IMG/VR virus record: IMGVR_UViG_3300025585_000022
Location: 1-36,394 of that record
Length of the DNA: 36,394 nt
Strand: one strand, 5' to 3'
From: a virus
Shown piece after piece: positions 1 to 36,394 of the stretch. The notes under the pieces were generated by a model. It worked only from the letters and a program-made list of their open reading frames with translations. It ran no database searches and was not told the DNA's origin. Numbering within the stretch: the stretch's first letter is position 1; every line of letters starts with the position of its first letter. The position numbers and the translations under genes are program-made.

Positions 1-97
1 CATGGCCACAGTCATTGGTGCATTGGAATTTGTCAAGCTCCAATTGATCGAAGAAAGCAAGGAGCATGATGATGACGCAGACTGAAGCATTACGCCT
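1..97. repeat. Terminal redundancy, left copy (circular junction)
   Basis: These 97 bases are identical to the last 97 bases of the window. They hold the 3' end of the small gene that starts at 36215 (its codons here run from an in-frame ATG at 2 to the TGA at 83-85) and the start of the gene at 72. Because a gene reads straight through the repeat, it is most simply the overlap of a circular assembly rather than a true direct terminal repeat. The fragment 2-85 should not be annotated as a separate gene. Confidence 0.95.
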
Positions 98-485
98 TGG
101 ATTGGAGGCGTTGAAAAAATCAGTCAAATTTGTCTCGGGATCGCATGACCCTGTTGGTTCTGAATTAGACGACATCAATGAAGCCATCACCGCCATTAAA
201 GCCGCACTAGAAGCGAATGATGAGCCTGTTCCTGTAGCAATCGTAGAAGTATTTGGAAAAGATTGGAGGCTTGATTACATGGCACTACCTGTTGGTAAAC
301 ACAAACTTTACGCACAGCAGTACACCTACACCACCCCACCACAGCGCAAGCCGCTGACGGATGAGGAGATTCAAGACGCGCTGGAGGCTGAGTTTCTTGG
401 GTGTGACACAAAAAGGAATTGGCAAGACGACTTGCGAGTTGCCAGAGCCATCGAAGCCGCGCACGGCATTAAGGGGGAAGCATGA
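72..485 (+). CDS. Hypothetical early phage protein, 137 aa
   Basis: Soluble, mixed-charge protein starting MTQTEALRLGLEALK. It belongs by look to the small early proteins of phages that begin with a TxxEALRLALEAL helix; no enzymatic function can be named. Three consecutive ATG codons (66, 69, 72) could start it. The Shine-Dalgarno AAGGAG at 59-64 is spaced properly (7 nt) only from the third, so I chose 72. A segment near the C terminus (PLTDEEIQDAL...RVARAIEAAHGI) resembles the end of the protein encoded at 586-843 (GLTDEEIRVCI...EIVRAIEAKL), so the two share a short helical module. It overlaps the preceding gene end (85) and the next start (482), suggesting translational coupling. Confidence 0.75.
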   Translation: MTQTEALRLGLEALKKSVKFVSGSHDPVGSELDDINEAITAIKAALEANDEPVPVAIVEVFGKDWRLDYMALPVGKHKLYAQQYTYTTPPQRKPLTDEEIQDALEAEFLGCDTKRNWQDDLRVARAIEAAHGIKGEA

Positions 486-610
486 CTGTAATTTTTTGGT
501 TATTAGTTTGTATTCTTTGTCTTGGTTTGGCTTGCTGGGCAGATTTAAGCGCACAGAAACATATCAGCAAAGGCTTGGAGGATGCATGGAAGCAAATCGA
601 CAACCCATAA
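482..610 (+). CDS. Small membrane-anchored peptide, 42 aa
   Basis: The ATG overlaps the stop of the previous gene (ATGA at 482-485). The product has a very hydrophobic N terminus of about 18 residues (IFWLLVCILCLGLACWA) followed by a short charged tail ending WKQIDNP. This looks like one N-terminal transmembrane helix. A cysteine at the end of the hydrophobic stretch (LGLAC) loosely resembles a lipobox, but no basic residues precede it, so lipoprotein processing is doubtful. Function unknown. Confidence 0.6.
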   Translation: MTVIFWLLVCILCLGLACWADLSAQKHISKGLEDAWKQIDNP

Positions 611-843
611 CTCCTGCGAACGCTTGGCGTGAACATGCCAGTGAATACGAACGCGGCTTCATTGATGGAATGCAGAAGCAAGCGCAGTCCAGCGTGGACA
701 AAGCGGTCAATGCGATGTGTAAACGTGAATGGGTAGGGCTGACGGATGAGGAAATTAGAGTGTGTATTGCATCAAACAAGTACGCTTTTGAAATTGTCCG
801 CGCCATTGAAGCCAAACTCAAACAGAAGAATTTCAAGGAATAG
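586..843 (+). CDS. Hypothetical early protein, 85 aa
   Basis: Starts at the ATG at 586, placed 4 nt after a GGAGG at 577-581 and overlapping the end of the previous gene by 25 bp in another frame. The soluble, charged product contains a segment GLTDEEIRVCIASNKYAFEI followed by VRAIEAKLKQ. That segment matches in pattern the end of the protein at 72-485 and is commonly seen at the C terminus of small phage proteins of unknown function. No catalytic motif is visible. Confidence 0.7.
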   Translation: MEANRQPITPANAWREHASEYERGFIDGMQKQAQSSVDKAVNAMCKREWVGLTDEEIRVCIASNKYAFEIVRAIEAKLKQKNFKE

Positions 844-926
844 AATCCATCCCTCATTGTCCAAAAAGAAAGCCCTGGTCCAAGCGCAAACTCTGACCAG
901 GGCAAAACTCAAGGGCAACCTACAAA
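844..926. promoter_or_regulatory. Intergenic hairpin before the primase gene
   Basis: A perfect 9-bp inverted repeat (GCCCTGGTC at 872-880, GACCAGGGC at 895-903) with a 14-nt loop lies between the small early genes and the primase-helicase gene. On the minus strand it is followed by a T-rich stretch (TTTCTTTTT), so it would act as an intrinsic terminator only for leftward transcripts. On the plus strand it is followed by AAAAC. It could be a bidirectional terminator remnant or an RNA structure controlling the downstream gene. Confidence 0.5.
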
Positions 927-3104
927 ATGAAACACCAAACCAAAGGAATTTCAGTGCCAATCATAACTGAAACACCCCAAAACGATACATTCCAGCAGTC
1001 GCAGACTGTGGCCTGCAAGATAGGCGCTGTCGCACCTGATGCAGTCTTTTGCACCTTTGCCCTGCAAGGCTCTAAAAAGATTCCATTCAAGCGAAGTGGC
1101 CAAGGCGTGGCACGCGACACTGACCCGTCAGACCTCTACACGGCTGAAGACATTTGGTCCATGGATCAAGCGCCTCACGGCCAATATCTTGGCCTTGTCC
1201 AGCAGCGCCCCATCATCAGCCCATTAGGCGACTTTTTGGTCTGCCTGGATGTGGACATGAAGCACGCATCTGGCCCGACCAATGTGGCCATCCAGCGCAT
1301 GGCCAAGTTTGTCAAAGCCAACAACATGCTGACCGAAGTGTCAGTCAGTGGCCGTGGCCGCCATGTGTTCCTATGGGTCAAAGCGCCAGCAGTCAAAGAC
1401 CTGGTGTTGCCCAAGTACAAACTGGGTGGTGGCCAAGAGCTTGAAGTATTCGGCCTGCCAAACAGTGCAGGCAAGTCAGTGCTACTCAGTGGCAACCAGG
1501 TGGCCGGGGAATTTCACGCTGCCGTAGACCTCTACGATTTACTCAAAGACTGGGGCATCATCGAGCAGCACCAGCTCCAAGAGCCAAAGCCAACAGCTCC
1601 AAGTCAATCCTTTGACTTCAGCCAATTAGGCTCAAGACTGGATGACAGCGACCTAGATCGCGCCATCAAGGCTTTGCACCATATTTCCCCAGACTGCGAT
1701 TACGACCAGTGGATTGAGCTGGGCCAGGCGCTGCACACAGAATTTGGCGAGGCAGGCATGGGACCATGGATGCAATGGTCCATGGCTGGCCAGAAGTTTG
1801 CCGGGACCAAAGACATCGAGACCCACTGGAAGAGCTTTCACCAGGGCAAAGGTGTTGGCATCGGCACACTATTCAAGCATGCCAAAGACGCTGGCTGGGA
1901 GCCACCAACAAAACAAACTGAACGCAAATCAGCCGTTGAAGACTTTGCAGCTGTGATCAGCCAGGCCCAAGCGCCAGCACAGCCCGATGCACCAGCTGCT
2001 CAAGCTGACCCATCTTGGCCAGAGCTGCAACTTGACCTGACCCATCTCAAGCCAATCGACTATCTGATCGAAGGCTTCATGGCCCACAGTTTCTTTGTCT
2101 TGGCAGGCCAACCAGGAGTGGGCAAGACCACAGCGATTCTCTCCATGTCCATGGTCATGGCTGGGTTTAACTTGGAAGGCTGCGAGATATATGCCAAGAC
2201 AAAGAGAAAGACGATTATTGTTACCGAAGACAGTGAGCAGATAATCAGGACTCTTTTCGCATATTCAAAGCATTTCAAAATCAATAACCTCAACGACTGG
2301 TTTGTGGTTATTGATGCCAGAAGGTCTGAAGTTAAAGATTTACTCAGGCTTGCACATAATATTGAGAAGCACACCATCAACGGCATCAGGCCATTGTTGG
2401 TGCTGGACACGGCCAATGCGACCATGGATATTGAAGATGAGAACAACAACTCAGAGGTCGGCAGCTTCATTGCAGCCATCAAGCAGACCATCTTCATTCA
2501 GCAAAAAGCGCCAGTCTGTATCCTGACCCACTTAAACAAGGCAGTATCGCGCCAGGAGTCAGACGCAATGGCCCGTGGTGCAAGTGCATTCACAGGAGAT
2601 GCAACCCTCACAGGCGTGCTTTTCCTGGATGATGACAACCAACGCTACCTCAAGCTGACAAAAACGCGCTATGAGCCAGTTTTCAGAGAGATCCGATTCG
2701 ATTCCATAACATTCCCAGAACTGGTGACAACGCCAAACAACGACATCCAAGAGATCATCTGCCGGGTGGCCATCCCATCCATGTCTTCAGAGAAAGAGCG
2801 CATGGCTGCCAAGCAATCCATGCAAGACAGCGCTAGGGAACAAAGAATCCAAGACAAGTGCGATGAGGTCTGCAACCATGTCCAGTCCATCATCAACGAC
2901 AAAGGCAATGTGATCATGCGCAGAGGGCCAGGTCGCCCCAACATCCCAAAGGAACTCCAAAACCACTACCAACTGGACTGGACTGAAATCTTTTCCAGCG
3001 TCAAAGGCAGCGATGCAGGCTATATCCGCAAGCACATTGGCACGGCCATATTCACAAGATTCGCACCAAACGAGCCACTGTCTGGCTGGGTGAAGTTGGC
3101 ATGA
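927..3104 (+). CDS. Primase-polymerase / RepA-like helicase fusion
   Basis: A 725-aa replication protein. The N-terminal third looks like an archaeo-eukaryotic primase (prim-pol) domain: the DxD metal motif is in CLDVDMK (around residues 108-110), followed by SGRGRHVF with the typical histidine (about 140-148) and an acidic strand ELEVFG (about 171-176). A helical PriCT-2-like linker (about 238-325, DYDQWIELGQALH) follows. The C-terminal half is a RecA/AAA-type ATPase with Walker A GQPGVGKT at 394-401, Walker B LLVLDT near 490 and a sensor-like VCILTHLNK near 533, as in RepA/DnaB-like hexameric helicases. It would synthesise primers and unwind the phage origin. Start: ATG 927 has only a distant AAGGG; GTG 954 has a well spaced AAGGA and is a plausible alternative. 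Candidate iterons begin right after its stop codon. Confidence 0.88.
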   Translation: MKHQTKGISVPIITETPQNDTFQQSQTVACKIGAVAPDAVFCTFALQGSKKIPFKRSGQGVARDTDPSDLYTAEDIWSMDQAPHGQYLGLVQQRPIISPLGDFLVCLDVDMKHASGPTNVAIQRMAKFVKANNMLTEVSVSGRGRHVFLWVKAPAVKDLVLPKYKLGGGQELEVFGLPNSAGKSVLLSGNQVAGEFHAAVDLYDLLKDWGIIEQHQLQEPKPTAPSQSFDFSQLGSRLDDSDLDRAIKALHHISPDCDYDQWIELGQALHTEFGEAGMGPWMQWSMAGQKFAGTKDIETHWKSFHQGKGVGIGTLFKHAKDAGWEPPTKQTERKSAVEDFAAVISQAQAPAQPDAPAAQADPSWPELQLDLTHLKPIDYLIEGFMAHSFFVLAGQPGVGKTTAILSMSMVMAGFNLEGCEIYAKTKRKTIIVTEDSEQIIRTLFAYSKHFKINNLNDWFVVIDARRSEVKDLLRLAHNIEKHTINGIRPLLVLDTANATMDIEDENNNSEVGSFIAAIKQTIFIQQKAPVCILTHLNKAVSRQESDAMARGASAFTGDATLTGVLFLDDDNQRYLKLTKTRYEPVFREIRFDSITFPELVTTPNNDIQEIICRVAIPSMSSEKERMAAKQSMQDSAREQRIQDKCDEVCNHVQSIINDKGNVIMRRGPGRPNIPKELQNHYQLDWTEIFSSVKGSDAGYIRKHIGTAIFTRFAPNEPLSGWVKLA

Positions 3105-3109
3105 AAAGG

Positions 3110-3180
3110 CTAATGCGGAAAGGCGGAACTAATGCGGAAAGGCGGAACTAATGCGGAACTAATGCGGAATTCCGTATTAG
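3110..3180. repeat. CTAATGCGGAA iteron array, first block
   Basis: Four direct copies of CTAATGCGGAA start at 3110, 3129, 3148 and 3159 (spacing 19, 19 and 11 bp). The first two are followed by AGGCGGAA, making a 19-bp unit. The last copy abuts an inverted copy (3170-3180, CTAATACGGAA on the other strand), which together make a 22-bp near-palindrome centred on GGAATTCC. Confidence 0.92.
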
Positions 3181-3198
3181 ACAATGGCAGGGATTGTT

Positions 3199-3229
3199 GG
3201 ATAAGTGGGGTCTTCAGACCCACTTATCC
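3199..3229. promoter_or_regulatory. Perfect 11-bp-arm hairpin containing DnaA-box sequence
   Basis: GGATAAGTGGG at 3199-3209 is exactly complementary to CCCACTTATCC at 3219-3229, with a 9-nt loop. The right arm runs into a perfect DnaA box (TTATCCACA, 3224-3232), and the left arm carries its mirror with one mismatch, so the hairpin could present two head-to-head DnaA sites. No T run follows, which argues against a simple terminator. Confidence 0.75.
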
Positions 3230-3261
3230 ACAGACCAGTCTCGGCTTGCAAGCTATTGCGG

Positions 3262-3312
3262 TTTCTAATGCGGAAAGGCGGAAAAAACCTTAAGGGGTTT
3301 CCGTATTAGAAA
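3262..3312. repeat. Iteron inverted pair, second block
   Basis: TTTCTAATGCGGAA (3262-3275) and its near-exact inverse TTCCGTATTAGAAA (3299-3312) flank a short AT-rich loop that itself holds a small palindrome around CCTTAAGG. The direct copy is again followed by AGGCGGAA, as in the first block. A further isolated direct copy lies at 3410-3420 inside the next coding sequence. Confidence 0.85.
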
Positions 3313-3351
3313 CGAGCATTTGATGGTCCAACACAGAAGAAAGTTATCCAC

Positions 3352-3666
3352 ATGTTATCCACAGAAACAGAATTTGTTGAAGATGATCGGGTTTTCTGCC
3401 AAAACTGCGCTAATGCGGAAATGGTCGACATGAAGCAGTCCATGCCAGCAGACCAGATGGAAAAGCACCGAAAGGTCAACGCAAAACCTTTGCAATGGAT
3501 GTTTGACCAGGCAAAGATTAGGAATGGATGGGCGACAGTCACTTGGACCGAGCATCAGTGCAGCCGAACTGGCTTTGCTGCATTCCCGACCGATGTGAAG
3601 CACCGATGCCACATGTACCAGGCCAAACCCTCGGCATTAGAATCCGAGGAATGGTGGTTGACATAA
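3352..3666 (+). CDS. Hypothetical protein with paired cysteines, 104 aa
   Basis: Soluble protein not recognised as a named family. An early CQNC pair (about residues 16-19) and later isolated cysteine and histidine residues (TEHQC, KHRCHMYQ) could form a zinc site. The ATG at 3352 lies between two DnaA boxes at the edge of the candidate origin, and an iteron copy is embedded at 3410-3420. The start is therefore uncertain, and its expression could be affected by Rep or DnaA binding. It overlaps the nuclease gene that follows by 16 bp. Confidence 0.6.
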   Translation: MLSTETEFVEDDRVFCQNCANAEMVDMKQSMPADQMEKHRKVNAKPLQWMFDQAKIRNGWATVTWTEHQCSRTGFAAFPTDVKHRCHMYQAKPSALESEEWWLT

Positions 3667-4034
3667 AACGCAAGCGAAAAAGCATTGAACACATTGAACA
3701 AGTCAAGGTGGTGCAGCACATTCGAGCGTTTTATCCTGACACCATCATTGCAGCGATACCGAATGGAGGCGATAGAACGGCCTCAGAGCGCGTTAGGCTG
3801 CATTCTGAGGGTGTACTGGCAGGGATGCCTGATTTGTGTGTCCTGGAGGCCAAAAACGGGTTTCATGGATTGTTTGTGGAGATGAAGACAGACATTGGTA
3901 AGGTTTCGAGCAAACAGAGCGACATAAAATTGCAGTTAAATGCAAAAGGGTACAAGGCAGTGGTCGCAAGATCAGCTGCTGAAGCAATCAAAACAATTGA
4001 GGAATATCTGAATGGCACGCAACACATTGGCTGA
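3651..4034 (+). CDS. VRR-NUC family nuclease
   Basis: A 127-aa PD-(D/E)XK-fold nuclease of the VRR-NUC type. The pattern is visible as NGG (in IPNGGDRT), GMPDL with the catalytic aspartate at about residue 61, FVEMK with the E77-x-K79 pair, and SSKQSD with the conserved glutamine. Stand-alone VRR-NUC proteins in phages are thought to be structure-specific nucleases acting in replication, recombination or packaging. I chose ATG 3651 because the domain begins at once after it; the frame stays open to 3528, but that would overlap the previous gene deeply. It lies directly upstream of the small terminase and overlaps it by 23 bp, a common phage arrangement. Confidence 0.85.
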   Translation: MVVDIKRKRKSIEHIEQVKVVQHIRAFYPDTIIAAIPNGGDRTASERVRLHSEGVLAGMPDLCVLEAKNGFHGLFVEMKTDIGKVSSKQSDIKLQLNAKGYKAVVARSAAEAIKTIEEYLNGTQHIG

Positions 4035-4494
4035 AATTGCCGACCAGGGCGCTGCAAACATCGCAGCAGCACAAGCCAGGAAGGCTGAAGTCAGCCTGGC
4101 CAATAAAGCGATACACAAGTTTGGTGGTGAAGATGCCGTGATTGAATTCATTGCATCGGGCGGCACGATCTCCGCACTGTGCAAGCTATTGGGGGTGGGG
4201 AACACCACATTCGACAGATGGGTGGAAAAAGGAGGCGAGGCACGCATGGCTGCCTACGCGCGCGCCCGTGTGCGCGCAGGGCAGAGTTTAGCAGAGCAAA
4301 CCATCGATATCGCAGACGCTGCAAGCCCTCAAGAGGCGCAAGTGGCCAAGCTGCGCGTGGACACCAGGCGCTGGCTGGCCAGCAAGCTCTCAGAGGAATT
4401 CAGCGACAAGCAACAGCCATTGGTCAACATCGACCTGGGCAGCATGGCGCTCGATGCACTGCGAAAGCGCAGCGTGACATTTGATGAAAAGTGA
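4012..4494 (+). CDS. Terminase small subunit
   Basis: A 160-aa DNA-binding packaging subunit resembling the Sf6/terminase_5-type small subunits. The N-terminal half holds a helix-turn-helix-like segment (about residues 41-70, GGTISALCKLLGVGNTTFDR). It is followed by the family signature ARARVRAGQSLAEQTIDIAD and AKLRVDTRRWLASKLSEEF, which form the oligomerisation region. It would recognise the packaging site and recruit the large subunit encoded at 5602-7008. The usual tight TerS-TerL pair is here separated by a 323-bp non-coding block and five tiny genes. Confidence 0.85.
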   Translation: MARNTLAEIADQGAANIAAAQARKAEVSLANKAIHKFGGEDAVIEFIASGGTISALCKLLGVGNTTFDRWVEKGGEARMAAYARARVRAGQSLAEQTIDIADAASPQEAQVAKLRVDTRRWLASKLSEEFSDKQQPLVNIDLGSMALDALRKRSVTFDEK

Positions 4495-4817
4495 ATACCG
4501 AAGCACTCAGTCACTTTATACAATGACCATTATGTTAAGTGGATAAGTTGTTATCCACAGAAAAAGTAATGCTCTGGTGTTACTGATGCAGTTATGCACA
4601 GCAATCTGTGGATAGAAGTGGAGAAGTGGCTGTGGACAAGCCAGGCGTGGCCGGCTGGCGGCCTGGGCGCTAGACCCCCCGGCCCGGGGTTTGGCGGGGG
4701 CGACTGTGGCGGTGCTAAACACCTACAAAAAAAATTTTTTAAAAAATTAAAAACCTAACTTACCAAACAAGTCAATTTGTGCAAAAATGTCAATTCCACC
4801 AACAACACTAAAACGCT
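4495..4817. other. Non-coding block between terminase genes: DnaA-like boxes, GC-rich hairpin, A/T tract
   Basis: There is no convincing gene in these 323 bases. From left to right it holds DnaA-type sites: TTATCCACA at 4551-4559, TTATGCACA at 4592-4600, and near-matches on the minus strand at 4538-4546, 4607-4615 and 4631-4639. Next is a very GC-rich stretch (about 4640-4710) with CCCC/GGGG runs able to pair. Last is a homopolymeric block of A8-T6-A6 at 4727-4746 continuing A-rich to 4753. It could be a second origin element (DnaA boxes beside an AT-rich unwinding region) or the cos/pac site expected beside the small terminase gene, or both. Confidence 0.6.
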
Positions 4818-4982
4818 ATGAAAACCAAGCAAGCGACAGTGATCATCAATGGCCATGAATGGATCGTCATCGACACTGATGAGCAAAGAGACCGAAAAGT
4901 CTTCTGCACCTTAATGAGTCCAGATGGGCAGACAACCTGGCACACCTGGGTCGACATTAACTTAATCGTGGGGATAATATGA
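4818..4982 (+). CDS. Small hypothetical protein, 54 aa
   Basis: A short soluble protein starting MKTKQATVIINGHEWIVID, looking like a small beta-rich fold with tryptophans (HEWIVI, TTWHTW). No recognisable family. There is no clear Shine-Dalgarno, but its stop overlaps the next start (ATGA at 4979-4982). The chain of overlapping small genes from here to the large terminase supports it being real. Confidence 0.6.
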   Translation: MKTKQATVIINGHEWIVIDTDEQRDRKVFCTLMSPDGQTTWHTWVDINLIVGII

Positions 4983-5140
4983 AAACTGAAATGCTGATTA
5001 AAGTGCGACAATTATTTAATGTTGATTATGTACCGCGAAGCACAAACAGACATAATCAAAAGCAATATATTAAATCGATTAGATTATTGGGTGACAAATG
5101 GTTAATACATCAAGCCAACAAAATCCAGAAAATCCAGTAA
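4979..5140 (+). CDS. Small basic hypothetical protein, 53 aa
   Basis: Starts MKTEMLIKVRQLFNVDYVPR, with a strongly basic, AT-rich coding sequence (STNRHNQKQYIKSIRLLG). It overlaps the previous gene by ATGA and the next gene by 43 bp in another frame. The basic charge might suit nucleic-acid binding, but no motif identifies it. Confidence 0.6.
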   Translation: MKTEMLIKVRQLFNVDYVPRSTNRHNQKQYIKSIRLLGDKWLIHQANKIQKIQ

Positions 5141-5208
5141 ATAGAAAGAAATGTCCTCCATGCAATGGAAATTGCAATGAAGGCAGAAATTGTCCGGCAA
5201 GAAAATGA
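5098..5208 (+). CDS. Cys-rich miniprotein (CPxCNGNCNxGRxCP type), 36 aa
   Basis: The whole C-terminal half is the motif KKCPPCNGNCNEGRNCPARK: four cysteines in a C-x2-C-x3-C-x5-C pattern, probably binding one metal ion. Very short phage proteins with a similar CxGNCNQGRxCP signature recur in proteobacterial phages, with no known function that I can cite. It overlaps the genes on both sides and starts 43 bp inside the preceding one. Confidence 0.7.
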   Translation: MVNTSSQQNPENPVNRKKCPPCNGNCNEGRNCPARK

Positions 5209-5405
5209 AAAGCAACTTTGTAAATAACCACCTGCGCTTGAATGGGAATACGCATGCGCATAAATTGCAGCTGTGCAGCAAGTGCATGAAGGAAAAGCCC
5301 CCAGAGGGCGGGGTGGAAATGAGTGCCACCAAGTGGGTGTGTGCATCATGCTGGACCGACCGGGTGACGGGAAGGAATCTGAAGCAAGTGAGGCAAAGCA
5401 AATGA
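5205..5405 (+). CDS. Small zinc-ribbon-like protein, 66 aa
   Basis: Starts at the ATG overlapping the previous stop (5205-5208). Two cysteine pairs, CSKC (about residues 24-27) and CASC (about 46-49), are separated by some 18 residues, the spacing of a treble-clef or zinc-ribbon finger. The chain ends with a basic tail. It may be a small nucleic-acid or protein-binding regulator; the specific role is unknown. The ATGA overlap continues into the next gene. Confidence 0.65.
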   Translation: MKSNFVNNHLRLNGNTHAHKLQLCSKCMKEKPPEGGVEMSATKWVCASCWTDRVTGRNLKQVRQSK

Positions 5406-5605
5406 GTGATCTGTTGACAGCGCTGCACCTGGAGGTGGTGATTGTGGATTTGAGGATCAGGATGTTGGAGGCCGTTCAGAGTGGATACTTTGACCTGGCC
5501 ATGACAATGCAGTTGTTGATCCTGGTGCGGATGGATGAGCTGGATGCATATAAGTTTGCGATGAGTCCCTCGGCCTGGTCCATCTATGAGACGATGCATC
5601 CATGA
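5402..5605 (+). CDS. Small helical hypothetical protein, 67 aa
   Basis: Leucine-rich alpha-helical protein (MSDLLTALHLEVVIVDLRIR...) with aromatic residues near the end. It is not hydrophobic enough for a clear membrane helix. Both ends overlap neighbours by four bases, placing it directly before the large terminase. No family recognised. Confidence 0.6.
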   Translation: MSDLLTALHLEVVIVDLRIRMLEAVQSGYFDLAMTMQLLILVRMDELDAYKFAMSPSAWSIYETMHP

Positions 5606-7008
5606 AAGAAAATGTATTTGCTCAGTGGGTGGATAGGTATCAGCCTGACCCGGTGCTGTTTGTGCGTGAGGTTTTGGGGGTAGACCCTGACCCATGGCAA
5701 GTGAAGTTTCTTGGTGCAATTGCGCGTGGGGATAGGAAGATATCTGTGCGGTCTGGCCACGGGGTGGGGAAGTCGACTGCTTCATCCTGGGCCATGCTCT
5801 GGTACTTTATGACCAGGTCGCCAGTCAAGGTGGTGGTGACAGCGCCCACTAGCTCTCAGCTTTATGACGCGATGTTTGCTGAATTGAAGCGCTGGATCAA
5901 CACCATGCCTTTGCCATTGCAGGGGCTGCTGACTGTTAAGCAAGAGAGGATTGAATTCAACGCTGCCCCGACTGAGATGTTTATTTCGGCCAGGACATCT
6001 AGGGCAGAGCAGCCAGAGGCTTTGCAGGGGATTCACTCAGAGAATGTGATGCTGGTGGCTGATGAGGCATCGGGTGTGCCAGAGCAAGTGTTCGAGGCTG
6101 CGGCTGGCTCGATGTCTGGCCACAATGCTGTGACGCTGCTTTTGGGCAATCCGGTGAGGAGCAGTGGGTTCTTTTACGACACTCACACGCGCCTCAGTGG
6201 TGAGTGGACCACATTCCAGGTGGCGTGTACCGATTCGCCTAGGGTGAGCGATGAGTATGTCAAAGAGATGGCCATGCGCTATGGGGAGGACAGCAATGTC
6301 TACCGCATCAGGGTGATTGGTGAGTTTCCCAAGGGTGACGATGACACTGTCATTGCGATGGATTTGCTTGAGAGTGCAGTGAATCGGGATGTCGCGCCAA
6401 GCGAGTACGCGCCCATGATCTGGGGCTTGGATGTGGCAAGGTTTGGCAGTGACCGGTCAGCACTGTGCAAGCGCCAAGGCAATGCCGTGACTGAGCATAT
6501 CAAGACCTGGAAGAATTTGGATTTGATGCAACTGACTGGTGCGGTGGTGGCTGAGTACCAGGCGCTGGCCCCAAGTGCGCAGCCGAGAGAGATATTGGTC
6601 GATAGCATTGGATTAGGCGCTGGCGTGGTGGATCGATTGCGGGAGCTGGGCCTGCCAGCGCGTGGCATCAATGTGAGTGAGAGTCCAGCCATGGGCGGGA
6701 CTTATCGGAATCTGAAGGCCGAGCTGTGGTATCGGGCAAGGGCTTGGCTGGAAGCCAGGGATTGCAAGATGCCAAAAGACGAGGTGCTGATATCTGAGCT
6801 GGCCACAGTGCGGTATGGATTTACCAGCAACGGCAAGATTCAGATTGAGGGAAAAGACGAGATCAGGAGAAGGGGTCTGCCAAGCCCTGACAAGGCTGAT
6901 GCCTTTGTGCTGACATTTGCAAGTGATGCAGTGATGGGGATGTATGGGTCTGCAAGCTCAAGCAAGTGGTCTCAGCCCCTGCGCAGAAACCTGGTCCGGG
7001 TTGCATAA
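5602..7008 (+). CDS. terL: Terminase large subunit
   Basis: A 468-aa packaging motor with an N-terminal ATPase and a C-terminal RNase H-like nuclease. Walker A is SGHGVGKST at residues 51-59; Walker B is VMLVADE at 149-155 with catalytic glutamate 155; a coupling-type motif LLLGNP follows. The nuclease domain carries three acidic positions: D277 in WGLDVARFG, D334 in ILVDSIG and D430/D433 in PDKADAF. It drives DNA into the prohead through the portal and cuts the concatemer. Length and motif order are normal for the family. Its start overlaps the previous stop by ATGA. Confidence 0.95.
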   Translation: MKENVFAQWVDRYQPDPVLFVREVLGVDPDPWQVKFLGAIARGDRKISVRSGHGVGKSTASSWAMLWYFMTRSPVKVVVTAPTSSQLYDAMFAELKRWINTMPLPLQGLLTVKQERIEFNAAPTEMFISARTSRAEQPEALQGIHSENVMLVADEASGVPEQVFEAAAGSMSGHNAVTLLLGNPVRSSGFFYDTHTRLSGEWTTFQVACTDSPRVSDEYVKEMAMRYGEDSNVYRIRVIGEFPKGDDDTVIAMDLLESAVNRDVAPSEYAPMIWGLDVARFGSDRSALCKRQGNAVTEHIKTWKNLDLMQLTGAVVAEYQALAPSAQPREILVDSIGLGAGVVDRLRELGLPARGINVSESPAMGGTYRNLKAELWYRARAWLEARDCKMPKDEVLISELATVRYGFTSNGKIQIEGKDEIRRRGLPSPDKADAFVLTFASDAVMGMYGSASSSKWSQPLRRNLVRVA

Positions 7009-7040
7009 TTCGATATCCACAAACCATGAAAGGGATGGCC

Positions 7041-7229
7041 ATGAAGGCAATGTCTAAAGCGCAAAAGAAGGTCGGCAAGGTGATGGGCGAGTTTGGAGCT
7101 GGAAAGCTGCATTCTGGCAAGGGTGGTCCTGTTGTTAAGAATCCCAAGCAAGCCATTGCAATTGCCATGAGTGAAGCAAAGATGCCCATGCGCGGCCAGC
7201 GCACAGCAAAGAATAAGGCGAAAAAATAA
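7041..7229 (+). CDS. DUF6496-type small basic protein
   Basis: A short lysine-rich protein with the signature KVMGEFGAGKLHSGKGG followed by NPKQAIAIAMSEAK, which matches the DUF6496 family found in many phages. Its function is not established; the strongly basic tail (RTAKNKAKK) suggests DNA or RNA contact or virion packaging. Several in-frame ATGs (7026, 7035, 7041, 7050) could start it. 7041 is chosen because AAAGGG lies 6 nt upstream, but 7026 is possible. The next gene starts within its stop codon. Confidence 0.72.
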   Translation: MKAMSKAQKKVGKVMGEFGAGKLHSGKGGPVVKNPKQAIAIAMSEAKMPMRGQRTAKNKAKK

Positions 7230-7705
7230 TGGCCACCATGCAGCGCACCATGAGCCAGGTCATGGACAAAGAAGAGGGCGAGGACATGGAGGGTGGCGAG
7301 AATTGCCCCATGCCCACGCAAGACATTACATTGAACTTGAAGAATCGCGCCAAAGCAATCACCAGCGCGGCCTATGGTCCTGAGAATCCAAAGCTGCCAA
7401 ACAGCGCGTTTTGGGCCAAGAAGGCCAACACCTGGGATGTGTCGACTGAAGATGCCAAGCAAAGTCTTTGCGGCAACTGTGCAGCGTTCAATGTGTCTGA
7501 CAACATGAAGCAGTGCATCGCCCAGGGTATTGGCATGGAAGCCGATCCATGGGGAACGATCAAGCTGGCCGACCTGGGCTACTGCGAGATTTTCGACTTC
7601 AAGTGCGCAGCCAGCCGTACATGTGACGCATGGGTTGTGGGTGGCCCGAATACGGGTGAGCAAGAGGGTGAAGAGATGGAAGACTATGAAGGGGAAGAGG
7701 AATGA
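7229..7705 (+). CDS. Cysteine-rich phage protein, possible metal-binding, 158 aa
   Basis: The first 30 residues and the last 20 are acidic and probably disordered (EEGEDMEGGE; GEEMEDYEGEEE). The middle holds six cysteines in CGNCAAF, KQC, GYC, FKC and RTC, with the conserved-looking phrases ADPWGTIK and CDAWV. The layout resembles small iron-sulfur (HiPIP-like) or zinc modules in phage proteins. No enzymatic role can be assigned. It sits in a block of small conserved phage proteins between terminase and portal. Confidence 0.7.
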   Translation: MATMQRTMSQVMDKEEGEDMEGGENCPMPTQDITLNLKNRAKAITSAAYGPENPKLPNSAFWAKKANTWDVSTEDAKQSLCGNCAAFNVSDNMKQCIAQGIGMEADPWGTIKLADLGYCEIFDFKCAASRTCDAWVVGGPNTGEQEGEEMEDYEGEEE

Positions 7706-7854
7706 AGCAAGGACTGTATGCCAACATCGCAGCCAAACGCGAGCGCATCGCGGCTGGCAGCAAAGAGAAGATGAGGAAGCCCGGTGCTAAAGGCGCGCCA
7801 ACAGCTGCTGACTTCAAGGCTGCGGCCAAGACTGCAAAGAAGCCAAAGAAATGA
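7702..7854 (+). CDS. Conserved short basic phage protein (GLYANI...KRIAAGS type), 50 aa
   Basis: The sequence begins MKQGLYANIAAKRERIAAGS and continues KMRKPGAKGAPTAADF, a pattern repeated in small basic proteins of many aquatic podophages and siphophages. Highly positive and probably disordered; possibly DNA-condensing or virion-associated, but the function is unknown. It overlaps both neighbours by ATGA. Confidence 0.8.
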   Translation: MKQGLYANIAAKRERIAAGSKEKMRKPGAKGAPTAADFKAAAKTAKKPKK

Positions 7855-8147
7855 AGACCCCAGCTTGGCAGCGTAAAGAGGGCAAAAGCCCATCGGGCGG
7901 CTTAAACGCCAAGGGCCGTGCCAGTGCCAAGGCTGCTGGCATGGACCTCAAAGCGCCAGTCAAGTCTGGCGACAACCCAAGGCGCGCCAGTTTCTTGGCG
8001 CGCATGGGCAGTATGCCTGGGCCTGAGTACAAAGGTGGTGAGCCGACCAGGCTTCTGCTATCACTCAAGGCATGGGGTGCAAGCTCTAAGGCTGACGCAA
8101 AAGCCAAGTCGGCTGCAATCAGTGCCAGGAATAAGGCGAAGAAATGA
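7851..8147 (+). CDS. DUF6321-type basic phage protein, 98 aa
   Basis: Carries the family phrases TPAWQRKEGKSPSGGLN, SGDNPRRASFLARMGSMPGP and LLLSLKAWGASSKADAK, which I recognise as the DUF6321 type seen beside the preceding small basic protein in many phages. Strongly positive, no catalytic motif; a DNA-associated or virion role is only a guess. ATGA overlaps tie it to both neighbours. Confidence 0.8.
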   Translation: MKTPAWQRKEGKSPSGGLNAKGRASAKAAGMDLKAPVKSGDNPRRASFLARMGSMPGPEYKGGEPTRLLLSLKAWGASSKADAKAKSAAISARNKAKK

Positions 8148-8839
8148 TCTGTCCAATTGTCATTGCCACAGTCAAGGGTCATGGCCTGGCTGTGCTGCTG
8201 GAGTCGATAAAGCAGTACGCGCCAGAGTGTCCGGTTTATCTGCGCGGTCCGCAGGCGGTGATCGAGAATTTCCATGCTGATCACAAGATTTATGGCCAGC
8301 CAAGGAACTTTGGCGATGACTACAACGAGATCATCCAGGCAGCGCTCAAAGACTGGTCCTCATGCATTGTGGCCAACGATGACATTGTGCTGACACCGAG
8401 CAGTGTGAAAACGCTGACGGAAGATGTGGCCATCATCAAGACCATGCACAGCGTCAAGCCTGGCTGGGTGGCATCGAGAACTGATGCAGCCCGGCCTTGT
8501 CAGAATGTGCGAATCACTGAGCAGCCAGAGCGTTTGAACTTCTACAAATTCCCATCAGAATTTCATATCAAGATGGCCGAAGAGGTCAGCCCAATATTTG
8601 CATGGATATCAAGTGATGCATTTGAAGAGGCAAAGTTTCCCCCTCTGAATTGGTATTCGGATGATGTGCATTGTAGGGATTTGATTGAGAAAGGCTATTC
8701 GCATTTTGTAAGCGCCAGCTATGTCCACCACATAGGCTCAAACACGATTGGCTTTAATGCGCAAAAGCTCCATGAGGATGCGCTGCCATGGCTCAGAGAG
8801 AATCGACCAACTTATGCGAGTGCCTGGTTTGATTCTTAA
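8144..8839 (+). CDS. GT-A-like glycosyltransferase, 231 aa
   Basis: Starts with a beta-strand MICPIVIATVKGHG followed by a helix, as in GT-A (family 2-like) glycosyltransferases. An acidic DD pair in VANDDIVLT (about residues 78-84) could be the metal-binding DxD-type motif, and a late VHHIGS motif could help bind nucleotide or metal. It would transfer a sugar to a phage or host acceptor that cannot be named from sequence. Its neighbour is a methyltransferase overlapping by 26 bp, so the two may act on one substrate. A second GT lies at 14142. Confidence 0.7.
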   Translation: MICPIVIATVKGHGLAVLLESIKQYAPECPVYLRGPQAVIENFHADHKIYGQPRNFGDDYNEIIQAALKDWSSCIVANDDIVLTPSSVKTLTEDVAIIKTMHSVKPGWVASRTDAARPCQNVRITEQPERLNFYKFPSEFHIKMAEEVSPIFAWISSDAFEEAKFPPLNWYSDDVHCRDLIEKGYSHFVSASYVHHIGSNTIGFNAQKLHEDALPWLRENRPTYASAWFDS

Positions 8840-9347
8840 TCTAGGCTCCGGCAAAGACTGGTGCGCTGAATATCTCAATGCAGATATCCAGGCCAGCAAG
8901 AATCCTGACTGGCTGGTGGACATCAGCAAGGTCAAGTGGGGCGACACGCTAGAGACGCGCTTTGGCCAACTTGAGATCGTGCCAGGCATGTTTGATGTGA
9001 TTCTGGCCAATGATGTCCTGGAACATATTCCAAATCTGGTCGATGCCATGACCAACTGCAAAGAGCTGCTAAAAGTTGGCGGTGAGATGCGGATTCATGT
9101 GCCTTATGAGCTAAGTCTTGGCGCTTGGCAAGACCCGACCCATGTCCGGGCATTCAATGAGAATTCTTGGAAGTATTACACCGAGTGGCACTGGTATCTA
9201 GGCTGGCCAGATCGGTTTGAGTTGACCACACTGGAAATGAGGCTCTCAAAGCTCGGGGAAGCACTAGAATTGCCAGAAGATCAAATCGTTCGCACGCCAC
9301 GGGCTGTGGACTCCATGTTTGTGGTTCTAACAAAGGTCAAGCCATGA
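8814..9347 (+). CDS. SAM-dependent methyltransferase (class I)
   Basis: A 177-aa class I methyltransferase: glycine-rich motif I is LILNLGSGKDW near the N terminus, an acidic strand LNADIQ follows, and the motif IV region is FDVILANDVLEHIPN, typical of methyltransferase_11-like enzymes. HVPYE and a C-terminal SMFVVLTK strand complete the fold. The substrate is unknown; small molecule, sugar or protein fits better than DNA. Start chosen at ATG 8814, overlapping the glycosyltransferase end; upstream in-frame ATGs would overlap it more deeply. The stop overlaps the portal start by ATGA. Confidence 0.75.
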   Translation: MRVPGLILNLGSGKDWCAEYLNADIQASKNPDWLVDISKVKWGDTLETRFGQLEIVPGMFDVILANDVLEHIPNLVDAMTNCKELLKVGGEMRIHVPYELSLGAWQDPTHVRAFNENSWKYYTEWHWYLGWPDRFELTTLEMRLSKLGEALELPEDQIVRTPRAVDSMFVVLTKVKP

Positions 9348-11560
9348 TTGAGCAAAATATCACTGAAAACCTATCGACAGACATTGCAGCCAAAGAGCCG
9401 ATGGATGATGCCGAGCTGCAAAGCATCATCACGCAAGACCTGACCGATGCGGTGAGCTATGTTGACAGTGATCTGTCACCCACACGCGCCAAAGGTACTG
9501 AATACTATCGCGGTGATTTATTCGGCAATGAGGTCGAAGGCAACAGCAAGGTGGTGGCCATGGAGGTGCGGGACACTGTCTCGGCCATGCTGCCAAGCCT
9601 GATGCGTGTGTTTTTCAATTCTGAGAATGTGGTCGAGTTTGTACCCCGTGGCCCAGAAGATGTAAAGATGGCACAGCAGGCGACAGACTATGCTAATTAC
9701 ATTTTCCAGAATGACAACAACGGCTTTTTGACCAGTTACGCCATCTTCAAAGATGCCCTGGTGCGCAAATGCGGCATTGCCAAATTCTGGTGGGAAGATG
9801 AAGAGAAGGTCCGGATTGAGGAATACACCGGCCTGGATGATCAGACCCTTGAGATGCTGATGCAAGAGCCTGGTGCTGAAGTCAAGATCGTGGTGTCTTA
9901 TCCAGACCCAGAAGTTGATGAATTGCAGATCAGCACTGTCGACCCAACGACTGGCCAGCCAGTGATGATGCCTGCACCGATGGTCCACGATGTGCAGATT
10001 AAGCGCATCACCAAGGATGGCCGCATCAAGATCATGGCCGTGCCACCAGAGGAGCTGCTGCTGGACAGACGCGCCAGGTCGTTTGACGATGCCACGATCA
10101 TTGCCCATCGCCAGATGGCCACAGTGGCTGATTTGATGGCCATGGGGTATGACCAGGAAGAGATTGAAGAGAATCTGTCAACGACAGATTTGGACAGCAA
10201 TGATGAGTATTTGGCGCGTCAGCCTTTGTCCACAACATTCGGCACAAATGACGCTGCCAATCCGATGATGCGCAGAGTGCTGTACATCGAGGCTTATTCC
10301 CGTGTTGACTACGATGGTGATGGCATTGCAGAGCTGCGCAAGGTCTGCTGCATGGGTGGTGGCTACAAGGTGGTGCGCAATCTGCCAGCCAGCTACATTC
10401 CATTTGCTGACTTTCCATGTGACCCAGAGCCACACACCAGCCCCTTGGAGGCGATGTCAATTTTTGATATTACCCGTGACTTGCAAGAGATCAAGTCTGA
10501 GATTCTCCGAAACACATTGGACAGCCTGGCCCAGAGCATTCACCCACGCACAGCAGTGGTCGAAGGCCAGGTCAACATTGACGATGTTTTGAACAATGAG
10601 ACGGGTGCGATTATTCGCATGAGAGCGCCTGGCATGGTCCAGCCTTTGACAACACCATTTGTTGGCCAGGCTGCATTCCCGATGATGGAATACATGGACC
10701 AGATCAAGGAAGATCGCACCGGCATGAGCAAGGCGGCCATGGGTCTGAATGCTGACGCATTGCAGTCAAGCACCAAAGCAGCTGTGAATGCCACGATCAG
10801 CGCCAGTCAAGGCCGTATTGAGCTGACAGCTCGAATTTTGGCTGAAGGCATGAAAAAGCTCTTCAAGGGCATTTTGTTCCTGGCCACAACACACCAGGAC
10901 AAAGCACGCATGGTGCGCATGCGTAATGAGTGGGTGCAGATTGACCCCAGATTCTGGGATTCCAGCATGGATGCCAGCATCAACATTGCCCTGGGCAATG
11001 GCGATACCAATGAGCGCATGCAAGCGCTGATGATGATCATGGCCAAGCAAGAGCAAATCTTGCAGCAGCTCGGTCCTCAGAATCCATTGGTCACGCCCCA
11101 GCAATTTAGCAATACATTGCGCAAAATTGTGGAGCTGTCTGGATTCAAAGATGCATCGAGCTTTTTTCAGGACATCCCTGCCGACTACAAACCACCAGTG
11201 CCACAGCCAAAACCAACGCCAGAGGAAGTGCTGGCCCAGGTCCAGGCAGAGTCAATCAAGGCCGACATCCAGAAGAAAGCAGCCGAGCTGGAACTGAAGC
11301 GCCAGCAAATGCTTTTGGATGATGACCTGGCTCGTGACAAAATGGCCCAAGATATGTATCTCAAAAAGTACGAAATTGAGTTAAAGTACAAATCACAGAT
11401 CAGTACAGCCGAAATTGATGCGGCCCAGAATATTGATCGTGAAGCGATTCGTCAGCAGGCATTGATGGCCCAGCAGCAAGCAGCACAGTTTGTGCAGCAG
11501 CCGCAGCCACCAGCGCCTGAGATGATGCCCCCATCAACCTTTAATGGAATGGCTCAGTGA
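9344..11560 (+). CDS. Portal protein
   Basis: A 738-aa portal, close in length to P22-type portals and longer than T7 portals. The N-terminal region has the family phrase VRDTVSAMLPSLMRVFFNSE, with FVPRGPED soon after. The centre includes an MRRVLYIEAYSRVDYDGDG calcium-site-like loop and DRTGMSKAAMGLNADALQ, typical of portal stem and clip regions. The C terminus (after about 620) is a long charged, glutamine-rich coiled coil ending in QQAAQFVQQPQPPAPEMMPP. It would form the dodecameric DNA channel at one capsid vertex and dock the terminase and adaptor. GTGA overlap with the next gene. Confidence 0.9.
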   Translation: MIEQNITENLSTDIAAKEPMDDAELQSIITQDLTDAVSYVDSDLSPTRAKGTEYYRGDLFGNEVEGNSKVVAMEVRDTVSAMLPSLMRVFFNSENVVEFVPRGPEDVKMAQQATDYANYIFQNDNNGFLTSYAIFKDALVRKCGIAKFWWEDEEKVRIEEYTGLDDQTLEMLMQEPGAEVKIVVSYPDPEVDELQISTVDPTTGQPVMMPAPMVHDVQIKRITKDGRIKIMAVPPEELLLDRRARSFDDATIIAHRQMATVADLMAMGYDQEEIEENLSTTDLDSNDEYLARQPLSTTFGTNDAANPMMRRVLYIEAYSRVDYDGDGIAELRKVCCMGGGYKVVRNLPASYIPFADFPCDPEPHTSPLEAMSIFDITRDLQEIKSEILRNTLDSLAQSIHPRTAVVEGQVNIDDVLNNETGAIIRMRAPGMVQPLTTPFVGQAAFPMMEYMDQIKEDRTGMSKAAMGLNADALQSSTKAAVNATISASQGRIELTARILAEGMKKLFKGILFLATTHQDKARMVRMRNEWVQIDPRFWDSSMDASINIALGNGDTNERMQALMMIMAKQEQILQQLGPQNPLVTPQQFSNTLRKIVELSGFKDASSFFQDIPADYKPPVPQPKPTPEEVLAQVQAESIKADIQKKAAELELKRQQMLLDDDLARDKMAQDMYLKKYEIELKYKSQISTAEIDAAQNIDREAIRQQALMAQQQAAQFVQQPQPPAPEMMPPSTFNGMAQ

Positions 11561-11823
11561 GTACAAACGAAGACCAGGTAAATAAAGGCCGCAAGGCCAA
11601 GCAGCTGCTTGAGGATGAAACCCTCAATGCAGCAATTGCAAAATTGGAAAATGACCAACTTTGGGTATTTCGTTCATCGAAACCCGAAGAGTCTGTGAAG
11701 CGCGAAACAGCATGGTGCATGCTCCAGGCCATTGATGGTCTGCGGCAAGAGTTGATCAAGATTATGGACAACGGGAAAATTGCACAGAATGCGATCAGCA
11801 AATCACAGAAAAATCTAATTTAA
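11557..11823 (+). CDS. Small conserved protein after portal, 88 aa
   Basis: Starts at a GTG overlapping the portal stop (GTGA); no early ATG exists in frame. The alpha-helical product (KGRKAKQLLEDETLNAAIAK, then WCMLQAIDGLRQELIKIM) matches in look the short helical proteins that often follow portal genes in podophages. No function is known to me; a head-assembly role is inferred from position only. Confidence 0.75.
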   Translation: MSTNEDQVNKGRKAKQLLEDETLNAAIAKLENDQLWVFRSSKPEESVKRETAWCMLQAIDGLRQELIKIMDNGKIAQNAISKSQKNLI

Positions 11824-11832
11824 GAAAATACT

Positions 11833-12813
11833 ATGGCAGAAACACAAGCAATGAATATGGCCGATGCGGCCAGTGCAATCTCGGCAATGTTGGCCCCTGA
11901 AGAAGGACAAGCGCAAGTTGACGAGACGCAGCCAGTCGAGGAGTCCGAAGAGGACACCGAGACAGCGGCTTCTGAGGAGGATGAGCCTGGTGTGGAAGAC
12001 GCGCCAGAGGAAGAGACCTCAGAGGAACAGTCCGAGGAAGAGGAAGAGCCAGAGGAGCAAGAAGAGCAACAGACTTTCACTGTCAAAGTTGACGGCAAGG
12101 AAGTTTCTGTAACGCTAGACGAGCTTCAGAAAGGCTACTCCAGGACCCAGGACTACACCCGGAAAACGCAGCAGATTGCCGAAGTGCGAAAGCAAGTCGA
12201 GCAAGAGACGCAAGCAGTCCGGGCCGAGCGTGAACAGTACGCTCAATTGTTGGGAGCATTGCAAGCCCAACTTCAGTCTTCAGAGCCTCAAGTTGATTTG
12301 GATCGCCTCTATCAAGAGGACCCAATCGAGTGGGTGAGGCAAAAGGAAGTCATGCGTGAGAGACAAGAGAAGCTCGCTGCTATTCAATCTGAACAGCAGC
12401 GCCTAGCTCAAGTTTCCCAGTATGAGCAGCAGCGTGCCATGGAGGCCCAACTTGCCAGCCAGCAAGAAGCCTTATTGGCAGCTTTGCCAGAATGGAAAGA
12501 CCCCAAGAAGGCAAAGGCCGAAAAGGCGCTGGTGATTGAGTCTGCGAAGGCGGCAGGCTTCACCGATGAAGACTTGAAGAGCGTTTACGACCACCGGCTG
12601 GTTTTACTGCTGCGCAAAGCGGCAATGTATGACCAAATGGTAAGTAAACGCCAAGGCATTAAGCCTGTGGTGAACAATGGCCCACGACCAGCCAAGCCTG
12701 GTGCAGCTGGTCGGGTTTCGACAACAACTGAGGCTACCCGCGCAAAGCAGCGTCTTGCAAAAACTGGCCGTGTCGATGATGCGGCCTCTGCAATTGAACT
12801 TTTATTGAAATGA
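11833..12813 (+). CDS. Capsid scaffolding protein
   Basis: A 326-aa protein directly before the major capsid gene. The first 80 residues include a highly acidic tract (EEDTETAASEEDEPGVEDAP..., EESEEEEEPEEQEEQQ) and a short beta segment TFTVKVDGKEVSVTLDELQ. A long coiled coil rich in Q, E, R and A follows (about 105-230), and then a basic C-terminal helix that would contact the capsid shell (ARLAKTG-like end, DDAASAIELLLK). The acidic-coiled-basic layout and position are typical of podophage scaffolds, which are lost on maturation. Confidence 0.85.
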   Translation: MAETQAMNMADAASAISAMLAPEEGQAQVDETQPVEESEEDTETAASEEDEPGVEDAPEEETSEEQSEEEEEPEEQEEQQTFTVKVDGKEVSVTLDELQKGYSRTQDYTRKTQQIAEVRKQVEQETQAVRAEREQYAQLLGALQAQLQSSEPQVDLDRLYQEDPIEWVRQKEVMRERQEKLAAIQSEQQRLAQVSQYEQQRAMEAQLASQQEALLAALPEWKDPKKAKAEKALVIESAKAAGFTDEDLKSVYDHRLVLLLRKAAMYDQMVSKRQGIKPVVNNGPRPAKPGAAGRVSTTTEATRAKQRLAKTGRVDDAASAIELLLK

Positions 12814-12820
12814 GGAAATT

Positions 12821-13783
12821 ATGGCTATCGTTAGCAATACATTTTTGACATACTCTGCAAAGGGTATCCGGGAAGATTTGAGCAATGTCATCACAAATAT
12901 TGCACCAGAGGAAACGCCCTATTCTTCAAACATTGGCCGCGAGAATGTGTCCAACAGTTTGTATGAATGGCAAACAGATACATTGGCTTCAGCTGCTGCA
13001 AATGCACAGCTCGAAGGCGATGATGTTGCCTCTTTTGACTCTGTGACAGCAACTGTGCGTATGCAAAACTACGCACAGATTTCACGCAAGACAATCATCT
13101 TGTCAGCCACTGAAGAAGTGGTGAACAAGGCTGGTCGTCGCAGTGAATTGGCTTATCAGATCGCCAAGCGCGGTGCTGAGTTGAAGCGTGACCAGGAATA
13201 TGTCATGTTGAATGGCGGCATCGCTGTCGCTGGTGATTCAACGACTGCCCGTGTTACTGCCTCTTTGGGCGCGTTTGTTAAGACAAACACCGACAAGCAG
13301 ACCAATGGTGCTGACCCATCTTACACAACGCTGCCAACATCAGCCCGTACAGACGGCAATGTGCGCACATTCACTGAAACCATTTTGAAAAATGTGATTC
13401 AGAAAGTGTGGAGCGCTGGTGGTACACCTAAGATTTTGATGTGCGGTCCTGTTAACAAACAGCGCGTGTCAGGTTTCTCTGGTATCGCTTCTAGCCGTTT
13501 CAACATTGATGGAGGCGCAAAGCCTGCAACACTCGTCGGGGCCGTTGATATTTACGTCAGCGACTTCGGAAACGTGCAAGTTATTGCCAACCGTTTCCAA
13601 CGTGAGCGCGATGCATGGGTGATCGATCCTGACTACGCCAAGATGACTGTCTTGCGTCCTTACCAGCAAGTCGAATTGGCTAAGACTGGTGACGCTGAGA
13701 AGCGCATGTTGATCGTTGAATGGGGTCACAAAGTGTTGGCTGAAAATGCCCACGGCTTGGCCGCTGACTTGATCACTTCTTAA
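12821..13783 (+). CDS. Major capsid protein, SU10-like (DUF5309)
   Basis: A 320-aa protein starting AIVSNTFLTYSAKGIREDLS, with IAPEETPYSS, YAQISRKTIILSATEE and KRDQEYVMLNGG. This matches the SU10-type DUF5309 branch of HK97-fold capsid proteins. The C-terminal part carries PILMCGP-like and DIYVSDFGNVQVIANRF strands of the A domain, and RMLIVEWGHKVLAENAHG near the end. A strong Shine-Dalgarno (GAGGA) precedes the ATG. An intrinsic terminator follows the gene, consistent with a highly expressed transcript ending here. Confidence 0.92.
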   Translation: MAIVSNTFLTYSAKGIREDLSNVITNIAPEETPYSSNIGRENVSNSLYEWQTDTLASAAANAQLEGDDVASFDSVTATVRMQNYAQISRKTIILSATEEVVNKAGRRSELAYQIAKRGAELKRDQEYVMLNGGIAVAGDSTTARVTASLGAFVKTNTDKQTNGADPSYTTLPTSARTDGNVRTFTETILKNVIQKVWSAGGTPKILMCGPVNKQRVSGFSGIASSRFNIDGGAKPATLVGAVDIYVSDFGNVQVIANRFQRERDAWVIDPDYAKMTVLRPYQQVELAKTGDAEKRMLIVEWGHKVLAENAHGLAADLITS

Positions 13784-13798
13784 TCGAAGCAAAGGAAA

Positions 13799-13825
13799 GG
13801 GCCAGGGCAACCTGGCTCTTTTTTT
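13799..13825 (+). terminator. Intrinsic terminator after the capsid gene
   Basis: GGGCCAGG (13799-13806) pairs with CCTGGCTC (13811-13818), with one G-T wobble, around a GCAA tetraloop, followed by seven T (13819-13825). This is a textbook Rho-independent terminator, probably partial, because the downstream late genes lie on the same strand. Confidence 0.9.
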
Positions 13826-13827
13826 AA

Positions 13828-14145
13828 ATGATTGAAAAAAAATTATTTGATGTAAATGCCCAGCAAGGCATCACACGCACCTGGCACTACAACACTGACA
13901 ATGATGAAGTCACCATCCAGACCCAGCAAGATGTGACCGATGTCATTGAGGCCAACAAAGCCATCTACAACGCCCAAGACGAAAAAGCCAACTGGAAAGG
14001 CGAATGGCACTTGGTCGCATCTATCCCCGAAGCGCTTTATTACAAGATGAAGGCCGAAGGCAAGATCGATGACCAGGAATACATGAAAAAATGGCTCAAC
14101 GATTCCGACAATCAATTTTTTAGAACAAGACCCGGCAAAGTATGA
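13828..14145 (+). CDS. Hypothetical protein downstream of capsid, 105 aa
   Basis: The ATG lies only two bases after the terminator T run, so the ribosome-binding region coincides with the hairpin; no other early start codon is evident. The product starts MIEKKLFDVNAQQGITRTWH, with DEVTIQTQQDVTDVIEANKA, and ends RTRPGKV. It resembles a family of small phage proteins found after capsid genes; function unknown. Translation may depend on read-through transcripts in which the hairpin is open. ATGA overlap with the glycosyltransferase. Confidence 0.75.
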   Translation: MIEKKLFDVNAQQGITRTWHYNTDNDEVTIQTQQDVTDVIEANKAIYNAQDEKANWKGEWHLVASIPEALYYKMKAEGKIDDQEYMKKWLNDSDNQFFRTRPGKV

Positions 14146-14801
14146 ATTACATCGCAGTCTGCACCCCTGCCCGTGATCAGGTCCATACAAACTATACATA
14201 CTGTATGGTTAATTTAGTTGCCTATCACACGCTCAACACCCAAGACGCAATCAGTCTTAAATTGATGCAAGGCACAATCATCCAAAACCAAAGGGCTGAC
14301 CTTTGCCTGGATGCAATGAGAGAGGGATGCACACACATTCTTTTCATCGATTCAGACATGACATTCCCCCAGGACCTGGTCGGAAGACTCTTGGCCCATG
14401 ACAAGGAAATTGTCGCTGCCAACTGCGCAAGACGCAGAATGCCAACTGGCCCGACAGCTCAGAACTATGACGAAAATGGCAAGCGCATTGCTGTCTACAC
14501 CATGCCAGAATCGACTGGACTGGAAGAGGTGGGAAGCATTGGCACTGGCATAATGCTCATCAAGCGCGAGGTGTTTGAGGGAATGAGCGAGCCATGGTTT
14601 GACATGCCATGGCAGTCCACACGGGGCTATATGGGCGAGGATGTGTTCTTTTGTAAGAAAGCTCAAGAGCTGGGTTACAAGGTCTACATCGACCATGATG
14701 TCTCAAAGGAAATTGGCCACATTGGCACATTTGAGTTTCGCCATGACCACACCTGGATTGTGAAAGAGGAAATGGAAAAAGAGGCGAAAGATGGCACTTA
14801 G
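14142..14801 (+). CDS. Glycosyltransferase with DxD motif, 219 aa
   Basis: A GT-A-type transferase. AVCTPARDQVHTNYTY is an N-terminal strand-loop, and ILFIDSDMTFPQDLVGRL (around residues 66-83) carries the DSD metal motif. GSIGTGIMLIKREVFE and GEDVFFCKKAQELGY supply the acceptor-side acidic residue. A final GHIGTFEFRH gives the usual histidine. Phage enzymes of this look are often annotated as GT family 2 or mannosyl-type; the acceptor is unknown. It sits among head genes, overlapping the adaptor gene by 11 bp, so virion decoration is possible. Confidence 0.78.
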   Translation: MNYIAVCTPARDQVHTNYTYCMVNLVAYHTLNTQDAISLKLMQGTIIQNQRADLCLDAMREGCTHILFIDSDMTFPQDLVGRLLAHDKEIVAANCARRRMPTGPTAQNYDENGKRIAVYTMPESTGLEEVGSIGTGIMLIKREVFEGMSEPWFDMPWQSTRGYMGEDVFFCKKAQELGYKVYIDHDVSKEIGHIGTFEFRHDHTWIVKEEMEKEAKDGT

Positions 14802-15414
14802 CACCTATGCAGAACTGAAGACTTCAATTGGCGATTGGCTCAATCGCTCAGATTTAACATCCACCATCCCAGACTTCATATCCCTGGCCGAAGCACAAAT
14901 CGAAAGAACACTGCGCACCAGGCAAATGATTGTCAGGGCCAATGCATCTTTTGACGCGCAATATGGCGCTGTGCCAAGTGATTTTCTTGAGACCAAATCT
15001 CTCAAATTGACCAGCACCAATCCACAGACTCCATTGGAGTTTTTGAGCATTGATGCCCTGGACAATAAGGCAGCCGAATACACTGCCAGTGGCAAGCCAA
15101 GATTCTTTGGTGTGGTCGGTGGCCAATTCAGAATTGTCCCGACACCTGATGCAACTTACACAACCGAGCTGACCTATTACGCAAAGTTGGCAAAGTTATC
15201 AAGCAGCAACACCAGCAACTGGCTTTTGTCTTCAAGCCCCGACATTTATCTGTATGGATCGCTTCTCCAGGCTGCACCATACTTGCAAGATGATGCGAGA
15301 ATCCAGACATGGGCCACGCTGTATGAGCGTGCCTTGAATGATTTACAAACTGCTGATGATCGCGGTGCATCTTCTGGTGGTGCATTGATCACCCGTGCAA
15401 AGACTTTTGGATAA
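14791..15414 (+). CDS. Head-tail adaptor (SU10-type)
   Basis: A 207-aa helical protein with the phrase LSTYAELKTSIGDWLNRSDL at the N terminus and PDFISLAEAQIERTLRTRQM, both typical of podophage adaptor/tail tubular A-like proteins. It matches the SU10 adaptor type that pairs with DUF5309 capsids. A central beta region follows, then a YYAKLAKLS helix and ALNDLQTADDRGASSGG near the end. It would sit below the portal and connect to the nozzle. Confidence 0.82.
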   Translation: MALSTYAELKTSIGDWLNRSDLTSTIPDFISLAEAQIERTLRTRQMIVRANASFDAQYGAVPSDFLETKSLKLTSTNPQTPLEFLSIDALDNKAAEYTASGKPRFFGVVGGQFRIVPTPDATYTTELTYYAKLAKLSSSNTSNWLLSSSPDIYLYGSLLQAAPYLQDDARIQTWATLYERALNDLQTADDRGASSGGALITRAKTFG

Positions 15415-15422
15415 GGACTGAT

Positions 15423-15818
15423 ATGTCATCATTTAGCGATTACACCGAAAACCTAGTGTTGACCTGGCTCTTTACGGGCAGCAGCGCCACACGCCCCACA
15501 GCCTGGTATGTTGGCCTCTTTACGGCTGCCCCAAGCGACACTGGTGGCGGCACTGAAGTGACCGGCAATGGTTATGCCAGAGTGGCCACCGGCACGATCT
15601 CAGGCTCTGGCACATCCACTACATTCACCAATGCAGCGGCCATCGAGTTTGCAGCTGCCAGCGGTGGCAACTGGGGATCAATTGGCTGGGCTGGTGTGTT
15701 TGACGCATCAAGCTCTGGCAATCTTTTGGCCTGGGCTCCATTGTCCACAGCTCGCACCATCAATGATGGTGATGTCTTGCGCATTCCAGCGACTTCATTG
15801 AGCATCACTTTGGCTTGA
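15423..15818 (+). CDS. Small tail/decoration protein, 131 aa
   Basis: All-beta, glycine- and serine-rich protein containing TAWYVGLFTAAPSDTGGGTEV followed by a GYARVA phrase, seen widely in phage tail-associated small proteins. It ends DGDVLRIPATSLSITLA. The exact role is unknown; it probably lies on the tail or baseplate-like end, by position at the head of the receptor-binding block. The ribosome site ATAAGGACTGATA at 15411-15423 recurs almost unchanged before the fibre gene at 17266. Confidence 0.72.
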   Translation: MSSFSDYTENLVLTWLFTGSSATRPTAWYVGLFTAAPSDTGGGTEVTGNGYARVATGTISGSGTSTTFTNAAAIEFAAASGGNWGSIGWAGVFDASSSGNLLAWAPLSTARTINDGDVLRIPATSLSITLA

Positions 15819-15819
15819 T

Positions 15820-16632
15820 ATGGCTGCCTATGGATCGGGGAATTTTGGCGCTGGTCAATACTCTGATCCAAGGGTAGGCTACGGCTACGGCTCTTATGGG
15901 GTCGGCAATTATTCAAAAGGCTCATTCGAGCCAAGCGTGACGATCACGGCCACCAGCTCCATGAGCATTGGGGCCTCGGTGGTATCAAACGCTGCGGTGG
16001 CCATTAGCGCCCAATCCACCATGTCGGTGGCAGCGACCAGGTACACATTCACATCCCTGGCAATCTCTGACACAAGCTCGATGGCAGTCACTGCCAACAG
16101 CATTCAGTCAACGCCTCTGGCAATCTCAAGCACCAGCTCCATGGCCATCAATGGCCTGCGGTATGCCATAGGTGCGGCCACCATCAGTGACACAAGCACA
16201 ATGGCTGTGGCGGCCACCAGGTATGCATCGGCTGCCATTGAGATAAGCGACAGCAGCACAGTGTCCATTGCAGCCACCAGGTACGCATTTGGCGCGTTTG
16301 ATATCTCTGACACATCCAGCATGGAAGTGTCGACCTCAGTGATTGTGAACAACGGCATTGTTTTGTCTGTTTACAGTTACATGGAGGTGGCTGCATACAC
16401 GACACAAAATGCAGTCGTTCCAATCGTTTCGACATCATCCATGTCAGTCAATGCAAGACTAAAATGGGAAGACGAGAGCGACACATCAGAGACCTGGTCA
16501 GCGATATCTGATAATTCAGAAACCTGGACACCAATCTCTGATACATCAGAAACATGGGATGCAATTAGCGACAACAGTGAAAGCTGGTCGCCAATTGCTG
16601 ATAATAGTGAATCCTGGCAAATTGCCGCATGA
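15820..16632 (+). CDS. Repeat-rich structural protein, 270 aa
   Basis: After a glycine-tyrosine head (residues 1-35), the chain consists of about nine 20-residue repeats of the form S-x-T-S-S-M-x-V followed by a variable strand and x-A-I (about residues 40-215). It then carries five 10-residue repeats SDTSETWxxI/SDNSESWxPI (220-270). The first set resembles stacked beta strands with a hydrophobic Met/Val ladder; the second puts tryptophans at fixed intervals. It is probably an elongated fibre or surface protein. I know no exact family. It sits between two tail-end genes in the receptor-binding block. Confidence 0.75.
   Translation: MAAYGSGNFGAGQYSDPRVGYGYGSYGVGNYSKGSFEPSVTITATSSMSIGASVVSNAAVAISAQSTMSVAATRYTFTSLAISDTSSMAVTANSIQSTPLAISSTSSMAINGLRYAIGAATISDTSTMAVAATRYASAAIEISDSSTVSIAATRYAFGAFDISDTSSMEVSTSVIVNNGIVLSVYSYMEVAAYTTQNAVVPIVSTSSMSVNARLKWEDESDTSETWSAISDNSETWTPISDTSETWDAISDNSESWSPIADNSESWQIAA
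15937..16475 (+). repeat. About nine degenerate 60-bp coding repeats
   Basis: Tandem units of roughly 60 bp encode the ISDTSSMAVxATRYxxxx-type repeat. Several units share near-identical DNA such as ATCTCTGACACAAGC or GCCACCAGGTA, which would favour repeat-number change by slippage or recombination. The left boundary is approximate. Confidence 0.65.
16477..16629 (+). repeat. Five 30-bp coding repeats (SDxSExW)
   Basis: Five consecutive 30-bp units encode S-D-x-S-E-x-W-x-x-I, alternating DT and DN variants. The last unit is slightly diverged (ADNSESWQIAA) and ends the gene. Confidence 0.85.
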
Positions 16633-16640
16633 GGTGAAAA

Positions 16641-17255
16641 ATGGCTGATACCACAACGACCAACCTATTACTGACCAAACCAGAGGTCGGTGCATCTACT
16701 GATTCCTGGGGAACGAAGCTCAACAGCGACCTGGACACCATTGATGCATTGTTTGATGCCGGGCCAGTGCTGAAGGTGGCCAAGGGTGGCACTGGCATTT
16801 CATCTTTTGGCACTGGTGTGGCCACCTGGCTTGGCACTCCATCGAGCGCAAACCTGGCAGCTGCCGTGACGGGTGAGACAGGCTCTGGCGCTTTGGTGTT
16901 TGGCACAGCGCCAACAATAAGCAATCCGACTGTCACCAACTATGTTGAAACGCCTTACAGCGCAAACAGCAGCACTGCCATCACGATTGACTTGGCCAAT
17001 GGCACAGTCCAAATCATCACCCTGACAGGCAATGCCACAATCACCATGCCAACGGCCACCAGTGGCAAATCGTTTGTGATGATGTTGAAGCAAGATGGCA
17101 CTGGCTCTCGAACTGTGACCTGGTCGACAGTCAAGTGGGCAGGCGGCACAGCACCGACAATCACCAGCACGGCCTCGCGCCTGGACCTATTGTCATTTTT
17201 CGCTGACGGGACAAATTGGTATGGCGCTGTAATTTCACAGAACTACACACCATAA
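16641..17255 (+). CDS. Tail fibre-like structural protein, 204 aa
   Basis: Begins [20 protein letters not shown] followed by GTKLN and DLDTIDALF, a common start for phage tail fibre and baseplate-end proteins. The glycine-rich [14 protein letters not shown] motif follows, and a C-terminal beta domain ([36 protein letters not shown]) resembles the phage tail-fibre/spike collar strands. It is probably the virion-attached part of the receptor-binding apparatus, with the large 805-aa fibre downstream. Confidence 0.78.
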
Positions 17256-17265
17256 GGACTGATAA

Positions 17266-19683
17266 ATGTTTGCAGCATCTAAAACAGCATCAGTCTCTGG
17301 TGGCTATCAAATCTCACGCAGTTTGCGCTTTAACAGCGCAGATTCTGCTTATCTGAATCGTACCCCTGCGAGTGCGGGAAATCGTAGAACTTGGACTTTA
17401 TCTGCATGGGTTAAGCGGTCTGAGATAAGTGCATCTGGTGCAAGAAATTTGTATTTTGTGGATGGCAACTCAGATTCCACATACGCATCGCTTTTCTTCC
17501 AGACCACAAACACTTTTATCTTTGAGGCTTGGACTGTAAATTACTTTGTTTCTACTGCTGTTTATCGTGACCCATCTGCGTGGTATCACATTGTTATCGC
17601 TTGGGATACAACTCAGGCAACTAACACAAACCGAGTAAAGGTTTATATAAATGGGCAAGATGCGGCAGGGTCTTATAACTACCCATCTCAAAATGCTGAT
17701 GGCCCAATAAGTAACTCAGTCATTCAGTATTTGGGGAGAGCATCTACCAATACATTTAACGGCTACATGACCGAAGTGAATTTCATCGATGGTCAAGCCC
17801 TAACCCCATCATCATTCGGTGAAACAAACTCACAAACAGGCGTATGGCAACCTAAAGCCTACTCAGGCTCATACGGCACTAACGGCTTTTATCTGAACTT
17901 CTCAGACAACAGTAACACCACCGCGGCCACGCTGGGCAAGGACTACTCAGGCAACGGCAACAACTGGACACCTAATAACTTCAGCGTGACTGCTGGTGCG
18001 GGTAATGACTCTCTTGTTGATTCACCAACATCGTATGGAACTGATACTGGTGTGGGTGGGACTGTGCGGGGTAATTACGCTACGCTGAATCCGCTGAACG
18101 CTACGCCATCGGCATTGATTTCAAATGGCAATTTGTATGCGTTATCCAATTTGTCAGGACATTACACTTCTGCCCCTGCAACAATTTCTGTAACTTCTGG
18201 CAAGTGGTATGCAGAAGTTGTTTTCACAAGAGTGGCGGGTTCTACTGATTCTTATTATGTTGGTGTTGCTGATGCGGCATGGCAAGCAAGCCAAATAGAT
18301 AACGGCGGTTGGTATGGTCGTTGGTGGCGAGATGGCACTGGTTATGCTTATGGCGATACTGGAAACAAAATAACTGGCACAACATCTTCATCGTATGGCG
18401 CAACCTATACGCAAGGCGATGTAATTGGCATTGCTTTGGACATGGATGCTGGAACGCTGACATTCTATAAAAACGGCACAAGTCAAGGTGTTGCGTTTAC
18501 AGGCATCACAGGCACTAAAACAATGGCGGCTGGTGCTTACAAAGACACAGGCATCACTTTGTCGTTTGACATCAATCTTGGTCAACGCCCCTTCGCCTAC
18601 ACAGCCCCCTCTGGCTTCAAAGCACTCTGCACACAGAACTTGCCAACGCCTACGATTGGGGCGACTACGGCTACGCAAGCAAATCAATACTTTACGCCAG
18701 TCTTGTACACAGGTAATGGCTCAAATGGAAACGCAATTACAGTCGGTTTTCAACCTGATTTTACTTGGCTTAAAGGCCGTAGCAATGCTCAAAATCACGG
18801 CTTGTTTGATGCTGTTCGAGGTGCAGGAAAAGGATTGCAATCCAATAGCACTGGTGCTGAATACAATTTGACAGACACCCTTAACAGTTTTAATGCAAAC
18901 GGATTTACAGTAAATAACGACAGCACATTTAATGGAAGTGGTTACACCTATGTCGCATGGAACTGGAAAGCCAACGGCTCTGGCTCAACCAACACATCAG
19001 GCACTATCACTTCAACAGTAAGCGCAAACACTACGAGTGGGTTTAGTGTGGTGACTTATACAGGCACAGGTTCAGCCGCTACGATTGGACATGGCTTAGG
19101 CGTTGCCCCATCAATGCTTATTTTTAAGTCAAGAAGCAATGGCTCTGAAAACTGGAATGTTTATCACAAGTCACTTGGCGCATCTACGAACATTCTGCTT
19201 AATTCTACAATTGCGGCTTTTACCGATGCAGCGTTTCTTAACGCTACTGCACCAACATCAACTGTGTTATCGGTAGGTGGTTCTGGTTCAACTGGTACTA
19301 ATCAAAGTAGTGGCACTTATGTTTGCTATGCGTTTGCTGAAGTAGCAGGGTATAGCAAGTTTGGCTCTTACACAGGCAATGGTTCTACTAATTTTATCTA
19401 CACAGGCTTTAGACCCGCCTATGTTTTAATCAGAAGAACTAATGTTGCCGCAGGATGGGGAATACTTGATTCAGCTAGAAATTCAATTAACTCAGCAAAT
19501 AAATCTATAAACGCCAATGTTTCTGATGCTGAAGGCGTAGGCACAGCAGGCTCTCAATATGTAGATTTGTTATCTAATGGCTTTAAATGTCTTGATAGTT
19601 CTGCTGGATTCAATGCTAGTGGTGACACATACATCTACATGGCATTTGCCGAAGCACCATTTAAATATTCCCTTGCACGATAG
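17266..19683 (+). CDS. Large tail fibre with LamG-like and SPRY-like domains, 805 aa
   Basis: Residues about 20-185 look like a LamG/concanavalin-like jelly roll (SLRFNSADSAYLNRTP, WTLSAWVKRS, RVKVYINGQ). A linker DYSGNGNNWTPNNFS follows. Residues about 300-450 look like a SPRY/B30.2 fold (SGKWYAEVVF, GDVIGIALDMDAGTLTFYKN). The C-terminal half has two repeats starting YTGNGS and including the phrase GFQPDFTWLKGRS or GFRPAYVLIRRT, of a DUF7483-like type. This would be the receptor-binding fibre. Base and codon use are more AT-rich than neighbouring genes, a sign of recent exchange. Confidence 0.82.
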   Translation: MFAASKTASVSGGYQISRSLRFNSADSAYLNRTPASAGNRRTWTLSAWVKRSEISASGARNLYFVDGNSDSTYASLFFQTTNTFIFEAWTVNYFVSTAVYRDPSAWYHIVIAWDTTQATNTNRVKVYINGQDAAGSYNYPSQNADGPISNSVIQYLGRASTNTFNGYMTEVNFIDGQALTPSSFGETNSQTGVWQPKAYSGSYGTNGFYLNFSDNSNTTAATLGKDYSGNGNNWTPNNFSVTAGAGNDSLVDSPTSYGTDTGVGGTVRGNYATLNPLNATPSALISNGNLYALSNLSGHYTSAPATISVTSGKWYAEVVFTRVAGSTDSYYVGVADAAWQASQIDNGGWYGRWWRDGTGYAYGDTGNKITGTTSSSYGATYTQGDVIGIALDMDAGTLTFYKNGTSQGVAFTGITGTKTMAAGAYKDTGITLSFDINLGQRPFAYTAPSGFKALCTQNLPTPTIGATTATQANQYFTPVLYTGNGSNGNAITVGFQPDFTWLKGRSNAQNHGLFDAVRGAGKGLQSNSTGAEYNLTDTLNSFNANGFTVNNDSTFNGSGYTYVAWNWKANGSGSTNTSGTITSTVSANTTSGFSVVTYTGTGSAATIGHGLGVAPSMLIFKSRSNGSENWNVYHKSLGASTNILLNSTIAAFTDAAFLNATAPTSTVLSVGGSGSTGTNQSSGTYVCYAFAEVAGYSKFGSYTGNGSTNFIYTGFRPAYVLIRRTNVAAGWGILDSARNSINSANKSINANVSDAEGVGTAGSQYVDLLSNGFKCLDSSAGFNASGDTYIYMAFAEAPFKYSLAR

Positions 19684-19691
19684 GACTCAAT

Positions 19692-20201
19692 ATGTACGCA
19701 CTCATTGAAAACAACGCAGTCACCCAAGTTGGTGAACTATCAATTCTCTTTCCAAACACATCTAACCCTACTGCTGAATTTGCTCAAGAGCAAGGTGCAT
19801 TAGAAGTGGTTGAAGGTGAGCAAAAAGACCAACGCTTCTATTGGGTGACTTTTGACAAGTACGAAGTAACTGGCAATGTTGTTACACGAACTTATGTAAA
19901 TACTCCAAAGGCTTTGGAAGATGTGACAGAAACACCAGAAGGTCAGACTGAGCCTATAACGACTAAGGGTTTAAAAAGCCAATTCATCAGCCAGGTCAAA
20001 GCTGCTGCCAATAGTCAATTGGCCAGCACCGACTGGTGCGTGACCAGGAAGTTTGAGCGCAACATCGATGTGCCAGCAGACATTGCCACGGCCCGTGCAG
20101 CCATCATTGCTGATTGCACTGCCAAGGAAGCAGCCATTGCAGCCTGCACGACCATGGAGCAGCTCATCGCTGTGGTCGCACCAGTCACGACCATGGAGTA
20201 A
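19692..20201 (+). CDS. Tail fibre assembly-like protein (chimeric), 169 aa
   Basis: It lies just after the fibre gene. The N-terminal two-thirds (MYALIENNAVTQVGELS, FYWVTFDKYEV) resembles short fibre-associated or chaperone proteins. The C-terminal part (TDWCVTRKFERNIDVPADIA, followed by alternating A and I helices) has the DUF4376-like fibre-assembly look. Composition changes inside the gene: up to about 19980 it is AT-rich like the fibre, after that it matches the rest of the genome. The transferred segment may therefore end inside this gene. Confidence 0.65.
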   Translation: MYALIENNAVTQVGELSILFPNTSNPTAEFAQEQGALEVVEGEQKDQRFYWVTFDKYEVTGNVVTRTYVNTPKALEDVTETPEGQTEPITTKGLKSQFISQVKAAANSQLASTDWCVTRKFERNIDVPADIATARAAIIADCTAKEAAIAACTTMEQLIAVVAPVTTME

Positions 20202-20203
20202 AC

Positions 20204-20401
20204 ATGGACGCTGATGTCGATAAGCGCCTGGCCGTGCATGAAGCCATTTGTGCAGAGCGATACAACAGTATCGCCAACACGCTCAAAGAGGGTGACAGAC
20301 GCATGACCAAGATTGAGTATTTGCTCTACGCTGCAATCCTGGCTGTTTTGCTTGGACCAGGTGTGGCTGCCGAATTCGTCAAGAAAATATTCGGGCTATG
20401 A
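20204..20401 (+). CDS. Candidate holin (XhlA-like layout), 65 aa
   Basis: A charged amphipathic N-terminal region of about 38 residues (MDADVDKRLAVHEAICAERY...) is followed by one hydrophobic segment YLLYAAILAVLLGPGVAAEF, then a short basic tail FVKKIFGL. This resembles haemolysin XhlA-type or other single-TM holins. It starts the membrane/lysis block, preceded by GGAG 5 nt upstream, and overlaps the next tiny membrane gene by ATGA. Which of the membrane proteins here is the holin is not provable by sequence. Confidence 0.6.
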   Translation: MDADVDKRLAVHEAICAERYNSIANTLKEGDRRMTKIEYLLYAAILAVLLGPGVAAEFVKKIFGL

Positions 20402-20490
20402 AAGACTGGGCCGTGGCATTCATCGCTGCGGCTCTGTTGACTGCCACCATCGTTTGGTGCTTTTTTGTCATCATTTTGTTTTGGCCATGA
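20398..20490 (+). CDS. Tiny one-helix membrane peptide, 30 aa
   Basis: Sequence MKDWAVAFIAAALLTATIVW continuing hydrophobic to FWP: nearly the whole peptide is one transmembrane helix with a short charged start. Both ends overlap neighbouring genes by ATGA, which argues that it is a real gene. It could be a holin partner or antiholin; unproven. Confidence 0.55.
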   Translation: MKDWAVAFIAAALLTATIVWCFFVIILFWP

Positions 20491-20603
20491 TCTATGCTCT
20501 GGTCCTACTAGCAGCTGCCGAATATAGATGCACCAGGTGGATTTGGTCGGGTGATGTCTACAATCGAAGGGTTGTCTGCATCAAGTGGGAGAAGAGGACA
20601 TGA
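20487..20603 (+). CDS. Tiny membrane-associated protein, 38 aa
   Basis: Hydrophobic start MIYALVLLAAAEYRCTRWIW followed by a basic tail ending CIKWEKRT. The start may act as a signal or membrane anchor. ATGA overlaps link it to the gene before and to the HNH endonuclease after. No known family. Confidence 0.5.
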   Translation: MIYALVLLAAAEYRCTRWIWSGDVYNRRVVCIKWEKRT

Positions 20604-21088
20604 TTGACCATGAAACAGTAAAAAAATTGTTTCACTATGACGCTGAAAGTGGCATGCTACTTTGGCGAAATGGTAACAATCGAAATGTTAAGCCTTGGCA
20701 ACAAGCCAAAGCGCCAAATGGCAATGGCTATTACTCTGTAAAAATAAACAATAAAAGCTATCCAGTCCACAGAATAGTTTGGCTTTATGTTTATGGTGAT
20801 TTCCCACAATCAGACATTGACCACAAAAATAGAATCAGAAATGACAATAGACTTTGCAATTTGCGTGCTGTAACAAGAACAGACAATTGCCAAAATATTT
20901 CATTGCCAAGCCACAATAAGAGTGGCCATCTAGGTGTGTCTTGGTTAAAAACACACAATGCTTGGACAGTCTATGTCAAAGTAAATAAGAAAAATAAATG
21001 GCTTGGTCATTACAAAAATTTAGACGCAGCCATTGCTGCAAGAAAAGCTGGTGAAGCTAAGTATTACAACTTACCAGAGGTGACATGA
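20600..21088 (+). CDS. HNH homing endonuclease with AP2-like domain
   Basis: A 162-aa protein. The N-terminal part has a NUMOD/HNH start (FHYDAESGMLLWRNG). The HNH_3 core is IDHKNRIRNDNRLCNLRAVT, with the asparagine-rich follow-on TRTDNCQN. A C-terminal AP2-like DNA-binding region (GHLGVSWLKTHNAWTVYVKV...KWLGHYKNLDAAIAARKAGE) completes it. Such free-standing enzymes nick or cut phage DNA at target sites and spread by homing. The gene is markedly AT-rich compared with its neighbours, a sign of transfer. It fits exactly between ATGA overlaps on both sides (20600-20603 and 21085-21088). Confidence 0.9.
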   Translation: MIDHETVKKLFHYDAESGMLLWRNGNNRNVKPWQQAKAPNGNGYYSVKINNKSYPVHRIVWLYVYGDFPQSDIDHKNRIRNDNRLCNLRAVTRTDNCQNISLPSHNKSGHLGVSWLKTHNAWTVYVKVNKKNKWLGHYKNLDAAIAARKAGEAKYYNLPEVT

Positions 21089-21585
21089 TGTTGGACCCCA
21101 TAAGTGCATTAAACGGCCTGCAAAGCGCCATCAGCATGGTCAAAAAGGCCAGCAAGGTCGCCAATGATTTGGGCGGTCTGGCCCCCATGATTGGCAAGAT
21201 GTTTGATGCCAAGAGCCAGGCCACCAAGGCCATGCTCCAGGCCAAGCGCGAGAAAAAAGGCTCCAACATGGGAGCAGCCCTGCAAATCGAGATGGCCCTG
21301 GAGCAGGCCAGAGCATTTGAGGAAGAGCTGAAAATGCTCTTTATGCAGACCGGCAAGATCGATGTCTGGAACAAGATCAAAGCTCGCCAGGCTGAGATGG
21401 ACAGGGATGATGCCAAAGAAATGGCTGCCTTGAAGGCCGAGGAAAAGAAGGCCAAACAAAAAGAGCAAGAGATGAATGAGCTGGCCATGATCATTGCAGG
21501 CTGTGCTTTTGTTTTGTTTCTGGTCTTTGTTGGCGTGAATGAATTGATGGACTTCTGCCAAACAACCAAACGCTGTGGTCGATGA
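21085..21585 (+). CDS. Coiled-coil membrane protein, 166 aa
   Basis: N-terminal helices (ISALNGLQSAISMVKKASKV) are followed by a long charged coiled coil (MDRDDAKEMAALKAEEKKAK). A C-terminal transmembrane segment (LAMIIAGCAFVLFLVFVGV) and a short CQTTKRCGR tail complete it. The layout suggests a membrane-anchored protein of the lysis or superinfection block; no family identified. ATG 21085 or 21088 may be the true start; GAGG at 21077-21080 fits either. Confidence 0.7.
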   Translation: MMLDPISALNGLQSAISMVKKASKVANDLGGLAPMIGKMFDAKSQATKAMLQAKREKKGSNMGAALQIEMALEQARAFEEELKMLFMQTGKIDVWNKIKARQAEMDRDDAKEMAALKAEEKKAKQKEQEMNELAMIIAGCAFVLFLVFVGVNELMDFCQTTKRCGR

Positions 21586-21734
21586 ATGAGTATCAGAAAC
21601 AATTTGATTTGTTTCTCAAAATCTTTGTGCGAATGTGCATCGCCTGGTATGTGCTTGGACTGCTGCGCTACTTGCCTGATGACTTGTCGGACAAGATCGT
21701 GAATCTGCTTTTGAGCAAGGTGGGATTAGGATGA
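21582..21734 (+). CDS. Small amphipathic/membrane protein, 50 aa
   Basis: Sequence MNEYQKQFDLFLKIFVRMCI followed by AWYVLGLLRYLPDDL and a helical tail. One moderately hydrophobic helix is likely. It overlaps the previous stop and the next start by ATGA. Function unknown; membrane association is inferred. Confidence 0.6.
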   Translation: MNEYQKQFDLFLKIFVRMCIAWYVLGLLRYLPDDLSDKIVNLLLSKVGLG

Positions 21735-21907
21735 AAATCTCTTTGTATCAAGTCAATGGCCAATTGCTCAAGGAGGCCCAGAGGGTGATCAGGCAGCAAA
21801 ACCTCCAGCAGCTTGAGCAATTGAATCGCCAGGCTGAAAAGCAGATCAAAGACCAGCAGCTCAAGGCACAATGGGTCAAACCTAATTCTGTGGATGTGTA
21901 CGCATGA
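21731..21907 (+). CDS. Small glutamine-rich coiled-coil protein, 58 aa
   Basis: After MKISLYQVNGQ the chain is a continuous Q-, L-, K-rich helix (RVIRQQNLQQLEQLNRQAEK), predicted coiled coil. It has no signal or membrane segment. It is positioned between membrane genes with ATGA overlaps on both sides. Role unknown. Confidence 0.6.
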   Translation: MKISLYQVNGQLLKEAQRVIRQQNLQQLEQLNRQAEKQIKDQQLKAQWVKPNSVDVYA

Positions 21908-22107
21908 AATACTTAATTGCAATTGCCCTGGTCATGCTCACTGGCTGTGAAGACCGGTACAGATATAAGTGTCAGAATCCTGACCACTTTCATGCCGAAG
22001 AGTGTCAGAAGCCAAAGTGTTTATTCACTCAGCAGTGTCCAGAATACCTGGTCGCGCCAATACTTGAAAAGAAGGTGAACGATGTCCAACCTACTCCAGA
22101 AAAATGA
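21904..22107 (+). CDS. Putative Cys-rich lipoprotein, 67 aa
   Basis: An N-terminal signal with basic start and lipobox, MKYLIAIALVMLTGC: LTGC ends the hydrophobic stretch at residue 15. The mature part has several further cysteines (YKC, EEC, PKC, QQC), suggesting disulfides in the periplasm. Candidate roles are an outer-membrane lipoprotein for superinfection exclusion or a lysis helper; neither is shown. It overlaps the next gene by 26 bp. Confidence 0.65.
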   Translation: MKYLIAIALVMLTGCEDRYRYKCQNPDHFHAEECQKPKCLFTQQCPEYLVAPILEKKVNDVQPTPEK

Positions 22108-22663
22108 GCCTTTAACAGCAGAAGCCATTGAGGTAAGAATCTGGGGCTTTGTGGTGGTGGTGGTCACATTGATTTTGTGCTTCATCGTGATTGCGCTTTT
22201 GTACTCAGTGACTTTTGTCACTCAGCCGATCAAATCAATGGCCCCCATTGACCAGGCTTATACAAAGATGTTGAATGACATCGTGCTGCTGATTGTGGGT
22301 GGCATTGGTGGCGTGATGACAAAACGTGCTGTCGGCTCTGGTGCAAGGGCTTTGGCAGCGCCACAGCCTCCAATGCAGCCAATGCCCATGATGATGCAGC
22401 CAATGGCTGCCGGATATCCAACTGGATACTTAACCCCAACGACTGGATACTTAAACCCAACGACTGGATACTCAAACAACCATGGATTCACGGCCAGCAC
22501 CAATGGCATCCCAAGTCAGCCGTTTGGCGCGATGCCGACCTGGACCAATCCAGAGCTTGATGAGTCCTGGACACCTGGTCCACCACCAGACACGCCACCA
22601 GACCATCTTGAGGATGACCATGAGCGCGTTCAATTGGCGGCTGCACGCCAGGAGGCTGACTAA
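22082..22663 (+). CDS. Two-helix membrane protein with repeat region, 193 aa
   Basis: TM1 is around residues 20-43 (WGFVVVVVTLILCFIVIALL) and a second hydrophobic segment is around 66-80 (DIVLLIVGGIGGVM). The rest is a proline- and methionine-rich cytoplasmic or periplasmic tail with PMQPMPMMMQPM, tandem TGYLTPT/TGYLNPT units and an acidic end. Candidate holin or membrane scaffold by position before the spanins; no family recognised. Its stop overlaps the Rz-like gene. Confidence 0.68.
   Translation: MSNLLQKNEPLTAEAIEVRIWGFVVVVVTLILCFIVIALLYSVTFVTQPIKSMAPIDQAYTKMLNDIVLLIVGGIGGVMTKRAVGSGARALAAPQPPMQPMPMMMQPMAAGYPTGYLTPTTGYLNPTTGYSNNHGFTASTNGIPSQPFGAMPTWTNPELDESWTPGPPPDTPPDHLEDDHERVQLAAARQEAD
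22421..22477 (+). repeat. 21-bp tandem repeat, 2.7 copies
   Basis: ACTGGATACTTAAcCCCAACG-type units start at 22421, 22442 and 22463 (the last partial), encoding TGYLTPT, TGYLNPT and TGYSNN. The near identity at DNA level indicates recent tandem duplication. Confidence 0.85.
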
Positions 22664-23139
22664 TGCTACCAATACCCCTACCCTGGCTCATTGTTGGTGT
22701 CTTGGTCTCATTATTCGGTACATACCGGGTGGGCCACCACTACGGGTGGATTGAGCGCGACAATGACATGAAATTGGCCATTGCCAAAAAGAATGAAGAG
22801 TCGAGAAAGATTGAGCAACAGATGGGCGAGAAGCTGCTGGCCCAGGAAGATCAACTAAGAAAGGCACAAGATGAAGTCAAGAAAAAGCAGTCTGCTATGC
22901 ATGAGCTTGCTAGGACTGGCCGGCTGCGCCTCCCAGCCCCAAGTTGTCCACAAAGCGCCCCAAGTGCCGCCACTCCCCCTGGAGATAGCAGACCCCAGCA
23001 AGCCGATGCAAGCGAACTTGAGCGACAGACTATTGAAGCTCTTATCGACATCGCAGCCGATGGAGACAAAGCCATCACCAAGCTCAACGCCTGCATCAGC
23101 GCCTACAACGAAGTGAGGAGTCTTTTGAATGGTCAATAG
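22663..23139 (+). CDS. Rz: Rz-like inner-membrane spanin
   Basis: A 158-aa protein: N-terminal transmembrane anchor (LPWLIVGVLVSLFGTYRVG, about residues 6-24), a coiled coil (KKNEESRKIEQQMGEKLLAQ...), and a proline-rich central stretch. The proline-rich part coincides with the overlapping Rz1 frame. A C-terminal helical domain with a conserved-looking cysteine follows (ITKLNACISAYNEVRS). It would span the periplasm and fuse the membranes with Rz1 in the last lysis step. Position directly before the endolysin supports this. Confidence 0.82.
   Translation: MLPIPLPWLIVGVLVSLFGTYRVGHHYGWIERDNDMKLAIAKKNEESRKIEQQMGEKLLAQEDQLRKAQDEVKKKQSAMHELARTGRLRLPAPSCPQSAPSAATPPGDSRPQQADASELERQTIEALIDIAADGDKAITKLNACISAYNEVRSLLNGQ
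22871..23116 (+). CDS. Rz1: Rz1-like outer-membrane lipoprotein spanin, embedded
   Basis: Entirely inside the Rz-like gene in another frame, the hallmark of embedded Rz1 genes. It has a basic start (MKSRKSS), a short hydrophobic stretch and a clear lipobox LAGC (residues 16-19), then a proline-rich region VPPLPLEIADPSKP. Next is SDRLLKLL, like the NLTQRLL segment of known Rz1 proteins. The product is 81 aa. It would be lipid-anchored in the outer membrane and partner the spanin above. Confidence 0.82.
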   Translation: MKSRKSSLLCMSLLGLAGCASQPQVVHKAPQVPPLPLEIADPSKPMQANLSDRLLKLLSTSQPMETKPSPSSTPASAPTTK

Positions 23140-23722
23140 CGAACAATTGGCACGGCTGCATATTGGCCCAGAGTGGGTCGATGCACTCAATGCCACATTT
23201 GAAAGATTCGACATTTCAACGCCACTCAGGCAGGCTGCCTTTATTGGCCAGTGTGGCCATGAGTGTGGCAACTTTAAGGTGCTGCAAGAGAATTTAAATT
23301 ACAGGGCAGAGGCATTGCAAAAACTCTGGCCAAAGCGCTTTGACGCTGCCAAGGCCCAGATGTGTGCCAGGAATCCCAAGCTGATCGCCAATACTGTTTA
23401 CAGCAACAGGATGGGCAACCGGGATGAGGCCAGCGGTGATGGCTGGCGCTTCAAAGGCCGTGGCTGCATTCAGCTCACCGGGTCTGCGAACTACCACCAC
23501 GCTGGCCAGGCGCTGGGTGTGGACCTGATCATGCAGCCCGAGCTGGTGGCCACGCCCCAGTATGCTGCGCTGACTGCCGGGTGGTTTTGGAACACCCACA
23601 AGCTCAACCAGTATGCAGACAGCCAGGACTACAAAACCATGACCAAAAAGATCAATGGTGGCTTTATCGGGCTGGAAGACCGGATCAAACACATTAACCA
23701 TGCGCTGTCTGTCCTGACATAA
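23129..23722 (+). CDS. Endolysin, glycoside hydrolase 19
   Basis: A 197-aa single-domain GH19 (chitinase-like) muralytic enzyme. The first catalytic glutamate is E45 in GHECGNF and the second acid is likely E100 in NRDEASGDGWRFKGRG. The core phrase GRGCIQLTGSANY is diagnostic. No signal peptide or membrane anchor is seen, so it would need a holin to reach peptidoglycan. It overlaps the Rz-like end by 11 bp. Confidence 0.93.
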   Translation: MVNSEQLARLHIGPEWVDALNATFERFDISTPLRQAAFIGQCGHECGNFKVLQENLNYRAEALQKLWPKRFDAAKAQMCARNPKLIANTVYSNRMGNRDEASGDGWRFKGRGCIQLTGSANYHHAGQALGVDLIMQPELVATPQYAALTAGWFWNTHKLNQYADSQDYKTMTKKINGGFIGLEDRIKHINHALSVLT

Positions 23723-23729
23723 TTACCCC

Positions 23730-24371
23730 ATGGCCAGCCAAACACAACAGCTTGAAAACCCTGCACCACCAGCCCTTGGTTATCCGACCGAGGTCTATGA
23801 GCGCAGGCACTTCAACGAGAACAACAGCGCTCTGAATATTTACTTCAGAAAGCTGACCACTGTTCTCGGCTCTTTGTTTGGTCCAAGAGGTGGCCGGTTT
23901 ATGAATGCCCCTTATGGGGCTTTTCAAAGCACTGCGGATCAGACAGCAGCAGTGGCCAACACGGCCTATGCCATGACACTGAATACGACCGACTACGCCA
24001 ATGGCGTGAGTGTGGCCAGCAATTCAAGGATCACAGTGGCTGACGCTGGCATTTGGAATCTGCAATGGTCTGGCCAGTTTCAGAACACTGACAGCCAACT
24101 GCATGATGTCAGGGTTTGGCTCAAGATCAATGGGACTGTGGTGACTGGATCGACTGGGTTTATCTCAATCCCAAACAGCCATGGTGGCATCAATGGCCAT
24201 TCAATTGCGGGCTGGAATTATTTTGTGAGCTTAGACGCGACAGATTATGTGGAGCTTTTGTGGGAGGCTGACAATACTGCAATCAGCATCCAGGCTTATC
24301 CAGCATCGGGTAATTACCCCTCAACGGCATCGCTAATTGCGACAATGAGCTTTGTCTCGAACATCAAATAA
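23730..24371 (+). CDS. C1q-like jelly-roll structural protein, 213 aa
   Basis: A short helical start (NNSALNIYFRKLTTVLGSLF) leads to FGPRGGRFMNAPYGAFQS and a jelly-roll domain. Its strands are YAMTLNTTDYANGVSV, RITVADAGIWNLQWSGQF, DVRVWLKINGT and GWNYFVSLDATDYVELLWEA. This pattern is frequent among virion proteins of aquatic podophages and resembles C1q/TNF folds. It is probably a head-decoration or tail-associated trimer; which one is not known. Confidence 0.78.
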   Translation: MASQTQQLENPAPPALGYPTEVYERRHFNENNSALNIYFRKLTTVLGSLFGPRGGRFMNAPYGAFQSTADQTAAVANTAYAMTLNTTDYANGVSVASNSRITVADAGIWNLQWSGQFQNTDSQLHDVRVWLKINGTVVTGSTGFISIPNSHGGINGHSIAGWNYFVSLDATDYVELLWEADNTAISIQAYPASGNYPSTASLIATMSFVSNIK

Positions 24372-24379
24372 ATACTGCC

Positions 24380-25858
24380 ATGTACATACCTCTCAAATTA
24401 CCTCCAGGTGTTTTCCGAAATGGTACTGAATACCAGGCAGCAGGCCGCTGGTATGACGCAAACCTTGTGCGCTGGTATGAAGGGACCTTGAGGCCCATCA
24501 ATGGGTGGCGTACCAGGTCAAGCTCACAGATGACAGGCTCATGCCGTGGACTCATCACTTGGCGCGACAACAGCGCCAACCGATGGATTGCTGCTGGCAC
24601 GCATTCCAAGCTCTATGTAATGAATGAGCTTGGAACACTCAAAGACATCACGCCAACAGGCTTTACCACGGGTTACGCCAGCTCAACAGTGCTGACGGGC
24701 TATGGATACAATGTCTATGGCAGCTTTGCCTATGGCGTGGCCAGGCCTGACACCGGCACACCCATTGCAGCCACCACCTGGTCCATGGACACATGGGGTG
24801 AGTATTTGGTGGCGTGTTCATCATGGGATGGCAAGCTCTACGAGTGGCAATTGGGCTTTTCATCGCCCACACTGGCCGCAGCAATCACCAATGCCCCAGT
24901 TAACAACAAGGCAGTCCTGGTCACTCAAGAGCGCATCATCTTTGCGCTTGGCGCTGGTGGCAACCCACGCAAGGTCAAGTGGTGCGACCAGGAAGACAAT
25001 ACCCAATGGACACCAGCAGGCGACAACCTGGCAGGCGACTATGACCTGGCCACACCTGGCTCACTCATCGCTGGCAAGCGTGTGAAGGGTGTGAATCTAT
25101 TGTTCACCGATGTGGATGTCCACACGGCCCAGTATGTTGGCGCTCCATTCGTTTATGGCTTTGAGAAGGCAGGAAGTGGCTGCGGTCTCATTTCGGCCCA
25201 GGCTGTGGCGGCCATTGACACGGCAGCCATTTGGATGAGCAAAGCAGGCTTCTGGATTTATGACGGGTATGTAAAGCCACTGCCAAGCGATGTGGGCGAC
25301 TACATCTTTGGCAACATCAACTATGCCCAGGCATCCAAGATTTATGCTGTCCACAACAGCAAGTTTGGTGAGATTTGGTGGTTCTACCCAAGCGCATCGA
25401 GCAATGAAAATGACAGCTATGTCACTTTCAACTACCGCGAAAACCACTGGAATATTGGCTTGATGGCCAGACTGGCTGGCTCTGACTCTGGCGTGTTTAC
25501 CTATCCCTTGATGGTCTCAAGCGATGGCTACATCTACGAGCATGAGGTCGGCTATGACTACGGCTCGGCAAGCGTCTATGCTGAGTCTGGCCCAGTGCAA
25601 TTGGGCAATGGCGACAACATCATGTCTGTCAGGCAAGTCATTCCTGATGAGCAAACCCTGGGTGAGGCTGTGGTGTCATTCAAAACCCGTCTTTATCCGA
25701 CAGGGTCGCAATCGACATTTGGACCATATACGGCAGCCAATCCGACCAGTGTCCGGTTCTCTGGCCGCCAGGTCAATGTCAAAGTCACTGGTGACACATT
25801 GTCTGACTGGCGAATTGGGGTTATGAGATTAGAGGCTGTGCCATCGGGTAAGCGATGA
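24380..25858 (+). CDS. Tail nozzle/hub-like protein (beta-propeller), 492 aa
   Basis: Starts LKLPPGVFRNGTEYQAAGRW, the typical opening of P22 gp10-like or podophage nozzle proteins. The chain is rich in WD-like beta strands (LITWRDNSANRWIAAGTHSK, WGEYLVACSSWDGKLYEW, VLVTQERIIFALG), consistent with a beta-propeller, and ends with a strand-rich C-terminal domain. By position after the endolysin and before ejection proteins, it likely closes the tail tube. Function is inferred from fold pattern and context. Confidence 0.78.
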   Translation: MYIPLKLPPGVFRNGTEYQAAGRWYDANLVRWYEGTLRPINGWRTRSSSQMTGSCRGLITWRDNSANRWIAAGTHSKLYVMNELGTLKDITPTGFTTGYASSTVLTGYGYNVYGSFAYGVARPDTGTPIAATTWSMDTWGEYLVACSSWDGKLYEWQLGFSSPTLAAAITNAPVNNKAVLVTQERIIFALGAGGNPRKVKWCDQEDNTQWTPAGDNLAGDYDLATPGSLIAGKRVKGVNLLFTDVDVHTAQYVGAPFVYGFEKAGSGCGLISAQAVAAIDTAAIWMSKAGFWIYDGYVKPLPSDVGDYIFGNINYAQASKIYAVHNSKFGEIWWFYPSASSNENDSYVTFNYRENHWNIGLMARLAGSDSGVFTYPLMVSSDGYIYEHEVGYDYGSASVYAESGPVQLGNGDNIMSVRQVIPDEQTLGEAVVSFKTRLYPTGSQSTFGPYTAANPTSVRFSGRQVNVKVTGDTLSDWRIGVMRLEAVPSGKR

Positions 25859-26223
25859 GCGACCAAGAGCATTTGGAAAGATTACGCCACCATGTGGAGG
25901 CGGCATTAGAATACTCTGGAGGCACACACAATTTTGAAGATATTGCCGAGATGGTCCAGGATCACAGATTGCAACTGTGGCCAGCCAAAGACTCGGTGGT
26001 ATTGACAGAGATCATTGTCTATCCCAGGCTAAAGAATTTGCATTATTTTCTGGCTGGTGGCGACCTAGATGAACTCTCAAGGATGAGACCATTGATCGAA
26101 TCCTGGGGCAAGTCTGTTGGCTGCACCAGGGTGACTTTGGCAGGCCGAAGAGGCTGGCAAAAGACATTTTTGAAAGACGAAGGTTACAGCCCACAGTGGT
26201 CTGTACTGGCAAAAGATTTATAG
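25855..26223 (+). CDS. Conserved phage protein, GNAT-like fragment, 122 aa
   Basis: Phrases VEAALEYSGGTHNFEDIAEM, VVLTEIIVYPRLKNLHYFLA and CTRVTLAGRRGWQKTFLKDE fit a small family of phage proteins with the beta-strand order of a reduced GNAT acetyltransferase. It commonly lies between tail and ejection protein genes. Whether it binds acetyl-CoA is unclear, because the usual Q/RxxGxG/A loop is not obvious. ATGA overlap with the nozzle-like gene. Confidence 0.75.
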   Translation: MSDQEHLERLRHHVEAALEYSGGTHNFEDIAEMVQDHRLQLWPAKDSVVLTEIIVYPRLKNLHYFLAGGDLDELSRMRPLIESWGKSVGCTRVTLAGRRGWQKTFLKDEGYSPQWSVLAKDL

Positions 26224-26233
26224 GGGAAAGATT

Positions 26234-27229
26234 ATGGCAACTTCACCGGCACTAGCATGGTCACTGGCCAACGGCATCAGCCAAGAGCAATTTGACAAGA
26301 ACATTGTTGACGCAATCAAACAAGGCGAGGCTCAAGGCTTGAGCGATGCCCAGTTTGAAAGCCTGATGAATCAATACCAGATCAGCGCTGCTGATGTGGC
26401 CCGTGCCACTCAATCAAGCCCTGCGGCTATTCAAGCCCGCATGGAAGCGGCAACGCCCACAACGGCCACTGAGATTGCCTACAACCAGGCAGCCATGGAT
26501 GAGCTGGCAGCGCGTGAAGCGCAGTGGGCCAAGCAGCAGCAACAAAATGCGACTAATTGGGCAGCGCAGCAGCAGGCCAACACGACCAACTGGGCCGAGC
26601 AGCAGCGCTTGAATGAGATCAGGAATCAGCAGCAGATTGCAGCCAATCAAAAGGCTTATGAGGCATACCTGGCCAATCAGCAGAAGTTGGCAGCCGAGCA
26701 GGCCGCAAAGACCACAGGCTTTCAGACCAGTGTTGGCACAACGCCATTCGCAAATGCCACCCAAGGCTTTGCTCAGAACTTTCAGAATTACCAGTCAATT
26801 GCACCTGGTGCGCAGTACAACCCAGCAGTCACTCCTGGTGGCGCTTCTCCTTACAGCCTGATCATGGGCCAGATGAAGCCCATGGGCAACCCATACGCAG
26901 GCGTGGTGGCAGGCACAGCAATGGGTGGCTATAACCCAGCTCTGTACGACCAAATCGCTGCTGCCAATACGGCCAAGACAGTGGCAGAGCAAGCGGCTGC
27001 AACGCAAAACAATCAGCAAGAATCAACAGGCATGGCCAAAGGCGGCATGGTCCATGGCGGCCTGATGTTTGGTGGCAACCCTCCAGGTCCTGATGATGGC
27101 GCTGTCAACCTTGACCTTGGCGAGTATGTGATCAAGAAGTCTTCAGTCGATAAGTATGGCAAGGGTCTTCTGGACATGATCAATGAAGGCAAAGTGCCTG
27201 CCAAGAAAATGAAATCTTTACTGGGATAA
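26234..27229 (+). CDS. Virion/ejection-type protein, 331 aa
   Basis: Alanine- and glutamine-rich helical protein (AAREAQWAKQQQQNATNWAA, repeated NWAxQQ units around residues 100-150). Its C-terminal signature is GPDDGAVNLDLGEYVIKKSS, followed by KYGKGLLDMI; the GGxVxGPDDG..GEYVI type recurs in phage internal and tape-measure-like proteins. It has the Shine-Dalgarno AGGGGAAAG. It is likely one of the ejected internal virion proteins needed to form the trans-envelope channel; the exact role is unknown. Confidence 0.72.
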   Translation: MATSPALAWSLANGISQEQFDKNIVDAIKQGEAQGLSDAQFESLMNQYQISAADVARATQSSPAAIQARMEAATPTTATEIAYNQAAMDELAAREAQWAKQQQQNATNWAAQQQANTTNWAEQQRLNEIRNQQQIAANQKAYEAYLANQQKLAAEQAAKTTGFQTSVGTTPFANATQGFAQNFQNYQSIAPGAQYNPAVTPGGASPYSLIMGQMKPMGNPYAGVVAGTAMGGYNPALYDQIAAANTAKTVAEQAAATQNNQQESTGMAKGGMVHGGLMFGGNPPGPDDGAVNLDLGEYVIKKSSVDKYGKGLLDMINEGKVPAKKMKSLLG

Positions 27230-27238
27230 GGTGGCAAT

Positions 27239-28180
27239 ATGTCAAAAGGTGGAAGCACAACATCAACAAGCTCTATTGATCCACAGATCAAGGAAGCATT
27301 CCTAGCCAACTTTCAGCAGGCCCAAGGTGTGGCCGGTGCATTGCCGGTCCAGCAGTTTGCTGGGTACAACCCCATGTACCAGGCAGGCGAGGAGGCTTTG
27401 GTCAACACGGGCCTCGCTGGCCCAGGCATCACTGGCACTGACCTGGCAGCTCAAATGGCTGCTTATGGCGGTGTCTATCAGCCTGCACAAATTACAGCGC
27501 AGCAGACCAATTTGGGTCTTGGTCAAGGACCAGGAACAATTGGCTCTTACATGAATCCATACACAAGCATGGTGCGTGAAAACGCATTGTCCGACCTGGA
27601 GTCTGCAAGACGCGCTGCCATTCAGCAGACTGGTGAGCGTGCAAATGCTGCCCGTGCATTCGGTGGCTCGCGCCAAGGTGTGGCCGAGGCTTTGACAAAC
27701 CAAGGGTTTGCCAAGCAGGCTGCCACACTTGGCACTCAACTCAATGAGCAAGCATTCAACCAGGCAATGGCCGCACAGCAGGCAGACATTGCACGCAGAT
27801 CAGCAGCCGACATTGCCAATCAGCAAGCCGGTTTGCAAGGCGCTCAATTGCGTTTGGGCGGTGCAAGCCAGCTCGGTAATTTGGCAGCGCAGCAACAAGC
27901 ATTGCGTCTTGGTGGCGCTCAAGCTGTCATGGGCGCTGGTGGTGCGCGTCAGGCTTTGGACCAGCAGCAAATGGATGCCATCCGCAACATTGGTTTGCAG
28001 CGCCTTGGCATTGTCCAGTCTTCACTTGGTGCGCAGCCTGCAAACCTTGGCATGGTGGCACAGACTCCAAGCTATTCAAACCCAGCATCGAGCGCATTAG
28101 GTGGTGCTTTGGCCGGTGGCCAATTGTTTGGACCAATGGGCGCTGTGGCTGGTGGTGTTCTTGGCCTTTTAGGCAGTTAA
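27239..28180 (+). CDS. Ejection/internal virion protein, 313 aa
   Basis: Starts with a serine/threonine-rich tail (MSKGGSTTSTSSIDPQ). Next comes YMNPYTSMVRENALSDLESA, then a long alanine/glutamine-rich coiled coil (AMAAQQADIARRSAADIANQ). The C terminus is a glycine-rich membrane-active-looking segment (GALAGGQLFGPMGAVAGGVL). This profile is typical of podophage DNA-ejection proteins that insert into the host envelope. Confidence 0.75.
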   Translation: MSKGGSTTSTSSIDPQIKEAFLANFQQAQGVAGALPVQQFAGYNPMYQAGEEALVNTGLAGPGITGTDLAAQMAAYGGVYQPAQITAQQTNLGLGQGPGTIGSYMNPYTSMVRENALSDLESARRAAIQQTGERANAARAFGGSRQGVAEALTNQGFAKQAATLGTQLNEQAFNQAMAAQQADIARRSAADIANQQAGLQGAQLRLGGASQLGNLAAQQQALRLGGAQAVMGAGGARQALDQQQMDAIRNIGLQRLGIVQSSLGAQPANLGMVAQTPSYSNPASSALGGALAGGQLFGPMGAVAGGVLGLLGS

Positions 28181-28190
28181 GGGGTAAGCG

Positions 28191-29615
28191 ATGGCAGACT
28201 TTGATTTTGGCGGCCTTTTAGGCAATGCATTTGGCGCTAACTCTGGCAGTGAGCTTGAAAAGCTATTGACAGCCCAACAGCGCCAAAACCTTGGCACTCA
28301 GTCTGCACTGTCAGCAGCCGCTGCTTTGCTCCAGGCTGGCGGCCGTAGTCCACAGCGAATCAGCCTTGGTCAAGCTCTTGGATCAGCACTTCAAGCTGGC
28401 CAACAGGGATATCAACAGGCAAGAGCTGCATCTTTGCAAGATTTATTGCTTGGCCAAAAATTGCAAGAGGCCAAAAGCGCTCAAGACTTGCAAACTCAAT
28501 TGGGTGGCATTTTTACCAAACCAACAACTGCATTGAGTCCAGAGCAGCAAGCCTTGGCCATGCCTGGAATGCAAGCAGGCCCAACCATGGCCCGTGCTGA
28601 ATTGGCCGCCAATATTCCACAGCCAAGCGCTGCCGAAATGAAAGCTGCCCAATATCAGCAAGCAGCAGACCTCTTGGCATCACGGGGTAAGAGTGAAGAG
28701 GCCAAGCGCTACCAAGATATGGCCAGAGAATTAAACCCACGAGCTGAAGTTGTTGGCCAGCCATTTGAAGTGACTGATACCACTGGCAAGCCCATCATGG
28801 TCCAGCAATTTAAATCTGGTGAAATCAAAACCATGGCAGGCTTTGGTCCAAAGCGCGATGTTGTTTTGCAAAATCTTGGTGGCATGACTGTGGCCATTGA
28901 TAAGTCAAAACTGACTGGCAATGAGCAATTTGCACAAACAATGACACCAAGCGAAATTGCCAACTTGAAAGTGGCTCAGGGTAACTTGGCCATTTCACAA
29001 GCTAATTTTGCCCGTGGTGCGACAGAGATTAGAGAAACCCCAGAAGGTTTTGTCTATGTGCCAAAGACACCTGGTGGTGTTGCCACTCCAGTCATGGGTG
29101 CAGGCGGACAACTCAAAGGTGTTTCTGGTGGACAGCCAACAGAGGCCCAATCCAATGCTGCCGGATACGCACAGCGCATGGAGCTGTCAAACAGCATCAT
29201 TAACAGTTTGCCTGCTGGCTCACAGCCAGGATGGGGAACTCGCACAGCTGAAGCCATTCCTTTGGTGGGTGGTGCAATTGCCCGTAGTGGCCAAAGCGCT
29301 GAAACCCAGAAGTTTGATCAGGCTGCGCAAGATTGGATTCGCGCCAAGCTGCGCAAGGAATCAGGCGCTGCCATTGGCAAGGATGAGATGGCCCAGGAAT
29401 ATGCGACATATTTCCCACAAGTGGGCGACAGTGCTGAGAAGTTGGCACAGAAAGCAGAAGCAAGGCGTGTGGCCACATTGGCCATGCAGAAGTCTGCTGG
29501 CAAGGCTTATGAGGCTTACACTCCATTGCCATCAGCTCCCGCAGCTGCTGCACCATCAGGCCCAACCACTGAGCGAAAAATGGTGTTTCGTAATGGTCGA
29601 TTTGAATTTGAGTGA
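28191..29615 (+). CDS. Ejection/internal virion protein, 474 aa
   Basis: Glycine start (FDFGGLLGNAFGANSGSELE) followed by Q- and A-rich helices and, in the second half, a helical region TQKFDQAAQDWIRAKLRKES then GAAIGKDEMAQEYATYFP. The latter phrase (FVxAxLRxESGAAIxxxE) appears in many phage virion proteins adjacent to ejection genes. No enzymatic motif is visible. Probably part of the internal core. Confidence 0.75.
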   Translation: MADFDFGGLLGNAFGANSGSELEKLLTAQQRQNLGTQSALSAAAALLQAGGRSPQRISLGQALGSALQAGQQGYQQARAASLQDLLLGQKLQEAKSAQDLQTQLGGIFTKPTTALSPEQQALAMPGMQAGPTMARAELAANIPQPSAAEMKAAQYQQAADLLASRGKSEEAKRYQDMARELNPRAEVVGQPFEVTDTTGKPIMVQQFKSGEIKTMAGFGPKRDVVLQNLGGMTVAIDKSKLTGNEQFAQTMTPSEIANLKVAQGNLAISQANFARGATEIRETPEGFVYVPKTPGGVATPVMGAGGQLKGVSGGQPTEAQSNAAGYAQRMELSNSIINSLPAGSQPGWGTRTAEAIPLVGGAIARSGQSAETQKFDQAAQDWIRAKLRKESGAAIGKDEMAQEYATYFPQVGDSAEKLAQKAEARRVATLAMQKSAGKAYEAYTPLPSAPAAAAPSGPTTERKMVFRNGRFEFE

Positions 29616-29621
29616 GGCAGT

Positions 29622-31487
29622 ATGAAAAAAATCAACATCGAAGGCATTGGAACAATTGAATTTCCAGCTGTCGCAAGTGATGAGCAGATTGCTGCCTTTA
29701 TCAATTCGACTGCACCAACAGAGCTTAAAAAGATTGCAGCCACTCAAACGCCAGACACATTAGGTCGCCAGATTGGTTTGGCCACACGGCCCATGGCCCA
29801 GGCTGCGCTGACTGCTGGTGGTCTGCTGCCCATGGTGGTAGATCCATTGGTTAATCTAGTCAATTTGGCTGCCGGGACAAAAATCCCAACGCAAACCCAG
29901 GCTGTCGAAAAGACTTTGACGGGTATTGGTTTCCCAACACCTAGAACACCTCAAGAGCGAATCATCCAGGATGTGACCACAGCCGGATATGGCACTGGTG
30001 GTGTTGCCCGTGTTGCTGGTGAAATGGCTCCAAAGCTGCCTGGCATGGCCTCAGATGTGGCCAAATTCTTTGCACAAAGCCCACAAGCCCAGTCTGCTGC
30101 TGCGCTGACAGCATCAGGCGCTGGTGGTTTATTGCGTGAAGGTGGCGCGTCTCCTGGTGCGCAGCTTGGCGGTGCAATGTTGGCAGGCATGGTCGCCCCA
30201 GGCGGCCCAAAGCTCACACCAACCCAGAAGATTTTGGAAGCGCCAAGCGCATTGGTTAAGCCATTTACACAAGAAGGCCGAGAAGTCATTGTTGGCAATG
30301 TCTTGAACAAACTGGCCACAGATCAACAGCGTGCCATGCAGAACTTGCAGCAGGCCCAGCCTCTTGTCCCAGGTGTGCGTGTCACGACAGCAGCTGGTGC
30401 GCGTGATCCTGGCTTGGCTGCTGCTGAGACTGCCATTCGCGCACTGGACCAGTCTGGTGCTTTCCCAAGCGTGCTGTCTGCAAATCAGCAGGCTTTGCTT
30501 GAGTCATTCAGAAGACTTGGTGGCCGAGCTGGTGATGCAACAACTCCAGGCTCTATCCCATACGCTGAAGCTAAACGCGCCAGCGTCACAGGCCCAATGC
30601 GTGAATCTGCATTTGCCAACAAGCAGCCAGTAAGTGTCGAGCCGATCACAAACGCCATCAGCGGCATCATGTCTAACCCTGCAACGCAGCGCAAGACAGT
30701 CGATGAAGCGATGGGCTATGTCAACAGTTTGTTGGCCAAGCGCGTCAATCCTGAGACTGGAACAATTGACCCCATGGCTTTGTACAGTGTCAGAAAAGAC
30801 ATCACAGACGCAATGGCTGGCAAGCTCTCAGGCGACCTGGCTAATTTGCGTTTGGCCAAAGGACAGATGGCTGAATTGCTGCCAGTCATTGACAATGCAA
30901 TCGAATCTGGCGCTCCAGGCTTTCAGAAGTACATGAAGCAATTTGAGAAGTCATCGAGCGCCATTGACCAAATGCGCTTGCTGCAAGGCATTGAGTCCAA
31001 AGTCACAACTGGCCAGCCCAACTTGATGACTGGTGAGCCAGTCCTGGCTGCCAGTGCTTTGCGCAGACAAGTGGCATCAAAGGCCGATGAGATTGGCGCT
31101 CAATTGTCACCAGCGGCTCAGACCCGTTTGGATAACATCATCAATGAGATCAATCGTGGCCAGGCTGCAACAGCGCCGGGCGTGAAAGCTCCAGGCTCAA
31201 ATACTTTCCAAAACATGAGTATGGGCAATTTGATTGGCCGAGTGTTTAGCGAGTCAATGGCTGACAACACTACATTGCGCACCATGACAAGGCCGCTTGA
31301 CTTTTTGTACAAGTTGCCAGATCAGCAGATTCAACAGCTCCTGGTCGAAGCAATGCTAGACCCTAAGTTGGCTGCAATGATGATGGGCAAAGCCAATGTG
31401 ATGAAGGTCGATCCACTGGCCAAGTCACTGCGCAAGAAAGCTGAAGAGCTTGGATTTGGCACTGCAATTGGTGCAGGCCAAGAATAA
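29622..31487 (+). CDS. Large internal virion/ejection protein, 621 aa
   Basis: The N-terminal 30 residues (INIEGIGTIEFPAVASDEQI) match a common short domain of phage injection proteins (…FPDGTSDEQIAAAI-like). A hydrophobic region (ALTAGGLLPMVVDPLVNLVN) follows, then a long helical, alanine-rich body with no catalytic motif that I can see. It is the last gene of the rightward late cluster; its stop codon abuts the stop of the leftward accessory operon with no spacing. Confidence 0.78.
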   Translation: MKKINIEGIGTIEFPAVASDEQIAAFINSTAPTELKKIAATQTPDTLGRQIGLATRPMAQAALTAGGLLPMVVDPLVNLVNLAAGTKIPTQTQAVEKTLTGIGFPTPRTPQERIIQDVTTAGYGTGGVARVAGEMAPKLPGMASDVAKFFAQSPQAQSAAALTASGAGGLLREGGASPGAQLGGAMLAGMVAPGGPKLTPTQKILEAPSALVKPFTQEGREVIVGNVLNKLATDQQRAMQNLQQAQPLVPGVRVTTAAGARDPGLAAAETAIRALDQSGAFPSVLSANQQALLESFRRLGGRAGDATTPGSIPYAEAKRASVTGPMRESAFANKQPVSVEPITNAISGIMSNPATQRKTVDEAMGYVNSLLAKRVNPETGTIDPMALYSVRKDITDAMAGKLSGDLANLRLAKGQMAELLPVIDNAIESGAPGFQKYMKQFEKSSSAIDQMRLLQGIESKVTTGQPNLMTGEPVLAASALRRQVASKADEIGAQLSPAAQTRLDNIINEINRGQAATAPGVKAPGSNTFQNMSMGNLIGRVFSESMADNTTLRTMTRPLDFLYKLPDQQIQQLLVEAMLDPKLAAMMMGKANVMKVDPLAKSLRKKAEELGFGTAIGAGQE

Positions 31488-31874
31488 TTAGTCACCAAAA
31501 AACGCGGCCACCAAAGGGTCGCGTTTGACAACTCGTCTTTTCTGTCTGCGTCTGGCCAGGCCAAAGTCTTTGTCATCGGCTGACATCTTGTCCCGATATT
31601 TCCGAATGCGCTCAGAGCCTGGAACTGGACCAGGCGCTTGAGCGTCTTCACCCTCACCCCATGACCACAATGGCCGCCACTGGCCATTTGCATTCACCCT
31701 GGTGTAACCAGAGATGTGGACCATGTCTTTGAGGTGCAGCTCAAAAAGAATCCTGGCAGCGCTTCTGCGCACGCAAAAGCACATCTTTGCCAGGTCAAGG
31801 TCAGAGAGATTGCTTTTCTTTTTGAGTGCAGCCTCAATGGCAGGGCCTACACGGGGTTTATTGCCTCTAGGCAT
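31488..31874 (-). CDS. Winged-helix-like hypothetical protein, 128 aa
   Basis: On the minus strand, starting at ATG 31874 with GAGG 6 nt upstream. SDLDLAKMCFCVRRSAARIL, followed by a beta-wing-like HISGYTRVNANGQWRPLWSWG, resembles a winged helix-turn-helix. The C-terminal part is basic (ARRRQKRRVVKRDPL). This could be a DNA-binding regulator of the leftward operon. No family can be named. Its last codons form a hairpin followed by a T run on the mRNA. Confidence 0.7.
   Translation of the reverse strand: MPRGNKPRVGPAIEAALKKKSNLSDLDLAKMCFCVRRSAARILFELHLKDMVHISGYTRVNANGQWRPLWSWGEGEDAQAPGPVPGSERIRKYRDKMSADDKDFGLARRRQKRRVVKRDPLVAAFFGD
31497..31526 (-). terminator. Leftward intrinsic terminator overlapping a gene end
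   Basis: On the minus strand AAACGCG (31526-31520) pairs with CGCGTTT (31506-31500), and the T run continues to 31497 (six T). Inner bases can add two or three further pairs. The structure lies inside the last codons of the winged-helix-like gene, which is possible because TTT codons supply the T run. It would end the leftward transcript before it opposes the late transcript. Confidence 0.5.
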
Positions 31875-32037
31875 CACTGGCCTCAGTGCGTGCTTTTAAT
31901 CGCTCCAGCATCGTTTTGACAACGAATGCACGGGTTTTAAGCTCATCAGGGATGGCGTGTCCAAATGCTTCTGGGTGGACCATGTCATTGACTAGGTCCA
32001 GGCAAGCCTCAAGGGCTGGTTGAAGGTCTTGGTTCAT
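31867..32037 (-). CDS. Small hypothetical helical protein, 56 aa
   Basis: Minus-strand gene starting at an ATG overlapping the previous stop (ATGA at 32037-32034). Sequence MNQDLQPALEACLDLVNDMV continues with ELKTRAFVVKTMLERLKART, all-helical and soluble. An in-frame ATG at 32049 is possible but has a poorer context. No family recognised; it sits in the accessory operon. Confidence 0.6.
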   Translation of the reverse strand: MNQDLQPALEACLDLVNDMVHPEAFGHAIPDELKTRAFVVKTMLERLKARTEASDA

Positions 32038-32222
32038 GCTGCACCCCATTGGCTGGCCATTGCTTGAGCGATGCCAAGATAGGTTTCACTGCGCAGTTTC
32101 CAGCGATCTTCACTTGGCGGCAAATAGTGCAGGCGCTCTCTTTGGTTTCTAGGCAAAAGCATCATTTGTTCTTTCACAACATTGGTTGGTGCTAGGGGGG
32201 GGTGTTCTTCAGCCAAAGGCAT
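32034..32222 (-). pseudogene. Frameshifted 3' part of DNA methyltransferase
   Basis: In the -1 frame relative to the methyltransferase gene that begins at 32614. Its sequence after the shift, LAPTNVVKEQMMLLPRNQRE, and the ending RSETYLGIAQAMASQWG are the normal C terminus of that enzyme family (…LPPLxPTNVV…RSxTYxGIAxAMAxQWG). It would therefore be the missing end of the same protein. An ATG at 32222 could start it independently but would give an odd N-terminal piece. Read with the upstream part it gives about 193 residues. Confidence 0.7.
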
Positions 32223-32614
32223 GTGGCCTTTTGTTCCATGTGGCCAAACATCCATGGCTGGATGGTCTGGTCCGGTTTACGCCACAAGGATGACATCACA
32301 CAAACAGGATTTTCAATCACGATTCTTGGAATGTCAGCCTTGGCCAGCATCATAAAAAAAGATGCGCTGGCCTGCTGCTGACCAGCCATGCGTTTCTTGG
32401 CAAACCATGCAGCACCAGAAACGGCCAGATCAGTGCATGGAGGGTGGGCGATCATCATGTCCCATGGATAGTCCAAGACATCGCGCACATCCCCTTGGTA
32501 ATGTGGGCCAGGCGCGTCTGTTGGCAGCAGATCGCAGCTCATTGCTTCATGGCCAAGTTTTAAGAATTCATCCCTGACACGACCAGAGTATTCGCAGGCA
32601 ATAAGAATTCTCAC
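32192..32614 (-). CDS. DNA (cytosine-type) methyltransferase, 5' part, truncated by frameshift
   Basis: 140 residues on the minus strand, GTG start overlapping the preceding stop (GTGA). ILIACEYSGRVRDEFLKLGH is motif I and SAM binding. SCDLLPTD follows, then HPPCTDLAVSGAAWF, which carries the PC catalytic loop, then IENPV and FGHMEQKATCLWLKNTPP. This phage family is usually near 190-200 aa and often called DNA modification methylase, cytosine-specific. The frame stops just after a run of eight C (32202-32195), although the homologous continuation exists in the next frame. Confidence 0.82.
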   Translation of the reverse strand: MRILIACEYSGRVRDEFLKLGHEAMSCDLLPTDAPGPHYQGDVRDVLDYPWDMMIAHPPCTDLAVSGAAWFAKKRMAGQQQASASFFMMLAKADIPRIVIENPVCVMSSLWRKPDQTIQPWMFGHMEQKATCLWLKNTPP

Positions 32615-32892
32615 AGCGCACCATCCTTAAACTTCTCAAGTGCTGACACCTCAATGTGGTCCACCAGGCTTTGCAGAAACATGTGTGCAACATCGACATC
32701 GGTGTCTGCAATGTATGCGTTATTCAGAGTCATGGACTCTTCTATATCAGGCTCATAAGGAGCGCCATAAGAATCTGTCGATCCTTTTTCGGCTGGGCTG
32801 TATTCCAGGAAGCAGACCAGGTCGACATCTTCAATGCAGCAATTGAACTGGAACAAGTCTTTTGGGCAGTTAGGTGTGCGGCTGTAAGTCAT
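32611..32892 (-). CDS. Hypothetical acidic protein, 93 aa
   Basis: Minus-strand soluble protein starting MTYSRTPNCPKDLFQFNCCI, with a strongly acidic centre (YEPDIEESMTLNNAYIADTD) and a helical C terminus (MFLQSLVDHIEVSALEKF). It resembles short accessory proteins of phage; no function assigned. It ends by overlapping the methyltransferase start and begins three bases after the tiny membrane gene. Confidence 0.65.
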   Translation of the reverse strand: MTYSRTPNCPKDLFQFNCCIEDVDLVCFLEYSPAEKGSTDSYGAPYEPDIEESMTLNNAYIADTDVDVAHMFLQSLVDHIEVSALEKFKDGAL

Positions 32893-32895
32893 GTT

Positions 32896-32988
32896 TTACC
32901 CGCGCCAAGCTAACATCACGCCAATGCCACCAAAGATGATGATGGCCAAGGTCCATTCGATCAGGGCTGTAATGATTTTCTGTTTCAT
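32896..32988 (-). CDS. Tiny membrane peptide, 30 aa
   Basis: Sequence MKQKIITALIEWTLAIIIFG then GIGVMLAWRG: a short basic start, one transmembrane helix and a basic end. It is the first gene of the leftward operon, with GAAAG upstream of the ATG at 32988. Function unknown; possibly a superinfection or membrane-signalling peptide, which is speculation. Confidence 0.6.
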   Translation of the reverse strand: MKQKIITALIEWTLAIIIFGGIGVMLAWRG

Positions 32989-33022
32989 CGGTTTCTTTCG
33001 TTTAAGTTGAATAGGCGTAACC

Positions 33023-33051
33023 ATTGTGGACAGAATTAAATATTCTGTAAA
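33023..33051 (-). promoter_or_regulatory. Leftward promoter with embedded operator-like palindrome
   Basis: On the minus strand TTTACA (33051-33046) and CACAAT (33028-33023) are spaced 17 nt apart, a plausible sigma70 promoter for the accessory operon. A perfect inverted repeat ACAGAAT-TAAAT-ATTCTGT (33030-33048) fills the spacer and overlaps the -35, the usual place for a repressor operator. The XRE-type protein encoded next door is the natural candidate ligand. Confidence 0.6.
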
Positions 33052-33067
33052 GAATTATTTTTATCTG

Positions 33068-33103
33068 TTGTTTTTATACATATACCGCAATTAGAATGCG
33101 CCC
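33068..33103 (+). promoter_or_regulatory. Promoter of the XRE gene, probable leaderless transcript
   Basis: TTGTTT (33068-33073), an 18-nt spacer and TAGAAT (33092-33097) are followed after only six bases by the ATG at 33104. Transcription would start at or next to the A of the start codon. No Shine-Dalgarno exists upstream (GCGCCC). Leaderless mRNA is known for phage repressors such as lambda cI from PRM. Confidence 0.6.
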
Positions 33104-33304
33104 ATGGAATCAATTCATACTATCAGGGCAAGGGCCAAGGCTCACAAGATAACCATGGCTGCGGTGTGCCAGGAGGCTGGTATCCAGCAGTCCCAGGTCA
33201 GCCGGTGGCTGTCTGGAACTGTGGAGCCACTCTGGACTTCAGTCAATCAATTGAACATTGCGCTCAATAAATTGATTCAAGAATCACCAGTCACTGTCGA
33301 CTGA
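33104..33304 (+). CDS. XRE-type helix-turn-helix regulator, 66 aa
   Basis: A single DNA-binding domain of Cro/CI type: ITMAAVCQEAGIQQSQVSRW followed by LSGTVEPL places the HTH helices at about residues 16-38. The rest is a short helix for dimerisation. Small size fits a Cro-like repressor. Its coding end overlaps the convergent SSB gene by 21 bp. It could control the leftward operon and the rightward early genes via the palindromes at 33030-33048 and 33881-33912. No partner repressor or integrase is visible. Confidence 0.8.
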   Translation: MESIHTIRARAKAHKITMAAVCQEAGIQQSQVSRWLSGTVEPLWTSVNQLNIALNKLIQESPVTVD

Positions 33305-33850
33305 TTCAGCAGCTGCTGGAGCTTTGCCAGCACTGATGCCAAAGTCACTGGCAGCACTTGGCTTTGCACCACCCAATGAATCGCCCTTGGCTAAGAGCAT
33401 GATGTTGTTGAGGCCATACGACACACCCTTATTGCCAGCCTGGTCATATGCATAAGCATTTAAAGACACGCGGCCAAAATCGCCAGAGACAATGTCCTGG
33501 CTGCCAATGATGTCGTGGCCATGCATGTCCACAGCGCCAGGCTTTGCCGTTGACTTGGTGTTGAAAAAGTAGTGGCCTGCATACTCTGGACCCAGTGGTG
33601 AACCATCAGACTTGGTCTCGGTGTCGCCATCACGCAAGGGATTGCGCACAGTCTTTGGAATCTTGTCTCCAAACTTGGCAGTCAATGCAGCCTTGGCTGC
33701 CGCTTTCAATTGGTTGACAGTTTCGGTGTCTGTCTTTGGGACCAGCACCTGGGTGGAGAACTCTTCTTTGCCGTTCATCTCATTCTTGCGAGCAGTCAAA
33801 GCTGAGAAATAAGAGAAGCGGACTTTGCCGGTTACGACTCTGGTTGACAT
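33284..33850 (-). CDS. Enc34-type single-stranded DNA-binding protein (DUF2815)
   Basis: A 188-aa protein beginning STRVVTGKVRFSYFSALTAR, with GKEEFSTQVLVPKTDTETV, GHYFFNTKSTAKPG and VSLNAYAYDQAGNKGVSYGL. This is the pattern of the Enc34 ssDNA-binding (DUF2815) family, which has an OB-like fold. The C-terminal region is flexible and ends in an acidic-aromatic tip VDSDW, like tips used by SSBs to recruit partners. It would protect ssDNA in replication with the primase/helicase and nuclease. AAGGA lies 6 nt before the start. Its 3' end overlaps the XRE gene. Confidence 0.88.
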   Translation of the reverse strand: MSTRVVTGKVRFSYFSALTARKNEMNGKEEFSTQVLVPKTDTETVNQLKAAAKAALTAKFGDKIPKTVRNPLRDGDTETKSDGSPLGPEYAGHYFFNTKSTAKPGAVDMHGHDIIGSQDIVSGDFGRVSLNAYAYDQAGNKGVSYGLNNIMLLAKGDSLGGAKPSAASDFGISAGKAPAAAESVDSDW

Positions 33851-33880
33851 GGTTTTTCCTTTTAAGGTTTACAGGGTTTT

Positions 33881-33940
33881 AACGATTTAATCGTTTTCTG
33901 CGTTTGCAGAAATTGCACTTTAGCACAAATCGTATATGAT
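33881..33940 (+). promoter_or_regulatory. Promoter and palindromes ahead of the helicase gene
   Basis: TTGCAC (33913-33918), a 16-nt spacer and TATGAT (33935-33940) form a good sigma70-like promoter for the rightward helicase-nuclease operon. Just upstream lie two inverted repeats: AACGAT-TTA-ATCGTT (33881-33895) and TTTCTGC-GTTT-GCAGAAA (33895-33912), the second touching the -35. These may be operators or a bidirectional control region shared with the minus-strand SSB gene. Confidence 0.65.
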
Positions 33941-33968
33941 GCACACAAATTAAACGAAGGAAACGATC

Positions 33969-35195
33969 ATGAAGTTATTCCCCCATCAGCAAGAAGCCAA
34001 GCTCTTTTTGCTGTCCAGGCGAAGGGCCATCCTGGCCGACCAGCCCCGTGTTGGCAAGACGCTACCCACAGCGGCAGCAGCCCTTGAAAACCTCCCAGCC
34101 CTCATCGTCTGCCCAGCCATTGCAAAGACAGTCTGGGAGGCGGCTTTCAACAAGCTGGCCCCCAATGTCTCGGTGCATGTGGTAAACGGCAAGAAAGACG
34201 CTGGCCAGCCAAACAGTGCTGATGTGACCATCATCAATTACGATGTGCTGCAATATGGTGTTACGCAAGTGGACAAATATAACGCCCTAGTCTTGGATGA
34301 GTGCCATAGGATTAAGAATCCAAAAGCTGCCAGGACAAAGGCTGCAATGCTGGCCATGAAAAAGATCGATTGCGTTTATGCGCTCAGTGGCACGCCCATC
34401 CCAAACAGGCCCATCGAGCTGTGGCCAATCCTCCATGGCCTGGGCATTTACCGGGGCGGCTGGTTTGACTTTGCCGCCAGGTACGCAAAGATGTGGTCAG
34501 CCCCCTGGGGCTTGGACACATCAGGCGCGTCAAATCTGCCAGAACTCAAAGCCATGATGAAGCCCCATGTGCTGCGCAGAAAGAAAGAAGACATCTTCAA
34601 GGACTACAAAGAGCCGCAAGTGTCACTCATCACCTTTGATCTGCCAAATGACAAGCGTGAGCAGTCTTTTGATGCCGATGCCCTGGTGGCCAATCCAAAC
34701 GCGCTCATGGCCTTTGAAGGCTTGGCCGAGATCATGCGCGAAGCTGGCATGCGCAAGGTCCAATATGCAGCCGACTTCATCGATGACTTGCTCCAGGCCA
34801 ACGAGCCAGTGGTGGTCTTTGCGCACCACAAGGATGTGGTCCAGGCTTTGCAAGATGAACTCAAAACCCACAAGCCAGTGATCGTGGTGGGTGACACCAC
34901 ACGATTGAAGCGCGACATGGCCATTGAGGCTTTCCAAGCCGGCAAGACCAAATGCATCATCGGCAACATTGCCGCAATGTCTGAAGGCGTGGACCTCAGT
35001 GCTGCCGACACCATTGTCTTTGTCGAATGCACCTGGTCCACATCGGCACTGGAGCAGGCGTCAAGCCGGGTTGAGAACATCACCAAAAATGGCATTGCAC
35101 CAGTGATCTACATTCTGACCATCAAGGCATCCCTGGACCACAATGTCCTGGCTAAGGTGTTGAAAAAACTCAATGTCGTGAATCAAATTATTTAA
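33969..35195 (+). CDS. SF2 (SNF2-like) DNA helicase, 408 aa
   Basis: Superfamily 2 helicase: motif I ADQPRVGKT (about residues 23-31), motif II DECH (110-113) followed by RIKNP, motif III SGTPIPNRP (140-148), and C-terminal helicase motifs PVVVFAHHKDV, GNIAAMSEGVDL and QASSRVENI. The spacing fits SNF2-like phage helicases (DEAD/DEAH variant DECH). It would remodel or unwind replication or recombination intermediates and is coupled to a PD-(D/E)XK nuclease next. The start has GAAGGAAACG upstream. Confidence 0.9.
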   Translation: MKLFPHQQEAKLFLLSRRRAILADQPRVGKTLPTAAAALENLPALIVCPAIAKTVWEAAFNKLAPNVSVHVVNGKKDAGQPNSADVTIINYDVLQYGVTQVDKYNALVLDECHRIKNPKAARTKAAMLAMKKIDCVYALSGTPIPNRPIELWPILHGLGIYRGGWFDFAARYAKMWSAPWGLDTSGASNLPELKAMMKPHVLRRKKEDIFKDYKEPQVSLITFDLPNDKREQSFDADALVANPNALMAFEGLAEIMREAGMRKVQYAADFIDDLLQANEPVVVFAHHKDVVQALQDELKTHKPVIVVGDTTRLKRDMAIEAFQAGKTKCIIGNIAAMSEGVDLSAADTIVFVECTWSTSALEQASSRVENITKNGIAPVIYILTIKASLDHNVLAKVLKKLNVVNQII

Positions 35196-35210
35196 CCAAC
35201 CGGAGAAACC

Positions 35211-36218
35211 ATGCAACATCAAACCCGCAAACACGCCAGGCTTTCAGCCTCACGCACAGACCGCTTCATGCAATGCCCAGGCAGCTATCGCCTGGAGTCA
35301 CTCATGCCCTATGAGCCGGCAGGCGAGGCCGCTGCCATTGGCACAGCGATCCATGAGCTGTCAGAGATCATTCTGTCTGGCCAGCAAGTCCCTGCCAACA
35401 CTGACAAGGACCATGTGGCAATGGCCCAAGCCTATGCAGACTTTGTCAACACTCTGGTCGAGAATCCGCGCAAAAAGCTGATTGAGGTCAACCTGGATGA
35501 AGGTCTCAAATCCCTGCACCCAGCGCTAGGCGGCACGGCTGACGCTGTCCTGGTCGATGGCGACCACTTGCATGTCGTTGACCTCAAGACTGGCCGTGTG
35601 GCTGTTGACGCAACTGACAACAAGCAGCTGCTGACCTATGCATTGGGCGCCATGAGGCAATTCAAAGCGCCCGAGCGCATCACTTGCACCATGCACATAT
35701 TCCAGCCCCGTGTCGGCCACAGCAAGTGGACTGTCACTGGCCAGGATTTAATTGACCATGGCAACAAGCTCAAAGCCGCAGCCGAGCTGGCACTGACAAG
35801 CGATGCACCCACAAGCCCATCTCCCGATGCCTGCCGGTATTGCAAGGCCAAGACCATTTGCCCAAGCATGCGCGAGAAGGTCCAGGAAGCCGCCAGGAGC
35901 GACTTCAAGCCTGACACCACTGTCACACCAGAGATGCTAGACAACGCTGCCCTGGTGGCCGCATGGGCCGATGCAGTGCAGTCTGCTGCCAAAGAGCAAT
36001 TGACCAATGGCCAAGCAATCACTGGCTGGACCATGCGTGCAGGCCGCAAGACCAAATTCTGGAAAGACGAGGCCATGGTGCGCGAAGCATTCAAAGACAA
36101 CAAAGATGCCTGGGAACTTAAAAGCCCCAGCGCTGTCTTAAAACTTGGTGTCGAAGTGAGCGAAGACCTGGTCGGTGAGAAGAGTGCTGCACCAAGCCTG
36201 GCAAGGAGCAAAGAATGA
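35211..36218 (+). CDS. PD-(D/E)XK nuclease, DUF2800 / Cas4-like
   Basis: A 335-aa nuclease. The start SASRTDRFMQCPGSYRLE is the typical N-terminal cysteine helix. The active site is GGTADAVLVD (D111) and HVVDLKTG (D124-x-K126). A later CRYCKAKTIC (C208, C211, C217) can form a 4Fe-4S cluster with the N-terminal cysteine, as in AddB/Cas4-type enzymes. The family usually runs near 350 aa, so the length is normal. It likely works with the SF2 helicase in recombination or end processing. ATGA overlap with the next gene. Confidence 0.88.
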   Translation: MQHQTRKHARLSASRTDRFMQCPGSYRLESLMPYEPAGEAAAIGTAIHELSEIILSGQQVPANTDKDHVAMAQAYADFVNTLVENPRKKLIEVNLDEGLKSLHPALGGTADAVLVDGDHLHVVDLKTGRVAVDATDNKQLLTYALGAMRQFKAPERITCTMHIFQPRVGHSKWTVTGQDLIDHGNKLKAAAELALTSDAPTSPSPDACRYCKAKTICPSMREKVQEAARSDFKPDTTVTPEMLDNAALVAAWADAVQSAAKEQLTNGQAITGWTMRAGRKTKFWKDEAMVREAFKDNKDAWELKSPSAVLKLGVEVSEDLVGEKSAAPSLARSKE

Positions 36219-36382
36219 ACTTCAACCAAGGAAAAGTTATTGATGGATTGATTGAAGACCTACTAAGCACCATCCACAAATACGATGATTCTTTGTACAT
36301 GGCCACAGTCATTGGTGCATTGGAATTTGTCAAGCTCCAATTGATCGAAGAAAGCAAGGAGCATGATGATGACGCAGACTGA
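36215..36382 (+). CDS. Small hypothetical protein, 55 aa, crossing the circular junction
   Basis: Starts MNFNQGKVIDGLIEDLLSTI with an ATG overlapping the nuclease stop and ends KEHDDDAD; all-helical and acidic. The last 28 codons lie inside the 97-base terminal redundancy, so this gene shows the ends are continuous. Its end overlaps the start of the 72-485 gene (36369 in the right copy). Function unknown. Confidence 0.75.
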   Translation: MNFNQGKVIDGLIEDLLSTIHKYDDSLYMATVIGALEFVKLQLIEESKEHDDDAD

Positions 36383-36394
36383 AGCATTACGCCT
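36298..36394. repeat. Terminal redundancy, right copy
   Basis: Identical to bases 1-97. It also contains the first 26 bases of the gene annotated at 72-485 (start here at 36369), so that partial reading frame should not be counted twice. Confidence 0.95.

Follow-up and report, generated by a model that had tools for sequence, protein, structure and literature searches.

What does a protein built largely of short repeats do for a virus that encodes it among its tail genes? The window, the whole 36,394-nucleotide stretch of viral DNA that we analyzed (IMG/VR record IMGVR_UViG_3300025585_000022), encodes such a protein, in which 20-amino acid units are followed by 10-amino acid units that each carry a tryptophan. 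The original prediction, made from the sequence alone, missed the context of this gene: the gene directly upstream is a homologue of the gene for the fibre I bead of podophage GP4. The features used in the analysis are as follows.

14791..15414, + strand, SU10-type head-tail adaptor (PF24175, E 7.7e-41)
15423..15818, + strand, homologue of podophage GP4 gp80, the fibre I bead, 131 aa (PF23140, E 2.6e-40; PDB 8jou_a, E 1e-9)
15820..16632, + strand, repeat protein, 270 aa plus stop (ATG at 15820, stop ends at 16632; ORF call, periodicity, family alignment)
15820..15939, + strand, Gly/Tyr-rich head of the repeat protein, residues 1-40, ending before 15940, with two YGxGxYS-type copies (alignment of 36 sequences)
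15940..16479, + strand, nine 20-aa units, residues 41-220 (periodicity, alignment, AlphaFold2 strands)
16480..16629, + strand, five 10-aa tryptophan decads (D-x-S-E-x-W-x-x-I-x), residues 221-270 (periodicity, alignment)
16641..17255, + strand, short tail-fibre-like protein, 204 aa (PHROG 9017 tail fiber protein, E 2.4e-11)
17266..19683, + strand, large fibre with an SPRY domain and DUF7483, candidate adhesin (PF24299, E 2.1e-117; PF00622, E 6.1e-15)
20585-21088, HNH endonuclease gene in the late region (phrog_99, E 6e-56)

The repeats are real and are kept mostly at the protein level

We confirmed that the nine 20-residue units and the tryptophan decads of ORF 15820-16632 are real repeats. 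At a lag of 20, 86 of 250 residue pairs were identical (34%), a number reached by none of 20,000 shuffles of the protein, and the best value at any lag in 2,000 shuffles was 0.187. BLOSUM autocorrelation gave z scores of 13.2 at lag 20 and 9.2 at lag 10, while seven other genes of the window scored at most 4.0. The ORF coordinates in the original prediction are exact, and its count of about nine 20-residue and five 10-residue units holds, but its description of a protein made almost wholly of repeats does not extend to residues 1-40, the head, which lies outside the repeat array. The ninth 20-residue unit holds K215-W216, and W216 stands exactly 10 residues before the first tryptophan of the decads; with those at 226, 236, 246, 256 and 266, it forms a series of six tryptophans at an exact spacing of 10 (1+5).

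Two other details of the repeats had to be revised. ATRY, which had been proposed for the 20-residue unit, is not its core: among 49 distinct 270-aa relatives, Ser at unit position 6 is the residue fixed to within rounding, and Arg occupies unit position 14 in 52%. The claimed similarity between units at the DNA level proved to be low, with a mean of 45% between 20-residue units, compared to 43% in genes whose synonymous codons had been shuffled (2 of 1,000 shuffles reached 45%), and the decads were no more alike than their codon shuffles (485 of 1,000 reached the same value). Tandem Repeats Finder, run on the repeat gene, detected no more than 2.4 copies of a 30-base unit, and these lay in the decads. 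Since the DNA likeness of both units and decads is close to that of codon shuffles, we conclude that the repeats are kept mostly at the protein level.

The tryptophan array is constrained apart from the 20-residue units

The repeat protein gene is a widespread phage gene. A scan of IMG/VR with the protein yielded 133 relatives among 151 candidate stretches, and 418 of 460 candidate stretches encoded a relative when the family profile was used; the best 80 relatives from each scan were kept. No named family could be assigned to the protein, in line with the original prediction: Pfam returned no family above its cut-off, the PDB returned no sequence match at E ≤ 5, and the sole PHROG match was a weak one (phrog_31951, E 0.0014, residues 55-144 only) to a group of unknown function. 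A search of the literature other than the GP4 tail paper itself found no paper describing the family. We rejected the best PDB match of the family profile, a weak one to the Hap autotransporter (E 0.00088 for the whole, 0.085 for the best stretch), as compositional likeness, and an apolipoprotein match of locus L085 as a chance match of repetitive sequence.

The prediction that copy number would change was borne out only in part. In a 36-sequence alignment of the window's own family, the number of 20-residue units was constant at nine, and length changed only in a 17-residue segment of the head, the first 17 residues, which 253-aa relatives lack, and through two decads missing from L062 and L063. 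Of 101 family loci (the window's own record included), 96 include the upstream flank; 77 of these encode proteins of 270 aa and 16 encode proteins of 253 aa, all with six tryptophans, and 3 encode proteins with four. The exact spacing of 10 between six tryptophans was thus found in 93 of the 96 loci; the other three, which have lost two decads, have 1+3 tryptophans. Each unit was more similar to the unit at its position in other phages (0.57-0.80 identity) than to most other units within one protein (0.17-0.70), and this position-specific likeness indicates that the units are not being homogenised.

Whole units do change in number in a sister family, encoded beside gp80 homologues whose likeness to the query is 84% or more. 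The sister proteins are 185-411 aa long (493 aa in two more distant ones, L227 and L228), and the distance from a 'WDAYGSV' anchor to the first tryptophan varies by whole multiples of 20 residues, corresponding to about 6 to 10 units, while most have six tryptophans and a small number have three or four. Profile comparison shows the two families to be homologous, with an hhalign probability of 98.8%, a score that repeats can inflate. Pairwise identity was higher in the decads than in the 20-residue units both in the window family (0.82 vs 0.50) and in the sister family (0.81 vs 0.65). Because six tryptophans are kept in 93 of the 96 family loci and in the majority of sister proteins (215 to 493 aa), we conclude that the tryptophan array is constrained apart from the 20-residue units. 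As read by eye, more distant partners retain the pattern, with six aromatic decads in L216 and tryptophan plus arginine-type decads in PBC5 and Atu_ph08.

Several unusual arrangements were noted in single loci. A near relative of the repeat protein in ctjtQ328 (L086:6398-7078) ends after about two decads and reflects either a truncated gene or an assembly error, while a 411-aa protein directly behind gp80 in L157 has about 100 extra residues inserted within the tryptophan decad array. Consecutive proteins with the same W-rich C-terminal tail are encoded in phage MEP401 (gp59 and gp58; L083:3671-4794) and in L121:3256-4379, and in both pairs the 20-residue units are found in the first protein only. 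Since the second protein has the tail without these units, the W-rich tail looks like a separate docking module.

The repeat gene is paired with a gp80 bead gene

The upstream gene belongs to PF23140, named 'Podophage GP4 fiber I protein', and is homologous to the bead of the solved GP4 structure, PDB 8JOU, which holds 10 gp80 chains and 3 chains of a 93-aa collar protein. In the window, the gp80 homologue ends 1 nt before the repeat ORF. This pairing is constant: a gp80 homologue lay 1-4 nt upstream of the repeat ORF in all 96 family loci with upstream flank (1 nt in 95, 4 nt in one), and the remaining 5 of the 101 loci held no gp80 within the stretch covered.

To avoid choosing loci by their repeats, we fetched 112 loci by gp80 alone. 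A gp80 gene was called in 101 of these (11 were dropped), and 90 downstream neighbours of at least 90 aa were tested. A period of 17-25 with z ≥ 5 was found in 77 of these 90 +1 genes (median z 14.7), compared to 7 of 725 genes at other positions in the same loci. Because a single close clade accounts for 80 of the 112 loci, we also counted by gp80 clusters at 50% identity. By this count, with some loci chosen by the repeat protein, a period-20 gene stands at +1 in 7 of 21 testable clusters. With a windowed test of up to 12 loci per cluster, within the stretch covered, 13 of 24 clusters (50% identity) hold a same-strand gene with a period of 20-22 and z ≥ 6; a windowed z of 5 was reached by none of 723 shuffled genes. 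The windowed test found no period-20 gene in the other 11 clusters, among which L113, L117 and L118 look repetitive by eye only, and none was found in the phiM5-like loci L221-L226. Two period signals were set aside, one on the minus strand of L219 at lag 22 and a collagen-like one in L233 at lag 25. The neighbour of gp80 in Mycobacterium phage GeneCoco shares the 20-residue unit, without the short-repeat tail.

The bead gene itself is common, with 264 records matching GP4 gp80 in one collection. A scan of genome contigs with the window gp80 gave 72 pattern stretches and no relative. In L219 and L220, two tandem gp80 domains lie within a 264-aa ORF, and in L213 a second gp80 domain lies at the end of the next gene.

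The repeat protein as a proposed partner of a bead-chain fibre

Because the repeat gene lies directly behind the bead gene in nearly all relatives, we propose that the repeat protein is a structural partner, either backbone or tip, of a gp80 bead-chain fibre in a short-tailed phage, a reading to which we assign a probability of roughly 0.55. The protein would then work with the gp80 homologue in a bead-chain appendage, presumably located at the podovirus head-tail junction. Its exchangeable N-terminus would be the outer tip or an adaptor, if the orientation is as we suppose, and the 20-residue units would form a beta-rich shaft. The six-tryptophan C-terminal array would be an extended docking strip, unfolded when alone, on which gp80 subunits or another virion ring might assemble. 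Adjacency of two genes does not by itself demonstrate binding to gp80; both this binding and the choice of repeat type that would make the contact are matters that we infer. The nearly fixed count of five decads matches the five gp80 dimers reported for the GP4 fibre, while the 20-residue unit is the feature that the tailless GeneCoco neighbour also has; either repeat type may make the contact. The annotation of BcepIL02 gp56 and the LSH1 module, both described below, speak for a partner role. One point against it is that the Burkholderia counterpart shares the architecture and the position of the repeat protein, but not detectable sequence; others are the 11 gp80 clusters in which no period-20 gene was found, the lack of a GP4-type collar in the window, and the proteomes of JC1 and phiM5.

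We considered that the decads might bind a virion ring, either the adaptor or the collar, rather than gp80, with gp80 packed around the 20-residue units or making no contact. A collar of the GP4 type (8jou_D) is carried by 16 of 235 loci (L091, L112-L114, L117, L118, L202-L209, L234 and L235), whose repeat proteins have, as judged by eye and with the tails of L202-L208 not each read, short repeats of the Arg type and not of the Trp type. Moreover, MEP401 gp58, which has no 20-residue units, ends in the same W-rich tail as gp59. Both observations favour contact with a ring, but the tail types were assigned by eye, and Bcep22-like phages or close relatives of these account for 12 of the 16 collar loci. 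We regard contact with a ring as rather unlikely.

The tryptophan array might also act as a molecular ruler within the proposed bead-chain fibre. One decad, about 34 angstroms long if extended, would dock one gp80 dimer, such that five decads would give five dimers (ten chains) and the three-decad relatives would have three-dimer fibres, while the 20-residue units would form a separate and freely variable shaft; this is a conjecture in which we place little confidence. Bead genes of the gp80 type occur in many phages, but the products of the adjoining genes mostly carry the label 'hypothetical'. If a partner could be recognised by its 20-residue shaft and counted tryptophan tail, such fibre modules could be found from sequence, and one could ask directly if the bead number of a viral fibre is set by how many short repeats the partner has.

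Predicted structure and a self-contained fibre

We examined the structure predicted by AlphaFold2 from the 36-sequence alignment. The single-chain model (mean pLDDT 61, pTM 0.59) shows the 20-residue units as a beta-solenoid with one 20-residue coil per unit and a pLDDT of up to 92 per block of ten residues, but gives no confident structure to the head or to residues 212-270. Thus, the monomer prediction supports the earlier proposal of a beta-solenoid or fibrous surface protein to the extent that the protein is predicted to be beta-rich and is probably fibrous. The same method applied to the sister family gave a poor model (mean pLDDT 45), and the solenoid could therefore stem from the repetitiveness of the sequence itself; the LSH1 report (PMC13243795) warns that AlphaFold can hallucinate beta-helices on such sequences. 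We consider a beta-solenoid fold of the 20-residue units to be possible from these models. The tryptophan-zipper end that had been suggested is not borne out by the monomer model, on which alone cross-strand pairing of tryptophans was judged: residues 212-270 have a pLDDT below 50 (34-41 per block from residue 211 onward), and no strand is predicted beyond residue 212. The tryptophan array is probably unfolded until it meets a partner.

This model bears on a second explanation, that the protein is a self-contained fibre or spike, either a beta-solenoid or a trimeric beta-fibre, that binds the host on its own and is only a positional neighbour of gp80 in the tail gene cluster. The confident coils of the monomer would fit such a spike, as would the varying unit number in the sister family, which is expected of fibre shafts. 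Solved beta-solenoids of many families also align with the model, with Z up to 18.1, in a second look confined to Foldseek's own list, although Foldseek itself found nothing in the PDB at E ≤ 0.001; a match to a viral model at 3.3e-4 had a TM of 0.10 and was not used. With the solenoid itself in question as an artefact, and with the constant gp80 pairing and the nearly fixed 1+5 tryptophans left unexplained, we judge a self-contained fibre to be unlikely.

Virion evidence from relatives

Evidence that counterparts of the repeat protein are in the virion is mixed. In the Burkholderia phage BcepIL02, the bead gp55, the repeat protein gp56 and the collar gp57 each carry the annotation 'virion-associated phage protein'. 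Mass spectrometry of JC1 found the bead gp53 and the collar gp55, while gp54 is missing from both the virion list and the printed table; similarly, the genes flanking phiM5_18 are noted as 'detected in phage particle proteome', while the counterpart phiM5_18 has no such note. A low-copy protein could have escaped detection, or the protein may be absent from the particle. The latter would be expected of an assembly factor that does not stay in the virion, such as a template or chaperone on which gp80 subunits are held while the fibre is built, but we find this improbable given the annotation of BcepIL02 gp56, the ease with which about 5-15 copies per virion would be missed beside some 50 gp80 (estimated from the 8jou chain counts and fivefold fibres), and the fact that chaperones are rarely arrays of this kind.

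Comparison with known systems

The nearest solved system is fibre I of the Ralstonia podophage GP4 (PDB 8JOU, PF23140). The phage of the window is likewise a podovirus, and its gp80 homologue lies directly upstream of the repeat gene. In the 2023 GP4 tail paper of Zheng, fibre I reportedly consists of gp80 dimers, five in number, that an elongated rope protein connects, and there are said to be five such fibres per virion. The bead chain of GP4 would thus need an elongated rope protein; a search with the Burkholderia counterparts did not find the GP4 rope sequence in the PDB. GP4 fibre I differs in having a collar, as no window ORF of at least 50 aa matches the GP4-type collar (8jou_D) at E ≤ 1.

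Repeat proteins of Bcep22-like phages (BcepIL02 gp56, DC1 gp29 and BcepMigl gp28; phrog_19041) resemble that of the window in lying directly behind a gp80 homologue and in having period-20 beta-like units and a short-repeat C-terminal tail. They differ in that their tails are of the Arg type, while those of the window family are of the Trp type, and no sequence similarity was detected between the two groups (hhalign probability 0.1%).

Bead-like proteins are also found outside the podoviruses. The report on the siphovirus LSH1 states that a gp80-like protein is accompanied in every case by a second protein, which has a putative adhesin at its N-terminus and a beta-helix that is poorly predicted and trails off into a disordered C-terminal end; this gp34-gp36 module resembles the window pairing by description (PMC13243795). 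In the Anabaena myophage A-1(L), each virion has five neck fibres at the head-tail junction, and these are bead-chain appendages; successive beads are linked head to tail through N-terminal hairpins, with about 14 gp81 copies, and the accessible portion of that report describes no repeat rope protein (PMC10966104). The bead fibre is already a known kind of appendage, and what is added here is a large family of partner genes, set by adjacency to gp80, with an exact 20-residue period and a counted tail.
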